NCBI GenBank assembly: GCA_011523685.1
Contig: WTGG01000011.1
Span: 1 to 64,000, forward strand
Direction of reading: 5' to 3'
From: Coxiellaceae bacterium
GTDB taxonomy: Bacteria; Pseudomonadota; Gammaproteobacteria; Coxiellales; Coxiellaceae
DNA: 64,000 bases
The notes below the pieces were generated by a model. The model ran no database searches and had not been told where the DNA came from. It saw nothing but the letters and a program-made list of their open reading frames with translations. A program made the position numbers and the translations under genes. Numbering within the stretch: position 1 is the stretch's first letter; each line of letters starts with the position of its first letter. Shown piece by piece: positions 1-64,000 of the stretch.

Positions 1-285
<285 letters not shown>

Positions 286-366
286 GCAACCTTAAATGGT
301 TTTTAGCTGTAACTAACTTAGTTATCTTTATCAGTTTATTTGCAACATTATTTGTTGCAACCAGTT

Positions 367-482
367 TCCTGGCGGCAATAGCGAGTGGGAACCACCTGAT
401 TCCATTTCGAACTCAGTAGTGAAAACACTTTGCGCCGATGATAGTGTGGGGGTTCCCATGTGAAAGTAGGTCACCGCCAGGA
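367..482 (+). rRNA. rrf: 5S ribosomal RNA
   Basis: About 116 bases closely match bacterial 5S rRNA. The 5' segment CCTGGCGGCAATAGCG pairs with the 3' segment CACCGCCAGG to form helix I, and the conserved core CGAACTCAG and GCGCCGATGATAGTGTGGG lie between them. It follows the 23S gene by about 80 bases, with no tRNA gene between or after, so this rRNA operon ends 23S-5S-terminator. Ends are set by pairing of the termini and may be off by one or two bases. Confidence 0.97.
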
Positions 483-492
483 TTTTTATGAC

Positions 493-530
493 AAAACCCT
501 TTGTGTGTAAAAACTCAAAGGGTTTTTTTT
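493..530 (+). terminator. Rho-independent terminator of the rRNA operon
   Basis: A perfect 10-base inverted repeat, AAACCCTTTG (494-503) and CAAAGGGTTT (515-524), with an 11-base loop is followed by a run of eight T. It lies directly after 5S rRNA and separates it from the convergent alsS-like gene. Confidence 0.9.
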
Positions 531-548
531 ATGCTTTAATTTATCTCA

Positions 549-2210
549 TTAGTGAACAACTGTATGGTCGCTGCTCATCTCAAATAAGTAATGGTTGTCA
601 TTATAATTTATGGGTACTTCAACTAGTATCGGGCCTTTATGATCTTTACCTTCTTTGATGATGCTAGGGATTTGCTTTGCATCCTCAAGTTTATATCCTT
701 TGGCCCCAAAGCTTTCTGCAAATTTCACATAGTCAATCTCGCCAAATTTTACTGCTGCTGATCTATCGTATTTTATATTTTGCTGCTCTTTTACCATGTT
801 GTAGTAACCGTCGGCCCATATAAAGTGTATAAAATTTGCCTTTTCTCTAACTGCAGTTTCTAACTCCATAGCTGAGAAAAGAAAGCCTCCGTCCCCAGAG
901 ATACTAATGATATTATCTTTTTTTGCGTAATGTGCAGCAATAGCCCAGGGTAATGCAACGCCAAGTGTTTGTTGTCCGTTGCTGGTTAGTAATGACCTTG
1001 GTGAATGAACTTTTAAATTATCTGCAATCCACATGTAATGCGTCCCAATATCAGATATTACGATAGTCTCTTCGGTTATTATTTTTTGTAGTTCATTTAT
1101 GAATTCTATGGGGTGAACCTTGCCTGGCTGATTATCAAATTTGATTAATTTCTTTTCATTAAAGGTATTTTTAATTTCATGGAGTTCTTTTCTTATTTCT
1201 TTATTTGTAGGTAATACATTTTTTATTGCTTTGATATTTTTTCGAATGCTTCCAAGGCAGTTTTCTATTGGATTGTAATGTTCTCTTATAAGAGGGATGT
1301 ATTCATTAATGTGAATGATCCTTTGTTTGCCCGGTGAGCACCAGATTTCTGGATCGTACTCTATCGGATCAAATCCTATGGTGATAATAAGATCGCTAGC
1401 ATCAATTATTGCGTCTCCTAACTGATTTTTAAATAGCCCTATTCGGCCAAACCACACTGACTCAAGTTCTTTTGTTATTACTCCTGTTCCTTGAAATGTT
1501 GATACACAGGGTATCTTGTAGTGTTCTAATAGTGATCTTATTTCAGCGCAATTCTTGTCATGAGATGCTTCATTGCCAAGAATTAATAGCGGTGAATTAG
1601 CTTTCTGAATATTGTCACATATATTTTTTATTGTTTCTTCACATGCTCTTGTTTTTTCTATATGTAGAGGTCTAGTATTATCATTACTTTCAGGCCTTGT
1701 TTCGGTGAGAATGTTTTGAGGTATGCTTATAAAACATGCTCCTTGTTTAGGGGTAACTGCCTTTAAGAAACTGTTTGTTATACTTTCTGATACTGTGTTA
1801 ATGCTATTGATTTCTATACTGTGCTTTGTTGCATGTTCTATAATTTGTTTGTTTTCTGCGGCTTGGTGCGTGGATTTGTGAAGCATATCTAAAGGGGCAT
1901 TACCTCCGATAGCAATTACAGGGTCGCCTTCACTAGTTGCGGTTAGTAAACCAGTTGTTAGGTTGCCAATTCCTGGGCCAGACGTCACGATGACGACACC
2001 AGGTTTCCCTGTTAATCTTCCATAGGCTGCGGCCATAAATGCTGCATTTTGCTCATGGCGGCAAACTATCATTTTAATTGTCGTGTCTAATAGGGCGTTA
2101 TGAAGCGCATCAATCTTAGCGCCTGGTATTGTGAATACACGTTCTACCTCATGATCAACTAAACACTGTGCAATGATTTGAGCACCAGAGAGAATTTCTT
2201 TTTTAGACAT
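549..2210 (-). CDS. alsS: acetolactate synthase, catabolic AlsS/BudB type
   Basis: A thiamine-diphosphate enzyme that condenses two pyruvates to 2-acetolactate, usually on the way to acetoin in the cytoplasm. The 553-residue protein has the family's three-domain plan. The pyrimidine-binding domain carries IPGAKIDA and the catalytic glutamate Glu53 in RHEQNAAFMA. The central domain contains GFDPIEYDPEIW, typical of AlsS. The C-terminal domain has the ThDP/Mg motif beginning GDGGFLFSAMELE. The RFDDRVTG motif of FAD-dependent biosynthetic IlvB is absent, so the FAD-free catabolic type is favoured. An upstream in-frame ATG at 2261 exists, but the ATG at 2210 is preceded by an AGGG ribosome site and matches the family N-terminus. 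It converges on the rRNA operon and is divergent from a DoxX-like gene. Confidence 0.9.
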   Translation of the reverse strand: MSKKEILSGAQIIAQCLVDHEVERVFTIPGAKIDALHNALLDTTIKMIVCRHEQNAAFMAAAYGRLTGKPGVVIVTSGPGIGNLTTGLLTATSEGDPVIAIGGNAPLDMLHKSTHQAAENKQIIEHATKHSIEINSINTVSESITNSFLKAVTPKQGACFISIPQNILTETRPESNDNTRPLHIEKTRACEETIKNICDNIQKANSPLLILGNEASHDKNCAEIRSLLEHYKIPCVSTFQGTGVITKELESVWFGRIGLFKNQLGDAIIDASDLIITIGFDPIEYDPEIWCSPGKQRIIHINEYIPLIREHYNPIENCLGSIRKNIKAIKNVLPTNKEIRKELHEIKNTFNEKKLIKFDNQPGKVHPIEFINELQKIITEETIVISDIGTHYMWIADNLKVHSPRSLLTSNGQQTLGVALPWAIAAHYAKKDNIISISGDGGFLFSAMELETAVREKANFIHFIWADGYYNMVKEQQNIKYDRSAAVKFGEIDYVKFAESFGAKGYKLEDAKQIPSIIKEGKDHKGPILVEVPINYNDNHYLFEMSSDHTVVH

Positions 2211-2313
2211 CGGTATACCCTGAATTGATGATATTTGATGAATAGTATATAAGATAATCATTTATGTGTAAATTTAATATTATTTTAAGTTATTACATCT
2301 ATTGGGGGAGGTC

Positions 2314-2742
2314 ATGGAAGTTATTTTAGAAGTTATTGGGCTTGTTTTAGTTGGTTTTTATTTTGTCTTTTTTGTTTTTTGGAATTTTCATTTTAGGATC
2401 CCATGTATAGATGTTATTAAAAATGCTCATGTTCCATTTCCTCGGTTTGTCTTTGCGACTGGTTTAATTGTTGAGGGATTATGTGGCTTATTAATTATAT
2501 TTGAAGCCTTTCTTCTGGCGTTTTTTCCGGGGTCATTGTTTCTTAGTCCGTATTTGCTGATTGTCCCTGCAGGCGTTTTAATGATTTTTATTCTCAGTGC
2601 GACCTTTTTATTTCATCGTTTTTGGGAACTTGAGCCAGGAATGGTGCGTCTGCTGAATACCATTATTTTTATAGGTAACTTTACCATTTCTTTGTCTGCA
2701 GTGTGTTTTGTAATGATGCTAGGTGTTTCCTGGTTGGGGTAA
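2314..2742 (+). CDS. small four-helix membrane protein, DoxX-like
   Basis: A very hydrophobic 142-residue protein with about four membrane segments, near residues 4-25, 45-65, 75-100 and 115-140. Its length, topology and the short polar loop with FHRFWELEPG between the third and fourth helices resemble the DoxX/YphA family of small inner-membrane proteins, whose biochemical role is mostly unclear. The ATG at 2314 sits behind a strong GGGGGAGG ribosome site; a TTG four codons upstream (2302) would overlap that site and is unlikely. It is transcribed away from alsS with about 100 bases between the starts, so the two may share a divergent control region. Family assignment is by pattern only. Confidence 0.65.
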   Translation: MEVILEVIGLVLVGFYFVFFVFWNFHFRIPCIDVIKNAHVPFPRFVFATGLIVEGLCGLLIIFEAFLLAFFPGSLFLSPYLLIVPAGVLMIFILSATFLFHRFWELEPGMVRLLNTIIFIGNFTISLSAVCFVMMLGVSWLG

Positions 2743-2831
2743 TTGTAGTTATGCGGATAGTTAATTGAGTGACATAAGAAAGTTATATAATCTGATTTGG
2801 TATATTTTAATGTAATGTTCGGAGTTGTTTT

Positions 2832-3632
2832 ATGAAACTAGAATTGAAGCATGAGCTACCATATGAACTGGATGTAATTGGGTCAGTAAATAATGCAATT
2901 CAGGGTAATGTGCCTAAATATCTTAAAGGCCAAAAATTCAATGCATCTGACTATAGTTTTGGTTTTAACTTAGCTTCACCAAATTCTATTGAGAGTATGG
3001 GGGAGTCGGTTATTGTCAATAATAAATGTTATGCTAATGACTCAGATCCCAATTCTCTTAGCTACAATACAACGATTTCAGGAGAATCTTTCTTTACTTC
3101 GGCAATGCTAACTTTGCCAAGAGATACAAAAGAAAACTACATTTTATCTCTATCTGATTCTAGTAATGAAATATCTTATTATGCTCTCTTAAAGAATGTT
3201 TTTGATAAGGTCAAAAAGCCTTTTGTCCTTGTTGCTCATGTCTCTTTTAAATCACTCCACGCCACAGCTATTTCAAAGGCACCGATCTATAATAAGAATA
3301 TTTTTGAAAACAAAGACGAATATTATTGTATGCCAGAGGCTCACTTGAAAAGCACGCATGCTTTCATTATTGCTTGCATAGCTGACTTTTCACTTGTCGA
3401 TAATGTGGATCTTTATAATGGCTTAGAGTTAGTGTTGTATAATAACCCTATGGATAAAAAACAATCTCTGAATATTCATACGCACGCCATCACATTGAAA
3501 AATGCGATAGAGTCATATGAGGAAATCACCCCCAAAATAGTTGATAAAACACTGCATGTTTTTTCTGAGCAAACAGTTATTCAAGCTTTAAAAGGAGAGG
3601 TTTATATGATTAGGGGTCTACGGTCAATTTGA
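2832..3632 (+). CDS. divergent acetolactate-decarboxylase-like protein lacking metal-ligand histidines
   Basis: A 266-residue soluble protein with no strong identity to a named family, but its layout can be aligned by eye with alpha-acetolactate decarboxylase (AlsD/BudA). GESVIVNNKCY near residue 57 parallels the AlsD segment GEMVVLDGKVY. KPFVLVAHVSFKSLHAT near 136 parallels the AlsD strand FYAVRIDGTFxSVxTR. The C-terminal part matches in spacing. The AlsD YHLHF metal-binding strand is replaced by LELVLYNN, so a standard zinc site is missing; an HTH tripeptide occurs a little later, near residue 215. It lies two genes from alsS, which makes the resemblance suggestive. It could be an inactive or repurposed relative, or unrelated. 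The ATG has a GGAG ten bases upstream. Confidence 0.4.
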   Translation: MKLELKHELPYELDVIGSVNNAIQGNVPKYLKGQKFNASDYSFGFNLASPNSIESMGESVIVNNKCYANDSDPNSLSYNTTISGESFFTSAMLTLPRDTKENYILSLSDSSNEISYYALLKNVFDKVKKPFVLVAHVSFKSLHATAISKAPIYNKNIFENKDEYYCMPEAHLKSTHAFIIACIADFSLVDNVDLYNGLELVLYNNPMDKKQSLNIHTHAITLKNAIESYEEITPKIVDKTLHVFSEQTVIQALKGEVYMIRGLRSI

Positions 3633-3830
3633 TTATTCATATATTTTAAGATAAGCATGTTTATATATTCACTCAAATCATGGGAAGTTTATTGTTACGA
3701 GTGACTTTTATCAGTTATGAATAACATTATTTATTAGTATGATCATTGATTTTTGCAGTAATCGTCAATATTTAGGTGGTGCTGTTAGTGCGTGTTTAAA
3801 AAAAACAGTGAAAGCTAATTTTTTGTTCGG

Positions 3831-4106
3831 GTGAATGTTGAGTGTGCTTTTGGCGATATTTATGGTGATCCTGATTCTTCCTTGAATGATAGGACTCGAG
3901 AGATGATTACTTTAGCTGCATTGACGGTTCAAGGGTTATCCATGGCGGCTTTTAAAGTTCATGTAATATCAGCTTTGAATGTGGGTGTAAGACCTCAAGA
4001 AATTATTGACATTATTACTCAAATGATTGCCTATTGTGGTTTCCCGGCCGCCACACAAGCGATGGTTGCTGCGCTAGAGATCATGGAAGAACAAGGTGTT
4101 ATTTAA
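3831..4106 (+). CDS. carboxymuconolactone-decarboxylase-family protein, N-terminally short
   Basis: A 91-residue all-alpha protein of the CMD/AhpD-like family. Recognisable parts are FGDIYGDPDSSLNDRTREMI, ITLAALTVQG, KVHVISALNVGV and the C-terminal QMIAYCGFPAATQAM. Family members of this type are usually about 110-130 residues, with an N-terminal helix before the FGDIY segment. Here an in-frame TAA lies at 3816-3818, so translation could begin only at the GTG at 3831. No good ribosome site precedes that codon. The catalytic CxxC pair of AhpD is absent, as in many CMD proteins. It may be a small functional protein or a 5'-truncated remnant. Confidence 0.55.
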   Translation: MNVECAFGDIYGDPDSSLNDRTREMITLAALTVQGLSMAAFKVHVISALNVGVRPQEIIDIITQMIAYCGFPAATQAMVAALEIMEEQGVI

Positions 4107-4130
4107 ATCGTAAATCGATGTCACTTATTC

Positions 4131-4159
4131 CTTTCAGAGTTTTTTAGGACTGGTATAAT
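4131..4159 (+). promoter_or_regulatory. extended -10 promoter of the GH3 gene
   Basis: TGGTATAAT (4151-4159) is a perfect -10 hexamer with the TGn extension. CTTTCA stands 17 bases upstream (4131-4136) as a weak -35. The expected transcription start is at or next to the ATG at 4166. Confidence 0.6.
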
Positions 4160-4165
4160 CTGACT

Positions 4166-5278
4166 ATGTTTACGTGTCGCTATGGGCATTTAAAGTGTCT
4201 TAAAAGTAAGATCGCATCATTATTAATCATTGGTTTTGAAGGCCAAAGTGCAGACCACTCATTTATAAAGGATCTTTCCAGGTTACCTCACCCAGGGGGA
4301 CTGATTGCTTTTGATCGAAGGTGTGATAGTAACAATCTATCTGAAAATATCGCGAAGAATATTATTGATCCGGTTCAATTAAAGCAACTTAATGATCAAT
4401 TAAAAAACTTATTTCCACATACGCTTATATCGATTGACTCAGAGGGAGGTCTAGATTGGACGGAGTTGGCGAATGGATATCCTATTCGATATGGTGTCAA
4501 TCGTTTAAAGGTCAGTGCTGGCTTTCCTGCAACCCACTGCGCTTATCAATTAGGGCAATTATATCAGGATGGAAAAGTAGATGAGGCAAAGCAGTGTTGC
4601 GATAATATTGCAAAGCTTTTATTTGATCTAAACTTTAATTGTGTGTATGCCCCTGTCGTTGATATCCATAGTGAGCAGTGTCCCATTATCGGTCAGATCC
4701 ATAGAAGTTTCTCATCGAGTATTGACGTCGTAACAAACTGTGCAAAGTTATTTATTGATGCTTGCCGTCACTATGATATTCAGTGTTGCTTGAAGCATTA
4801 TCCGGGTCATGGCAGTGCTTTGGGTGATACGCATTTAGGACAGGTAGACATTACGGCACTATGGTCTGACGACGAACTTAAGCCTTATGATGAATTGGCA
4901 AGTCACTGTGGTATGGTGATGATGTCACATGTGATTCATCGTGATTTTGATGATCAGCCAGTGAGTTTATCAAAGCATTGGGTTGATCGATTGCGATCCG
5001 CGGGTTTCGATGGTGTGATTATTACCGATGATATTCAAATGGCTGCTACTGCTGAAATGATGTCATCAGCTTCCAAGCAGTCATTAGCCGAACTAGTGTT
5101 GCGAGCTTTTATCGCGGGTAATGATACGGTGATCATCGGTGGTCAGTTGGCATCATTTTCATTATCAGATTATGAATATCTGTTAGATTTTCTTGAGCAA
5201 AGTATTTTATCAGGTCGCTGGACTTATGATGATTTTGAGGCTTCTTTAAATCGCGTCAATAAAAGACGTTTGGGTTGA
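4166..5278 (+). CDS. glycoside hydrolase family 3, NagZ-like beta-N-acetylhexosaminidase
   Basis: A single-domain GH3 (beta/alpha)8 enzyme of 370 residues. NagZ proteins remove N-acetylglucosamine from anhydromuropeptides in the cytoplasm during cell-wall recycling. Visible motifs are GLIAFDR near 50, SIDSEGG near 93, KHYPGHGSALGDTHLG near 210-226 (the NagZ loop whose Asp-x-His pair is the general acid/base) and VIITDDIQM near 290 carrying the nucleophilic aspartate. There is no signal peptide, which fits a cytoplasmic enzyme. NagZ of this form is usually about 340 residues; the extra length is mainly N-terminal. The -10 element ends only six bases before the ATG and no Shine-Dalgarno site is seen. 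Another GH3 specificity is possible, so no symbol is given. Confidence 0.8.
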   Translation: MFTCRYGHLKCLKSKIASLLIIGFEGQSADHSFIKDLSRLPHPGGLIAFDRRCDSNNLSENIAKNIIDPVQLKQLNDQLKNLFPHTLISIDSEGGLDWTELANGYPIRYGVNRLKVSAGFPATHCAYQLGQLYQDGKVDEAKQCCDNIAKLLFDLNFNCVYAPVVDIHSEQCPIIGQIHRSFSSSIDVVTNCAKLFIDACRHYDIQCCLKHYPGHGSALGDTHLGQVDITALWSDDELKPYDELASHCGMVMMSHVIHRDFDDQPVSLSKHWVDRLRSAGFDGVIITDDIQMAATAEMMSSASKQSLAELVLRAFIAGNDTVIIGGQLASFSLSDYEYLLDFLEQSILSGRWTYDDFEASLNRVNKRRLG

Positions 5279-5447
5279 TCTTGTTTTTTGATTGATTGGT
5301 TATAATTTGCACTGGTTTTTTCTTAAAGCAGTATTATCTGTGCTTTTTTGACACTTATTGTCTATTTTTAATATCAAAATAAGATTTTTTCTTTATCATC
5401 ACTAGGCTTTTATATCAATTAGAACGCCTATTTCGGGGAGTAAAAAA

Positions 5448-5789
5448 ATGGGAAAATTTTCACCAGTAAAAGAACGCTGTAGCCAAGCCAGTATAGCGAA
5501 AAGCTCATTCTTTAAAGATCGTCATAACTTTGATGAGCAGTTTAAAACAATGATGGATAAGATTACCAATATTCTACAAACAGATTCTACATGTAGGGAA
5601 AGTGAAAGAAGTTATTCAGAGGGTAACGTGAGTAAATGTTATTGTGACGGCAAAGCATTACTGGTAAAGCTGAGAGCTAATCATATGAATAAGTACGGGA
5701 AAACACTTGCTAAAAAGTTACATAAGTTAAATGGTTTTATGGTGCGTTTTAAAAATACTGAGAAAGAAGTTGGTTGTTCTTTAACCTAG
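5448..5789 (+). CDS. orphan small protein, function unknown
   Basis: A 113-residue basic protein with a strong GGGGAG ribosome site seven bases before the ATG. It has no signal peptide or membrane segment. Cysteines are scattered (C13, C50, C65, C67, C111), and the C-terminal half is lysine-rich, ending in a helix-like stretch around LAKKLHKLNG. I recognise no family. A TATAAT hexamer at 5301-5306 is the best nearby promoter candidate. It is followed after 86 bases by another orphan gene on the same strand. Confidence 0.6.
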   Translation: MGKFSPVKERCSQASIAKSSFFKDRHNFDEQFKTMMDKITNILQTDSTCRESERSYSEGNVSKCYCDGKALLVKLRANHMNKYGKTLAKKLHKLNGFMVRFKNTEKEVGCSLT

Positions 5790-5875
5790 GGTTTCATAAA
5801 AGTCGGTTGGATTAAGTCTATACCGATCTCTTATTTGTCTTGTGCAATCAGTGTAATGAGTTATGAGTATTAGTT

Positions 5876-7195
5876 ATGAGAGTAAATAAGGAGCCAGATA
5901 CACCTGAAGTATTAAGGCAGCTATCTAGTAGTCATTGCTTGCATAAGTTCTGTTTTCTTTTTGGTCGTGGCGTTGCAGTCAGTTTATTTTCTACAGCTTC
6001 CTCCCTGTCTTTGCCTGTTGTTTTGATTGCTCTGCTACAAAAGTATTCGATCAATTTAACGAACTTTGAAAAAAATATATATCCAGTTATACCCTATGGT
6101 TTATTGGTGGTATGTCGCTCATGGCTAGTCTCAAATGGTTTGGTAAACCGCTTGAATGGTAAAGAAGATCGACCTATCTTACCGTTAACACATGAAGATG
6201 CTCGCTCGGATCATTCGCGAGTGATATTAGCTTTGCTAGCTAATCTTTCGAGTATTACTAATGTCATGTTAGTCGTGATGTTTAGTGCCAAAGAAGCACA
6301 TATAGCAGTGCAATGTGCATTGTTTATTGTTTCTGGCGGACTTAATTACTTACTCGAATTATATACGGATGTTGTCGATAGTTTTCGCAAGCATGTTGAG
6401 TACTGTGATGATCAAGGTGTTGATGTTAAGCCTCTATTTCAGCAGCCTTTAGTGAGATCTGTATATAGTTATTCAGACAAGGTCGCTGTTTGTATTCGTG
6501 AGTTACTGCCAGTGTTTAGAGGTTTTGTCAGATCTCGTGCCTTTTTGGAGGTGATGAAAGGTTATGTGAAAGAGCGCAATATAGCATTACAGATTGTTTG
6601 TTATTTATTATCAGTGTTAATTTATTGCGCGTCGGCGTATTCCTGTGGCTTTGAGTTAATTCAATTGCGAGATAATATTGAAAGTATGGGGAAAACTTTC
6701 GTCGTGAAGAATTGTTTATCACATTCCTCAAGTTACTTATTGCAGTTCTTAGGGCGTGTCTGTAGCGGTCAAGTTTTTATGGATGTTGCGCAAATAGGTT
6801 TAACTCAGTTGATGAGCTTTTATGGGGTATTGCTTTTTAGTGCTATAGGTTCTATGTCTTTAATTAAAATCATCATGACGATCTACCTCAGCAGTAATGA
6901 TCGATCAGCTGTTGTTAATGGTCATGAAGGCTTGGTTATGCAGTATTATTTGGGGTGTGAAAAAGCATTAAGTTTAGCGCCTATGATTGATATCGCTGTG
7001 ATTGGTTTATCTGTGATTTTAGGGTGTTTGAGCACTTATTCACAAAAGTCGACACTATCACAATACTCAACTTTATTAGGTGTTTATTCATCTGCGCGAG
7101 TTCATCAAGCATGTGACCTTCCTTCTGAAGGAGATGTTGATTGTAACGAAAATAAAAATGGGTCAATAGGTGTAGTCGCAATGCCCATGACATAA
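5876..7195 (+). CDS. orphan multi-pass membrane protein
   Basis: A 439-residue protein with about seven hydrophobic segments, near residues 33-55, 67-84, 114-138, 142-163, 236-262, 310-336 and 370-390, and a hydrophilic middle loop of about 70 residues (165-235). No transporter or enzyme motif is recognised. There is no cleavable signal, and the first 30 residues are polar. The ribosome site is weak, so the start is uncertain. It lies downstream of another orphan gene and directly upstream of a decayed stretch, which suggests a lineage-specific or acquired segment. Confidence 0.65.
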   Translation: MRVNKEPDTPEVLRQLSSSHCLHKFCFLFGRGVAVSLFSTASSLSLPVVLIALLQKYSINLTNFEKNIYPVIPYGLLVVCRSWLVSNGLVNRLNGKEDRPILPLTHEDARSDHSRVILALLANLSSITNVMLVVMFSAKEAHIAVQCALFIVSGGLNYLLELYTDVVDSFRKHVEYCDDQGVDVKPLFQQPLVRSVYSYSDKVAVCIRELLPVFRGFVRSRAFLEVMKGYVKERNIALQIVCYLLSVLIYCASAYSCGFELIQLRDNIESMGKTFVVKNCLSHSSSYLLQFLGRVCSGQVFMDVAQIGLTQLMSFYGVLLFSAIGSMSLIKIIMTIYLSSNDRSAVVNGHEGLVMQYYLGCEKALSLAPMIDIAVIGLSVILGCLSTYSQKSTLSQYSTLLGVYSSARVHQACDLPSEGDVDCNENKNGSIGVVAMPMT

Positions 7196-8205
7196 AAAGT
7201 ATCTAGTCGGAAAACACCTTATTATCACGCAACCTTCACACCAACTACACCCTTGCGTTTTATCGACCATCAGCCTATAAACCCGCATGAGCTAGAAACT
7301 CACATCACTGTATCCGATGGCGCTAACCCTAGTGCATCAACTGTATCAGTGCTATCGCTTTTGTGATGCAGGTCATCCTTTTTGGATGTTTTATCGACAA
7401 TGGAAAGATCAAGGCCTGAAGCTTTTAGATGATTTCTCTGCAGGTCGTTATCCAGTGCAGCCTAAGATAGGTTATAACGCCTTTGGCGAATGCCAGCCAC
7501 GTTACACCTTTCAAGATGGCTTGTTTCATAAACTGCACTATCGAATTATAAAGCCCACGTTTAAGCATGATCTAAAAAAATAGATGTCTGATTTAGATTT
7601 GGTAAGAGTGTCGAGGTCACGTTAACCTACAATCAATACGATGTTCCATGGATAAACTAATACAGAAGTAAGAAGAGCAGCGTTTACTAGAGTACAATCG
7701 CATTTCCAGTGCAGATCATCCTGCTTATGTGCAAAGACACTGTTATCGATGGGCCAACTGGTGGCAAAGACAGCATGTACTTCTGACTTCGATAGCGCCC
7801 GGGTCACCTCTGGACCTGCGCATGGCTCCCCCTATACCGCGGCAATCATGACATTAACAGCACTGTCTTTAAACTGCCGCCCCGTTCACGTGTCGAGGCA
7901 ACTCTCATCGCAACACAGACTTACTACTCCAAAATGCTTCGCATTTGTGTTGGTTGTAAATACCTTGAGGTCTACTTTTGGCGTTCTGAATGGGTACGTG
8001 GAGCCATCTGCCTGATCTATATTTATCAAGTCTACTTGTTTCCATGTGGAAGTATCCAAATAATAGGTTAAGGACGGTCACAATTAAACCTACAAAACAA
8101 GTGTTACGGACACTTACATTATAACGATGCTATGTTATTGAGGGATGTTTTATATAGACTGAGACAAAGCTTGGTGGATAATAAAATAGGGTTAAACGGT
8201 GAAAA
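7196..8205. other. about 1 kb without an intact gene; decayed DNA
   Basis: Between the orphan membrane protein and the ssb terminator, no open frame has a convincing start and recognisable product. Short open stretches occur on both strands, and apart from the possible reverse-transcriptase fragment none matches a family I know. The part near 7800-7920 looks locally richer in G+C (CGCCCGGGTCACC, CCGCCCCGTTCACG) than the surroundings. I read it as the remains of a mobile or acquired element. Confidence 0.5.
7317..7583 (+). pseudogene. possible remnant of a reverse-transcriptase N-terminus
   Basis: An 88-codon open stretch contains FYRQWKDQGLKLLDDFSAGR followed by YPVQPKIGYNAFGE and FQDGLFHKLHYRI. 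This spacing (tryptophan, leucine-rich helix, GRY, a hydrophobic position, GE, then D-x-L-x-x-K) resembles the N-terminal part of some bacterial RNA-directed DNA polymerases. The catalytic YxDD part is missing, and the frame closes where the body of such an enzyme should begin. About 120 bases downstream, codons around 7705-7790 in another frame read HPAYVQRHCYRWANWWQ and could be a second fragment. The identification is tentative. Confidence 0.3.
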
Positions 8206-8236
8206 TCACCCAGTCTATTAGATTGAGACTGGGTGA
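8206..8236 (-). terminator. terminator downstream of ssb
   Basis: A perfect 11-base inverted repeat, TCACCCAGTCT (8206-8216) and AGACTGGGTGA (8226-8236), has a nine-base loop. On the minus strand the hairpin is followed by TTTTC. It lies 18 bases after the ssb stop codon. Confidence 0.75.
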
Positions 8237-8253
8237 GTTAATGGGTGGCAACA

Positions 8254-8706
8254 CTAGAATGGGATATCGTCATCTTCAATAGTTGCAGCCATAGGAGCTG
8301 CTGACATATCCGGTGTGCTTTGTTGGTTGCTGTTATTGTTGAATGAGTTGTTATATGAACCACCTTGGCCGCGGCTATCTAGCATTTGCATTTCATTAGC
8401 AATGATTTCTGTTGTATAGCGATCGTTGCCTGATTTATCTTGCCATTTGCGAGTTCTTAGGCTGCCTTCTACGTAGATTTTAGATCCTTTATGTAGATAT
8501 TCGCCAACAATTTCAGCTAAACGATTAAAGAAGGCAACGCGATGCCACTCTGTACGTTCTTGCATTTCGCCAGATTGTTTATCGCGCCAGGAAGAGCTAG
8601 TTGCAATGGTAACATTGGCTACAGCACTGCCGCCTGGTGTGAAACGTACTTCAGGTTCGCCGCCTAAATTGCCGACTAAAATAACTTTGTTGATACCTCT
8701 TGCCAT
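8254..8706 (-). CDS. ssb: single-stranded DNA-binding protein
   Basis: SSB coats single-stranded DNA during replication, repair and recombination. The 150-residue protein begins [20 protein letters not shown], has the OB-fold aromatic residues in SSSWRDKQ and [14 protein letters not shown], and continues through [15 protein letters not shown] flexible Gly/Asn/Gln-rich linker follows from about residue 112. It ends in the acidic tip DDDIPF, the docking peptide for replication and repair partners. The length is shorter than E. coli SSB (178) because the linker is short. The ribosome site GAGGAG is nine bases upstream. A transporter gene lies upstream on the same strand and uvrA lies beyond it. 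Confidence 0.98.
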
Positions 8707-8747
8707 GTGTTTGCTCCTCGTTATGCACTAATACTAATTACAGAATG

Positions 8748-10109
8748 TTACGCTAGGTTACAGGCTTCTACTTGGTTTCGCAATTCGTTCGGGTTGATTA
8801 TTTTTTTATCAACCTTAAGGTAGATGAGCTGTTCTTCATCGGAAAAAGCAGCTTCTTGAATGCCTGCTGTTTGTTGGAATTGTGTGATTAATTGTTCGGC
8901 TTGTTCTGTATTATTGGGTGCAGAGAAAATGATGGTTGATAGGTATGGAGGTTGTGCCATGGTGCTGGCCCATAGTAGCCACAGTAGACCTAGTCCGCTC
9001 ATGAAGAGTAAAACGCCAGTGATGGAGTAATGCCCATATAGCCAGCCACTCAAGCTTCCACCAATGAAAATACCGAGGAATTGTGCTGTGGAGTACACAC
9101 CCATGGCTGTGCCTTTGTACCGTATGGCGGCTAATTTTGAGACTAAAGATGGTAATGTGGCTTCTAATAAACTAAAAGCACCAAAGAATAGAAAGAGTAG
9201 TAAAAAGACATCCCATCGAGCTTGATGATAGGAAATTAGTAATAAGCTACTGATAGTTAATGTGCTGATGGCTAATAGAAACACGGGTTTCATTTTTCTC
9301 CAGGCTTCAGCAATAATAATGAGAGGTATTGATGCAATGAAAGCACCGCTGAGTATGAGTAGGTAAGTTAGGGTTTGTTGATGATTCGTTAAGCCTAGGC
9401 TATGCGTTAGTAATAGCGGTAAAATGACAAATAGGCTGGTGAGCATGGCGTGTTGACTGAAGATACCAAGATTCAACCGTAGTAATTGAGTGTTTGAGAA
9501 AACGGAGCGATAACGATTTAGCCTATTTTCAGAGTGTTTAGCTAAAGTGAGTCGGGGTGGTTTTGCAATACTGGGTAGTAAAATGCATAAAGCCAACACA
9601 CCAAGAATAGCTGTGGTCCAAAAAATACCATTGAGTTGAAAGTAATGATTAATCATTGGGCCAAGTACAATGGCAACAGAAAATGATAAGCCGATCATCA
9701 TGCCAACCATGGCCATCGCTTTGCTGCGATTTTCATCGCGTGTGAGGTCGGCTAGTAAGGCAAGGCAGGTGCTGCCAATAGCGCCGGCACCTTGTAGTGC
9801 GCGACCCAAGAGGACACCATAAATTGAGTGAGCTTGAGCAGCAATAAGGCTGCCAATAATGAGCAAGACCAGGCCAATAGCAATGATAGGCTTTCGACCA
9901 ATTTTGTCTGATAGTGCGCCGAATGGGATTTGTAACATCGCTTGAGTGAGGCCATAAATGCCTAAGGTGAGTCCAATCAAAGCTGGCGTACTGCCTTGTA
10001 GATGGGTTGCTGCGGTGGCAAAGATAGGTAGAACCATGAACATGCCGAGCATGCGAAAAGCCATGAGTAGTGCAATTGACAGTACGGAGGATAATTCAGA
10101 TTTTGACAT
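8748..10109 (-). CDS. yajR: MFS transporter, YajR-like with C-terminal YAM domain
   Basis: A 453-residue major-facilitator proton-driven transporter of the inner membrane; the substrate is unknown. Twelve membrane helices fill roughly residues 5-390. The cytoplasmic motif A loop reads FGALSDKIGRKP near 70, and helix 4 has RALQGAGAIGS. After the last helix about 65 residues form a soluble domain, IIFSAPNNTEQAEQLI through LKVDKKIINPNEL. Its position and pattern match the ferredoxin-like YAM domain of YajR. The ATG at 10109 has AGGG upstream and matches the family start; an in-frame ATG at 10145 would add 12 polar residues. It precedes ssb on the same strand and is divergent from uvrA. Confidence 0.85.
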   Translation of the reverse strand: MSKSELSSVLSIALLMAFRMLGMFMVLPIFATAATHLQGSTPALIGLTLGIYGLTQAMLQIPFGALSDKIGRKPIIAIGLVLLIIGSLIAAQAHSIYGVLLGRALQGAGAIGSTCLALLADLTRDENRSKAMAMVGMMIGLSFSVAIVLGPMINHYFQLNGIFWTTAILGVLALCILLPSIAKPPRLTLAKHSENRLNRYRSVFSNTQLLRLNLGIFSQHAMLTSLFVILPLLLTHSLGLTNHQQTLTYLLILSGAFIASIPLIIIAEAWRKMKPVFLLAISTLTISSLLLISYHQARWDVFLLLFLFFGAFSLLEATLPSLVSKLAAIRYKGTAMGVYSTAQFLGIFIGGSLSGWLYGHYSITGVLLFMSGLGLLWLLWASTMAQPPYLSTIIFSAPNNTEQAEQLITQFQQTAGIQEAAFSDEEQLIYLKVDKKIINPNELRNQVEACNLA

Positions 10110-10288
10110 AGTGAGGCCCTGGAGAGTTGATTGTTTTATGACCAATTAAAAAGCGATTCAGCGGACAATATGATAAATTTTTGGGCCCTTAAAAGCCAGT
10201 AAAACCAAGATTTATTGACCTTAATGGCTCCTTTTATGAGTGAAAAAGGCGTATAATATCGGGTTTGCAATTTAAGATGGTGGGTGAC

Positions 10289-13123
10289 GTGGATAAATTG
10301 TCATTACGCGGTGTGCGCACGCATAATTTGAAAAATATTGATTTAGATTTACCAAGAGATCAGCTGGTGGTGATCACTGGTTTGTCGGGTTCCGGAAAGT
10401 CATCATTAGCTTTTGATACATTATATGCTGAAGGTCAGCGTCGTTATGTTGAGTCTTTATCCGCTTATGCGCGTCAGTTTTTATCGGTCATGAGCAAGCC
10501 AGACATGGATCTAATTGAAGGTTTATCACCTGCCATTTCTATTGAGCAAAAGGCAACGTCACATAACCCTCGTTCAACAGTCGGCACCATTACAGAAATT
10601 TATGATTATTTGCGTTTGCTCTATGCTCGGGTAGGCCAGCCTTTTTGTCCAGAGCATAATCATCCTTTAGCGGCTCAACCAATAGCAGAGATGGTCGATA
10701 CCGTGATGGCCTTGCCGGAAGATACCGCTGTGATGTTATTAGCCCCTGTGATTCGTTCACGTAAAGGTGAGCATCAAAAACTATTATCAAAATTACAAAG
10801 TCAGGGGTATGTTCGAGCGCGCATCGATGGTGACGTGGTGGAGTTAGATGAAGCACCCATATTAGAGCCTAAGCAAAAACACACGATTGAAGTCGTTATT
10901 GATCGTTTAAAAGTGCGTGATGGTCAGCAGCAACGTTTAGCTGAATCATTCGAAACCGCGATTGCTTTAGCAGATGGTTTAGCTATTGTGCATATTATGA
11001 AAGACGAATCAGAAGATGTACTCTTTTCATCAAAATTTTCATGTCCGAGTTGTGGGTATAGTATCGAAGAGCTGGAGCCTCGTCTTTTTTCTTTCAATAA
11101 CCCTAAAGGAGCCTGTCATGGCTGTGACGGCTTGGGTGTGCAGCAGCTGTTTGACCCTTTAAAAGTCGTGATGAATCCGCAGCAAAGTTTAGCGGGTGGT
11201 GCTGTGCGTGGTTGGGATAGGCGTAACCGCTATTATTTTCAATTATTGGAATCGTTGTCACAACACTATCAGTTTGATGTTGAGCAACCATTCTCCATAC
11301 TCTCTGAGCATGTACAGAATGTATTGTTGTATGGTAGTGGTGAAGAGGAAATTGCTTTTACCTATCAAGGTGGTCAAAACCAGCCGGTTAAGCGGGTGCA
11401 TACTTTTGAGGGTATTATTCCTAATATGCAGCGTCGTTATCATGAAACGGATTCAACCGCTGTACGTGAGGAGCTTGCTAAGTATTTAACATTAAGCCCT
11501 TGTCCAGATTGTGAAGGTGAGCGCATTAGTCATCAATCTCGTCATGTTCGCGTGGGCGATCATCGCTTGCCAGAAGTGGTTCAATGGTCGATTCAGTCTG
11601 CGCATGAGTGGTTTCAAGCCTTGGAATTACCGGGTCAGCAAGGTGAGATTGCTGAGAAAATTATTAAAGAAGTGGTTGCTCGTTTAGGTTTTTTGGTCAA
11701 TGTGGGTTTGGATTATTTAACGTTATCACGAAGTGCAGAAACACTATCGGGTGGAGAAGCGCAGCGTATACGTTTGGCGAGTCAGATTGGTTCAGGATTA
11801 GTTGGTGTAATGTACGTTTTAGATGAACCCTCTATTGGTTTACATCAACGAGATAATGAGCGTTTATTGCGGTCATTAGAGCGTTTACGTGATCTCGGTA
11901 ATACCGTCATTATGGTTGAGCATGATGAGGAAGCAATGTTACGAGCTGATCATTTGGTGGATCTGGGGCCTGGTGCTGGCGTCCATGGGGGCGAGATCAT
12001 GGCACAAGGAACCCCTGAAGATGTGAAAGCCAGTGAGCTTTCATTAACGGGCCAATACTTGTCAGGAAAGAAAGCTATTCCGCTACCTGAAAAAAGAATT
12101 GCGAATGTGTGTCGTCAAAAACTCACCATCAAAGGAGCAAGCTTAAACAATTTGCAGGACGTTACTTTAGAGTTGCCGCTGGGTTTATTAACCTGTGTGA
12201 CTGGTGTCTCTGGCTCTGGAAAATCCAGTTTAATTAACGGCACGTTATATCCTATCGCCGCACAACGATTGAACGGTGCTACATCACATACCATTGGCCC
12301 TCATCGTTCTGTGACAGGTTTAGATGAGTTAGATAAGGTAGTTAACATTGATCAAAGTCCTATTGGTCGAACGCCGCGTTCTAATCCAGCAACTTACACA
12401 GGCATGTTTACCCCTATTCGCGAATTATTTGCAGGCACTCAAGAAGCTCGTGCCAGAGGGTATAAGGCAGGCCGATTCAGTTTTAATGTTAATGGTGGTC
12501 GTTGCGATGCGTGCGAGGGTGACGGTGTTATTAAGGTCGAGATGCATTTTCTAGCGGATGTGTATGTCACGTGTGATGTCTGTCAAGGTGCTCGATATAA
12601 GCGAGAGACTTTAGAGGTGTTGTATAAAGGTAAAAACATTTATGAAGTCTTAGAGATGACAGTGGAAGACGCAGTCGAGTTTTTTGAAAATGTTCCCAGC
12701 GTCAAACGAAAGCTCGACACATTAATGGATGTGGGTTTGTCGTATATTACATTAGGGCAAAATGCGACGACCTTGTCGGGTGGTGAAGCTCAGCGGGTTA
12801 AGTTGTCGCGTGAGCTATCAAAGCGCGCTACCGGTAAAACGTTATATATTCTTGATGAACCTACGACGGGTTTGCATTTTCATGATGTGAATCAATTGAT
12901 TGACGTGGTGATGCGTTTGAGGGATCAAGGTAACACCATGGTGATTATTGAGCATAACCTAGATGTCGTGAAAGTCGCTGATTGGGTGGTTGATATGGGG
13001 CCTGAAGGTGGTGCTGGTGGTGGTCAGGTGGTTGCTGCGGGATCGCCAGAAGCGATTGCTAAGCATGCAGATTCTCATACGGGGGTTTATTTGAAGCCCC
13101 TCTTAGATAAGCCAGCTTTATAA
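10289..13123 (+). CDS. uvrA: excinuclease ABC subunit A
   Basis: The damage-recognition ATPase of nucleotide-excision repair; it loads UvrB at lesions. The protein is 944 residues from this GTG. It has two ABC modules, with Walker [13 protein letters not shown] near 31 and [11 protein letters not shown] near 640. Two LSGGEAQR signatures are present, and two LDEP Walker B motifs. Zinc ligands include CPSCGYS with CHGCDGLG, and CDACEGDG with CDVCQGARY. The GTG at 10289 aligns with the E. coli start ([18 protein letters not shown]) and has GGTGGG upstream; an ATG at 10277 or a TTG at 10265 are alternatives. A TATAAT at 10252-10257 is a likely -10. I saw no LexA-type CTG-N10-CAG operator upstream. 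Confidence 0.98.
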
Positions 13124-13135
13124 GTAATAGACGTA

Positions 13136-13173
13136 AAAAAACCACTGACATAAATATATGAAAGTGGTTTTAT
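13136..13173. terminator. shared terminator between uvrA and rpmG
   Basis: AAAACCACT (13137-13145) and AGTGGTTTT (13163-13171) form an imperfect hairpin with A-rich and T-rich flanks on both sides, between convergent genes. It can act in both directions. Confidence 0.7.
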
Positions 13174-13202
13174 TCCATTCGTGTATTTTGCTTAAAATAA
13201 AT

Positions 13203-13418
13203 CTACTTAGGAATCTTTTTCTCTTTGAATTTGGTCATCATGCCGCGTTTTCCGGTTTTTTCGTCAAATGCGCGAGGATCAAATTTCATGATTTCGATCT
13301 TATCAGGAGTGTTGTTTTTATTTTTGTAGGTTGTGTAAAAGTAACCTGTTGCTTTTCCAGCTTGTGTTTTTCCGGTGGATAGCAACATAATTTTTTCGCG
13401 TGGACCTTTTGATGCCAT
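13203..13418 (-). CDS. rpmG: ribosomal protein L33, enlarged form
   Basis: A component of the large ribosomal subunit near the E site. The L33 core is clear: [34 protein letters not shown] and a lysine-rich end, KFKEKKIPK. The usual bacterial length is 50-56 residues. Here it is 71, because of about six extra residues before the FYTT strand (GKTQAGKA) and about eleven in the C-terminal loop ([11 protein letters not shown]). There are no CxxC pairs, so this is the zinc-free form. The start has GAGGC 11 bases upstream and begins 11 bases after the rpmB stop codon, so both are one operon. Confidence 0.95.
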
Positions 13419-13429
13419 GTCGATTGCCT

Positions 13430-13666
13430 CTAGTTAATATTTTCGTTGTTGTTAATGCGCTCTATGGCTGCTTCGATGCCGATTTTATCAATCGTACGAA
13501 GACCGCGTGCAGAGACACGTAAAGTGACATAGCGCTGTTCGCTAGGTACCCAAATACGTTTTTTATGTAGGTTGGGAAGAAAGCGTCTTCTAGTTTTATT
13601 GTGTGCGTGAGAAACGTTATTACCCACAGTTGGGCGTTTTCCCGTTACTTGGCATGTTCTTGACAT
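13430..13666 (-). CDS. rpmB: ribosomal protein L28
   Basis: A large-subunit ribosomal protein of 78 residues, normal for the family. It opens [20 protein letters not shown] and continues [14 protein letters not shown] and [16 protein letters not shown], all standard L28 segments. It is the first gene of the rpmB-rpmG pair and lies 36 bases downstream of a strong promoter-like sequence at 13702-13730. Confidence 0.98.
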
Positions 13667-13701
13667 GACAGGGCTCCTATCTAAATCCTGGTAAGCGGTG
13701 T

Positions 13702-13730
13702 TTTATACCAAACCGATAGCAATTTGTAAA
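13702..13730 (-). promoter_or_regulatory. sigma-70 promoter of rpmB-rpmG
   Basis: On the minus strand, TTTACA (13730-13725) and TATAAA (13707-13702) are separated by exactly 17 bases, and a TGG precedes the -10, giving an extended -10. The expected start is near 13695, about 28 bases before the rpmB ATG. Confidence 0.7.
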
Positions 13731-14002
13731 CCAAATTTTAGGTTTTGGTAGTTTATCTGAGGATCAAAGTTTTTTGACGCGAAAAGTTTTTTGTCTAGAA
13801 AAAAATCGTATTTAAAAAAACATCTAATTTACTTAAGCGTGATGATAATTAGTTATCAAAAACCCTATAGGTTTATTATAACTTACTGTTTTTTTGTGAC
13901 AATTTTTTCCTTGCTGAGCATGTGGTTATTTTTTGATCTATAGTACTGGTGAGCATGACTAATAAAAGGTCATATTTTTAAAGTGAGAAAATTGGAGGCA
14001 GT
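13731..14002. other. AT-rich intergenic region before the secreted Calx-beta gene
   Basis: The gene-free stretch from 13667 to 14002 holds the rpmB promoter at its left end. To its right is AT-rich DNA with several A and T runs, a short palindrome AAACCCTATAGGTTT (13860-13874) and the GGAGG ribosome site just before 14003. I see no RNA gene or further operon signal. Confidence 0.4.
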
Positions 14003-14419
14003 ATGAGATTCAAAAATTACCTAACTGTAAAGGCGTCTAGTCAGCTCATGTTGTCTTCAGGTCTGGTGTTTTATTTTACACATATTCTTCAGCAAGCTCT
14101 GGCGGCCGATATGCATTCTTTAGCTGATAATACTTTGGAGAGTCAGATCAACTTGCATGATTCTGAATCTGGGTCTCTAAATAGTACTATTTACCAAAAT
14201 GATACAGATGGCAAAGAGATCTTAGTGAATTTTGAGAATCCTCTAGAGTTGACATCATTACCTGTTCAATTGGTAAAGCAGGATGATTTAGAGGCGGAGT
14301 CTGATTACTCTGATGATGATAAAAATGCTATTGAGATTCCGGAGGCCTCCAGTAGCAGTACTCCATTGTTTGATATTAGGGACTGTTTTATTAACAGGGG
14401 GCGTCATTGCCATTGCTAA
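14003..14419 (+). CDS. secreted acidic protein or 5' part of a frameshifted gene
   Basis: A 138-residue frame with an excellent GGAGGCAG ribosome site. It starts with a signal-like segment (residues 1-36, hydrophobic around LMLSSGLVFYFTHIL, possible cleavage after ALA). Its mature part is rich in Asp, Glu and Ser. It ends with INRGRHCHC, which does not look like a normal protein end. The last 107 bases overlap the next frame, which codes for a Calx-beta/FG-GAP protein. Either this is a real short secreted protein, or it is the N-terminal portion of that larger protein separated by a one-base indel near 14345-14415. Confidence 0.45.
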   Translation: MRFKNYLTVKASSQLMLSSGLVFYFTHILQQALAADMHSLADNTLESQINLHDSESGSLNSTIYQNDTDGKEILVNFENPLELTSLPVQLVKQDDLEAESDYSDDDKNAIEIPEASSSSTPLFDIRDCFINRGRHCHC

Positions 14420-16316
14420 TGAGTCAGATTCTGATAGTAGTCATACTAGTGTGAGTTCAAATGATTCTCTGGATGTTCCAGTCATCACCATTACTGATGT
14501 GACTGTAAGAGAAGGTCAAGGTCCTGCTGAGGTTCAAGTTCAGCTCTCTGAAATTCAAGAGTCTGATACTACCGTCGAATTTAGTGTGATCTCAGGCACT
14601 GCGTTACCTCAAAGTGATTACTTATTATCAGAGGCTGAGAAAGATGTTTCAAGTCACAACCTGTATGAAGTGTTTATACCCGCTGGAAAGAGTGAGGCAG
14701 TTATTACTATCGATCTAATTGACGATGGTTTTGCTGAAAAAAATGAGTCTTTTTATGTGGTTCTGCATGAGAGTAAAGACTTTGATCTTGAAAAATCATT
14801 TATTCGTGTTGAGTTGAAGGATGATGATTTGCAGAATGAATTGACGCAGGTGTCTCCGCTGTCAAATATTCAAAAAATGAAATTAGGCGACATTGATAAT
14901 GATGGTACGAAAGAGATTATTATACTGTCTAATAAAAATACTGGGCTAGCATCTATCTCTTACTCTGATGATGACGGTATTGAGGTAAGTACTATCGATG
15001 CTAATAAGTTTGGTTATGCTCTGGAAGTGGGTGATTTAAATAACGATGGCTTGGATGATATTTTTGTGGGAAGTGGAGATAAATTGATACTTTATCAGCA
15101 AGGCTCGAGTGCTGAGTCTGATTTTGAAGTCTCGTCAATAACTTTAGATAACACAATAGAGGGTTTTAATTCGAGTAGCATCTCATGGACAGATATAAAA
15201 CTTGTGGATTTGACGGGAGATGGTTATAAAGATGTATTGACTGCTAATTTTTACGATTCAGCAATGGTTGTGCTAGTCAATCCTAATGATAGTGGTAGGT
15301 CTTTAGATACATGGGAGATATCGGTCATCGATGCTGGTGATACTTCTGAAGTTAATGGGCTACGTCGATCTTATGTAGATACGAATGATTTTAATAGTGA
15401 TGGGGTTGACGAAATCTATACCATTTTTACAACATTTAGAGATACACCGGGGGCAGTGTTGATGTATGAGTACAATCTCGAAACCCGGGGATTTGATTAC
15501 TCTGCCTTATCACAAGAGGGTGGTGGGAAAGGTATTGCCGCAAGTGCTGATGGCATGTTGTATTATGATGCAGGAAGGACGGAGGATGGACAATCTCAGT
15601 TAGTTGCACGGAAGTGGTCAGAAACGAATGGATCATTCAGCAGCGAAGAAATCCTCGGTACATTTAATACGTTGTTTATTAATAAAATTGATGCGATTGC
15701 GTTGTATGACGGTGCCCCCTTAATGATTGCAGCTGCTAACTGGGATAACTTAGCCTTGATTGACGAGGAGGGAGTGGCACTGATAATGGAGGACTATGTC
15801 ACAGAGGAATCGATGATCGCTTTTAGTGCGAATCTCAGGGATTTCGTAGTGATAGAAAGTAGTCCGTCTGAATTTAGCTCTATTTATTTTACGGCTAAAA
15901 GTGATGGTGGTGTTGAAGGTGTTTATGCGTTGCATGATATCAATCGTGATGATGATATTGCTCAATATTCTTCGCAGATGCTTGATATTGATCCAAGTGT
16001 TCCATTTCCAGTAGTGGAGGTCGAGTTATCGAGTGATATAGATGATGAGGTTCAGCTAAACTTTTTATTGAATGAGGCAGCTTCACAAGAAGTTGCAATT
16101 GATTATTTAGTTGTTCAAGGTGAGTTCTCTGATTCTCATGTTCAAGCGTATGCAGTGGGGCAATTAATATTTTCAAAAGGTGAAGGAAATCAGGTGGTTG
16201 AGTTTGATGGAGAGCCTTTTGATTTAGAGCAGGGTGTTTCAGTGGTTTTGTCTCAACCCCAAGGTCTATCTTTTGATGATCATATCATTGCCATTAATGA
16301 AGAAGATCTTTTATGA
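14313..16316 (+). CDS. surface or secreted protein with Calx-beta and FG-GAP/VCBS repeats
   Basis: A 667-residue protein. Residues 1-36 have a basic start (LRFRRPP) and a hydrophobic stretch ending AIAN that could be a signal peptide or anchor. A Calx-beta domain follows (about 55-165), with ITDVTVREGQGPAEVQVQL and IPAGKSEAVITIDLIDDG. Then come FG-GAP/VCBS-type calcium-binding repeats with DIDNDGTKE, DLNNDGLDD, DLTGDGYKD and DFNSDGVDE (about 190-370), probably forming part of a beta-propeller. The last 110 residues may be a second Calx-beta-like domain. Such proteins are usually extracellular and adhesive. No convincing ribosome site precedes this ATG, so the gene may really start at 14003 and be frameshifted. 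Confidence 0.7.
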   Translation: MMIKMLLRFRRPPVAVLHCLILGTVLLTGGVIAIANESDSDSSHTSVSSNDSLDVPVITITDVTVREGQGPAEVQVQLSEIQESDTTVEFSVISGTALPQSDYLLSEAEKDVSSHNLYEVFIPAGKSEAVITIDLIDDGFAEKNESFYVVLHESKDFDLEKSFIRVELKDDDLQNELTQVSPLSNIQKMKLGDIDNDGTKEIIILSNKNTGLASISYSDDDGIEVSTIDANKFGYALEVGDLNNDGLDDIFVGSGDKLILYQQGSSAESDFEVSSITLDNTIEGFNSSSISWTDIKLVDLTGDGYKDVLTANFYDSAMVVLVNPNDSGRSLDTWEISVIDAGDTSEVNGLRRSYVDTNDFNSDGVDEIYTIFTTFRDTPGAVLMYEYNLETRGFDYSALSQEGGGKGIAASADGMLYYDAGRTEDGQSQLVARKWSETNGSFSSEEILGTFNTLFINKIDAIALYDGAPLMIAAANWDNLALIDEEGVALIMEDYVTEESMIAFSANLRDFVVIESSPSEFSSIYFTAKSDGGVEGVYALHDINRDDDIAQYSSQMLDIDPSVPFPVVEVELSSDIDDEVQLNFLLNEAASQEVAIDYLVVQGEFSDSHVQAYAVGQLIFSKGEGNQVVEFDGEPFDLEQGVSVVLSQPQGLSFDDHIIAINEEDLL

Positions 16317-16432
16317 AGGTGCAATGAGCGGTCAATTATTGCCATATACTTAATCGGTAACAGCGCTTTTGTCGTCTAGATATCTGTTGGTAAACAGGGT
16401 AGCCTAGCTCTTTACCTTAAGGAGACCCTATT

Positions 16433-16888
16433 ATGTACCGCCCAGTTCAGTTAAAAATTGTGGATTCACGGATTGGTGCCGAAATGGCTCTTCCAGAATA
16501 TGCCACAGAAGGGTCAGCGGGTTTAGATTTAAGGGCTTGTTTAGATAGTTCACTAGCCTTAGAGCCTGGTCAAACAGAGCTTATTTCAACAGGTATTGCT
16601 ATTCATTTAGGAGATCCCACTTTGGCGGCTACGATTCTACCGCGGTCAGGTTTGGGTCATAAACATGGTGTGGTATTAGGTAATTTAGTGGGATTAATTG
16701 ATTCAGATTATCAAGGTCCCCTGATGGTCTCTTGTTGGAATCGCGGCGAGAACACTTATACGATCGAGCCGGGTGAACGTATTGCTCAATTGGTGATCGT
16801 GCCCGTATTAAAAGCACAATTTAGTATTGTGGATGAATTCGAACAAACACAACGAGGAGAAGGTGGTTTTGGAAGCACAGGACAATAA
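16433..16888 (+). CDS. dut: dUTP diphosphatase
   Basis: It hydrolyses dUTP to dUMP and pyrophosphate, keeping uracil out of DNA and supplying dTMP synthesis. The trimeric dUTPase motifs are all present in 151 residues: [38 protein letters not shown] and the C-terminal P-loop-like arm [10 protein letters not shown]. The length equals that of E. coli Dut. AAGGAGA stands ten bases before the ATG. The next gene starts four bases after the stop codon, so they are co-transcribed, as dut and phosphohexomutase genes often are in gammaproteobacteria. Confidence 0.98.
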
Positions 16889-16892
16889 TTTA

Positions 16893-18293
16893 ATGCAATA
16901 CGGGCTTCCGCCTGTGATCCCTAAGGGTATTTTTCGCACTTATGATATTCGTGGCGAGGCCAATGAGTCTGGGGTTAGCCCAGGTATCGCTTATGCCATC
17001 GGTTTAGTGTTTGGCTCAATGGTTCAACAGAAAGGTGGCCGAGAAGTGATTGTCGGCCGAGATGGTCGCTTAACTGGGTTTGAGCTGACACAGGCGCTGG
17101 TTGTGGGTTTGCGCCAAAGCGGTTGTGACGTCATTGATATTGGTCAAGTGCCAACACCTTTGGTGTATTTCGCCACAAAAACCCTATCTGCTAACTCAGG
17201 GATTATGGTCACGGCTAGTCATAATCCAGGTCATCACAATGGGTTTAAGTCGGTATTAGATGGTGTGACGTTGAGTACAGAAGGTGTACAAACACTTTAT
17301 CAACGTATTACAGAGCATGACTGGACGGTGGCATCGCAACAGGGTGGTTATCGTGAACATGAAATAATAGAGCCCTATATTCGCTATGTGAGTGAGCATG
17401 TTCAATTGCAGCGACCACTGAAAGTGGTGGTTGATTGTGGGAATGGTATTGCGGGTGTGGTAGCTCCAGCATTATACCGCGCAATGGGTTGCGAGGTGAT
17501 TGAATTATTCTGTGAGGTTGATGGTCACTTTCCCAATCATCACCCTGACCCAACTATCCCTGAAAACTTAGACGATATTCGTGCTGCGGTTAAAGCACAT
17601 CAGGCAGATGTGGGTTTAGCCTTTGATGGTGATGGTGATCGTTTGGGTTTGATCACTAATGAGGGTGAGATTATTTGGCCTGATCGACAGTTATTGTTTT
17701 TTGCACAAGATGTTCTAAAGCAACACCCGGGATCAAAGATTGTTTTTGATGTTAAGTGTACGAATCATTTGCCGCAAAAAATCACTGAGTGGGGTGGCGA
17801 GCCGATTATGAATCAGACCGGGCACTCTTTAATTAAAAAACGTATGATTGCCGAATCTGCTCCTTTTGCAGGTGAGATGAGCGGGCATATCTTTTTTAAT
17901 GATGAGTGGTTTGGTTTTGATGATGGTGCCTATGTGGGGGCGCGGGCATTACGCATTGTAGCGTCACAGTCATCAACTTGCAGTGAGTTATTTCAAGCGT
18001 TGCCAGATAGTATTAATACGCCTGAATTAAAGCTTCCTATGGCAGAAGAGAAAAAGTCGGCATTCATGCATGCATTAATTAAAGGTGGAGATTTTGGAGA
18101 AGCGAAGCGTATCACGATTGATGGGCTACGCGTTGACTTTGGTTATGGGTGGGGCTTAGTGCGACCATCTAACACGTCTGCTTATTTAGTGATTCGTTTT
18201 GAGGCGGAAACACAAGATCAACTCAATACGATTCAAGCTTGTTTTCGTGATGCATTGTTATCAATCGATTCAGAGTTAGAGCTACCTTTTTAA
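16893..18293 (+). CDS. algC: phosphomannomutase/phosphoglucomutase, AlgC type
   Basis: It interconverts hexose 6- and 1-phosphates for LPS and exopolysaccharide sugar-nucleotide supply. The 466-residue protein has the four-domain alpha-D-phosphohexomutase motifs: FRTYDIRG at the start, phosphoserine loop VTASHNPGHHNGFK near 110, metal loop FDGDGDRLG near 242, sugar-binding GEMSGHIFF near 325 and phosphate-binding RPSNTSAYLVIR near 425. The chosen ATG lies four bases after the dut stop and has AGGA ten bases upstream; a TTG inside dut with GAGGAG upstream is an alternative. Specificity between mannose and glucose cannot be read from the sequence. Confidence 0.9.
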   Translation: MQYGLPPVIPKGIFRTYDIRGEANESGVSPGIAYAIGLVFGSMVQQKGGREVIVGRDGRLTGFELTQALVVGLRQSGCDVIDIGQVPTPLVYFATKTLSANSGIMVTASHNPGHHNGFKSVLDGVTLSTEGVQTLYQRITEHDWTVASQQGGYREHEIIEPYIRYVSEHVQLQRPLKVVVDCGNGIAGVVAPALYRAMGCEVIELFCEVDGHFPNHHPDPTIPENLDDIRAAVKAHQADVGLAFDGDGDRLGLITNEGEIIWPDRQLLFFAQDVLKQHPGSKIVFDVKCTNHLPQKITEWGGEPIMNQTGHSLIKKRMIAESAPFAGEMSGHIFFNDEWFGFDDGAYVGARALRIVASQSSTCSELFQALPDSINTPELKLPMAEEKKSAFMHALIKGGDFGEAKRITIDGLRVDFGYGWGLVRPSNTSAYLVIRFEAETQDQLNTIQACFRDALLSIDSELELPF

Positions 18294-18347
18294 ACTAACC
18301 TGTCAGTATGGTGCGTTGACTGGTTGTATCAACAATGAGGTGATCAG

Positions 18348-19136
18348 ATGAAACTGCTGTGTTTGAATATTTGGGGTGGGCATGTAAAGCAGCCTTTGTT
18401 AGATCTTATCCATCATTATCGTGATGTTGATTTTTTTTGTTTACAGGAAGTTTATCATCAAGGAAAGCAAAAAAGTTCAACGGATAATAGGCAGTTAAGT
18501 TTAAATATTTTTTCTGAAATGCAAGCCTTATTGCCATCGCACCAAGGGTTCTTTCGACCGGTTGTGCAAGGGGTGTATGGGCAGGCCATGTTTATTAAAA
18601 ACACGGTAGTTGTTCATGCTGAAGATGAAGTCAATATTTATCACAATCCACGCTATGCGGGTATGGGGGCGCGACATGATCGTATTTTACAATGGGCTCG
18701 ATGTCGGTATTTAGATCAATCTTTTATGGTGAGTCATGTTCATGGGTTATGGAATGGATTAGGTAAAACGGATACGCCGGATCGCTTGAAGCAGTCTCAG
18801 CTAATCCATGAGTTTTCACAGTCTCAGTCGTGTCCGCATATTTTATGTGGGGATTTTAATTTACGACCCGATACAAAAAGTATCGAATTGTTAGGTGATC
18901 AATGGCGAAACTTGATCGCTGAATTTAAAGTAACTAGCACACGAACCAGTTTATACGATAAAGCAGAGCCTTATGCAGATTATGTTTTCGTTACACAGGG
19001 TGTAGAAGTTAATGCTTTTTCTGTATTAGATGCAGTGGTGTCTGATCATGCACCGCTATATTTAGAATTTTCTGTTTCAAGTCCCGCAATTTTGAAAAGT
19101 GAGGAGCTATCTGTCTCCAGTACTATAGAAATTTGA
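18348..19136 (+). CDS. endonuclease/exonuclease/phosphatase-family protein
   Basis: A 262-residue metal-dependent phosphoesterase fold, related to ExoIII, DNase I and sphingomyelinases. The metal and catalytic positions are conserved: N-terminal MKLLCLNIWGGH, FFCLQEVY with the metal-binding glutamate near 33, CGDFNLRPDT near 167, YADYVFVT near 210 and VVSDHAPLYLEF near 230. No signal peptide is seen, so it is probably cytoplasmic. The ribosome site is GAGGTGATC. It is not the housekeeping ExoIII, which lies at 22349. Whether it acts on nucleic acid, phospholipid or inositol phosphate is unknown. Confidence 0.8.
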   Translation: MKLLCLNIWGGHVKQPLLDLIHHYRDVDFFCLQEVYHQGKQKSSTDNRQLSLNIFSEMQALLPSHQGFFRPVVQGVYGQAMFIKNTVVVHAEDEVNIYHNPRYAGMGARHDRILQWARCRYLDQSFMVSHVHGLWNGLGKTDTPDRLKQSQLIHEFSQSQSCPHILCGDFNLRPDTKSIELLGDQWRNLIAEFKVTSTRTSLYDKAEPYADYVFVTQGVEVNAFSVLDAVVSDHAPLYLEFSVSSPAILKSEELSVSSTIEI

Positions 19137-19384
19137 GAGAGAATCAAAAGATAGTTGGGGTAAAAAAGTGTTTCTTGATCGGAAAGTGATGATGAAAGAT
19201 TCTGGCAAATAGTGTGAGTTACTGTCAGGCATGATTTAGGTTAAAGACAGAGAGACTCCGGAGATTAGCCCTGTAATATCACAATCTAGCTTGAAGGGAT
19301 GCTAGTTATTATGTCGTTGATTTTAACAAAGTATTGAATTACCTTGATCATACAATTTGAAAAATTTACAAAGGACTGGGTTGT

Positions 19385-20170
19385 ATGAAAAAAATTATTT
19401 TAACGGTTATGTTTTTGTTGGGGTGTTCTATATCAAGTTATGCAGCGCCAGTGGCGGGATATTTTTTTCAAGCGTGCGATGATTCATCATCGGCTATGAA
19501 AAATACGCCACCCTATATGTTAGAGATAGCAAATGATACCAGTAAAGTTATTAAGCAAGGGCCTTTGTGTGCTTATAAGCTCCAGATGAAGCAGCCTGAA
19601 AAAAACTGGACAGTAGCTTTGGTTCCTTTTCAGACACTAAGTTACTTTGATAATCTCCAGAGTCCTTATCAAGTGGTTGCTCAAATCTCAGATAGCTCGA
19701 CAGGTAATAATGATGGTTATAGTTCTTACCTTATCGTCAAGAAAGATTCAAATTTTTATTCATTAGCAGATCTTGCTAACTCCACAATACTAGCATCAAC
19801 CAAAGCCTCTCTATCAACGTCAATCTATCCTCAGCATGTACTTGGTAGCTTTTTTAAGGACAATAATATTACCTTGCTTAACAGTCTATCAAGTAAAAAA
19901 GAAATGGCTGATTTTGAGTCCAACAAGGCCAGTGCGGCTTTTGCAAATAATTACATTCTGAGCCCAAGTGAGCTTAAGAAATACCGTGTGATTATGGCGT
20001 TTCATTGGTTGTCAGATTATTTAGTTTTGGTCAATAAGAGCGTTGTTTCAGAGTCACAAGCAAGCCAAATTAAACGCCAACTACTTAATCAGACGGGTCG
20101 TGGCAGTTTTTCTTATCATGAACCTAATGATAATTTAATTAAATCCTATCGATCCATCATAAAAGGCTGA
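19385..20170 (+). CDS. periplasmic substrate-binding-like protein, PhnD-like
   Basis: A 261-residue exported protein. The signal peptide is residues 1-20, ending SSYA before APVAG. The mature part resembles type-2 periplasmic binding proteins of the phosphate/phosphonate PhnD group. It includes WTVALVPFQTLSYFDNL, then SSYLIVKKDSNFYSLADLAN (the usual 'sits in the domain after the hinge' segment), ILASTKASLSTSIYPQHVL and KKEMADFESNKASAAFANNY. AAGGA stands 11 bases before the ATG. No ABC permease or ATPase gene is adjacent, so it is an orphan binding protein or a sensor-like relative. Ligand unknown. Confidence 0.6.
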   Translation: MKKIILTVMFLLGCSISSYAAPVAGYFFQACDDSSSAMKNTPPYMLEIANDTSKVIKQGPLCAYKLQMKQPEKNWTVALVPFQTLSYFDNLQSPYQVVAQISDSSTGNNDGYSSYLIVKKDSNFYSLADLANSTILASTKASLSTSIYPQHVLGSFFKDNNITLLNSLSSKKEMADFESNKASAAFANNYILSPSELKKYRVIMAFHWLSDYLVLVNKSVVSESQASQIKRQLLNQTGRGSFSYHEPNDNLIKSYRSIIKG

Positions 20171-20419
20171 CTGAAATAATAATCAAAAAATTAAGTAGTA
20201 TTTATTGTAAAGGGTACGGTATTGAAAGGTGTGATGAGATCGCCTGAAGATGGGTGCCCTGTGCAGTTCAAGGTTTTTTATTGGGCACTCAGCTAGAATG
20301 ATAAGTCACAAGGTTCTGATAATACTGTAATGGAGAGCGTCACATCATCTTAAATTTAGCGTAAGCTATAGATAATGAACGAAGTGCGTTTTGATAACCT
20401 TTGCTGTTGAACACAAGGG

Positions 20420-21076
20420 TTAGGTTGAAGAAGCTGCTTTTTGAGTAGAAGGTATCCATGCTTTTGGATTATTTCTCCAGCGGTACACTTCATTACGTTG
20501 CTCTTCTGTGAGTTGAGCTTGTTGGACAGCAACGTCCAGTAAGGCATCTAACGTGGTTAGTGTATGTAGCTTTATATCAGCTCCTTGAAAAGCCTGTTGG
20601 CTGGTATTTAATTGGTAATTAAAAATAGCGAGACAGTGCTGTGCAATCACGCCTTGTGCTTTAAGCGCCTGACAAGCTGAGATGGCGCTGTTACCCGTAC
20701 TAATTAAGTCTTCGATGACTAAGGCTTGTTGCTCGGTTTTATAGTGTCCTTCAATTTGGTTGTTTTTTCCGTGTGCTTTCGCTTTTCCTCGTATATAAAC
20801 CATTGGTTGTTGTAGTCGGTCGGCAATCCATGCTGCATGGGGAATGCCTGCAGTTGCAGTTCCAGCGATCAGCTCTGTGGGTAAGGCATGTGTTTGAATA
20901 AGCGATAGAAATCCATCAATGATCGTATTGCGTGCCTTTGGGTGTGAGATCACAAGTCGGTTGTCGCAATAGATAGGTGACTGTAAACCCGAGGTGTATT
21001 GGAATGGGTTGTCGATATTGAATTGAACGGCTTTTATTTCCAGTAAGATTTTGGCAATGGAGTGTGCAAGCGTCAT
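20420..21076 (-). CDS. pyrE: orotate phosphoribosyltransferase
   Basis: It transfers orotate to PRPP to make OMP in de novo pyrimidine synthesis. The 218-residue protein has FTYTSGLQSP-like FQYTSGLQSPIYCDNR near 25, the flexible-loop segment YIRGKAKAHGKNNQIEG near 93, and the PRPP-binding VIEDLISTGNSAISA near 118. The length is normal. AGGAAGGA is eight bases before the ATG. It follows waaC on the same strand with a 71-base gap. Confidence 0.97.
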   Translation of the reverse strand: MTLAHSIAKILLEIKAVQFNIDNPFQYTSGLQSPIYCDNRLVISHPKARNTIIDGFLSLIQTHALPTELIAGTATAGIPHAAWIADRLQQPMVYIRGKAKAHGKNNQIEGHYKTEQQALVIEDLISTGNSAISACQALKAQGVIAQHCLAIFNYQLNTSQQAFQGADIKLHTLTTLDALLDVAVQQAQLTEEQRNEVYRWRNNPKAWIPSTQKAASST

Positions 21077-21147
21077 ATTGAGTCCTTCCTGTTGATCGTG
21101 AAAATACTACGGAATAGGGTTTTGCCTTTCAAGTTAATGTATGTGGT

Positions 21148-22176
21148 TTATTCGTGTTTTTTGTTTTCTATTTGCTCCATCAGTTGTGCTAAGGCTTGTT
21201 CAGGTGTGGTGGCTAACATGCAAGGTGTAACCTTAGGGGCATAATCTTTATGTTGGCATTGGCGCTGTTTGCAAGGTGAGCAGGCCAGTTGTTTGAATTG
21301 TATATGCGTGTGTTGGCCAAGTGGTCCTGTCAGGTTAGGGTCTGTTGCTCCCATCAAGCAGACTCCAGGGCAGCTGAGTGCCGTTGCTAAGTGAGTTAAA
21401 CCGGTATCAACACCGACAAAGCCACTAGCATGGGTTATGAAATTATGTAGGTCTGCCATATTGGTTTTAGGGAGTATGTGTGAGCCTGGTATCTCCTTCG
21501 ACAGTTCATCAACAAAGGCTTTCTCTGTTGGTGTGCCCCAGGTCAAGGTTGGAATGTAACCTTGTTTGACTAGAGCAAGACCCAATGTGATCCAGTGAGG
21601 TCGTGGCCAGTATTTGGTGATCCACGTGGTATTTGTTAATAGTAGAATATGCTGAGAAGTCGTCGAGTTGTGTTTACTGTTCCAGTCATAATGAGGTGTT
21701 GTTTTTGGGCAGGCGTAATTTAAAGCTTGGGCGAGTAACTGCCTAGAGCGTAGAATGGCATTTTGTTGTCGGCTGACGCTATGACAGTGGCGGTAAAACA
21801 AACTGGAGAGTGGCTCACGAGCACTTCGCCAACTGTAGCCATGAGTCAGCTTAGAGCGGCAGAGCTTGACCAGTAATGCACTTTTTAATAACCCCTGTAG
21901 GTCAATAATGGCGTCATAGTGGGTATTGCGAAGATCCTTTTTTAATGTTGCCCATTCGGGTGATTTCCAATAGGTGAGAGGGTTCCCGTTAAAGTGGCGC
22001 CAATGACAGGCTATGGCGCGGTGGACACAGGGATGGTTTTCAACCATTGGCATGAACTGCTCTTCTATGAGCCAATCAATGCGGAGGTTGGGAATAGCTT
22101 GGTGGGCATCGCAGATAGCGGGAAATGTATGGATAATGTCACCCAGTGAAGAGGTTTTGATAATAAGAATGTGCAT
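21148..22176 (-). CDS. waaC: lipopolysaccharide heptosyltransferase I
   Basis: It adds the first L-glycero-D-manno-heptose to Kdo2-lipid A on the cytoplasmic face of the inner membrane. The 342-residue GT9 protein begins HILIIKTSSLGDIIHTFPA, has DWLIEEQF, DAIIDLQGLLKSALL and the donor-binding GVDTGLTHLATALSCPGV near 255, with GATDPNLTGPLG after it; these are WaaC-type features. A Cys-rich CSPCKQRQCQHKDY segment precedes the C-terminus, as in many GT9 enzymes. It implies the cell makes heptose-containing LPS, in line with the nearby phosphohexomutase. Confidence 0.93.
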   Translation of the reverse strand: MHILIIKTSSLGDIIHTFPAICDAHQAIPNLRIDWLIEEQFMPMVENHPCVHRAIACHWRHFNGNPLTYWKSPEWATLKKDLRNTHYDAIIDLQGLLKSALLVKLCRSKLTHGYSWRSAREPLSSLFYRHCHSVSRQQNAILRSRQLLAQALNYACPKTTPHYDWNSKHNSTTSQHILLLTNTTWITKYWPRPHWITLGLALVKQGYIPTLTWGTPTEKAFVDELSKEIPGSHILPKTNMADLHNFITHASGFVGVDTGLTHLATALSCPGVCLMGATDPNLTGPLGQHTHIQFKQLACSPCKQRQCQHKDYAPKVTPCMLATTPEQALAQLMEQIENKKHE

Positions 22177-22348
22177 GTAGGTGATAAGCTCAAATAAGAT
22201 CGGCCTATTTATTCATATCGTTAGGGTGTCGTCAAGGACTGTTGCGGTGGGAGGAATGGCTTGAGAATCCAGAGATGCTCGCAAAACTTGAATCATAGTG
22301 AGAATACCAGTAGCTTTCTGGCATCAATTAATGCATTGGAGAAGATCT

Positions 22349-23122
22349 ATGAAAGTGATTTCATTAAATATGAACGGCATTCGTGCTGCAGCTCGTAAAG
22401 GCTGTTTTGAATGGTTGGCGGAGCAAGATGCTGACTTTGTCTGTGTGCAAGAAACTAAGGCACAAATGGCAATCTTAGAGGGAGAGGTTTTTCGCCCGGC
22501 GTGTTATCACTGTTACTTTTCTGATGCTGAAAAAAAAGGGTACAGCGGAGTGGGTATTTATTCAAAATATCAGCCTGACCATGTTCAGGAAGGTTTGGGT
22601 TTTGAATGTGCTGATACTGAAGGGCGCTATTTGCAAGTGGATGTTGATGATTTAAGTGTTGTGTCTTTGTATTTGCCATCAGGTAGCAGTGGCGACGAGC
22701 GACAAGCTAAGAAGATTGATTTTATGGCGCGTTACGAGGCTATTTTACAAGAGCAGTTGAACTCGGGTCGACATTTTATTGTGTGCGGTGACTGGAATAT
22801 TGTTCACAAGGAAATTGATATTAAGAATTTTAAGTCTAACCAAAAAAATTCAGGCTGTTTGCCGGAGGAGCGTGCTTGGTTAGATGATTTATTGGTTAAG
22901 CAAGGTTGGGTGGATGCTTTTCGTCAAGTCAATCAATCACCTCATGAATACACTTGGTGGTCGAATCGAGGTCAAGCATGGGCGAATAATGTGGGTTGGC
23001 GGATTGACTATCAGATGGTGACACCAAACTTACAGGACACGGTAGAAGGCGCATCAATCTATAAAGCTCAACGCTTTTCAGATCATGCGCCCTTAGTGAT
23101 TGACTATGGTTTTACACTGTAG
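22349..23122 (+). CDS. xthA: exodeoxyribonuclease III, AP endonuclease
   Basis: It cleaves at abasic sites and removes 3' blocks in base-excision repair. The 257-residue protein has all EEP-nuclease motifs: [27 protein letters not shown] with the metal-binding Glu, [33 protein letters not shown] and the catalytic [11 protein letters not shown]. An in-frame ATG at 22298 exists, but 22349 has GGAG eight bases upstream and matches the family start. Its 3' end overlaps the convergent rph gene by 11 bases. Confidence 0.96.
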
Positions 23123-23858
23123 CCGTTGTCGGGTTAGTGCTTGCTTGGCTGAGTGCTTGTTTTTGCAGAGTAATGATTTCAGTAATACCTTGCTCTGCCA
23201 GTTGTAGTAGGCTTTGTAATTCTTGGTTATTAAAAGGTTTACCTTCAGCGGTGCCTTGAATTTCAATGAACTCGCCTGTGTCTGTCATTACAATGTTCAT
23301 GTCGGTTTCACAGTCACTATCTTCTGCATAGTCTAAGTCGAGAACAGGGGTGTTTTTGTAGATACCAACGGAGATGGCTGCAATATGATGCTTAAGAGGG
23401 GACTGAGTAATCATGCCTTTGGCAACCATGTGGTTGAGTGCATCAATCAAAGCGACACAGGCACCGGATATAGCAGCTGTGCGAGTACCACCATCGGCCT
23501 GGATAACATCGCAGTCGATGGTAATGGTGTGTTGCCCTAGTGCGGATAAGTCAACAGCTGCCCGTAATGAGCGGCCAATGAGTCGTTGAATTTCGATGGT
23601 GCGCCCTTGTTGTTTGCCGCGAGCAGCTTCTCGCGACATGCGGCTATGTGTTGAGCGAGGGAGCATGCCATATTCTGCGGTGATCCATCCTTGTTTGCTG
23701 TCTCTAAGAAATGGAGGAACACGATCTTCCACCGATGCGGTGCACAGTACTTGGGTATTTCCAAAGGATACTAAGACAGAGCCTTCTGCGTGTTGTGTAA
23801 ATTGTCTTTTAAATTCAATAGCTCTTAATGCATTCTGGGGGCGATGGCTGGGTCTCAT
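23112..23858 (-). CDS. rph: ribonuclease PH
   Basis: A phosphate-dependent 3' exoribonuclease that trims tRNA precursors. The 248-residue protein starts [15 protein letters not shown] and contains [39 protein letters not shown]-like and [20 protein letters not shown] segments, with the [13 protein letters not shown] metal site near 180. The length is normal. AAAGGAACC precedes the ATG. It is divergent from yicC-gmk, a pairing common in gammaproteobacteria. Confidence 0.97.
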
Positions 23859-24017
23859 GGGCGTGGTTCCTTTGGGTTGGCTTGCGCGTACTCTCGCGTA
23901 CGGTTAACATGCGTGGCGCATGGGGTTGTTCGTTTTATAGCAGATTTTGTCTCTTATTGCGACAGTACTGAATAATTCATGCAATGAGTGAGTTATGTGA
24001 AGTGAGGTAAGAGCAAT

Positions 24018-24881
24018 ATGTTACATAGTATGACGGCTTATGCGAGCCATGTGTTTGATTTTCCTGAAGGTCAGCTAACCTGGGAAATTCGTACGGTAAA
24101 TCATCGATATCTTGATTTAAATATTCATTTACCTGAGCTGTTTCGCGAGTGGGATGAGGTCGTTAGAGAGCGAGTTAAAGCTTACTTGCATCGTGGAAAG
24201 GTTGATGTGTCGATTAAGTTTCAGTCTTCAGGCGAGCAGCCAGCAGAGTTGCAGTGTAATGAAGCAATGTTGGCGCAATTAGAGAATGTGATTGCTCAAG
24301 TGTCAGATCGTTTTCCGCAAGCTTCTTTATCAGTCTTTGATGTCATTCAGTATCGAGGAGTTGTTCAAGCGGTAAAGCGTTCTATTGATGGGTTAGAAGA
24401 GAGTTTTAAATCGAGCTTGCAATCTTGTTTAGAGAAAATTGTGATGGTTAGAGCTCGTGAAGGTGAAGGGACAGCTACTTTTATCGGAGAGCGTTTAAGT
24501 GATATTGGGCAGCAACTTGAGGTGATTCAGGCGCAGTTGCCTGAGCTATTATCTAGTTATAAGCAGCGTATGTTAGCTCAGTTTGAAATACTAGAGGCAA
24601 AAGTAGATACTGAGCGCTTAGAACAAGAGTTGGTGTGGTTTGCGCAAAAAATTGATATTGCTGAAGAGTTGCAGCGTTTGAAGGCTCATGTATCTGAGTG
24701 TGAGCGGATTGTTGCAGAAGGTGGAGTTGTGGGAAGACGTTTGGATTTTCTCATGCAGGAACTGAATCGTGAAGCTAATACGATTGCGAGTAAGTCAGTG
24801 GATTTGCGAATTACACAAGCTGCTTTAGATATTAAGGTTGCTTTAGAACAAATTAGAGAACAGGTGCAGAATATTGAATAG
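24018..24881 (+). CDS. yicC: YicC-family endoribonuclease
   Basis: A 287-residue member of the YicC/YloC family, which has been linked to endoribonuclease activity and small-RNA decay. The N-terminal domain has MLHSMTAYA, LTWEIRTVNHRYLDLNIHLP and VRERVKAYLHRGKVDVSI. The C-terminal DUF1732 domain is helical, with RLEQELVWFAQKIDIAEEL and GRRLDFLMQELNREANTIAS, and ends with a long helix. GAGGTAAG lies before the ATG. Its last bases overlap the start of gmk by eight, so the two are translationally coupled. Confidence 0.95.
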   Translation: MLHSMTAYASHVFDFPEGQLTWEIRTVNHRYLDLNIHLPELFREWDEVVRERVKAYLHRGKVDVSIKFQSSGEQPAELQCNEAMLAQLENVIAQVSDRFPQASLSVFDVIQYRGVVQAVKRSIDGLEESFKSSLQSCLEKIVMVRAREGEGTATFIGERLSDIGQQLEVIQAQLPELLSSYKQRMLAQFEILEAKVDTERLEQELVWFAQKIDIAEELQRLKAHVSECERIVAEGGVVGRRLDFLMQELNREANTIASKSVDLRITQAALDIKVALEQIREQVQNIE

Positions 24882-25497
24882 TCAAGGTACGTTATATGTG
24901 ATTGCGGCGCCATCTGGTGGTGGAAAAACTCGTCTTGTACGAGCTTTATTGGAGTGTGATTCAAGTATTAAAGTTTCTATTTCATGCACGACTCGCCCGC
25001 CACGCCCGAATGACCAAGAGGGTGTGGATTACTTCTTTAAGACAGAGGCAGCTTTTCAAGCGATGGTTGATGATAATGCATTTCTAGAACATGCAGAGGT
25101 TTTTGGCTATCGATATGGGACATCCCATGAGTGGGTGATTGAGCAGCTTGAAAAAGGCGTGGATATTATTTTAGAAATTGACTGGCAGGGTGCTCGCCAG
25201 GTGAAGCAATTATTTCCTCAAGTGGTCACAGTATTTATAATCCCACCATCATTAGCTATATTGCAGCAAAGACTGCAAGGTCGTAATGAGGACTCTGCTG
25301 ATGTAATTGCCAAGCGTATGAGTAAGGCTCAGGGTGAGATGGCGCATTACTATGAGTTTGATTATTTACTGGTAAATGATGATTTTGAAGTATTGGTGAA
25401 AGAAGCGCAGCATATTATCCAGTCTCAGAGGTTAAAAACTGCACAGCAGGGTAGAAAATTGTCATCTTTACTGGAAGAATTGCTAGAAAAGCACTAA
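24874..25497 (+). CDS. gmk: guanylate kinase
   Basis: It phosphorylates GMP to GDP. The 207-residue protein has the P-loop APSGGGKTRL near 12, STTRPPRPNDQEG-like CTTRPPRPNDQEGVDYFF, FLEHAEVFGYRYGTS, ILEIDWQGARQVK and RMSKAQGEMAHY. Translation appears to start at TTG (24874), because this gives the standard NSQGTLYVIAAPSGGGK N-terminus and overlaps the yicC stop; no ATG is available before the P-loop. It heads the gmk-rpoZ-spoT-recG series. Confidence 0.97.
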   Translation: MNSQGTLYVIAAPSGGGKTRLVRALLECDSSIKVSISCTTRPPRPNDQEGVDYFFKTEAAFQAMVDDNAFLEHAEVFGYRYGTSHEWVIEQLEKGVDIILEIDWQGARQVKQLFPQVVTVFIIPPSLAILQQRLQGRNEDSADVIAKRMSKAQGEMAHYYEFDYLLVNDDFEVLVKEAQHIIQSQRLKTAQQGRKLSSLLEELLEKH

Positions 25498-25566
25498 AAT
25501 GGCCATCCTGATTCGAGCGATTGAGCTCAAATATATTAAAAATTTATTATAAAACAGAGGTTTGAT

Positions 25567-25794
25567 ATGGCTCGCGTTACTGTTGATGATTGTCTTAAAA
25601 ATGTTACTAATCGGTTTGATCTTGTTCTTAAGTCAGCCAAACGAGCTCACCTGATTGAGTCTGGCGCCGCAGACCCTCAAGTTCCTATCGAAAATGATAA
25701 GCCAACAGTACTGGCTTTGCGTGAAATAGCAGAAGGCTTTGATATCACTAAAACTCGTACGGATCCAATTGAAGAAGACGTTATCATTAACTAA
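25567..25794 (+). CDS. rpoZ: RNA polymerase omega subunit
   Basis: A small RNA polymerase assembly subunit that also forms part of a ppGpp site in proteobacteria. The 75-residue protein begins [20 protein letters not shown] and has [11 protein letters not shown] and [15 protein letters not shown], typical of omega. It is shorter than E. coli omega (91) only at the C-terminus. AGAGG is nine bases before the ATG. It stands between gmk and spoT, as in E. coli. Confidence 0.97.
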
Positions 25795-25883
25795 TTGAGC
25801 TGCCATTCGCTCAAGAGCGCTATCTCAATTTTATAATTGATGTACAATGATGTTAAGCAGGGGGTGCCTTGTTTTCATAGGAG

Positions 25884-28022
25884 ATGGTGTTGCGTCAGTA
25901 TAAGAAGTTACGTAAAAGACTGGATTACTTAGATGAAACTCAAATAGAGCAGATTCATCGTGCTTATGAGGTTTCTTCGTCTGCGCATCGTGGTCAACGA
26001 CGCCGAACAGGTGAAGCTTATGTCACACATCCTGTAGCAGTTGCCCTGATTCTTGCTGAAATTAAAATGGATTATCAGACTATCATGGCAGCATTACTGC
26101 ATGATGTGATAGAAGATACAGACGTTACAAAGGCTGACTTAGCAGAACAATTTGGCCAGCCTGTTGCTGAGTTAGTTGATGGTGTCAGCAAGCTGACACA
26201 AATTGAATTTGTTAGTAAGGCACAAGCTCAAGCAGAAAATTTTCGTAAAATGGTATTAGCCATGGCGAAAGATATCCGTGTTATTGTCGTTAAGTTGGCA
26301 GACCGACTTCACAATATGCGTACTTTAGGTTCATTGCCAGTATTGAAGCGTCGACGTATTGCAAAAGAAACACTGGAGATCTTTGCACCCATTGCAAAAC
26401 GTTTAGGTATGCGGACGTTTTCAAATGAGTTAGAAGAGCTGGGATTTTCAGCGCTGCACCCTCGTCGTTACCACATTCTTCAGCACGCTGTTGAGAGGGC
26501 GCGGGGTAATCGTAAGAAAGTATTAACCCTCATAGATCAGACATTGCGAGATGGTTTATCTAGTGCGCGATTACCTTCATGTGTGGTTATGGGGCGAGAA
26601 AAGCATCTGTATAGTATCTATCGAAAAATGCATCATAAGAGGTTGCCTTTTAATGAAGTGATGGATGTCTATGCATTTAGAATTATTGTCGACAGTGTAG
26701 ATACATGCTATCGAGTATTAGGTTTGGTTCATAGCCTCTATAAACCCATTGTTGAGCGCTTTAAAGATTATATTGCGATACCTAAAGCGAATGGTTATCA
26801 ATCGTTACATACCACACTTTTTGGGCCTTATGGGTTGCCTATTGAAATTCAGATTCGTACTTCAGCAATGAATCGTATGGCGAATAATGGTATTGCTGCT
26901 CATTGGCTCTATAAAAATACGGGTGATAAACCAACCGACTCACAATGGCGAGCTCAGCAGTGGATGTCTAATTTATTAGAGCTGCAACAGCGATCTGGTA
27001 ATTCATTAGAATTTATCGAGAGTGTTAAATTAGATCTATACCCTGATGAGGTTTATGTCTTTACACCAAAAGGTATGATTATGGGGTTACCGGCCGGTGC
27101 AACTGCTGTTGATTTTGCGTATATGGTTCATACCGATATTGGTAATCATTGTGTTGCTGTGAAAATAAATCGTAAGTACTCCCCATTATCATCACAATTA
27201 TCAAATGGTCAAACTATAGAGGTAATTACATCAGCTCGTGGTCGACCGAGTCCATCGTGGTTAGATTTTGTGGTGACTAGTAAGGCGCGTAGTAGTATTC
27301 GACATTTCTTAAAACATCAACGACGTTCTGAGTCTGTGACTTTAGGTGAAGAGCTCCTTCAAAAAGAATTAAAAATGCTATCGTTGACTATGAAGCGATT
27401 ACCTCAGGCAGCAATCGATATGTTGTTAAATGAAACCAGCTGCAAAAATATGGCAGATCTACTTGAGCAGATAGGGTTGGGTAATCGACCTGCTTTAGTG
27501 GTAGCGCATAGGTTTGTGGAAATTATTACAACACTGAAGTCTCCATTGCCTTCTGAGTCTGAAGAAGTATTATCTCCTGATGTGCCGCTGTTAGTAAAAG
27601 GAACAGAAGGTATCTTGTTGAGTTTTGCAACCTGTTGTTACCCGATTCCCGGTGATCCTATTATTGGAACGATTGATGCCGGCCATGGGATGATAGTTCA
27701 TCATGATAAGTGTCAGGCTATGATGCGTATGAGGCAAGATAGTGAGTCTGTTATTCCATTAAGATGGTCTGAAGATATTGATAAAGAATTTGTTACCAAG
27801 GTGGCGGTTGAGGTTATTAATCAGCGTGGTGTTTTGGCTGTTTTAGCATTAGCCATTACTGACGCCGAAGGGAATGTGGAAAATATTAAAGTAGAAGATC
27901 GTGATGGGCAAAGTTACTTTGTCGAGTTTTCTTTATTGGTTCGTGATCGGGCACATCTTGCTATGGTTATGAAACGATTGAGGCAGTTACCAGCCTTACT
28001 AAAAGTTTCGCGTATTATGTAA
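25884..28022 (+). CDS. spoT: bifunctional (p)ppGpp synthetase/hydrolase SpoT
   Basis: It makes and degrades (p)ppGpp in the stringent response. In 712 residues: HD hydrolase domain near 25-180 with AALLHDVIEDTDV intact, so hydrolysis should work; synthetase domain near 230-345 with DVYAFRIIVDSVDTCYRVLG and KANGYQSLHTTLFGP; TGS domain near 385-450 (DEVYVFTPKGMIMGLPAGAT); helical part; zinc-finger/CC region LSFATCCYPIPGDPIIG; and a C-terminal ACT domain. The ATG at 25884 follows TAGGAG directly; GTG or TTG one or two codons later fit the ribosome spacing better. trmH, which sits between spoT and recG in E. coli, is absent here. Confidence 0.96.
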   Translation: MVLRQYKKLRKRLDYLDETQIEQIHRAYEVSSSAHRGQRRRTGEAYVTHPVAVALILAEIKMDYQTIMAALLHDVIEDTDVTKADLAEQFGQPVAELVDGVSKLTQIEFVSKAQAQAENFRKMVLAMAKDIRVIVVKLADRLHNMRTLGSLPVLKRRRIAKETLEIFAPIAKRLGMRTFSNELEELGFSALHPRRYHILQHAVERARGNRKKVLTLIDQTLRDGLSSARLPSCVVMGREKHLYSIYRKMHHKRLPFNEVMDVYAFRIIVDSVDTCYRVLGLVHSLYKPIVERFKDYIAIPKANGYQSLHTTLFGPYGLPIEIQIRTSAMNRMANNGIAAHWLYKNTGDKPTDSQWRAQQWMSNLLELQQRSGNSLEFIESVKLDLYPDEVYVFTPKGMIMGLPAGATAVDFAYMVHTDIGNHCVAVKINRKYSPLSSQLSNGQTIEVITSARGRPSPSWLDFVVTSKARSSIRHFLKHQRRSESVTLGEELLQKELKMLSLTMKRLPQAAIDMLLNETSCKNMADLLEQIGLGNRPALVVAHRFVEIITTLKSPLPSESEEVLSPDVPLLVKGTEGILLSFATCCYPIPGDPIIGTIDAGHGMIVHHDKCQAMMRMRQDSESVIPLRWSEDIDKEFVTKVAVEVINQRGVLAVLALAITDAEGNVENIKVEDRDGQSYFVEFSLLVRDRAHLAMVMKRLRQLPALLKVSRIM

Positions 28023-28097
28023 CTCATCGTATTATAGTTTTGGGCGTCTGGTGATACTGATGGAATTCTATTCGTTTGTTTTAAATTAAGGATTGGT

Positions 28098-30215
28098 ATG
28101 GCAGCCTTATCGAAAACGGTAAAACAACATCGCTGGCTATCTTGTGTTCCAGTGACGCAGCTCAAAGGTATAGGTCCGAAATCCAGCGAGAAGTTACATG
28201 CTTTAGGATTATATACCTTGCATGATTTATTGTTTCACTTGCCTTTGCGTTATGAAGATCGAACGGCCATTATTCCTTTAAATCGAGTTGAAAGTGGTAG
28301 TCGATGTTTAATATCAGGTGTGATTGAGCAGGCTGCTGTTGCAGGAGGGCCTAGACGTTTTTTGCGTTGTCAAATGCGTGATGAAACTGGTGTGATAACG
28401 TTGCGTTTTTTTCATTTTAATGCGTCACAGCTTCGTACACTAAAACAGCCAGGAGTTCGAGTGTGTTGTTTTGGTGAGGTACGTGCAACACGTTATGGTT
28501 TGGAGATGGTTCATCCTGAATATCGTTTGATCGATAGTGCTGATGAGTTAATGACGGATAGTGCAATGACGGCCGTCTATCCAACAACCCAGGGATTAAA
28601 ACAATCATTATTGCGACGATTGGTTGGTCAAGCATTAGCTTATTTAAAAAAAACAGAAGGGCAGTTGTTAGAGGGGTTGCCTGATTCGGTGATGGCTCAT
28701 TATCACTTGCCTCCTTTGATTGAGGCTTTGGAATATCTTCATTTGCCTACGCTTCCCTATTCGACAAAAGAGGGTCAGGTGGCATTATCAAAGATGAGAA
28801 AGCGATTAATTATAGAAGAGCTATTAGCTCATCAGTTAAGTTTGTTGCGTTTAAGATCATCTGTTCGTTCAAACTCAGCCTGTTCTGCTACAGGCATGGA
28901 GTTGCAGCAACAGCTTATCAAAGCTCTGCCGTTCGATTTAACTCAAGCGCAACAACGTGTTGTTGTGGAGATTAATCAAGATTTAAGTCAAGGTCATCCT
29001 ATGTTGCGATTAGTGCAGGGTGATGTTGGTTGCGGTAAAACAGTTGTAGCAGCACTATGTGCGTTGCCCATTATAGAGTCTGGTTGCCAGGTGGCATTAA
29101 TGGCGCCGACAGAGTTATTAGCAGAGCAGCATTATCAACAGTTTAAGCGTTGGTTGGAGCCAATGGGTGTTCGTGTGGGGTGGTTGCCAGGAAAGTTGCC
29201 TACAAAAATAAAAGCTGAAACATTGGCGGATATTGCCTCAGGTCAATTATCTTTAGTAATTGGTACTCATGCTCTAATACAGAATACAGTAGAGTTTAAT
29301 CGTTTGGCTTGTGTGATTGTCGATGAGCAGCATCGTTTTGGAGTGTATCAGCGCTTATCATTAAAAAGTAAAGGCGAAGTGAATCACACATTTCCTCATC
29401 AATTAATTATGACCGCAACACCAATACCCCGATCACTAGCGATGAGTGCGTATGGAGACTTAGACTGTTCAGTGATTGATGAGCTCCCGCCAGGGAGAAA
29501 ACCGATTGAAACAGTGATGATTGCACAAGATAAGCGTGATCATGTGATTGAGCGGGTGCGTAAAAACTGTCAGGCAGGCTGTCAAGCTTATTGGGTGTGC
29601 ACCTTAGTGGAAGAGTCAGAGGTCTTACAATGCCAAGCGGCAGAGTCAACTGCAGAGCTGTTGCAGACTGCTATGCCAGATTTAACGGTGGGTTTGGTGC
29701 ATGGTCGTTTATCCAGTGCAGAAAAAGAATCAATCATGCATGCTTTTGTTTCTGGTGATATAGACATCTTAGTAGCTACAACGGTTATTGAGGTGGGTGT
29801 TGATGTGCCAAATGCAAGCTTGATGATTATTGAGAATCCAGAGCGTTTGGGTTTAGCGCAGTTACATCAGTTGCGAGGAAGAGTAGGGCGTGGTTCTATA
29901 GAAAGTTTTTGTGTTTTATTGTATCAGTCGCCACTGTCAAAAAATGCATCTTCTCGTTTGCAGGTTATTCGAGAATCAACGGATGGATTTTATATTGCGC
30001 AACAAGATTTGTTGCAGAGAGGTCCTGGTGAGTTATTAGGAGTACGTCAATCAGGTATTGCCCGTTACCGTATTGCGGATATGGTACGAGACCAGGCTTT
30101 ATTAGCTGAGATGCAATCACTTGCAAAGCAGCTTTATGTCACATTATCTAAAGACTGTATAAGCGTACTTATTGAAAGATGGTTAGGTGTTACTGAGGAA
30201 ACATTGCAGGTGTAG
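28098..30215 (+). CDS. recG: ATP-dependent DNA helicase RecG
   Basis: It remodels stalled replication forks and Holliday junctions. The 705-residue protein has an N-terminal wedge with an OB fold (LKGIGPKSSEKLHALGL, LRYEDRTAI), then superfamily-2 helicase motifs: RLVQGDVGCGKTVVAALCA near 305, MAPTELLAEQHYQQF, the DEQH box IVDEQHRFGVYQR, TATPIPRSLAMS, ATTVIEVGVDVPNASLM and QLRGRVGRG. The C-terminal TRG-like region GFYIAQQDLLQRGPGELLG is complete. It follows spoT after 75 bases and ends against a convergent beta-barrel gene. Confidence 0.97.
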   Translation: MAALSKTVKQHRWLSCVPVTQLKGIGPKSSEKLHALGLYTLHDLLFHLPLRYEDRTAIIPLNRVESGSRCLISGVIEQAAVAGGPRRFLRCQMRDETGVITLRFFHFNASQLRTLKQPGVRVCCFGEVRATRYGLEMVHPEYRLIDSADELMTDSAMTAVYPTTQGLKQSLLRRLVGQALAYLKKTEGQLLEGLPDSVMAHYHLPPLIEALEYLHLPTLPYSTKEGQVALSKMRKRLIIEELLAHQLSLLRLRSSVRSNSACSATGMELQQQLIKALPFDLTQAQQRVVVEINQDLSQGHPMLRLVQGDVGCGKTVVAALCALPIIESGCQVALMAPTELLAEQHYQQFKRWLEPMGVRVGWLPGKLPTKIKAETLADIASGQLSLVIGTHALIQNTVEFNRLACVIVDEQHRFGVYQRLSLKSKGEVNHTFPHQLIMTATPIPRSLAMSAYGDLDCSVIDELPPGRKPIETVMIAQDKRDHVIERVRKNCQAGCQAYWVCTLVEESEVLQCQAAESTAELLQTAMPDLTVGLVHGRLSSAEKESIMHAFVSGDIDILVATTVIEVGVDVPNASLMIIENPERLGLAQLHQLRGRVGRGSIESFCVLLYQSPLSKNASSRLQVIRESTDGFYIAQQDLLQRGPGELLGVRQSGIARYRIADMVRDQALLAEMQSLAKQLYVTLSKDCISVLIERWLGVTEETLQV

Positions 30216-30240
30216 TGCGAGCTGTAATCTCACTCGCACT
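30214..30240. repeat. 8-base inverted repeat between recG and a convergent gene
   Basis: AGTGCGAG (30214-30221) and CTCGCACT (30233-30240) form a perfect stem with an 11-base loop, starting at the recG stop codon. No T-run follows on either strand, so it is not a standard intrinsic terminator. Confidence 0.5.
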
Positions 30241-30251
30241 GATCATGTATC

Positions 30252-30779
30252 TTAGAATCGATAGTCAAGACCACCAGTCAATGTATATGTGTGGGCGCCT
30301 ACGCCTAAGGATTCTGCATATTCAAAGTATTGTGCCTTTATAGTGGCTTGAATATGGTCATTGATAGGGTAGCGAAGCCCTCCGCTTACTACAGGGCGAA
30401 TATAACTATAGTAGTCACCAGAAGGGTTATCCATATTGGATAGTCCAACACCTACTTGGATAAATGCAGAGGTGTCAAACCAGAATGGTGCATGTACATC
30501 AACTAGAGAAGTGAGGGTCCACCAATTGTTATAGCCTGGGGCTGGTTCGTTATCTGGAAAGTTGGTGTATCCTAACTCAAAACCAACGAACTTGTTATAG
30601 TCCATTCTTGCGTGAAAACCAAAGATGAATTTGTCTTCTCCGTCATTTCGGTTGATACCTAGGTCGGTACCTACAGTGACTTTATCATTGAGAAAGTCAG
30701 GTGTAGGTATTGCAAAACATGATGCCATTAAGCTCATGTAGCAGCTGGTTACTAGAAGTGATGTATTGATTTTCAACAT
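30252..30779 (-). CDS. small outer-membrane beta-barrel protein, opacity-like
   Basis: A 175-residue exported protein with a signal peptide of about 23 residues (hydrophobic LLVTSCYMSLMASCFA). The mature part is made of alternating beta strands such as VGTDLGINRN, FIFGFHARMDYNKFVGFELG and YPINDHIQATIKAQYFEYA. It ends GLDYRF with the terminal Phe used by the BAM machinery. The size fits an eight-strand barrel of the OmpA/opacity type. The ATG at 30779 has AGAGGGA upstream; an ATG at 30818 would spoil the signal peptide. It is the last of three tandem related genes on this strand. Confidence 0.8.
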   Translation of the reverse strand: MLKINTSLLVTSCYMSLMASCFAIPTPDFLNDKVTVGTDLGINRNDGEDKFIFGFHARMDYNKFVGFELGYTNFPDNEPAPGYNNWWTLTSLVDVHAPFWFDTSAFIQVGVGLSNMDNPSGDYYSYIRPVVSGGLRYPINDHIQATIKAQYFEYAESLGVGAHTYTLTGGLDYRF

Positions 30780-30872
30780 GAAGGTCCCTCTTTGCGTTAA
30801 CGAGCTTTTTTTGCTCAAAAACTTAAGGGGTTATTAGGTCATATTTGTAGCAATAAATCAAATTGTTTTATT

Positions 30873-31502
30873 TTAAAACAGATACTTGGCGCCCAGCATG
30901 ATGGAATTAATCGTTGGAATGTATCCGTTGTGGCCGTTTATCTCTTCATCTGTGCTAAAAAAAGAACACTTAAGGTCTGCTTCCCAAGTTGCATTCACTT
31001 TGTAGGCGACACCGAAAGCATAGTAAGGGTTGATAGTGCTGTCGCTGCCATTTTGATTATCATCGACGTAGTGATAACCAAGACCTGCTTGGACAAAGGC
31101 ATTGGCTTTTTTATAAATCGGTGCGTCAAGTTCAGCAGCGACATAACTTAGCCATTGTGAAATGCTGTAGTCTTTGTTGTCTTCAGAATAGTCAGCTCCA
31201 GGTAAATACTGTAGTCCAGTTTCAATTGCGATTCTATGATTCCACCGGTAACCACCTTTTGCAGCAAAAGTAAAGCCACCATCTTTTCCTGAAGTAATGT
31301 CTGTTCCTGTTAAAAAGCTACTCCATTCAATGAGCGCATAACCAAGATCAAGCCCAGCAAAGTAGCCGTTTTGTTCAGCTTGAGCTAATTGTTCTGGAGA
31401 CACTTGGTAGGCATCCTTGGGTGAGCTATCTGCTAATGCTATGGTTGACGTTAATAGGGCAGCGATGGTGAGAGATAGAAGAGATTGATTCTTGAATAAC
31501 AT
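30873..31502 (-). CDS. small outer-membrane beta-barrel protein, opacity-like
   Basis: A 209-residue exported protein. The signal peptide (1-24) ends TIALA before DSSPKD. The mature barrel shows GYFAGLDLGYALIEWSSF, FTFAAKGGYRWNHRIAIETG, QYLPGADYSEDNKDYSISQW (shared with its neighbour), AFVQAGLGYHYVDDN and the C-terminal MLGAKYLF. AAGGAAC is seven bases before the ATG. It lies between two paralogues with gaps of about 40 and 90 bases, so probably in one transcript with the gene at 31543. Confidence 0.85.
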   Translation of the reverse strand: MLFKNQSLLSLTIAALLTSTIALADSSPKDAYQVSPEQLAQAEQNGYFAGLDLGYALIEWSSFLTGTDITSGKDGGFTFAAKGGYRWNHRIAIETGLQYLPGADYSEDNKDYSISQWLSYVAAELDAPIYKKANAFVQAGLGYHYVDDNQNGSDSTINPYYAFGVAYKVNATWEADLKCSFFSTDEEINGHNGYIPTINSIMLGAKYLF

Positions 31503-31542
31503 AGTGAGTTCCTTTTATGTGCTAGCAATTGGTTGGTGTGAT

Positions 31543-32160
31543 TTAGAATGAATATCCGATTCCAAATGAAATGATATTGGATACTGGGATATAGTTTCCA
31601 TGACTATCATCACCAACGTTGTTAACTCTTAAGTATTGTCCTTGAATATCCCAGTAGCTATTGAGTGTGTATTGTACTCCAGCAGAAAAAGCAGGTCGGA
31701 TAGTTACAGAAGTGTTACTGTTAAAGTCTGTGTATCTCATGCCAAAGCCTCCACCCAGATAGCATTGCGTCGAGTCAGAGAGTGGGTATTTCATCAGTCC
31801 CATTAGAGTGGTTAGCCATTGAGAGATTGAATGCCCGCCATTGTTATTATAGTCAACACTAGGTGTATAAAAGTAGCTTGATTGAGCGCTAAAGTACTGG
31901 TTGAAAGGTTTAGTGATACCTAGTCCCACAGTAAAGCTGCCATCGCCATTACTGGTGAAATCGTAGGGGTAGCTATCAGACCAGTTGGTCCATGAGTAGC
32001 CTAAGTTGAGATGCGCGGTATAGCCACGTGTAGTTTTTTTTGGAGTAGAGGGTGCAGCTGTTGGTTGGCTTTGGTATTGAACAAGTTGACCAGCTAGGCA
32101 TGGTGCTGTGATGAATATAAGGATTGAAAGAAAAAATGATGAAGAAAGTTTTGATGGCAT
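31543..32160 (-). CDS. small outer-membrane beta-barrel protein, opacity-like
   Basis: A 205-residue exported protein. The signal peptide (1-23) has a strong core FFLSILIFITAPCLA. A Pro/Thr/Gln linker with SQPTAAPSTPKKTTRGY precedes the barrel. Strands include YTAHLNLGYSWTNWSDSYPY, FTVGLGITKPFNQYFSAQ, FYTPSVDYNNNGGHSISQWL and YLGGGFGMRYTDFNS, and the end is FGIGYSF. It is clearly a paralogue of the gene at 30873 (shared DYxxNxGHSISQWL segment). AGAGGAC precedes the ATG. It is first in the three-gene minus-strand set and divergent from the plus-strand set. Confidence 0.85.
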   Translation of the reverse strand: MPSKLSSSFFLSILIFITAPCLAGQLVQYQSQPTAAPSTPKKTTRGYTAHLNLGYSWTNWSDSYPYDFTSNGDGSFTVGLGITKPFNQYFSAQSSYFYTPSVDYNNNGGHSISQWLTTLMGLMKYPLSDSTQCYLGGGFGMRYTDFNSNTSVTIRPAFSAGVQYTLNSYWDIQGQYLRVNNVGDDSHGNYIPVSNIISFGIGYSF

Positions 32161-32772
32161 GTTATCGTCCTCTTACATGATCGTCATTAGTAGTGTATCA
32201 ATTGAGAGCTTGTCAAAAATAATAGCGCTTTAATTGATATTTTTGTTGCAAAGCAGACTACACAGGTTTGTTGTTTTCTTCAAGTTACAGTATTGATGAG
32301 TGATTCATTGCAGGATATTAAAAATTACTAAATATTATTTTCGTGGGCTTTAGGTTGGATAATGAATACTGTAAACATTTATCTTTTAATTTTGATTTGA
32401 TATTTATAAAGGTTGAGTGGATTTTAATATATAAAGAATGTTTATACAGTTTTATCTTGCGAGTAGTAAATATTGTCTCATTGTGTCGTTTGTCTTAAAT
32501 ATCAGACTAAATAAAGATAAATAGTTATACTTGGTTTATAATTGAACTATTTCTTCACTTAAAAAACACCATAAAAAACTTATATAGATCACTTATGAGT
32601 TTAATGGTGGTTTCTTGGGTTGTAACGTATTGTTTCACGAAAATCGTTTCGATAAGATTGTTTCATTAAAGCAAACGCCACCGCAATGGGGTTGCGAAGT
32701 GGAGTTGTTTTATAAGTCAGAGTTAGGTATTATCTCGGCTTTAATTTGTTCATTAACCTTAAGGGGAATACA
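32161..32772. other. 612-base AT-rich divergent control region of the beta-barrel cluster
   Basis: A gene-free region between divergent beta-barrel sets. It is strongly AT-rich with many T and A runs, as in intrinsically bent or H-NS/IHF-type upstream DNA. TTGTTT (32705-32710) and TATTAT (32729-32734), 18 bases apart, are a plausible promoter for the plus-strand gene, with AAGGGGAA as its ribosome site. A hairpin-forming sequence at 32678-32702 lies just upstream. I see no open frame or RNA gene. Confidence 0.5.
32678..32702 (+). repeat. inverted repeat upstream of the first plus-strand barrel gene
   Basis: CCAC then CGCAA, loop TGGGG, then TTGCG, AA bulge and GTGG: two stacked helices of 5 and 4 pairs, locally G+C-rich inside a very AT-rich region. 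It lies just left of the candidate -35 hexamer, so it may be an operator, or part of a leader if transcription starts further upstream. Confidence 0.4.
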
Positions 32773-33411
32773 ATGTCGGTAAAAACAAATCTTTTAATTG
32801 CAGCTGCTGCTGTATTAGGTGTTAGTTCTGCTTATGCAGGTGGTCCAGAAATGATGGCTGCTCCTGCTGCTCCATCTTTCACTCCATACTTCTACGGTGA
32901 GTTAGGTTTAGGCTATGCTCAAACTAACTATTCTGATTTTTATAATCTTGGTGCTACAGGTACAACTAATAGCAATGGTGGCTTGTCTTATGCAGGTGAC
33001 TTTGGTTACGAGTTTATGCCTCATTTGGCTGTAGAATTGGGCGGTGGTTATTTACCTGAATATAAAGCAGATACTGTTCTTTTAGATACAAACGCTAAAT
33101 TAACTTCTTGGTATGCCTACGGTGCTGGTCGTATCGATACTAACGTTGTGAATGAAAAAATCGATGTATACGCTAAAGCGGGTGTTGCTTATCGTAGTTT
33201 GACTTCTTCAGCTGACGGTGTTGATGATGACACGCAATCATACTGGGCTCCAATCTTTGGTGCTGGTGTAAGCTACGATGTTCGCGACAATATTTATGTT
33301 GCTCTTGAAATGAACTACATCGGAAACAACAATGATGCTAGTTCTGATACAGGCGTAATTCCTTCAGCAAGCATCTACATGGCTAAAGTGGGTTACAAGT
33401 TTAACTTCTAA
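32773..33411 (+). CDS. small outer-membrane beta-barrel protein with GGPEMM mature start
   Basis: A 212-residue exported protein. The signal peptide (1-20, AAAAVLGVSSAYA) is followed by the mature N-terminus GGPEMMAAPAAP, then barrel strands PYFYGELGLGYAQTNYSDFY, GDFGYEFMPHLAVELGGGYL, SWYAYGAGRIDTNV, VYAKAGVAYRSL, PIFGAGVSYDVRDNIYVALE and KVGYKFNF with a terminal Phe. An eight-strand OmpA/opacity-like fold is likely. AAGGGG is eight bases before the ATG, and a strong terminator follows. Codon use looks favourable (many GGT, GCT and CGT), consistent with high expression, though not calculated. Confidence 0.88.
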   Translation: MSVKTNLLIAAAAVLGVSSAYAGGPEMMAAPAAPSFTPYFYGELGLGYAQTNYSDFYNLGATGTTNSNGGLSYAGDFGYEFMPHLAVELGGGYLPEYKADTVLLDTNAKLTSWYAYGAGRIDTNVVNEKIDVYAKAGVAYRSLTSSADGVDDDTQSYWAPIFGAGVSYDVRDNIYVALEMNYIGNNNDASSDTGVIPSASIYMAKVGYKFNF

Positions 33412-33430
33412 TATTCCATGTGTTGAGATT

Positions 33431-33459
33431 AAAACCCACTCTTTGAGTGGGTTTTTTTT
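33431..33459 (+). terminator. terminator of the first plus-strand barrel gene
   Basis: AAAACCCACTC, loop TTT, GAGTGGGTTTT and then further T. A perfect 11-pair stem plus T-run, 20 bases after the stop codon. Confidence 0.92.
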
Positions 33460-33540
33460 CGCTAAATGCTGGACCTTTGTTGAATGACTATATCCTGTAG
33501 GATCCAACTGTGATTAACTTTTTTTAAACGAAGGGATACT

Positions 33541-34212
33541 ATGTCGGTAAACACAAATCTTTTAATTGCAGCAGCTGCTGTATTAGGTTTTAGTTCTGCT
33601 TATGCAGGTGGTCCAGAAATGATGGCTGCTCCTGCTGCTCCATCATAAACTCCATACTTCTATGGTGAGTTAGGGCTCGGTTATGCAGATACGGGATATA
33701 ACGATTTTTATTCGTCTTACATGGATGACTCGCAAAGCGGAGAATCTCTAACAGGCACTAAAAATGATAATGGTGGTTTAGCGGTTGTTGGTGATATTGG
33801 TTATGTTCTTATGCCGCATTTTGCCATTGAGCTCGGTGGTGGTTATTTGCCAGAATACAAAGCTAACTACGAGCCATATTCAGGTAGCCCTGACTCTGAG
33901 AGTTGGAAGGTAGCGTCCTGGTATGCTTATGGTGCTGCACGGGTAGACATAGATGTTTTTAATAAGGTCAATGCATACACTAAAGCAGGCTTGGCGTACC
34001 GAAGTATGACGATTACAAAAGATGGTGATGATCTGGATGATTATTATTGGGCACCATTCTTTGGTGCTGGTGCTAGTTATGATGTTCGTGACAATCTTTA
34101 TGTGGCTTTAGAATATAACTACGTGGGTAGTTCTAATGATACCAATGAAGGTCTTACAGCACCTGCTGCAAGTTTATATTTGGCTAAAGTTGGCTATAAA
34201 TTTAGCGTCTAA
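33541..34212 (+). pseudogene. beta-barrel paralogue broken by an in-frame stop at codon 36
   Basis: The frame starts at 33541 behind GAAGGGA, encodes the same signal peptide and GGPEMMAAPAAPS start as the preceding gene, and then hits TAA at 33646-33648, where the intact copy has TTC (Phe). From there the same frame stays open for 188 codons to 34212 and encodes a normal barrel (GELGLGYADTGYNDFY, GDIGYVLMPHFAIELGGGYL, AFFGAG-like PFFGAGASYDVRDNLYVALE). The end is KVGYKFSV rather than a terminal Phe. An internal ATG at 33721 would give a product with no signal peptide. It looks like one recent nonsense mutation, or a sequence error; readthrough cannot be excluded. Confidence 0.85.
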
Positions 34213-34235
34213 CTATTTTTCGTTTTCTTTTTATT

Positions 34236-34263
34236 TAAGCCCACCTATAGAGTGGGCTTTTTT
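34236..34263 (+). terminator. terminator of the broken barrel paralogue
   Basis: AAGCCCAC (34237-34244), loop CTATAGA, GTGGGCTT and then a T-run ending at 34263. A standard intrinsic terminator, retained although the gene is interrupted. Confidence 0.88.
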
Positions 34264-34752
34264 ATGCTTAGCCATTTTTAAATGACTTAATAGTGCTACG
34301 TCTTATGGTTAATCATTGTAGTGGTTAAATTCTGATTTAATGTAAATCTACTTTTATTATTTCAAGTTAGCGAACGGTTTGGTCATTTTTAAGAGAATAG
34401 ATCTTTTTTTGTTTTCCATTTAATAAAATATTTAAAATACTCTTTAATATTATTATTGTCATGTAATTGGAATCAATAGCAATATTGTTATGCTTTTGAT
34501 TGCAATGAAGTGATTAATTGGCGCATTTTTTAATGTATTATTTATCTTTTATTGTCTAATCAATAATTTTTACACTATAAAAATAGTGTTTTTTTATTTA
34601 TTTTTTATGTAAGGATGAAAAAAGTTTGTTTATTAATTGTAATTCTTTAATATTTCCTTAATAATTACATTCACCCGAACAGTGATTATTAGTTTTGATC
34701 ATTAGATCTTTGTAAGCGCTAAATGGACGTGAATAAAAAAAGGATATGAGCT
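34264..34752 (+). other. about 490 bases of very AT-rich upstream DNA
   Basis: No open frame is recognised between the second and third plus-strand barrel genes. The region is full of A and T runs, with TATTATTATTG-like and TTTTTTATTTATTTTTTATG stretches. It ends in AAAGGATATGAG, the ribosome site of the next gene. It parallels the long AT-rich region before the first plus-strand barrel gene and probably holds that gene's promoter and regulatory sites; no single promoter is clear. Confidence 0.45.
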
Positions 34753-35427
34753 ATGAAATTACAACAGAAAAAAATATTGATGACAGTCGCTGCTTGTTTA
34801 GGAATGATGAGCGTTTACGCTGGAGGCCCTGAAATGATGTCTGCTCCTTTGCCAGCTAAAAAAGCTTTCCAACCTTACCTCTATACCGAGTTAGGTTTAG
34901 GTTACGCACACACGGGTTATGGTAATTACTATGATTCTTCTACTTGGACGAATACCTCCAATATCAATGATGGTTTAGCTTATCAGGGAGATATTGGTTT
35001 TTCTTTCATGCCTCACATGTCAGCAGAGGTTGGCTTAGGTATGTTGCCAAAAGCTAAATATGAAGTGTATGACCAAAACGCTGGGGGCCAGGGAGAATAT
35101 GTAAATGCTTCTTATAAGTCTTGGTATGGCTACTTGCAGGGACGTGTTGATGCTTCTCTTAAAGGAAAGGTAGGGATTTTTGCTAAAGCAGGGGTTGCTT
35201 ATCGGAGTATTACTTATGACTACAATGGTAATTTAAATGGTTCAGGTTTAGATGATTATTATTGGGGGCCAATATTTGGTGGTGGTTTGACTCTGCCACT
35301 TAAGGATGATTTATATGCAATGTTGGAATACTCTCACTTAACTGGCTCATCAGACTCTAACGAGGGAGCAAGCTACCCTGATGCTGATCTTTATTTGGCC
35401 AAGCTGGGTTACCGATTTACGTTTTAG
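34753..35427 (+). CDS. small outer-membrane beta-barrel protein with GGPEMM mature start
   Basis: A 224-residue exported paralogue of the gene at 32773. The signal peptide (1-23) ends MMSVYA, and the mature protein begins GGPEMMSAPLPAKK. Barrel strands include YLYTELGLGYAHTGYGNYYD, GDIGFSFMPHMSAEVGLGML, SWYGYLQGRVDASL, IFAKAGVAYRSITYD, PIFGGGLTLPLKDDLYAMLE and the end KLGYRFTF. AAAGGA is 11 bases upstream, and a terminator follows 20 bases after the stop. The signal peptide is different from that of the other two plus-strand copies, so it is the more distant member. Confidence 0.87.
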   Translation: MKLQQKKILMTVAACLGMMSVYAGGPEMMSAPLPAKKAFQPYLYTELGLGYAHTGYGNYYDSSTWTNTSNINDGLAYQGDIGFSFMPHMSAEVGLGMLPKAKYEVYDQNAGGQGEYVNASYKSWYGYLQGRVDASLKGKVGIFAKAGVAYRSITYDYNGNLNGSGLDDYYWGPIFGGGLTLPLKDDLYAMLEYSHLTGSSDSNEGASYPDADLYLAKLGYRFTF

Positions 35428-35446
35428 TCAATGCCTGTGTCTACTC

Positions 35447-35470
35447 AACCCGCCTAGTGCGGGTTTTTTT
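35447..35470 (+). terminator. terminator of the third plus-strand barrel gene
   Basis: AACCCGC, loop CTAGT, GCGGGTT followed by TTTTT. A short, G+C-rich perfect stem with a T-run. Confidence 0.9.
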
Positions 35471-35511
35471 ATGCCAATGATATATCTTTGGGTGTTTTTA
35501 AGCCAATGGCT

Positions 35512-35540
35512 CTTGAAAAATCAAGCAATCATCCCCACAT
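35512..35540 (+). promoter_or_regulatory. heat-shock (sigma-32) promoter of htpG
   Basis: CTTGAA (35512-35517), a 15-base spacer and CCCCACAT (35533-35540) match the RpoH consensus CTTGAA-N13-17-CCCCATNT with one mismatch. It lies 37 bases before the htpG ATG, giving a leader of about 30 bases. HtpG is a classic RpoH target. Confidence 0.8.
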
Positions 35541-35576
35541 CCTTAATATCACACAATGACTTATGGGAGATAGATA

Positions 35577-37502
35577 ATGTCCGTATCAGCAGATGCTCAA
35601 ACCACTGACGCTCAAACACATGTATTTGAAGCAGAGGTAACACAATTATTAGATTTAGTAGCCAATGCCTTATATAGCAATAAAGAAATTTTTCTAAGAG
35701 AGCTTGTATCGAATGCCTCTGATGCAGCGGATAAATTACGTTATGAGGCGCTAGCTGACGGTGCTTTATACGAAGGTGACTCGGATTTAAAGATTTGGAT
35801 TGATTTTAATGCGGACCATAAAACGGTTACGATTCGTGATAATGGTATCGGTATGAGCCTTGATGATGTGGTCGAGAATTTAGGAACCATTGCTAAATCA
35901 GGTACGCGTGCGTTCCGTGAAATGTTAACGGGCGATAATGCTAAAGATTCACAATTGATTGGACAGTTTGGTGTTGGTTTTTATTCAGCATTCATTGTGG
36001 CAGATAAAGTGGTTGTTAAAACGCGTAAAGCAGGCATGACAGCTGAGCAAGGTGTTCACTGGGAGTCAGATGGTAAAGGGGAGTACACGGTCAAGCATGT
36101 GACCAAGCAACAACGTGGTACTGAGATCATTCTTTATGTGAAAGAAGATCAAGAAGAGTACCTAGATGGATATCGTTTACGAACCATCATTCAGAAATAC
36201 TCTGATCATATTCTTTTGCCAATTTGTATGCCTAAAGCAGAAACAGAAGATGATAAGAAAAAGAAAGAGAGCGGTGAAATTGTTGTTCCTGAAGAAGAAG
36301 TAGTTAACCAAGCGAATGCTTTGTGGACGCAGTCAAAAAGCGACATTAATGATGAGCAATACCAAGAACTTTATAAGCACATCTCTCATGATTATGAAAA
36401 CCCATTAGCTTGGGCGCACAATAAAGTTGAAGGTAGTGTTGAGTACACCAGTCTACTTTATATTCCTGCACGTGCCCCATTTGATTTATGGGATCGTGAT
36501 CACAAGCGTGGTTTAAAACTCTATGTTAAGCGTGTTTTCATCATGGATGATGCCGAACATTTTATGCCGATGTACATGCGTTTTGTAAAAGGTATAGTCG
36601 ATTGCAGTGACCTACCGTTAAATATTTCACGTGAGCTTCTTCAGACGAATGCCTCTATTGATAAAATTCGAAATGGCTGCGTCAAGCGTGTATTAAGCAC
36701 GTTGGAAAGAATGGCAGACAATGATGCTGAGCAATATGCAAAATTTTGGAAAGAGTTCGGCCAGGTGTTAAAAGAAGGTCCTGCCGAAGATGCTCAAAAT
36801 AAAGATCGAATAGCTGAGTTACTACGTTTTAATTCAACGCATGCTGATAATGAATCACAAGAAGTTTCTCTCGCAGCTTATGTTAGTCGTATGGATAGCA
36901 AGCAGAAGCATATTTACTATGTAACTGCAGATACCTATATGGCAGCTAAAAATAGCCCATTATTAGAAGTCTTCCGTAAGAAAGATATTGAGGTCTTATT
37001 GCTTTCAGATCGAGTGGATGAGTGGTTGGTGTCGCATTTGCATGAGTTTAAAGGCAAACAACTTAAATCGGTTTCACAGGGTAGTTTAGATCTAGGTGAC
37101 TTAGAAGATAAAGAAACGCAAGAGCAACAAAAGCAAGAAGAGAAAGTATTCAAAGATACGACTTCTGCGATTAAAAAAGCATTAGGTGATGCTGTAGAAG
37201 ATGTGCGTGTGACGCACCGTTTAACTGATTCACCGGCTTGTGTTGTGTATGGTGATCAAGGTATGACAGGTCATATGCAGCGTTTGTTGCAAGCTGCCGG
37301 TCAAGCTTTCCCAGAATCAAAGCCAATTCTAGAGCTTAATCCAACGCATCCATTAATGTTAAAAGTGAAAGATGAAACGGATAAAGAAAAACTATCTCGT
37401 TGGTCACAAGTATTATTGAACCAAGCTTTATTAGCGGAAGGTGAGCAATTGAAAGACCCTTCAGCTTTTGTTAAAGAGTTGAATTTATTATTGTTAGGAT
37501 AG
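35577..37502 (+). CDS. htpG: molecular chaperone HtpG (Hsp90)
   Basis: An ATP-driven dimeric cytosolic chaperone. The 641-residue protein shows the GHKL ATPase motifs: [18 protein letters not shown] near 35, IRDNGIGMS near 85, [11 protein letters not shown] and [18 protein letters not shown] near 125. The middle domain has [20 protein letters not shown] and [12 protein letters not shown] with the catalytic-loop Arg. The C-terminal dimerisation domain is complete, ending [14 protein letters not shown]. The usual length is 620-640. It has its own sigma-32 promoter and terminator, so it is a single-gene heat-shock unit. Confidence 0.98.
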
Positions 37503-37527
37503 AGCCGTCCTTAATACTAGAATTGAG

Positions 37528-37556
37528 AAAAAAGCCCTCTTTTGAGGGCTTTTTTA
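37528..37556 (+). terminator. terminator of htpG
   Basis: AAAAAGCCCTC, loop TTTT, GAGGGCTTTTTT. A perfect stem with a T-run, 26 bases after the htpG stop. Confidence 0.93.
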
Positions 37557-37589
37557 GTGATGGATTAATATAACGGATGATCAGTTTTT

Positions 37590-39485
37590 ATGTGGCGGTG
37601 GTATCTTGGTTTAAGTGCATTATGCAGTATTCCTGTGGTTTATGCGGTTGTGATATTGCCTGATATTGTCGTGACTGCCGCTAAGCCATCAGCTAGTAGT
37701 GATGTGTCTGGTTCCACAGAGGTAAGTGATGATGACACTGATGCAGCAGAGTCTATTGGTCACCTTCCTGGTGTTGTTGTGACGCAAATGACGGGTTCTG
37801 GAAGTGATGCTAGTGTGTCTGTGCGTGGTTTTGGTGGCGATGCTAGTGGTAACTCGGTATTGGTTATTAATGGAATGAGTCAAGTGAATGCTTCACAGAC
37901 TACGATGATACCCAATAGTATGTCCCCTTTTAATATTCAAAGTATTGAGTTGCTAGAGCAATCGGATGGTGTTTTATATGGAAATCATGCTGTCGGCGGT
38001 GTTATTAACATAAAGACTATACCGGTTTCTGAACAATCCAATGGTCTTTCAATGGGTTTGGGTAGTTATGACACTTATCGTTGGGATGCACAGGTTAAGG
38101 CAGATCATGGTCCTTGGAGTGTCGTAACATTGATTCAGACGATTCATTCAGATAATTACCGTGATCATAATGCATGGGATAACGCAGATATGCGAACAAC
38201 ACTTGCATATGACACGGATTATTCTCACTGGGAATGGATGGTTAATGCAGGTGACGAATCATTGCAGTTGCCCGGAGCCCTGTCAGAGGAGCAATTGAAT
38301 CAAGATCGTCAACAAGCTGATAGTTCATTAAATAATATGAATAGGCATCCTGTTAATTCATCTTTAAAAGGAGAATCATCGATTGGTGAGGATTGGCTTC
38401 TTCACACGCAATTACAGTGGTCAGATGTTCAAGAGGATGGGTATCAAGGGATTCCTTATACGAGTGACGGTGATGTTTTTCAGTGGCGAGAGACATTAGA
38501 AAGTCGTTATCCAGTATGGATGGGAAGTGCTTGGCTTGGAGGTTTGGAGGTATTAACCAGTCAGTACCAATATGATATGACGGGCTATCATCCCAATTCC
38601 GATGAAGATATGCTGGCTTTTTTTGCTCAGAGTAGTACGCCCATCAAGGATAAGACAACATTAATTATTGGTGGACGTGCGGCATGGAATCAACTTAATG
38701 CTGCTCAATCAGAGCAACAATGGTCAAGTAATGATGCGGTTACCGCTTCTACAATAGCTGTGTGTTATGCGCTTTCAGATAAGAGTCATGTCTCACTAAG
38801 GCGAGCTACAAGTTTTCGATTTCCAACAACGGATGAGTTAGCATGGACACAAAATGGAGAACCTTTAAAAACACAAACAGGCACTTCTTATGAAATACAT
38901 TGGCAAGATAAACAGACTGACTGGGACAGTGATATTGGTGTTTATGACTTATCTTTAGATAATGAAATTTTATATGTGCCATATCAGGATTCCTTATATT
39001 ACGGGTATAACGAGAATTTACCGCCTACGCAAAGACTAGGTGCCCATATGATGTTGCGATACCATTGGTCTTCACGATGGGAGTGGTTAGGACGTTATGA
39101 CTGGGTAAATGCAACCATTACTGAAGGGCAGGATGATGGTAACAAGATTCCTTTTGTTGCAGAAAATCAGTGGTTAGTGGGAGTGACATACTTTCCATCA
39201 TCATTATGGCGAATGGGTGTTCAATATCGCTATATGGGGCAGCGATATGCGATTGGGGATGTCGATAATACTCTTAATCAAGAGCCTAGTTATGGTTTGT
39301 TGGATGCGACACTTGCTTATCATCATCATGATTTTCGTACCAGCCTATCTTTGAAGAATATTACTGCAGTTAAATACAATATAGCTGCTGTAGAAAGTAC
39401 TAATGCGGATGGTGGTATGTCAGTTTATTATTATCCAGCGCCGCGCTTTACAGTAATGTGGAGCTTGGTTTATCAGTTGGATTAG
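37590..39485 (+). CDS. TonB-dependent outer-membrane receptor, BtuB-like
   Basis: A 631-residue outer-membrane transporter. The signal peptide is residues 1-19 (LSALCSIPVVYA). A TonB-box-like DIVVTAAK is at about 24-31. The plug domain follows, with HLPGVVVTQMTGSGSDASVS, VSVRGFGGDAS, LVINGMSQVN and SIELLEQSDGVLYGNHAVGG, and then a 22-strand barrel to the end. The layout is like BtuB and related receptors for cobalamin or metal chelates. There is no nearby TonB, ABC importer or cobalamin gene, and no room upstream for a cobalamin riboswitch, so the ligand is open. The last residues (WSLVYQLD) lack the usual terminal Phe. The convergent MFS gene ends two bases after this stop. Confidence 0.85.
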   Translation: MWRWYLGLSALCSIPVVYAVVILPDIVVTAAKPSASSDVSGSTEVSDDDTDAAESIGHLPGVVVTQMTGSGSDASVSVRGFGGDASGNSVLVINGMSQVNASQTTMIPNSMSPFNIQSIELLEQSDGVLYGNHAVGGVINIKTIPVSEQSNGLSMGLGSYDTYRWDAQVKADHGPWSVVTLIQTIHSDNYRDHNAWDNADMRTTLAYDTDYSHWEWMVNAGDESLQLPGALSEEQLNQDRQQADSSLNNMNRHPVNSSLKGESSIGEDWLLHTQLQWSDVQEDGYQGIPYTSDGDVFQWRETLESRYPVWMGSAWLGGLEVLTSQYQYDMTGYHPNSDEDMLAFFAQSSTPIKDKTTLIIGGRAAWNQLNAAQSEQQWSSNDAVTASTIAVCYALSDKSHVSLRRATSFRFPTTDELAWTQNGEPLKTQTGTSYEIHWQDKQTDWDSDIGVYDLSLDNEILYVPYQDSLYYGYNENLPPTQRLGAHMMLRYHWSSRWEWLGRYDWVNATITEGQDDGNKIPFVAENQWLVGVTYFPSSLWRMGVQYRYMGQRYAIGDVDNTLNQEPSYGLLDATLAYHHHDFRTSLSLKNITAVKYNIAAVESTNADGGMSVYYYPAPRFTVMWSLVYQLD

Positions 39486-39487
39486 GG

Positions 39488-40747
39488 TTACGTTGCTTTA
39501 TTAACTTGCTTGGTGAGTAAAGCACATATCACACTGACAGCGAATAGACATGGCATTAAAATGAATGCACGATGAAAATCTGTTACATCAAATGCGCTGA
39601 GGGTGGTTGCCGAAGCATGCCCAATTTGTAATAGATATCCAAATAATGGTTGTGATAACGCACCGATGGTTACTAGTGTTAAGTTAATAACACCAATAGC
39701 AAGGCCGCTGATGTCATGAGGTATTTGTGATTTGAGTAAGTCGGTTCCCGTAGAAAGAGTGCCTGCACAAAATCCCAGTATAAAGAACAGTATTTGTACT
39801 ATGGTGATATTGCTAGGCTGTTGGCTTAGTATAAGAGCACTAATGAAAATAATGACAGCTGAGGTTACCATAATGATTTTATTTTTATTGTGAGTGTGTG
39901 TGGTTAGAAATCCAAAAAATATAAAGCCAAAGATGCCGCCAACAAAGATGGTGCTAGCTATTGATGTTGCCTGTATGAGAGATAAGTTATAAGTGCCTTG
40001 TAAGTATGGGATACCCCATAAGGCAGCCAGTGTATCAAAGCTGCAATAGAGTGTTGCCACGTAAACACCAATAAACCAAACTTGTGGGCGTTTTATAATT
40101 AAACATAAATTATGTAGGGTAGGTTTTTTGAGGAGTTCGATGTCAGAGTGAGATTTTGTTTTATTGCTAGAAATTGGGAAGTCTTTTATAAATAGACTAA
40201 TTAAAATAGCAATAAATCCGCCACATAAAGATAGGTACATAATGATTTGTCGCCAGGTTAATAATTCAATAATATGACTCATGATATTTTCACCAAATAC
40301 TGCGCCAAGCATTCCCACCATATTGACTAAGCCACACATGAGTGCAAATTGTTTTTTGGGGAACCAATTGATGATTAATCGCAAACAGCATATATAACCA
40401 AAGGCTGATCCTAGGCCGATCAAACCTCTATTAATTTGAGCCCAATAAAGGTGGTGAGCCATTGAGAAAAATAAACCTCCTAGGCTACAGATAATGCAGG
40501 CGATTAATAAAGGACGTTTGGGTCCATAGCGATCTGCGAGCATACCAACAGGAACTTGAAAGACGGCGTAAACATAGAAGTAAATTGCGCTCAGATTTCC
40601 AAGCATTTCAGCATTAACTTGAAAACTTTGCATGAGGTCGCTGACCATCACAGATGGTGCAATGCGATGTATGTATTCATAAAGATAGTAAATGACAGCA
40701 ATCATCCAGATAAACCATGCGCGAGAACGGTTAGTATTATGTGTCAT
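39488..40747 (-). CDS. MFS transporter
   Basis: A 419-residue major-facilitator protein with about twelve membrane helices. The N-terminus WFIWMIAVIYYLYEYIHRIA is followed by PSVMVSDLMQSFQV and the motif A loop GMLADRYGPKRPLL near 70, and RGLIGLGSAFGYICCLR in helix 4. Proteins with this YEYxxRIAPSVM start are common in Legionella- and Coxiella-type bacteria and are generally annotated as MFS transporters of unknown substrate. It is convergent with the TonB receptor, two bases apart, and alone on its strand. Confidence 0.85.
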   Translation of the reverse strand: MTHNTNRSRAWFIWMIAVIYYLYEYIHRIAPSVMVSDLMQSFQVNAEMLGNLSAIYFYVYAVFQVPVGMLADRYGPKRPLLIACIICSLGGLFFSMAHHLYWAQINRGLIGLGSAFGYICCLRLIINWFPKKQFALMCGLVNMVGMLGAVFGENIMSHIIELLTWRQIIMYLSLCGGFIAILISLFIKDFPISSNKTKSHSDIELLKKPTLHNLCLIIKRPQVWFIGVYVATLYCSFDTLAALWGIPYLQGTYNLSLIQATSIASTIFVGGIFGFIFFGFLTTHTHNKNKIIMVTSAVIIFISALILSQQPSNITIVQILFFILGFCAGTLSTGTDLLKSQIPHDISGLAIGVINLTLVTIGALSQPLFGYLLQIGHASATTLSAFDVTDFHRAFILMPCLFAVSVICALLTKQVNKAT

Positions 40748-40902
40748 GATGTAAATCCATTTACTTTGAAATATTGTTAAAACTCTATCATAGACCGTAT
40801 TGATTAATCAGGTTAGTGAAAACTATGTCTTTTTGGATAGTAGTTATCAATGTTTAGTGGGTAATGCTAGTGGGTATGGTGTTTGAATTGCTTGAGAAGT
40901 TT

Positions 40903-41664
40903 TTAAGTTCGTTGGGTAATCGCTCTTTGTAAGGCAGAAGGTAAGAATTGATAGCATCGTGAAAGCCAGTGCATGGGCCAAGGAAAGATAATACAGTGTT
41001 TCTTTTTGCTGAGTTTTTTTTGAATATATAGAGCAGCTTGAGTGGCCGACATCATAAATGGCATCGGGAATTGATTGTGATCAGTGAGCGGTGTTTTGAT
41101 CCATCCTGGGCATAGAACGCTGACTGTAATGTGTGATGTGGCCAGTTTGCCTTGTAATGATTTGCCATAATGAAGAAGAGCAGCTTTTGCAGAACCATAC
41201 GCCGCTGAACTGCCAGTAGGAATGAGTGCGTTGATTGAGCTCATAATCACAATATGTCCAGATTGACGTTGTTGCATGTGGGGGATGAGTGGGTGGATAG
41301 TATTTAATGTGCCATTGAGGTGGATATTCCACAGTTGCTGTTCAAGATTATTTTGTGATGTTTGTGAGCAGGTTAATTGTGTACTGGAACATCCAGCATT
41401 AGCAATGAGAAGGTCAATAGGTGTTTTGTGATCTTGTTCTAAGAGCCACTCTTTTAAGGTTGATTGGTTAGTAATATCGATACTCTGTGTGACAGTAGAA
41501 GCACCTTTTTCTTCACACTGTTGTTTAACCGTAGTTAATCTCTCAATGTTTCTGCCTAGAAGCAATAGGTGTGTGTTTGGTGTGGCGTAAGCTAAAGCCA
41601 GTGCTTCACCTATGCCGCTACTTGAGCCGGTAATGCAGATGGTTTTATTAGTGCTCATCATCAT
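40903..41664 (-). CDS. short-chain dehydrogenase/reductase
   Basis: A 253-residue NAD(P)-dependent oxidoreductase of the classical SDR type. The cofactor motif ITGSSSGIGEALA (TGxxxGIG) is near 11-23, LIANAGCS (NAG) near 86, catalytic Ser in IVMSSINA near 134, and YGSAKAALLHYGKS (YxxxK) near 150. The C-terminal part has a small hydrophobic stretch. Three consecutive ATG codons at its start overlap the end of folD, so the two are translationally coupled. The substrate is unknown; such proteins act on lipids, sugars or steroids. Confidence 0.88.
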   Translation of the reverse strand: MMMSTNKTICITGSSSGIGEALALAYATPNTHLLLLGRNIERLTTVKQQCEEKGASTVTQSIDITNQSTLKEWLLEQDHKTPIDLLIANAGCSSTQLTCSQTSQNNLEQQLWNIHLNGTLNTIHPLIPHMQQRQSGHIVIMSSINALIPTGSSAAYGSAKAALLHYGKSLQGKLATSHITVSVLCPGWIKTPLTDHNQFPMPFMMSATQAALYIQKKLSKKKHCIIFPWPMHWLSRCYQFLPSALQRAITQRT

Positions 41665-42508
41665 AATGCTCAGCTGATCGCAATGTATTTTCCAGTAAAA
41701 TAGCGACTGTCATGGGTCCGACGCCACCTGGAACGGGTGTGATCCAGCTGGCGCGTTCCTTTGCGGTATCAAATGCTATGTCACCACAAACGCGACCATT
41801 AGGTAGGTGGTTAAAGCCCACGTCAATAACAATGGCTCCCGGCTTAATCCACTCAGATTGAATAACCCCTGGTTTGCCAATGGCGGCGACTAAAATATCA
41901 GCATCTTGGATATGACGTTGTAGCGATTGAGTGAAGCGGTGACAGATAGTGACGGTACATTTAGATAATAGGCATTCTAAGGCCATAGGTCGACCGACAA
42001 TATTGGAAGCTCCAACAATGACCGCATGGGATTTGCTAAGATCACATCCTGTTGACTCGAGTAGCTTCATAACACCGTAGGGAGTGCAAGGTCGCATGGT
42101 GGGTTGGCGTTGGACTAATTGGCCGATATTAAAAGGGTGGAAGCCATCAACATCTTTGTGGTGGTTAATGCGTGATAAGAGTGGGTTAGTCTCTAAAGTC
42201 TGAGGTAAAGGAAGTTGTAATAATATGCCGTGTGTTTCTTTGCGCTGATTAAGTGTCTCAATCAGTGATTCTAGTTCTGTTTGTGAGGTTGTTTCAGGTA
42301 AATCATGTCGTCGCGATAGAATACCAACCTCATCACAGGCGCGTTGTTTATGGCGAACATAGGTGGCTGATGCGGGATTGTCGCCGACTAAAATAACATC
42401 TAGTCCAGGTTGAGTAAGGCCTTGTTTGGATCGATGGGCGACTTTTTGTTTGACGATTTGTTTGATTTGAGAAGCTATTTGGCGTCCGTCAATGATATTT
42501 GCCGTCAT
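41648..42508 (-). CDS. folD: methylenetetrahydrofolate dehydrogenase/cyclohydrolase
   Basis: A bifunctional one-carbon enzyme interconverting 5,10-methylene-, methenyl- and 10-formyl-tetrahydrofolate. The 286-residue protein has DNPASATYVRHKQRACDEVG with the catalytic Lys and Tyr, GILLQLPLP near 95, DVDGFHPFNIGQL, the NADP-binding GASNIVGRPMALECLL near 165 and PVPGGVGPMTVAILLENT near 262. The length is normal. It supplies formyl groups to PurN, encoded further along. The 3' end overlaps the SDR gene by 17 bases. Confidence 0.97.
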   Translation of the reverse strand: MTANIIDGRQIASQIKQIVKQKVAHRSKQGLTQPGLDVILVGDNPASATYVRHKQRACDEVGILSRRHDLPETTSQTELESLIETLNQRKETHGILLQLPLPQTLETNPLLSRINHHKDVDGFHPFNIGQLVQRQPTMRPCTPYGVMKLLESTGCDLSKSHAVIVGASNIVGRPMALECLLSKCTVTICHRFTQSLQRHIQDADILVAAIGKPGVIQSEWIKPGAIVIDVGFNHLPNGRVCGDIAFDTAKERASWITPVPGGVGPMTVAILLENTLRSAEHYDDEH

Positions 42509-42613
42509 GAGATATCCTTAGGAGGGTGTTGGTTGTGTCATCTATATGGTGCAGCAGTGTATCAAAAATAGCCCTTAATGTTGAGTGTGTTTAATGCTAT
42601 TGGTGAGTATGGT

Positions 42614-44308
42614 TTATGTGGTTTTTTTAGGATAGATCTGTAGTTTTTGACCGATGTGTATCATGGAAGGATGTTTCAGGTGGTTCCAGCTGGCAATTTG
42701 ATGTGTGCTAACGTGGTAGTGATGAGCGATGGTGGAGATAGACTCGCCTTGATGTACGGTATGGATAATCATTTCATGGCTGAGCTTTGGTTGAAAAGTA
42801 TGCTGTTTCTTCGCTCCTGGTGTGATAGTGAGTTTTTGACCTATTCGAATAAGGTTGTTCGGTAAATGGTTAATCGTTTTTAATTGAGCCGTTGTGCTGT
42901 GGTAGCGTTGAGCTATCGTGCTTAAGGTATCACCTGATTTCACCGTATAAATGACCGCGGATGGTGAGTGTATTGAGCTCGGTGATAGCCAGAGGATGAG
43001 CGTTTGATGGATATGAAGCGGTTGTGTTTTAGATAGATGATTCCAAAAACAAATGGCTGATAAGGTGACATGATAGCGCTGTGCAATGCTTTCGAGTGTA
43101 TCGTGTGCTTGTACGGTATAAGTGACTTTTTGAGGTCCAGGGACATGGTCTTCGGCTATGCTGCCTATTTGTCGAGTGTGTTGAGGGGTTGTTAAGCTGA
43201 GTTCTTTTGTTAGTGGGACAAGTAAGTCCTGGTTAGGGTGAATAATGCTAGAGTGTAGGTTGTTGACGCGCTCTAATACTGAAACACGGGTGTTATAATG
43301 TTTTGCAATTGCACTTAATGTATCGCCAGACTGTACTCGATGATGTTCCCAATGAACTTTTTTATCGGTGTGATGATTCAGATTATCAGTAAAGATGGTA
43401 GCTTTTTCTATGGGTAGTAAGAGTGAGTCGTGGGAGGTGGGGGCTGTGGCGAATCTTCTATAGCCAGGATTGAGTGCTCGAACAGTTTGAGTTGAAACAT
43501 TAGCCAGTTTGGCAATTAATGAAAAATCAATTTGTCCGTTGACTGGTACAGAGGTGAAGTAAGGTGTATTAGCTATGCTTGGTAGCTGTGTGTTGTATTG
43601 TTCTGGATTTTTTATGATTGTAGCCAATGCAAGTAATTTAGGTACATAGATTTTAGTTTGATAGGGTAATGACAATGACCAAAAGTCTGTTGGTAAATGG
43701 GCTTGTTGATTATGGTGAATCGCTTTATTGACGGTGCCTTCACCACAGTTGTACGCAGCGATAGCGAGTAACCAGTCATCAAAAAAATCATGTAAGTAAG
43801 TGAGGTAATCTAGAGCTGCTTTAGTGGATGCGCGAATATCGCGACGACCATCGTACCACCAGTTGATATCAAGGTGAAAACCAGACGCAGTGCCAGGCAT
43901 AATTTGCCATAGGCCTGTTGCTCCTTGGTTGGAATATAGAAAAGGGTTGTAGTTACTTTCAACCATAGGCAGTAATGCCAGTTCTGCAGGCATTTTACGG
44001 ATTTGAGTTTGTTGATAGATATAATATAAGTAAGGTTGTGCGTTATTGGCCAATGTAGGGATGGTGTGTTTGTTTTTGGTATAAAAGGCAATTTGTTTGG
44101 CGATATCCGTTTGTTTGGGGTTGTATGAGATGGTTTCCGTTCGGTTAATGGCTTGCCATAGGTCAGGATGCAGCGTTTTATCAAGCCAGCTTCGCTGTTG
44201 ATTCCCAGAGGCGTGTTGATGGTTTGATGTTGGCGTTGTTGTAGAGCAGGCAGTCAGCGCAATTAGGCTGAGGCTGCAAACTAGTAGTCGTTGCATGTAT
44301 TTTATCAT
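42614..44308 (-). CDS. mltD: membrane-bound lytic murein transglycosylase with four LysM repeats
   Basis: It cuts glycan strands of peptidoglycan from the periplasm. The 564-residue lipoprotein has a signal peptide with lipobox LTAC near residue 21. The SLT domain (about 95-230) has the catalytic glutamate in LPMVESNYNPFLYS, followed by GATGLWQIMPGTASGF and AIAAYNCGEGTVNKAI. The C-terminal half carries four LysM peptidoglycan-binding modules: VQSGDTLSAIAKHYN, VQAHDTLESIAQRYH, VKSGDTLSTIAQRYH and VHQGESISTIAHHYH. E. coli MltD is shorter with fewer LysM copies. ATG 44308 or 44296 could be the start. It stands between gloB and folD; in E. coli, mltD is also beside gloB. Confidence 0.92.
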   Translation of the reverse strand: MIKYMQRLLVCSLSLIALTACSTTTPTSNHQHASGNQQRSWLDKTLHPDLWQAINRTETISYNPKQTDIAKQIAFYTKNKHTIPTLANNAQPYLYYIYQQTQIRKMPAELALLPMVESNYNPFLYSNQGATGLWQIMPGTASGFHLDINWWYDGRRDIRASTKAALDYLTYLHDFFDDWLLAIAAYNCGEGTVNKAIHHNQQAHLPTDFWSLSLPYQTKIYVPKLLALATIIKNPEQYNTQLPSIANTPYFTSVPVNGQIDFSLIAKLANVSTQTVRALNPGYRRFATAPTSHDSLLLPIEKATIFTDNLNHHTDKKVHWEHHRVQSGDTLSAIAKHYNTRVSVLERVNNLHSSIIHPNQDLLVPLTKELSLTTPQHTRQIGSIAEDHVPGPQKVTYTVQAHDTLESIAQRYHVTLSAICFWNHLSKTQPLHIHQTLILWLSPSSIHSPSAVIYTVKSGDTLSTIAQRYHSTTAQLKTINHLPNNLIRIGQKLTITPGAKKQHTFQPKLSHEMIIHTVHQGESISTIAHHYHVSTHQIASWNHLKHPSMIHIGQKLQIYPKKTT

Positions 44309-44354
44309 TCGGCGATCTTACGGGTTATAAGTGACCAATTCAATAGGGTTGGTT

Positions 44355-45143
44355 CTATTTGGGTATAAAATAATCTTTCCATTGCCGGAGTGCTTTAAAC
44401 ACCTCAACGGGGTGTTGCAGTGTGGTGTCAATATAGTCACTGGCAGCTGAAATAACATCGGGGTGGTTGGTTCTTAAAAATGGGTTTGTATTTAGTTCAT
44501 TATTGATACAACTTGGCAGCGAAGGCTGTTTATTTTTTAAACGGCTTTCTACCCAGCTTTGTTTTTCCTGGATAGCTTTATTATTGGGTTCCACGGTCAT
44601 AGCAAAAGCGAGGTTGGCTCGTGTGTATTCGTGGGTGCAGAAAACAGCTGTTTCAGGTGGTAGTTGTGCTAATCGTTGCAGGGAGTCAAAAAGTTGTTGG
44701 TAACTGCCTTCAAAGAGACGGCCACAGCCACTACTAAATAAGGTGTCTCCGCAAAAGAGTAATCGATCATTAACAAATGCGATATGGTCCAGTGTATGTC
44801 CGGGTACAGCCATGACTCTTAATGATAGTGCTTGATCCCAAAAGGATAGGTGGTGCCCTTCTTGTACTTGTTGTTGACGTGGGTTGATAGATTCATCATC
44901 AGGGAAAGGTGTGTATAAATTAGCATTCGGGAATTCTTCAAGAAGAGACTGTATCCCTGCTGTGTGGTCGAGGTGATGATGTGTAATTAGGATATCAGTT
45001 AAGGTGAGTTCTTCAGTATTTAGCACCTCTAAAACTGCAGTTGCGCATCCAGGGTCTACTAAAATGGCTTGTTTACGTTGAGCGTGTTTAATCATCCAAA
45101 TGTAATTATCTTGCAGTGCAGGTATTGCCTGAACGGTCTGCAT
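44355..45143 (-). CDS. gloB: hydroxyacylglutathione hydrolase (glyoxalase II)
   Basis: It hydrolyses S-lactoylglutathione to lactate and glutathione in methylglyoxal detoxification. The 262-residue metallo-beta-lactamase-fold protein starts QTVQAIPALQDNYIWMI. It has the metal motif ITHHHLDHTAGI near 55, VPGHTLDHIAFV near 114, LFCGDTLFSSGCGRLFEG near 130 and FCTHEYTRANLAF near 170. The C-terminal helical domain with the basic stretch (EKQSWVESRLKNKQPSLPS) is complete. Gene order gloB-mltD is shared with E. coli. It is divergent from a methyltransferase gene. Confidence 0.97.
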   Translation of the reverse strand: MQTVQAIPALQDNYIWMIKHAQRKQAILVDPGCATAVLEVLNTEELTLTDILITHHHLDHTAGIQSLLEEFPNANLYTPFPDDESINPRQQQVQEGHHLSFWDQALSLRVMAVPGHTLDHIAFVNDRLLFCGDTLFSSGCGRLFEGSYQQLFDSLQRLAQLPPETAVFCTHEYTRANLAFAMTVEPNNKAIQEKQSWVESRLKNKQPSLPSCINNELNTNPFLRTNHPDVISAASDYIDTTLQHPVEVFKALRQWKDYFIPK

Positions 45144-45227
45144 GGGTGTTCCTCAAGTATTAATTGGTGTTAACATTGTATATATATTCAGTGGCGAGTC
45201 TAGCGATATTCAAGCGGTGAGACAGTG

Positions 45228-45980
45228 ATGGAAGACTTTTTTGTAACAATGGATTATTGGTATCAGCGCAATCCTGGACTGTTACTGTTAGAGCAAGAGC
45301 GCGAGGTACTATCCGCATTATTGTCACAAAAGTTGGGTGATGTGATTATTCAGTGTGGCGGACCCAGTGATTTACAGTTAATTGCAGATAGCCCTATTCC
45401 ACATCAATTTTATTGTGCATTGGATACATTAAGAACTTATGTGTCTCAGGATGTGATTGTCGCTGATCAAACTGCACTGCCATTTTTGCCAGGATCTATC
45501 GATGTTGCTGTTGTGGCGCATTTATTGAGCTTTGTGAAGCAGCCGTTTGATTTTCTTCAGCAGCTATATACTTCGTTAACGCCAGACGGTCAGTTATATG
45601 TGCTGGGTTTTAATAGTCGCAGTTTGTGGGGTGTTGCGTCACTATTATCAGCGGATAAAGGCTACCCATGGTGTGGCCACTTTTATCCTATCTCTCGAGT
45701 GGTGTCATGGCTTCGAACCTGTGGGTTTCATGTGGTCATACAGAAGACAGTTTGCTATAGGCCGCCTGTGGGTGATGCAGATTTATGGAAAAAATTATTA
45801 TTTATCGAGGCATTGGGGCGTATGTGTTGCCCTAATTTTGGCGGAGCTTATCTTATTTTAGCGCAAAAGTGTGAATCAACATTAACTCCTATGCGCTCTT
45901 CGTGGACGTCTTCTGAGGTGCTGGTATCTGGTGTTTGTACAGAGACAAGAGTGATACATGTCCCTCACGAGCATCATTAA
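45228..45980 (+). CDS. class I SAM-dependent methyltransferase-like protein
   Basis: A 250-residue protein with a Methyltransf_11-type pattern: VADQTALPFLPGSIDVAVVA (acidic loop and motif IV) near 83 and LYTSLTPDGQLYVLGFNSRS (post-motif) near 120. The glycine-rich motif I is weak, reading VIIQCGGPSDLQLI instead of the usual ExGxGxG. Many gammaproteobacteria have a methyltransferase divergent from gloB, so position supports the call. The substrate is unknown. GTG at 45225 directly precedes the ATG chosen here; no good ribosome site distinguishes them. Confidence 0.78.
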   Translation: MEDFFVTMDYWYQRNPGLLLLEQEREVLSALLSQKLGDVIIQCGGPSDLQLIADSPIPHQFYCALDTLRTYVSQDVIVADQTALPFLPGSIDVAVVAHLLSFVKQPFDFLQQLYTSLTPDGQLYVLGFNSRSLWGVASLLSADKGYPWCGHFYPISRVVSWLRTCGFHVVIQKTVCYRPPVGDADLWKKLLFIEALGRMCCPNFGGAYLILAQKCESTLTPMRSSWTSSEVLVSGVCTETRVIHVPHEHH

Positions 45981-46072
45981 GTTGGTGTTATGCGGCTAGT
46001 CAGCGAAACCACCTGGTAATTTTTAGGCGACTGTGATAAAACACAAACCAATATTACTGGTATCGCAGCATC

Positions 46073-46105
46073 TTTAGTGAAATGGGTTACCTGACACAGT
46101 AGAAT
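46073..46105 (+). promoter_or_regulatory. candidate -10 region abutting the pcnB start
   Basis: TAGAAT (46100-46105), one mismatch from TATAAT, ends six bases before the pcnB ATG. A weak -35-like TTTAGT is at 46073-46078. No Shine-Dalgarno site lies between the -10 and the ATG. The call is tentative because the -35 is poor. Confidence 0.35.
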
Positions 46106-46111
46106 AACCGT

Positions 46112-47422
46112 ATGTTTAGTCGAAATATTTGGAAGCCATTTAAGAGTAGATCTCAGCAGCGCCCGGATTCAACCAGTGTTGTTGTTACGAGGAAGAATCA
46201 TAGTCTGTCACGTAAGCATATTAGTCCTAATGCCTTGAAGGTATTATATCGATTGCAGCGAGCGGGTTATGAAGCTTATTTGGTCGGTGGTTGTATAAGG
46301 GATATTCTATTAAAACAACCAACAAAAGATTTTGATGTGGTGACGAATGCGCATCCAGAAGAGATCCGACAGTTATTTTCGAATAGTCGTGTTATCGGGC
46401 GTCGATTTCAATTGGTGCATATTAACTTTCATAAAGAGGTGATTGAGTGCTCTACCTTTAGGGCGGGTCAAGATGATTCTGTAGAAGAGAGTGATGTCGA
46501 AGGTATGATTCGATCAGATAATACTTTTGGTTCTATTGAAGAGGATGTTTGGCGACGAGATTTTACGGTCAATGCACTTTATTATAATGTTAAAGATTTT
46601 TCGATAGTGGATTATACCGGCGGCTTGATTGATTTACGTCACCGTGTCATGCGTATTTTAGGTGATCCTGAGAAGCGATTTGAAGAAGATCCTGTGCGAC
46701 TCTTAAGAGCTGTACGGTTGGCTGCAAAATTAAACTTCACATTACACCCGGATACAGATGCCATTGTTAAAACGCAGCAGGCTCTATTATCACAAGTGCC
46801 ATCATCAAGGTTGTTTCATGAATGGTTGAAGTTATTTTTCCATGGCCATGCTGTGGTGACATATCGTAAAATGGTTGAATACGATTATATGAATGCATTA
46901 TTTCCAGCTATTTCGAAGGCTTTGATAGCTCGTGGAATTTCATCTGATCAGGCATTGATTGATCGTGCATTAACAGCAACCGACGAGCGATTCTATGCGG
47001 GTCAGTCAATTAATCCAGGGTTCTTAATGGCCGTTTTCTTTTGGCCGGTTGTGCTTTGGCATGAATCACAGTTAAGTGGTGAGCGACTAAAGCCGGCAGC
47101 ACGTTTTATGAAGGCAATTGATAAAGCGCTGGATGAAACAATGCATTTGATTCGTTTGCCTGCTCGAATGATTCATATGATGAGAACGATGTGGCGGATG
47201 CAGAAACATTTAGAGTTTCCTAAAGTGCGTCGAGTAGATAACTTATATGAGCAGCGTTATTTTAGGGCTGCCTATGATTTACTTGAATTACGTGCTCAAT
47301 CGGGTGAGATCCGTTTTAAGTGGCCACAGTGGTGGAAATCATATCAGGCGGGTTCAACCAAGGTTCGAATGAAAATGTTGCGAAAACTGCAGGAGCAGCA
47401 GCGTTCGAGACGTGCGAAATGA
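46112..47422 (+). CDS. pcnB: poly(A) polymerase I
   Basis: It adds 3' A-tails to RNA and promotes decay. The 436-residue class II nucleotidyltransferase has the head motif YLVGGCIRDILLKQPTKDFD near 57-78, with the two catalytic aspartates in KDFDVVTNA. RRDFTVNALYYN near 148 and GDPEKRFEEDPVRLLRAVRL near 188 follow. The C-terminus is very basic (KMLRKLQEQQRSRRAK), as in bacterial PAPs and unlike CCA-adding enzymes. No ribosome site is visible before the ATG. The stop overlaps the folK start. Confidence 0.94.
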   Translation: MFSRNIWKPFKSRSQQRPDSTSVVVTRKNHSLSRKHISPNALKVLYRLQRAGYEAYLVGGCIRDILLKQPTKDFDVVTNAHPEEIRQLFSNSRVIGRRFQLVHINFHKEVIECSTFRAGQDDSVEESDVEGMIRSDNTFGSIEEDVWRRDFTVNALYYNVKDFSIVDYTGGLIDLRHRVMRILGDPEKRFEEDPVRLLRAVRLAAKLNFTLHPDTDAIVKTQQALLSQVPSSRLFHEWLKLFFHGHAVVTYRKMVEYDYMNALFPAISKALIARGISSDQALIDRALTATDERFYAGQSINPGFLMAVFFWPVVLWHESQLSGERLKPAARFMKAIDKALDETMHLIRLPARMIHMMRTMWRMQKHLEFPKVRRVDNLYEQRYFRAAYDLLELRAQSGEIRFKWPQWWKSYQAGSTKVRMKMLRKLQEQQRSRRAK

Positions 47423-47928
47423 TGGTTTCAGTGTATCTGGGTTTGGGGAGTAACTTAGACAATCCTCAGCAGCAAGTGATGCATGCTATCGGTTTACTAG
47501 CAGATTACTCTGGGTTAACGCTCATTACTCAGTCTAGTTTGTATCGTAGTCAGCCATTAGGAGGCTTGGACCAACCTCGGTATGTGAATGCTATTATCGA
47601 AATTCAAACTATGCTATCACCTGAATCATTGTTAACTATTACACAACAGATTGAATCTCAGATGGGTCGTGTTAGGGTTGATGGCCAGCGATGGCAAGCT
47701 CGCGTGATAGACATTGATATTATTATGTATGGGAAACAATCAATACAGTCGCCTACCTTGCAAATACCGCATTACGCTATGAAAGAACGAGCTTTTGTTT
47801 TATACCCCTTGCTTGAGATCGCTCCTGATTTAGTATTTCCATGTGGTAATACATTGAGGTCATGTTGCGATACACTTAATGACAATGATGTAGAAAAAAT
47901 GTCGAATAAGATGGAGGCGGCCATATGA
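47419..47928 (+). CDS. folK: 6-hydroxymethyl-7,8-dihydropterin pyrophosphokinase
   Basis: It activates hydroxymethyl-dihydropterin for folate synthesis. The 169-residue protein starts MMVSVYLGLGSNLDNPQQQV, has SSLYRSQPLGGLDQPRYVNA with the pterin pocket, QIESQMGRVRVDGQRW and the metal motif ARVIDIDIIMYG, and ends with HYAMKERAFVLYPLLEIAPD. The ATG at 47419 overlaps the pcnB stop (ATGA). pcnB-folK is a common gammaproteobacterial pair. It overlaps coaD by four bases. Confidence 0.96.
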   Translation: MMVSVYLGLGSNLDNPQQQVMHAIGLLADYSGLTLITQSSLYRSQPLGGLDQPRYVNAIIEIQTMLSPESLLTITQQIESQMGRVRVDGQRWQARVIDIDIIMYGKQSIQSPTLQIPHYAMKERAFVLYPLLEIAPDLVFPCGNTLRSCCDTLNDNDVEKMSNKMEAAI

Positions 47929-48398
47929 AAACAGCAATTTTCCCAGGTACCTTTGACCCTATTACAAAAGGTCATGAGGATTTAATTGTGCGTGCTGCCA
48001 AGTTATGTGATCGTTTGATTGTTGGTGTAGCTACAAGTGCTAGAAAATCTCCTCATTTTATATTGGACGATCGTTTGGCAATGTGTCAATTAGCTTTTAG
48101 TCAGTTTGATTCAGTTGATGTTGTCCCGGTGTCAGGACTGCTTGTGGATTGTGCGCGTGAACATGGTGCTGAGATTATTATTAGAGGCTTGCGTGCTGTC
48201 TCTGATTTTGATTATGAGTTTCAATTAGCTGGAATGAATGATATTTTGGCGCCCGATATAGAAACGGTATTTCTTCCTTCCACACAAGAATATGCATATT
48301 TATCTGCAACCATGGTGAGGGAGATTTTAATGTTAGGACGTGATCCATCACTTTTTTTAAGTCCGGCTGTGTTTAAGTATATACAGGCGTTAAGCTAG
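47925..48398 (+). CDS. coaD: pantetheine-phosphate adenylyltransferase
   Basis: It makes dephospho-CoA from 4'-phosphopantetheine and ATP. The 157-residue nucleotidyltransferase has IFPGTFDPITKGHEDLI (the TxGH catalytic motif), IIRGLRAVSDFDYEFQ near 87, FLPSTQEYAYLSATMVREI near 120, and ends PAVFKYIQAL. The length is normal. It is coupled to folK by an ATGA overlap and followed after 11 bases by a ferredoxin gene, a common pairing. Confidence 0.97.
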   Translation: MKTAIFPGTFDPITKGHEDLIVRAAKLCDRLIVGVATSARKSPHFILDDRLAMCQLAFSQFDSVDVVPVSGLLVDCAREHGAEIIIRGLRAVSDFDYEFQLAGMNDILAPDIETVFLPSTQEYAYLSATMVREILMLGRDPSLFLSPAVFKYIQALS

Positions 48399-48409
48399 GT
48401 ATTTCAATT

Positions 48410-48667
48410 ATGTCTTTATTAATTACCGATGAATGTATCAACTGTGATGTCTGTGAGCCAGAATGTCCTAATGATGCTATTTATATGGGTGAGCTTATCT
48501 ATGAGATTCACCCTGATCGTTGTACGGAGTGTCAGGGGCATTTTGATACGCCTCAATGTCAAGAAGTCTGCCCTGTGGAGTGTATCCTCGTAGGTGTTGA
48601 GGAGACAAAAGAGAAATTGATGCAGCGGTATGATCGATTAACATCAGAGTCAGATAACAACACTTAA
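48410..48667 (+). CDS. yfhL: YfhL-type 2[4Fe-4S] ferredoxin
   Basis: An electron carrier of 85 residues. It has two cluster motifs: CINCDVCEPECPNDAIY (residues 9-25) and CTECQGHFDTPQCQEVCPVE (near 38-57). The long insertion between the second and third Cys of the second motif is typical of the YfhL/Allochromatium-type ferredoxins. It stands directly after coaD, the usual place for this gene. The partner enzyme is not evident. Confidence 0.93.
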   Translation: MSLLITDECINCDVCEPECPNDAIYMGELIYEIHPDRCTECQGHFDTPQCQEVCPVECILVGVEETKEKLMQRYDRLTSESDNNT

Positions 48668-48797
48668 GTTGTTAATGCTAATTGGTCGATATGGTAGTGA
48701 CCATTCTCTGATGATTGTTATTTGTAGTCTCACGATTCTATATTCTTCATTTGAGTTGATTTCAAAAGTAGATGCGGTTATTGAGTATCGCTGTTTT

Positions 48798-49613
48798 TTA
48801 TTTTTGTTGAGTGTATTTTCTTAACAAGTCGTTCATTTTCTCTTGTTGCTGTTGCATCATATCCAACTGTTGTTTGATATCGTTGATGTCATGTTCTTCT
48901 TGTTCAATCAATTCTGACTCTTTGTGTAATAGTATTTTCAAAAAATTTGCGGTGAGAACAACAAAAACACCAATTCCAACAATAACCAGCAGGCAGCCAA
49001 TGATTCGTCCGAATAAACTTTGAGGAACAATATCGCCGTATCCTACAGTGGAAACAGTAGCAATCGCCCACCAAATACCATCCCAGGCATTATCAATATT
49101 GGAGTCTATTCCAGCAACACTAATTCCGAATATAAGGACAATTACAGCAGCAGCAAGGATGGTGGTATAAAGCTGTCCATCAATAAAAAAAACGATAATG
49201 ATTCGAGCAGTTCTGACTAAAATAAATAGCGATAAGAGGGGGCGTAGATTGAGTAGTAGTTCAGATTTCATTGTATTACGAAATAGTATTGGAATGCCGA
49301 GGATAACGATTAGTAAAATGATCCATTGTTGTTTTAAAAAGAGTGATTTATTTGTGGTAGTTTTGAGTAGGATTAAGAATTGAGATAGAAAGAAAACCCA
49401 AATAGTCCAATCTAGTAAATAAAAGAACGTTTGGTCATGATGATGACTCGTACGAGCGTGTTGCCATTCGTAGAGTAAGCCGATGGCAGCAAGGATCATG
49501 ACGTAGCTGAAATATTTATCGAGACGAAGTGCAAGTTTGTTTTCAGAGGGCGAGAGGCCATAAATACCTATGTATTGTAGCCAGGTGTTCTGAAATCGTA
49601 AGGTGAGTGACAT
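48798..49613 (-). CDS. six-helix potassium-channel-like protein
   Basis: A 271-residue inner-membrane ion channel. Helices lie at roughly 30-46, 62-82, 94-112, 122-145, 150-170 and 200-225. The pore loop is WDGIWWAIATVSTVGYGDIV, containing the potassium selectivity filter TVGYG. The fourth helix has only two arginines (LVRTARIIIVF), so voltage sensing is doubtful. A glutamine-rich coiled coil (IKQQLDMMQQQQEKMNDLL) closes the protein and may aid tetramer assembly. It is alone on its strand. Confidence 0.88.
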   Translation of the reverse strand: MSLTLRFQNTWLQYIGIYGLSPSENKLALRLDKYFSYVMILAAIGLLYEWQHARTSHHHDQTFFYLLDWTIWVFFLSQFLILLKTTTNKSLFLKQQWIILLIVILGIPILFRNTMKSELLLNLRPLLSLFILVRTARIIIVFFIDGQLYTTILAAAVIVLIFGISVAGIDSNIDNAWDGIWWAIATVSTVGYGDIVPQSLFGRIIGCLLVIVGIGVFVVLTANFLKILLHKESELIEQEEHDINDIKQQLDMMQQQQEKMNDLLRKYTQQK

Positions 49614-49703
49614 TGTTTGCTTCCTTGTCAGTGATCGATAGATTATCCGCGATTTTTTTTGATGGTATCGAATTTATCTTGTGAGTACAAACAATGGGTT
49701 AGT

Positions 49704-50516
49704 TTAGCGCTGGCAGTGTGTGCAGTAGGTGGTTGATCGCTGTTGCTGAATAATCAGTTTGAGTGTTCTTTGGCAAGTCGGGCAGGGTTGACCTGCTTTG
49801 CCATATACTTGAAGCTGATGGGAAAAGTAACCGGGTTTACCATCACTGTGGCGAAAATCTTTTAGTGTAGTGCCCCCTTGTTTAATCGCGTGATTGAGTA
49901 CTTTCTTGATAGCAGATACTAGTTTTTCGCAACGTTTCTTAGAGAGGCGGTTTGCTAATGTTGTGGGCGATATTTTCGAGATAAACAGTGCCTCGGTAGC
50001 ATAAATATTGCCGACACCAACAATGAGGTGGCTATTCATGATGAGCGCTTTGATGGAGCAGCGACGTTGTTGTGTGATTTGATAGAGCGCTTCTCCAGTG
50101 AAGGCTTTTTCTAGTGGCTCAATACCAAGATCAATTAATCGTATGTGGTTTTCAGCAGGTTCGTTTGTCCAAAGCACGGCGCCAAAACGTCTTGGGTCGT
50201 TGTATCGCAAGCAGATTCCTGATTTAAAGAATATTTCAACATGATCATGCTTAATACGCGGAGTGTCTTGTGTAAGAATTTTTAAACAGCCAGACATACC
50301 AAGGTGTATGATCAGTGTGCCTTTCTGTACATGTATTAGGATATATTTACCACGACGTGTGATGGAGGAGATAGTTTGGTTTTTAAGGTGGAGATTGAGT
50401 CGTGGAATAGGCCAGCGTAGTCGAGGCGTATATGTTCTAACTCGCTCAATGGTTTGTTGAGTGATATGTGCTTCTATCCCACGACGGGTAATTTCTACTT
50501 CAGGTAATTCAGGCAT
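49704..50516 (-). CDS. mutM: formamidopyrimidine-DNA glycosylase
   Basis: It removes 8-oxoguanine and formamidopyrimidines from DNA. The 270-residue protein starts with the invariant PELPEVE (catalytic Pro after Met removal), has the catalytic Lys in RRGKYILIHV near 57, the H2TH segment IVGVGNIYATEALF and the C-terminal zinc finger CPTCQRTLKL...CTHC. The start is fixed by the family, but the preceding bases are a terminator T-run and no ribosome site is present. Confidence 0.97.
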   Translation of the reverse strand: MPELPEVEITRRGIEAHITQQTIERVRTYTPRLRWPIPRLNLHLKNQTISSITRRGKYILIHVQKGTLIIHLGMSGCLKILTQDTPRIKHDHVEIFFKSGICLRYNDPRRFGAVLWTNEPAENHIRLIDLGIEPLEKAFTGEALYQITQQRRCSIKALIMNSHLIVGVGNIYATEALFISKISPTTLANRLSKKRCEKLVSAIKKVLNHAIKQGGTTLKDFRHSDGKPGYFSHQLQVYGKAGQPCPTCQRTLKLIIQQQRSTTYCTHCQR

Positions 50517-50522
50517 GAGTAT

Positions 50523-50550
50523 AAAAAAACGCTAAGCATAGCTCAGCGTT
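50523..50550 (-). terminator. terminator between ihfB and mutM, abutting mutM
   Basis: On the minus strand AACGCTGAG, loop CTATG, CTTAGCGTT with one G-T pair, followed by seven T. It ends only six bases before the mutM ATG and lies 18 bases after the ihfB stop. Confidence 0.85.
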
Positions 50551-50568
50551 ATGTTGTTGTAGTGGGTT

Positions 50569-50955
50569 TTAATGATGATCTTCAGGCGAGGTCAGATTGG
50601 TATTGTCAAAGACGTGTGATGATGGTTCGTCATTGTCTGTGTCATCATCATGATCTTTAATTGCTGTCGTTGCGCGGCTCTCATTAACGCGGTCACGCAA
50701 TTCTTTACCTGGCTTAAAGTGAGGTGTGTGCTTTGCTTCTGTAAATACACGTTCACCAGTTTTTGGGTTATGGGCGCGACGTGGTGGGCGGTAGTGTAAG
50801 TTGAAACTACCAAAGCCTCTGATCTCAATGCGATCACCATTACTGAGTGTCTCACTCATGACTTCTAGTAAATGATTGACACTCAGTTCAACATCTTTAA
50901 GGGGTAGGTTATCTTGCCTTTCTGTCATACGTTGAATTAATTCTGACTTGACCAT
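50569..50955 (-). CDS. ihfB: integration host factor beta subunit with an acidic C-terminal tail
   Basis: A DNA-bending protein that forms a heterodimer with IHF-alpha. The first 94 residues are a normal HU/IHF fold: [40 protein letters not shown] with the DNA-intercalating Pro in the arm, [12 protein letters not shown], and [12 protein letters not shown]. The family ends here, but this protein runs 34 residues further with a hydrophilic acidic tail ([18 protein letters not shown] and PEDHH). GGAG is before the ATG. It has its own terminator. Confidence 0.95.
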
Positions 50956-51051
50956 TGGGGTCTCCTCTTTTTATGCTCAGCCCTGGGGATTGGGCTTTGA
51001 ATCTTTATTGACCAATTAATTGTAGCAGACTTGATGCAAGCTGGGTAGTCT

Positions 51052-51732
51052 TTATGAGGAAGATTCTCTAATTATTTTAGTTAAATCAGTGCCTTCTGGA
51101 CCTGTTTGATGATTTTTTAGATAGACTTGGTCGGCTTCTAGTTTGACTAATCCTTGCGCAAACCATTCGAGTGTATGGGGTAAGAGGCGGTGTTCTAAGT
51201 ATTGCGTTTTGCTTTTTAGGTCGTCGACTGTGTCATGTTGCAAGATGGGAAAGCGTGCTTGAGTAATGATCGGGCCGGCATCTAGCTCTGGCGAGACAAA
51301 ATGAACGGTGCTGCCATGCTCTGTTTCTGCAGCATCTAGAGCACGTTGGAAAGTATTTAAACCCTTAAACTTTGGCAGTAAGGCTGGGTGTAAATTGACT
51401 AGTTTCCCGTAAAAGTGGTGAACAAATGTGGGTGTGAGTTTACGCATAAAGCCTGCAAGTACGATGAGTTTGAGGGAGTAGTTGTCTAATATAGATTGTA
51501 GTTTTTGATCAAAATCGGCGCGATTGGAGTAATTGCGGTGGTTGATGATATGTGTGGGGATATTAGCTGTCTGCGCATGTAATAAGCCTTTCGCTTGAGG
51601 TTCATTGCTAATCACGGTAACAATGTCGATGTTTAATGTTTTTTGTTGTTGTGCTTGTATCAAAGCCTGTAAATTACTGCCTGTGCCTGAAATTAATACT
51701 GCAATGGGGTAGGGTTGGTTTAGCGTATCCAT
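51052..51732 (-). CDS. purN: phosphoribosylglycinamide formyltransferase
   Basis: It transfers a formyl group from 10-formyl-THF to GAR in purine synthesis. The 226-residue protein has [19 protein letters not shown] at the start, [14 protein letters not shown] near 85, [20 protein letters not shown] with the catalytic Asn-x-His near 107, and [16 protein letters not shown] with the catalytic Asp near 145. The length is slightly over E. coli PurN (212). It overlaps purM by 13 bases, so the two are coupled. Confidence 0.97.
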
Positions 51733-52778
51733 GAAATTGCGGGTTCCTCTGTTGAGCGAGACACGATTTGGCCTAGATGGTAGGCGGTTTCGCCTTTGGA
51801 CTCGAGTATGTTGAGGGTTTTAGTGATGTCTTTGTGATCTACGGTTAATATCATGCCAAGACCACAGTTAAAGGTATTGATCATTTCATTAACCGTCAGT
51901 TGGCCAGCATCTTGAAGCCACCGAAAGATGGGTGGCCATTGCCAGGCAGATTGTTGAAGCTCCGCTTTTAAGTGAGAAGGCAGTGTGCGTGGGATGTTTT
52001 CAGTTAAACCTCCCCCTGTGATATGTGCTAATGCGTGCAATTGTATGTTCTGTCGCAATGCTTCAATAGCTTGTGTGTAGATCTTTGTAGGTGTCAGTAA
52101 AGCCTCAGCGAGAGTCATGTTATCATGCCATGGGGTATCAAGGGAGGGCTGTTCACGTTCAAGGATTTGTCGTATCAGAGAATAGCCATTCGCATGTGGG
52201 CCACTGGAGGCTATGCCAATGAGGGCGTCTCCTGGTTGAACGCGATCGGTGGTGATAATGTCAGGTTTATTAACGATACCAACGCAGAACCCCGCTAAGT
52301 CATAGTGATCATGGTCATACATGCCGGGCATTTCAGCTGTTTCTCCGCCAATCAGTGCTATGTTAGAGATTTGACAGCCTGCTGTAATGCCTTCAAGTAC
52401 AGAGGCTGCTTGACTGACATTAAGAGAGCCTGTGGCATAGTAATCGAGAAAGTAGAGTGGTTTAGCGCCTTGGCATAAGATGTCATTCACGCACATTGCC
52501 ACAAGATCAATGCCGATCGTGTCATGCTTGCCAATTTTTTGTGCTAAGAGGAGTTTAGTTCCCACACCGTCGGTTCCAGAGACCAGTACAGGTTGTGGAT
52601 AGTCTTCAATTGGAATTTCAAATAGGGCGCCAAACCCGCCAATACCGGCAAGTACACCCGTGCTGGGTGTGTTTTTGGCTAATGGTTTTATTTTTTCTAT
52701 CAGTGAGTTAGCTTTCTCGGTGTCGACGCCGGCTGCTTTGTAGGATAGAGGGGGTGAGGTATCGGTGGGTTGATTCAT
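51720..52778 (-). CDS. purM: phosphoribosylformylglycinamidine cyclo-ligase (AIR synthetase)
   Basis: It closes the imidazole ring of AIR with ATP. The 352-residue protein has [20 protein letters not shown] at the start, [56 protein letters not shown] and [16 protein letters not shown]. All standard. The first gene of a purM-purN operon, divergent from the DUF2066 and hda genes, an order common in gammaproteobacteria. Confidence 0.97.
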
Positions 52779-52939
52779 AGCTGCTCCTTGGCTGGTGGCC
52801 TAGTCTATCAGCGTGGGATGGAATTGGCGAGATTCGATCCGTCGTGGGTACGCGAACATGATAAATAGGCTGCTTGGTGGAACGATGGTGCGGATCGGTG
52901 TATCCTCTAGAGTAATTGGTGTTTCAGGTGGTTTAGGCT

Positions 52940-54190
52940 ATGTTTTTGAAGTCTTATCAGTATCTTCTTGTTAGGCAGAGGTTGACCTTGGCTCTACTTG
53001 TCGTGTTTTTTCTGGCTGGCATTGCTCAACCGGTTAATGCTGAGTCAGATTTATCCATAAATCAAGGACAGGTGGTTGTTGCCGAACAGTCACAGCAGGT
53101 TCTGAAACAGGCCCTTCCCAAGGCGATGGAGTCAGTATTAGTCAAAATGAGTGGTAGTTCGGATGTTCTTCAAGTACCTAAAATTGCTGAACAACTGTTT
53201 AAAGCTTCTAATTATGTTTCGAACTATCGGTATCTCACCGATAACGACCAAACTCAATTGATCGTAACATTCAATCAGGCTGCGCTAGCTCGACTATTGC
53301 AAGAGACAGGGCAGACTCCATGGGTTGGTAAGCGCCCTACCACTTTATTTTGGATACAAGTTGAAGGGCCTAAGGGTGATGATGTGGTGTCTTCTACTGA
53401 TACGTCGATGTTGCATGAAGAGTTGGTAAAGCTTTCAAGGGCTCGGGGCTTGCCAATATTGTTGCCATTAATGGATTTACAAGATCCTGTATCGGATGAC
53501 TTATCAATTTCAGAGAATAAATTGGACTTGGTCGAGCAGCTTAAGCAACGTTATGGTGTGAGTTCAGTGGTGGTTGCACGTATTCATCAACATGCGAGCA
53601 GTGATAATGATGAGATATCATGGGAGAGTCAGTGGACTCTTTCTGTGAAAGGGCAAAACCTAACATGGGATGTTCAGGCGCAAAGTGAGCAAGATTTGAT
53701 GGCATCTGCTTTAAATCGAATAACGGATGTTGAGGTGGGAGATGCTTTGTTGTCCGGTGAGCAGTCACAGCAAGCATTAACGTTGGCAGTGACTCAAGTC
53801 TCTGACTTGGTGGACTATGCTCAAGTGATGGATTATTTAAAATCATTGTCTATGGTAAAAGCCGTCAATGTGCAAGACATGCAAGGTTCTACGTTGTTTA
53901 TAGCATTGACAATACAAGGTGATGTGCATCAACTTGAGAGTAAGTTGTCGATTGATCATCGTTTGGTGCAAGATTTTTCTGCTCAGTCAGTAAGTCAAGG
54001 TTCCTCATCCTTGTTACATTATGAATGGGAGAATTCAGTTATAGAGCCTGTAAAGGTGGCCTCAGATAATTCTCGATATGGTCAGTCAGTAGTTTCTTCT
54101 AATTCCTTAGATGATGTGACACAAGAGCATGCAATCACTCAGGGCCTTGGTCAGGATTCATTAACCTTTCCGTCAAAGGTGATGTCTTGA
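52940..54190 (+). CDS. exported DUF2066 protein
   Basis: A 416-residue protein with a long signal peptide or anchor (residues 15-33, LALLVVFFLAGIAQPVNA). It belongs to the DUF2066 family found between purM and hda in many gammaproteobacteria; recognisable parts are VLVKMSGSSDVLQVPKI, ASNYVSNYRYL, RLLQETGQTPWVGKRPTTLF and LLPLMDLQDP. The biochemical role is unknown. The last 100 residues are low in conserved motifs and rich in Ser and Gln. Its stop overlaps the hda ATG by one base. Confidence 0.87.
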   Translation: MFLKSYQYLLVRQRLTLALLVVFFLAGIAQPVNAESDLSINQGQVVVAEQSQQVLKQALPKAMESVLVKMSGSSDVLQVPKIAEQLFKASNYVSNYRYLTDNDQTQLIVTFNQAALARLLQETGQTPWVGKRPTTLFWIQVEGPKGDDVVSSTDTSMLHEELVKLSRARGLPILLPLMDLQDPVSDDLSISENKLDLVEQLKQRYGVSSVVVARIHQHASSDNDEISWESQWTLSVKGQNLTWDVQAQSEQDLMASALNRITDVEVGDALLSGEQSQQALTLAVTQVSDLVDYAQVMDYLKSLSMVKAVNVQDMQGSTLFIALTIQGDVHQLESKLSIDHRLVQDFSAQSVSQGSSSLLHYEWENSVIEPVKVASDNSRYGQSVVSSNSLDDVTQEHAITQGLGQDSLTFPSKVMS

Positions 54191-54903
54191 TGCCTGAAAT
54201 ATTACAACTACCGCTGAATGTTACATTAAATGACGAGAGTCGCTTCGATAATTTTTACCCACATAATAATGAGCAGATTATTTTGGCATTGCAGGCCTTC
54301 TTGAAAACATCGAATGAAACCGTGTTTTATTTATGGGGTGATCGTGGCGTTGGTAAGTCTCATTTATTGCAAGCAGCAGCGGCCTTGGCTAAGGATCAAG
54401 GTGTGAATGCTCTATACATTGATGGAGCATCTCACGATATTCATTCCTCGGATTTAATCATGGCGGTGGAGTCTTGTGATTGGCTTTGTATTGATAATAT
54501 CGATGCAATGATTTCAACACCAGAGTGGCAAGAGGCTATGTTTCATGTATTTAATTCACTGAAAGATCGACAGGCAAAAATTTTAGTGTCTGCAGAAGTC
54601 TCGCCTCGTCAGTTAACTATTGATTTAGAGGACTTACGCTCTCGCTTAGCGTGGGGGGAGGTGTATCAGGTTCATTCACTCAGTGATCACGATAAAGTGC
54701 GCGTGTTACAGTTTCGAGCTAACTTGCGAGGATTGAAGTTGAGCGATGAAGTTGCATCCTATTTGCTTAATCGCATGCCTCGGAATATGTCGGATTTATT
54801 TCAGGTGTTGGTGACGTTGGATGAAGCTTCTATGGCTGCTCAGCGTGCCATTACGATACCGTTTGTAAAATCTGTTTTTGAGATGGTGGCTAATCAGAAC
54901 TAG
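54190..54903 (+). CDS. hda: DnaA regulatory inactivator Hda
   Basis: With the DNA-loaded sliding clamp it stimulates DnaA-ATP hydrolysis and prevents re-initiation. The 237-residue AAA+ protein begins MPEILQLPLNVTLND with a clamp-binding-like LQLPL near residue 5. It has the P-loop LWGDRGVGKSHLLQAAA near 53, WLCIDNIDAM near 98 and the arginine-finger region LEDLRSRLAWGEVYQVHSLS near 145. As in all Hda, the DNA-binding domain IV of DnaA is missing. It starts at the ATG overlapping the DUF2066 stop. Confidence 0.95.
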   Translation: MPEILQLPLNVTLNDESRFDNFYPHNNEQIILALQAFLKTSNETVFYLWGDRGVGKSHLLQAAAALAKDQGVNALYIDGASHDIHSSDLIMAVESCDWLCIDNIDAMISTPEWQEAMFHVFNSLKDRQAKILVSAEVSPRQLTIDLEDLRSRLAWGEVYQVHSLSDHDKVRVLQFRANLRGLKLSDEVASYLLNRMPRNMSDLFQVLVTLDEASMAAQRAITIPFVKSVFEMVANQN

Positions 54904-55348
54904 GTGATGTTCTCTGAGATAAATCTAACGCTTCTTGATATAGCCGCTTTGTAGTTGAGCTAACTCCTTTGAATACATAATTTCGCTTTAACTCGCTGGC
55001 ATGGATCTCCCCAGGTTGCGCATAATGTGTCGTGATTTTTTTGATGGCAAATTCATTAACAAGCATTGTTAGAAAGCTTTCGAAGAGTCGTGTGTTATTT
55101 TCAATGAGGGCTTTTAGCTCCATTAAAAAAAAGTACTTTAGCGTGACGGTAGTCAAGTTTTCTTTTGATGAAGGTAGTTGTTTTGGAATTTTGCATCGGT
55201 ACTTTAATTGTTTAAGATGTTTAGATATCTTTTCCACAAGGGTATTGATAAGAGTGTTATCAGTTTCTTTTTTGAAATTTTTAAGTTCAATCATTATTTT
55301 TTTTAATTTAAACTTTTCAGTTAGTTTATTAGATCGTTTTTTATTCAA
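54890..55348 (-). CDS. orphan lysine-rich protein, function unknown
   Basis: A 152-residue basic helical protein. The start would be TTG at 55348; an ATG at 55294 would give 134 residues, and neither has a clear ribosome site. Lys is frequent in residues 1-65 (KLTEKFKLKKIMIELKNFKK) and the middle is predicted helical (LKALIENNTRLFESFLTML). No family is recognised. Its 3' end overlaps the hda 3' end by 14 bases, in convergent orientation. First of four orphan genes up to 57806. Confidence 0.5.
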   Translation of the reverse strand: MNKKRSNKLTEKFKLKKIMIELKNFKKETDNTLINTLVEKISKHLKQLKYRCKIPKQLPSSKENLTTVTLKYFFLMELKALIENNTRLFESFLTMLVNEFAIKKITTHYAQPGEIHASELKRNYVFKGVSSTTKRLYQEALDLSQRTSPSSD

Positions 55349-55507
55349 CTATTAACAAAGCATTAAATTCACTAATAACCTGTCTTTTTATTAAATAGAT
55401 CGATATGGTATGAGCTTGATATAGTGGCTATTATGCAACTTTCTTGTCAACTCTCAGTTGTTTCATTTGAAAAAGAATTTTGCATGGCTCGAGTAATAAG
55501 ATATTAA

Positions 55508-56404
55508 ATGAAGAGTAAAGAAAGCATGCATACTGACGATGTCCAACCTAATTCTTTTGAGTGTTTAGTGCGAGATATTTATGATGAGGTGAAAAATAAA
55601 CAAAAAGCACTTGCTAATTATTTAAAGCATAATTACCCGCTTGTTATAGAAAAGCCGCTTTTATCCTGGTTCATTCAGACTAGGTCTAAATTTAATCTTT
55701 ATGCTATGAAATACACGTTGTTACACGCTCTTTTATATGTTCTTGAAAAAGCTTCTACTGTTGGTTCTCATTTAAACAGTACAGATAGTAACCATAATCA
55801 AAAGGGTATAAGCCAAAAAATATTCGAATATACAAATCTTCTTGTATTTAGTCATTGTCTAAGCTGTATGTTACACAGTTTTCCGAAGATATCTTATGAG
55901 GAAGGGTTATGTATTGCCGACTATCCTGCCACTGACACAAATAATCCTTTGCGTGGTAGTAGTGAAACTGGAGGACTAATTGTAAAGTTTCTTGAGATTG
56001 TTCGGATTAGAATGACAGACCTTGGAAGTAATATCACTGATTTAAGTAATTTAGGAGTGGATACTTTTGAAAAAATTTTCAAACAAGTCATTGAAGAATT
56101 ACCTGAACTGTCTTTAAATTTCTCAGTAGATGCTTGTATAAGTGAATTGCTTCTACAAGATGTCGAAAATAAATCGATCAGTATCTCTTCACTCCCTCTC
56201 ATTCAGTTTGAGAAAGATGCAAGTAAATCATATTTGACTGTTTCCGGACACTCTTCAGAGGGTGCCGTTCCTAGGGATTCTTATAACTATAAAGCATTCT
56301 CTTCGAAAATGACGATAACTCCACAAGGTTTTATGCGGTTATTTGAATCAAAAAGTGCTAGGAACTCTGAATGCGAAATGCGATCATTTTCTGCGAATAA
56401 ATAA
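55508..56404 (+). CDS. orphan protein, function unknown
   Basis: A 298-residue soluble protein. The N-terminal half is predicted helical (SFECLVRDIYDEVKNKQKAL, MKYTLLHALLYVLEKAS). The middle contains SETGGLIVKFLEIVRIRMTD and FEKIFKQVIEELPELSLNF. The C-terminal 70 residues are Ser-rich with basic patches. No signal peptide, membrane helix or known motif is visible. No clear ribosome site precedes the ATG. AT-rich surroundings and absence of family resemblance suggest a lineage-specific gene; an exported effector is possible, but nothing in the sequence shows it. Confidence 0.6.
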   Translation: MKSKESMHTDDVQPNSFECLVRDIYDEVKNKQKALANYLKHNYPLVIEKPLLSWFIQTRSKFNLYAMKYTLLHALLYVLEKASTVGSHLNSTDSNHNQKGISQKIFEYTNLLVFSHCLSCMLHSFPKISYEEGLCIADYPATDTNNPLRGSSETGGLIVKFLEIVRIRMTDLGSNITDLSNLGVDTFEKIFKQVIEELPELSLNFSVDACISELLLQDVENKSISISSLPLIQFEKDASKSYLTVSGHSSEGAVPRDSYNYKAFSSKMTITPQGFMRLFESKSARNSECEMRSFSANK

Positions 56405-56706
56405 AAAATAGGACAAGTTGATATTCAATATTAAGTCGGGTATTCATAGGATTAGTGTATCTTGCACTATATCCCGATTGCTGTTCTGTTGATAAAAGTT
56501 GATATTTTTTGTTGTTCTTTAGTGTTGGGTTGCTGCATTAATGTGCTTTGCATAATTTTTATTGATGAGTATCTGTCGATAAAAATTCTTTAGATTCTCT
56601 ATTATTTTTAAAGTTCGATAGATGTTTATTAGCTGAATAAAAAGCTATGAATAGCCTATCATTTTTTGGATCGGTTTTTTTAATGTCATTACAAAAAGTA
56701 GTGACA
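56405..56706. other. intergenic region with an 11-base hairpin
   Basis: This gene-free stretch is AT-rich and without a recognised frame. At its right end AATGTCATTAC (56682-56692), five A and GTAGTGACATT (56698-56708) form a hairpin with one mismatched pair, overlapping the stop codon of the minus-strand gene at 56707. On that strand the hairpin is followed by A, not T, so it is not a classic terminator. Confidence 0.45.
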
Positions 56707-57261
56707 TTAGAAGGGATTATTACTTTGGCTAATCGTCATTGCATCAATTTCCCTTAATGCTTCTTCATTCACTCTCTGGCAACGTTCACGAAAGGATCTA
56801 GATGAATTTTTTATTTCGTTATGATCGGGTAACTTGGGATCTTCTTCCAATAGCCAGTGTCGTACTCGTTGTTTGAAGGCGGTTTGGTCCATTGCGCTTC
56901 GTGATCTATCTTTAATGTTTTTGTATGCGAGCCCCATGTGTGATGCAAAAATCAGATTATGACCAGCAGATAGATAGGCTTGCTTGTAAAATTGTCCTTC
57001 TGATTGTTCGATAATATTAGCTAGTCCAAGTAGCTGCGCACCAAAGTCTGAATTGGGGTTGTTATAAATGATTTGCAATAAGCTTTTAAGAGTAAACAGT
57101 TGAGATTCTAAGAGATCATCGCTGATTAGTGTTGGTCTCATATAACGTGGGTTGAAGGATTGAATGAAGCTCGCAAGCTGTTGAAAGAGTGTTGGTATTA
57201 AGTTGTTATCGATACTTCTAGAGTGAATTAACTCATACTGGGAAGGGTGTGACATAGCCAT
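56707..57261 (-). CDS. orphan helical protein, function unknown
   Basis: A 184-residue soluble protein with mostly helical segments (LIPTLFQQLASFIQSF, LLESQLFTLKSLLQIIYN, GAQLLGLANIIEQ) and an Arg-rich C-terminal half (RSFRERCQRVNEEALREID). No signal peptide or known family. Two ATG codons (57261, 57255) are possible starts. It is followed by another orphan gene upstream on the same strand, 83 bases away. Confidence 0.6.
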   Translation of the reverse strand: MAMSHPSQYELIHSRSIDNNLIPTLFQQLASFIQSFNPRYMRPTLISDDLLESQLFTLKSLLQIIYNNPNSDFGAQLLGLANIIEQSEGQFYKQAYLSAGHNLIFASHMGLAYKNIKDRSRSAMDQTAFKQRVRHWLLEEDPKLPDHNEIKNSSRSFRERCQRVNEEALREIDAMTISQSNNPF

Positions 57262-57344
57262 AATAAAACCTAGCTTTAATCAAAGGGCATAACCTTATCT
57301 ACGCTTACATGTAATGTCTACTATTTATATTGTGGTTTTGGTGA

Positions 57345-57806
57345 TTAATCTTTGCTTAATGGAATGATATAAATTGTCATAGGTTTTTTTTTAGCCTCGA
57401 GCATTGCTTTTTTAATATCTGGTTCTGTCAATCCCCTTTTGGTGCCGATCTCGAGCACTTTTTGTTCTTGTAAAGCATATGAGCAGGCGCGAAAAAGCTC
57501 ATTTTCACTCGAGTAAAGGATTGCTCTTATTTTGTTGTCATTAGGCTTGTTATACCCTGACAAATGGTTTGGATTATTTATTGCTAACGTTAGCAAACTT
57601 TTAATACCGCTGTCTGATAGGCCTTTTTTCATGAGGTGCTTTGATAATCTTTCTTGAGAAATATGTCCTGAGCATATGTAGATGTTATAGCTATCTGAAA
57701 TGATGCGTAATTTATGAGGTTTATCTTTTGCAGACAAGAGGGAGTGTGCCAGTAGTAAGGGGAGAGTGCAGCAAAGAATAATACAATATCGTATGGCGTG
57801 TCTCAT
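57345..57806 (-). CDS. orphan exported protein, function unknown
   Basis: A 153-residue protein with a signal peptide (1-26: basic RHAIRYC, core IILCCTLPLLLAHSLLSA). The mature part has repeated small helices and two similar segments, LMKKGLSDSGIKSLLTLAIN and TKRGLTEPDIKKAMLEAKKK, which look like an internal repeat of the form KGLx(D/E)xxIKxxLxxA. A Cys pair in YNIYICSGHI and FRACSYAL may form a disulphide. No family recognised. GAGAAAT precedes the ATG. Confidence 0.65.
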   Translation of the reverse strand: MRHAIRYCIILCCTLPLLLAHSLLSAKDKPHKLRIISDSYNIYICSGHISQERLSKHLMKKGLSDSGIKSLLTLAINNPNHLSGYNKPNDNKIRAILYSSENELFRACSYALQEQKVLEIGTKRGLTEPDIKKAMLEAKKKPMTIYIIPLSKD

Positions 57807-57911
57807 GGTTATTTCTCATTCGTTCATGTCATCACTTATTATAGTAGATTTTTTCGAAGTGAGAGATTGTCGGTAACAAATTGATAATATGGTTTTTTTA
57901 TATTTTGCCAT

Positions 57912-58544
57912 TTATGTGGATTTGTTACGGTACTCGCAAAGGTCTTCAATCGGGCATGAGTTACACAGTGGTTTTCGTGCTGTGCAAACATAACGACCAT
58001 GTAGGATCAGCCAGTGGTGAGCATTATAGAGGAATGCTGCTGGTATATTGCGTAAGAGTTTTTTCTCGACTTCTAGAACGGTTTTTCCAGGCGCTAGTGG
58101 GATACGATTGGCTACTCTGAAAATATGTGTATCCACTGCCATAGTGGGTTGGCCAAAAGCGGTGTTTAAGACTACATTGGCGGTTTTTCTTCCCACGCCG
58201 GGTAATGCTTCTAGAGCTGCTCGGGTATCAGGTACGCGTGAGTGATGTTTCTCTATGAGTTGTTGGCATGTCTTGATGACGTTCTCTGCTTTGGTGTTGT
58301 ATAAACCGATCGTTTTGATGGCTTGCTTTAAGCGAGTAACACCAAGTTTGACAATAGCTTCTGGCGTGTTGGCATATTCAAACAGCGGGCCAGTCGCTTT
58401 GTTAACGCTGATATCGGTTGCTTGTGCAGAGAGCATGACGGCGATCAGCAGCTCAAAATCCGAGTGATAGACCAGTTCAGTGGTGGGGTTTGGGTTCAGT
58501 GCCTGCCAGCGTTCAAATATTTCGGTGCGTTTTTGTTTGTTCAT
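57912..58544 (-). CDS. nth: endonuclease III
   Basis: A DNA glycosylase/AP lyase for oxidised pyrimidines. The 210-residue protein has the HhH motif [19 protein letters not shown] with the catalytic Lys near 120, [11 protein letters not shown] with the catalytic Asp near 138, and the C-terminal [4Fe-4S] motif [17 protein letters not shown]. It overlaps the upstream rnfB-like gene by four bases (ATGA), so is translated from a metG-rnfB-nth transcript. Confidence 0.97.
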
Positions 58545-59164
58545 GACGAGCGTTTTTTAGCGCGTGCACGTTGCATGGCTTCTGCCATAGCACGTTTGCG
58601 AGCGTCTACCGTTTCTTGGGTGGATCCTTGTTGCAGTTTGGCACGCTGGTGTTTTGCTTTGTCACGTTGTCGATTGCGTTCACGGCGTTCTAGCGAGAGG
58701 TGATAGCGCTCTCGTGATTGGTCTGCCATAGCAAAGACATCTTTACGAGTACGTTCCTCGGAGGGTAGCCAATCAATGCAATCAACAGGGCATGGCGGTA
58801 AGCATAATCCACAGCCATTGCATACATCGGTGATAATGGTGTGCATCTGCTTTGAGGCACCAATGATGGCATCCACTGGGCATGCTTGAATGCATTTGGT
58901 GCAGCCAATGCACTCTTCTTCCCTAATAGCCGCAAGCTTGATCGCTTTGGTGTTAGCTTGAATGGTGGCACGATACGGCTCTGGGTCAACTTGTATTAAT
59001 TGTGCAATGTTTTCAAACGTGGCTTCACCACCCGGTAAGCATTTATTAGGTGCTTCATGGTCATTAGCAATGGCTGTTGCATATGAGCGACAATCCTCAT
59101 ATTCACAATCTCGGCATTGTGTCTGAGGGAGTAGAGCGTCAATTTGATCAATTAACGAGCTCAT
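58541..59164 (-). CDS. rnfB: RnfB/RsxB-like ferredoxin, stand-alone
   Basis: A 207-residue iron-sulphur protein. Residues 10-30 carry the RnfB-type motif [13 protein letters not shown]. Two 4Fe-4S motifs follow: [15 protein letters not shown] near 82 and [15 protein letters not shown] near 112. The last 65 residues are very basic ([30 protein letters not shown]). The N-terminal membrane helix of true RnfB is absent, and rnfA, C, D, G and E are not in the window. It is coupled by four-base overlaps to metG upstream and nth downstream. The partner is unknown. Confidence 0.9.
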
Positions 59165-60810
59165 GCATTCGGTCCCATGAGCTGTTCCATGGCTTCTGGC
59201 GTAATGCGTTGTAGCAGCGGCTTGAAGCGTTCGATGGTGTGGTTCAGTAACGGTGTTTCTCTATTATGCCAATTCAGTGGTTCACAATTGAGGAATGTCT
59301 CAACTTGTTTAGCCATTTCAGGTAACACCGGTTTTAGATAGGTTGTTAATACACGAAATAAGTTGAGTCCTTGTGTGCAAATGGCCTGGACAGTCTGATG
59401 TTGTTCAGGATCTTTGGCTAGCGTCCACGGTTTATGCTGATCGATGTATTGATTGGCTTGATCGGCGAGCTGCATAATATCACGCATACAACGGTTGAAT
59501 TCACGTTGTTCGTAGTGTTGAGCAATGGTATCGCCAGCGTCTATGAAATGCTGATAAAGCGCAGGGTCGTGAAGTGTTTCTGCTAGCTGGCCATTAAAAA
59601 GTTTAGTAATAAAGCCAGCATTACGACTCGCCAGATTAATGTACTTACCCACCAAGTCAGCATTATTGCGTTGTAGAAAATCGTCTCGGCTCAGGTCAAT
59701 GTCTTCAACGTGTGAGGACAGTTTGGCTGCAGTGTAGTAGCGCAAAAAGGCTGGGTCTAATTGTTCAAGGTAGTGGTCACCGGTAATGAAGGTGCCACGA
59801 GATTTAGACATCTTTTGGCCGTTAATGGTGAGAAAGCCATGCGCAAACACTTCCGTAGGTAGGCGATAACCTGAGCCTTGCAGAATAGCTGGCCAAAAAA
59901 GCGCATGAAAATAGATGATGTCTTTACCAATAAAGTGATAGACCTCGGCAGTGCTATTGGGGTTCCAGAAAGTATCTAATGTGACGTCATCACGCTGTTG
60001 GCAGTGATGTTCTAAACTCGCTAAATACCCAATGGGTGCGTCCATCCAGACATAAAAGTACTTGCCAGGAGCTTCTGGTATTTCAAAGCCAAAGTAAGGT
60101 GCATCTCGAGAGATATCCCAGTCACGCAGTGGTTCGTTGAACCATTCGCGTAGCTTTTTGGCGACAGGGGCTTGTAGGTGTTTATCAGTTACCCAGGCTT
60201 CTAATGTATCACGATGATTTTCCAGCTGAAAAAAGACATGTTCAGATTCTTTCATGATCGGTGTTGCGCCAGAGAGGGCTGATGTTGGATTAATCAGCTC
60301 GGAGGCACTGTAGGTGGCTCCACAGGCTTCACAATTATCACCATATTGATCCGGTGCTTTGCAGCGTGGGCAGGTACCTTTTATGAATCGGTCTGCTAGG
60401 AATAGGCCTTTTTCTGGATCGAAGGCTTGGCTGATTGAGCGAGTGGTGATATCACCACGTGCCTTTAATGCATTGTAAATGGTTTCACACATTGCTCGGT
60501 TTTCATCGGAGTGTGTGGTGTGAAATTCATCGAAATGGATTTGAAATCCGCTGAAGGTATTGGCGTGTTCTTGATGGATCTTAGCGATGACTTCTTCGGG
60601 CGAGCAGCCTTGTTTTTCTGCAGATAGCATGATGGCAGTACCATGGGCATCACTCCCGGAAATGTATAGGCAGGTATGGCCGCGCAGTTGTTGAAAGCGT
60701 ACCCAGATGTCTGCTTGTATCGCTTCTACAAGGTGGCCCAAATGAATCGGACCGTTGGCATAGGGAAGTGCGATAGTAGCAAGGATAGTACGGGGAGTGG
60801 GTTGGTCCAT
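59161..60810 (-). CDS. metG: methionyl-tRNA synthetase, short form
   Basis: It charges tRNA(Met). The 549-residue class I synthetase has the HIGH-type motif [12 protein letters not shown] near 20, the zinc knuckle [19 protein letters not shown] near 145, [12 protein letters not shown], and the KMSKS loop [11 protein letters not shown] near 335. The anticodon-binding domain is complete. The C-terminal EMAP-like tRNA-binding and dimerisation domain of E. coli MetG (677) is missing. The ATG at 60810 matches the family start, with AAGAGAC upstream; 60852 is an alternative. It is divergent from apbC. Confidence 0.96.
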
Positions 60811-60902
60811 GAATTGTCTCTTAGCGATATGATATTGGCTGCCACTATACAAGGTTCATGTCACTTTGTGTAGCACTTGTCCAACATGCGGGGAGATGAA
60901 TA

Positions 60903-60931
60903 TTGGGCCTTGAGATGTGGCGTGTTATACT
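60903..60931 (+). promoter_or_regulatory. candidate sigma-70 promoter of apbC
   Basis: TTGGGC (60903-60908), a 17-base spacer and TATACT (60926-60931). The GTG start of apbC is 30 bases downstream, behind AAAGGGG. Confidence 0.5.
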
Positions 60932-60960
60932 CCTGCGCATTATTATAAAGGGGATCTCGT

Positions 60961-62064
60961 GTGACAATCACAGCAGCAACGATTCAATCAGCATTAGCCC
61001 ATTATGTTATTCCTGACACCGATACCTTATTGGTGGATGTAGCGCGTATTACCACGGTTGAGTCACCCTCAGGTGGTTGTTGTGTGCGCATTGCATTGCG
61101 TGTTGGTGTTTCCCCTGCCATGCGTTCTACTATGGAATCAGACATCCAAGCGTGTTGTCGTTCAGTGATCGATGGTGCTGCATTGTCCATCGAGTGGGTG
61201 TTGAATATTCGTTCGCATGGCCACCCATCAGATAAAAAAGCCTTAGCTAACGTTCGTAATGTCATTGCGGTGGCATCTGGAAAAGGTGGTGTTGGTAAGT
61301 CCACCACTTCTGTGAATTTAGCCTGCGCCTTGGCACAACAAGGTTGTCGTGTAGGCATCTTAGATGCAGACATTTACGGCCCGAATCAACCTACCATGTT
61401 GGGTGTGTCAGATATAACTGAATCCAAAGAAGCCCGGTTAGAGCCCATTGAGGCGCATGGTGTTTTTAGCATGTCAATGGGCTACCTTGTTGGCGTTGAT
61501 CAGCCCATGGTGTGGCGAGGGCCGATGGTGAGCAAAGTATTAACGCAGTTATTGCAGCAAACCGTATGGCCAGCGTTAGATTTTTTGATAATCGATATGC
61601 CACCAGGTACCGGTGATGTTCAGCTAACCCTATCAAAAGTTGTTCGTTTAACTGGCGCGCTGATTGTCTCAACACCACAAGACGTTGCCTTATACGATGC
61701 TCGTAAAGCAATACAGATGTTTCACAAGGTTTCTATCCCGGTGTTGGGTGTGATAGAAAATATGAGTACGCATATCTGCACGGCGTGTGGACACGAGTCA
61801 GCATTATTTGGAACGGGTGGCGCCATGGCTATGGCGAATGCAGAGTCCATTCCTGTGCTGGGTCAATTACCCTTGTCATTGCCTATTCGTGAAGCGGCCG
61901 ATCAGGGGCTGCCGATCGTCTGTGGTGAGCCTGGTGGTGAACTTGCGCAGCGTTATCATCGTATTGCTACTCAGCTCTGTGTCGAAGTGACCAATTTACC
62001 GGTGAATTATGATCATCATTTTAATGTATCGGTGGAGTCCGATACCTCAGCAACAGGAGAGTAA
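60961..62064 (+). CDS. apbC: Mrp/ApbC-family iron-sulphur carrier ATPase
   Basis: It binds and delivers [4Fe-4S] clusters. The 367-residue protein has an N-terminal MIP18-like domain (1-95) and a P-loop NTPase domain with the deviant Walker [18 protein letters not shown] near 110, [16 protein letters not shown] near 138, [16 protein letters not shown] near 210 and the cluster CxxC in [12 protein letters not shown] near 275. It starts with GTG at 60961, with AAAGGGG upstream. Divergent from metG as in E. coli (mrp-metG), and followed two bases later by dcd. Confidence 0.95.
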
Positions 62065-62066
62065 GT

Positions 62067-62633
62067 ATGAGTATTAAATCCGATCGTTGGATTCAGCGTA
62101 TGGCCAAAGAGCAAGCCATGATTTCACCGTTTGAGCCTAAGCAAGTGAGAAGTGTTAATAACGATAAAGTAATTTCATATGGTACATCAAGTTATGGGTA
62201 TGATGTGCGTTGTTCCAATGAATTCAAAGTTTTCACCAATATTAATTCGGCCATTGTAGATCCTAAAGCATTTGATGCGAATAGCTTTGTGGATCAAACG
62301 TCTGATGTCTGTATTATTCCACCTAACTCGTTTGCCCTAGCTCGTACGGTCGAATATTTCAAAATTCCTAGAAACGTATTGACGATTTGTTTGGGTAAAT
62401 CCACTTATGCGCGATGTGGTATTATTGTCAATGTGACACCGCTAGAACCTGAGTGGGAAGGGCATGTTACCTTAGAGTTCTCTAACACCACCAATCTGCC
62501 AGCAAAGATTTATGCTAATGAAGGTGTTGCTCAAGTGCTTTTTCTTGAGTCAGATGAAGTCTGTGAAACATCATACGCTGATCGTTCAGGGAAGTATCAA
62601 GGTCAGCGCGGTGTGACATTGCCGATTGCATAA
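62067..62633 (+). CDS. dcd: dCTP deaminase
   Basis: It converts dCTP to dUTP, feeding Dut and dTMP synthesis. The 188-residue trimeric enzyme has [18 protein letters not shown] at the start, [18 protein letters not shown] near 32, [20 protein letters not shown] with the catalytic region near 110-130, [20 protein letters not shown] and GQRGVTLP at the end. The length is close to E. coli Dcd (193). It begins two bases after the apbC stop, so they are one operon. Confidence 0.97.
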
Positions 62634-62666
62634 TAGGATTTAAATTACGCATTGTCTATTGCATTC

Positions 62667-62693
62667 AAAAGCCAGGTTGATCCTGGCTTTTTT
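62667..62693 (+). terminator. terminator of the apbC-dcd operon
   Basis: AAAAGCCAGG, loop TTGA, TCCTGGCTTTTTT. A perfect stem with T-run, 34 bases after the dcd stop. Confidence 0.93.
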
Positions 62694-62864
62694 AGTGGTC
62701 GATTGTCTAGATTGACTTGTTGAATATTTATTAAAGCCGTTTAGGCGATATGCCGCTTGATGAAAATTGCTAATGGCCTAATGACTCATACATGCAGTGA
62801 TGATTGTGTGGATGAGGATTAAAACAATCATGGTGTGACAATGTCTATTGTATAGTTTTTATAA

Positions 62865-63320
62865 TTACCTATGTATCTCTGAAGTGACTGTGGTTTTCTC
62901 GTCTCTCTTTTTAGTCTCATGTGGTTTTGTGGTCATTCCGTGTAGTTCCCAACTGTTTTCGGTAGAGCAATAGATAAATCTTGCTGTTTTTCCCGTAGAG
63001 TTTTGAGCTGTTAGATAATGGGTTTCGCTCGAAGTAAGGTCGAGGTTTTTAAAGTCAATGAGATCATTGATTTGAAAAGTCCAATACGATTGATGTGATA
63101 TTTTACCACGAGAGTTTATTTTAACGGCTTGAAGCATTACTTCATGTTTGTTGTGAGGTGTGTTGATTAAGGGTATAAATGCTAATCGATCAGTGTCTGA
63201 GGTGGGCTGTGAAAAAAGGCTCGGCTTTTTGTAGTGAGTTTCTTCAAGCAGAAGTTTACTATTGCATAGGATTTTCATCCACTCGCTTGGTAGGTCAAGA
63301 GTTTCATATGTTGCCAACAT
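62865..63320 (-). CDS. orphan protein, function unknown
   Basis: A 151-residue soluble protein with mixed alpha/beta character (IPLINTPHNKHEVMLQAVKI, YWTFQINDLIDFKNLDL) and a basic, Thr/Lys-rich C-terminus. No family recognised. The ATG lies inside the end of the upstream gene, and CGGAA is the only weak ribosome site. The frame differs from that gene, which it overlaps by 46 bases, so the two could be one gene split by a frameshift. Confidence 0.5.
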   Translation of the reverse strand: MLATYETLDLPSEWMKILCNSKLLLEETHYKKPSLFSQPTSDTDRLAFIPLINTPHNKHEVMLQAVKINSRGKISHQSYWTFQINDLIDFKNLDLTSSETHYLTAQNSTGKTARFIYCSTENSWELHGMTTKPHETKKRDEKTTVTSEIHR

Positions 63321-63532
63321 AATTCCGAGGATGCGATGGCCTTAGCCGATTGCTTCAGCGTTAAGTCATTTTTGTTACGTAGACCCTGTGTTGATTGATA
63401 TTGATCAAATGCATAGGGTTGCCTTTTTTCGTTGTGAAGATGTGATGTTGTTGTTATGTCATCGTCGGAGGTGGCTGATGTTGTTTTTCTTAGAAAAATC
63501 GTACGATCATTTGCCCCGTGATTGATAATCAT
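63275..63532 (-). CDS. orphan small protein, function unknown
   Basis: An 85-residue hydrophilic protein with Thr/Ser/Asp-rich N-terminal half (TTSATSDDDITTTSHLHN) and a Lys/Ala-rich end. No signal peptide or known motif, and no clear ribosome site. It starts 12 bases after the stop of the gene at 63545 and overlaps the next gene, suggesting a three-gene transcript, or a frameshifted larger one. Confidence 0.4.
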   Translation of the reverse strand: MIINHGANDRTIFLRKTTSATSDDDITTTSHLHNEKRQPYAFDQYQSTQGLRNKNDLTLKQSAKAIASSELCWQHMKLLTYQASG

Positions 63533-63544
63533 TGGTATGAGGAA

Positions 63545-63871
63545 TTAACCTTCAGTGTAAAGATTTAAACAATCTTTATAATTAATAACTGCGTTAATTT
63601 GGAAAGGGTAAAACCAGAATGGTGCTTGATGCACAATGCGCCTACAGTCGCTTGATTCGATATTTTCTGGAGGCATCAGTCTTATTGTTAACCCGTATCG
63701 ATCGATATGGTGATCTAATAATGCCTTAAGCCATTCTATAAAATCATCGTTTATAGCGATTGCTCGAGGTATTTCCTTAGACCATGTTGTAAAATCATTG
63801 ATCCATGCTTCTATTGCAGCGTTTTTATCATAGAGTGTTGATTGAGAGTTCGGTTTATTGGTATATGGCAT
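63545..63871 (-). CDS. orphan small protein, function unknown
   Basis: A 108-residue protein with an amphipathic helical centre (AAIEAWINDFTTWSKEI, FIEWLKALLDHHIDRYGL) and aromatic-rich C-terminal part (HQAPFWFYPFQINAVINYKD). No family recognised. The ribosome site is weak (CGAGAT). It is the first of three closely packed minus-strand genes. The remaining 129 bases of the window to its right hold no recognisable feature. Confidence 0.5.
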   Translation of the reverse strand: MPYTNKPNSQSTLYDKNAAIEAWINDFTTWSKEIPRAIAINDDFIEWLKALLDHHIDRYGLTIRLMPPENIESSDCRRIVHQAPFWFYPFQINAVINYKDCLNLYTEG

Positions 63872-64000
63872 AGTTAAATCTCGTGTTATTTGGTTGTGGT
63901 GTTGGAGGTTTTTTGTTGAATGGGCTTTGTTTTTTAATTGAGGATATTCGTTCTATAAAGTGTCTCGTATGATATTTTGAAAGTGAGGTCTGTAATAGAT

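Follow-up and report, generated by a model that had tools for sequence, protein, structure and literature searches.

Catabolic acetolactate synthase (AlsS) converts two molecules of pyruvate into acetolactate. The closest described system for the gene studied here is the alpha-acetolactate decarboxylase AlsD (also BudA or ALDC; PF03306, e.g., PDB 4bt2). Linkage to alsS is common for AlsD genes, although it does not define them. We analysed a 64,000-nucleotide stretch of a Coxiellaceae contig (WTGG01000011.1; hereafter, the window), in which a gene near alsS had been proposed, from the sequence alone, to encode an AlsD-like protein that has lost its metal-ligand histidines.

The variant gene, its surroundings, and its family

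The genome holding the window (G000, contig C25) is a 2.04-Mb Coxiellaceae genome. Its alsS gene (549..2261, reverse strand) matched the models NF006378 (1.2e-206) and TIGR02418 (1.6e-197), both above their curated cut-offs; the NCBIfam AlsS equivalog scored 687 bits (cut-off, 510), which confirmed the catabolic assignment made in the original prediction. The AlsD-related variant gene (2832..3632, forward strand), which is divergent from alsS and 0.57 kb away, comprises 266 codons with an ATG start and a GGAG sequence upstream. Between the two genes, a small ORF (2302..2742, forward strand) resembling a membrane protein was observed in a position similar to that of the DoxX genes at other alsS loci; comparison with DoxX gave no support for homology. 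An ORF of the carboxymuconolactone decarboxylase (CMD) family (3831..4106, forward strand; PF02627, 2.6e-18) follows the variant gene. This ORF is truncated at its 5' end: it is 51% identical to the complete CMD beside alsS in G017, lacks about 35 N-terminal residues of this orthologue, and its frame is closed upstream.

The N-terminus of the variant protein has no signal-peptide-like sequence. Neither the protein nor its family gave a useful match when searched by sequence against Pfam, NCBIfam, PHROG, and the PDB; a Lum_binding match (E 0.16) was set aside. No relatives were detected among plasmids, phages, or viral contigs. Among named relatives, the nearest that carries a homologue is a Coxiellaceae MAG (contig JAUXWQ010000015.1). 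In the same family as the window genome, the homologue at L022 (G041) was 39% identical, with values of about 30–32% for the homologues in G083, G221, G424, G426, and G427; none was found in the other four genomes searched from the window genus. In a class-level draw of 369 genomes, members were confined to one genus of another family (genus g61 of family f49), presumably Francisella. A search of the order of this genus gave matches in eight genomes, and a draw of 398 genomes across the phylum yielded no further members. One match at 8e-7 (G116) lay within an unrelated-looking protein of 287 aa. The variant family was found in the Coxiellaceae and one genus in a second order.

Some copies are damaged: in G325, the two halves of the variant are separated by an IS5-like transposase gene (L031, 4703-6370), the copy in G422 is truncated, and that in G405 is a short fragment. 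Close-relative pairs within genus g61 exhibited dN/dS values of 0.03–0.06, with dS near saturation; between G083 and G424, whose variants are 93% identical, dN was 0.04 versus a dS of 1.3. Strong purifying selection on the homologues, together with the start codon and the upstream GGAG, indicates that the ORF is real, and the variant belongs to a real, conserved, and unannotated family.

Remote homology to AlsD

PF03306 did not match the window protein or the variant family at an E-value of 1 or 10. In a profile–profile comparison with hhalign (seven full-length variant members versus 28 AlsDs), the variant was aligned with AlsD with a score of 42.8, a probability of 80%, and a pair E-value of 1.5e-5. 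Column-shuffled controls had a mean score of 14.8 (SD 2.7, maximum 25.1, n = 400; z of about 10 for the variant) and the reversed variant family scored 15.9. Among 12 unrelated families from the same loci, the highest score was 25.8, obtained for a cupin-like pirin family over 38 columns, versus 155 columns for the variant. Since its score exceeded both the shuffle maximum and the best unrelated family, the proposed relationship to AlsD was supported. An earlier comparison with 15 AlsDs had been marginal (28.0 versus a shuffle maximum of 27.8), and the score was strengthened once AlsDs of related families joined the profile.

The aligned part corresponded mainly to residues 5–150, in which four collinear segments were distinguished (residues 8–26, 57–72, 108–130, and 138–150). 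Identity to AlsD was about 13–16%. In the top segment, GESVIVNNKCYANDSD was placed on GEMIQMGTKFYQIDST. Both resemblances first noticed by eye were recovered: GESVIVNNKCY falls on the AlsD motif GEM(V/I)xxxxKFY in the best ungapped segment (residues 57–72, score 15.4), and SFKSLHAT is collinear with AlsD at residues 138–150. The C-terminal half alone gave no significant match to the AlsD profile. AlphaFold models reached a pLDDT of 28.4 with the window sequence alone and 31.8 with three rows (window, L022, and the AlsD of L096, from a viral contig); with the latter model, Foldseek returned noise and no ALDC match. Judged by profile–profile comparison, the variant is a remote homologue of AlsD, recognizable as such in its N-terminal part only.

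The L096 gene itself (5184-6020) encodes a canonical AlsD in an IMG/VR contig labelled viral. Genes for an SDR oxidoreductase and for a protein of PAAR type lie nearby, and this is perhaps a bacterial stretch.

Active-site residues

AlsD has exactly three invariant histidines, arranged HxH...H. The count is the same in the variant family: H216 and H218 (codons H216-T217-H218, 3477..3485, forward strand) and H242 (3555..3557, forward strand), all present in the seven full-length members. Two alignment registers were obtained. In register A, HTH corresponds to the HxH pair and H242 to the third ligand. In register B, which is that of the original prediction, the VLYxNP stretch (codons L202-Y-N-N-P206, 3435..3449, forward strand) takes the place of the AlsD strand YHLHF, and H216 lies on the third zinc ligand.

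Register B was chosen by all eight joint MAFFT settings (28 AlsDs) and by 56 of the 60 resamplings; hhalign also leaned towards it, at low confidence. Register A was chosen by a first MAFFT alignment of five sequences, later weakened by the joint alignments, and was preferred by a profile of AlsDs from the family of genus g61 (motif HFHF-x8-VYHVY). With this profile and workable gap costs, posteriors were 0.88–0.95 for H242 on the third histidine and 0.45–0.61 for H216 on the first. Overall, we consider register B roughly twice as likely as register A.

Two features are common to both registers. The glutamate of the GE motif is kept (codons G57-E58, 3000..3005, forward strand), this motif being invariant in the family and placed on its equally invariant AlsD counterpart. 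At the position of T145 (3264..3266, forward strand), T in the Coxiellaceae and E in genus g61 replace an Arg that is nearly invariant in AlsD. Apart from these features, a C-terminal Glu is not conserved in the variant. The claim that all three histidines are missing was incorrect in both registers, H216, H218, and H242 being invariant. That LELVLYNN replaces the zinc strand YHLHF is borne out by the 56 resampled alignments, whereas the rival register differs; the loss of metal ligands thus holds in register B for the HxH pair (N204/P206) but not for the third position, where H216 remains.

Changes were also observed in canonical AlsDs. In those of family f49 (L076, L077, L078, L079, and L086-L088), VYHVY or a similar sequence replaces GGHV, at the position of the third zinc ligand, and the N-terminus is signal-peptide-like. 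A 557-aa protein in G025 (L005, 496-2166) combines an AlsD domain, in which the conserved Arg is replaced too, with a long C-terminal part of repeat-like sequence.

Genes beside alsS and related gene content

True AlsS was identified in 14 of the 69 genomes of the two orders; the tally of alsS neighbours over these 14 leaves out G405. A canonical AlsD gene with a DoxX-like gene was observed beside alsS in G016 and G021, and the AlsS and AlsD genes of G050 lie at contig ends, which is consistent with the same order. In G017, G402, G404, and G409, the neighbour was a CMD gene, with or without DoxX. The variant was found directly downstream of alsS in G041 (12 nt), G221, G325, G426, and G427, and the window has both the variant and the truncated CMD gene near alsS. 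Within a single genus, the order alsS-variant-malic enzyme (G041) was found versus alsS-CMD-DoxX-malic enzyme (G017), with malic enzymes that are 78% identical. The variant has been exchanged with a CMD gene at this syntenic locus. It holds the genomic place of AlsD in two gammaproteobacterial groups and is probably an unrecognised stand-in for this enzyme.

The alsS-linked CMD genes, often accompanied by a DoxX-like gene (L106 of G017, 3449-5872; L107, L108, and L109), occur in four genomes of two orders, in three of which AlsD was undetectable. This CMD may likewise be an acetolactate decarboxylase, although it is unrelated to AlsD. A full-text literature search combining CMD with acetolactate synthase and acetoin returned nothing relevant.

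A six-frame search of G000 revealed no PF03306 match, and none was found in G041 or G221, despite the presence of AlsS. IlvC was absent from G000 and G041 in a search that was positive in all 14 control genomes; therefore, acetolactate cannot enter valine synthesis in these two genomes. The genomes G325, G426, and G427 have the variant and, elsewhere, a canonical AlsD. By eye, these three AlsDs have a signal-peptide-like start, as do most canonical AlsDs of both orders. Because the variant does not, the two proteins may act in different compartments.

No AlsS was detected at 1e-100 in G083 or G424, though the variant is intact in both. At these loci (L029 and L091, respectively), alsS has been deleted just upstream of the variant. 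In G424, a short remnant that is still in frame and similar to the C-terminus of alsS precedes the variant (L091, 2474-2530), so that the loss may be recent. Among small-genome relatives, AlsD pseudogenes with several stops were observed in genus g6 (G009:C110, G042:C1, G046:C13, and G048:C1), which suggests that the acetoin pathway has been lost repeatedly.

Proposed function and alternatives

We favour, with a probability of about 0.58, the reading that the variant is a deeply diverged cytosolic AlsD homologue with a remodelled active site, whose most likely reaction is the conversion of acetolactate to acetoin. The acetolactate produced by AlsS would be the substrate, and decarboxylation to acetoin the most probable reaction. 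The remodelled site would retain one zinc-histidine position besides the glutamate of the GE motif, with no equivalent of the conserved Arg; the invariant H216, H218, H242, and E58 form a putative metal-binding set, and we infer the fold of the C-terminal half. That the variant still acts on acetolactate is argued by its operon position, the absence of any other AlsD from three genomes (G000, G041, and G221), and the exchange with CMD. We consider the original prediction of a decarboxylase fold turned to another use less likely.

Evidence against the favoured reading comes from the three genomes in which canonical AlsD is present alongside the variant (G325, G426, and G427) and the two in which the gene is retained without alsS (G083 and G424). 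Further points against it are the unconserved Arg, C-terminal Glu, and (in register B) HxH, the C-terminal half that matched no profile significantly by itself, and the low-confidence structure models. Considered with the replacement of HxH and the loss of Arg in the favoured register, the coexistence with AlsD and the retention without alsS could be explained by a protein of the AlsD fold that has lost decarboxylase activity, and which acts instead, for example, as a partner or regulator of AlsS that binds acetolactate, or in another acetolactate reaction. We find this less likely: the variant occupies the slot of CMD between alsS and the malic enzyme, no other AlsD is present in G000, G041, or G221, and, with signal-peptide-like starts in most canonical AlsDs of these orders, coexistence may reflect different compartments.

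Less likely, too, is the explanation that the variant is simply a very divergent AlsD with its full zinc site kept, H216-T-H218 being the HxH pair and H242 the third His, with a longer hairpin separating them. The three histidines that are invariant across the family do form the HxH...H pattern of AlsD, and both the g61-family AlsD profile and the five-sequence alignment chose the corresponding register; nevertheless, two insertions are needed, the Arg is still absent, and the joint alignments and most resamplings chose the other register. Finally, a chance resemblance to AlsD in a neighbourhood that is coincidental or derived from another pathway would agree with the lack of a Pfam or NCBIfam match, the low identity, the C-terminal half that is unalignable alone, and the lack of a usable fold, but is highly improbable given a score far above the shuffled, reversed, and real-family controls and an alsS linkage that recurs in two orders.

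Implications and comparison with known systems

If the favoured function of the variant, decarboxylation of acetolactate, is true, present annotation misses acetoin formation in Coxiellaceae-type bacteria, and the acetoin pathway would gain two families that have had no function in it, namely the variant and the CMD linked to alsS. The variant would also serve as a natural experiment on how much remodelling the zinc site of acetolactate decarboxylase tolerates. Moreover, the operon of malic enzyme and AlsS points to a possible acid-consuming pathway that starts from malate; such a pathway would be an advantage to bacteria of acidic vacuoles.

The alsS-linked CMD (PF02627; G017, G402, G404, and G409) occupies the same slot as the variant, after or beside alsS, and CMD with DoxX interchanges with it between alsS and malic enzyme in one genus. 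Unlike the variant, it belongs to an unrelated family of about 127 aa, which the PcaC models match only under their cut-off. As a tentative extension, the variant could represent a second class of acetolactate-converting proteins with the AlsD fold, having an invariant HTH...H metal site instead of one on the HxH strand and no catalytic Arg, and being interchangeable at alsS loci with AlsD and with the unrelated CMD, which would be a third, unrecognised decarboxylase.

The variant resembles AlsD in its length, the order of its N-terminal segments, its GE motif with an invariant E58, its place beside alsS, and at least one zinc-His position. It differs in falling under PF03306 detection, in having N204/P206 instead of HxH in the favoured register, and T or E where the active-site Arg after the AlsD FxxVxxR strand is nearly invariant, as well as in its own HTH and H242 and its lack of the AlsD C-terminal AE(G) segment. 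Since the PF03306 model does not match and the Arg is absent, the AlsD label should be withheld from the variant, which nonetheless probably works like AlsD.
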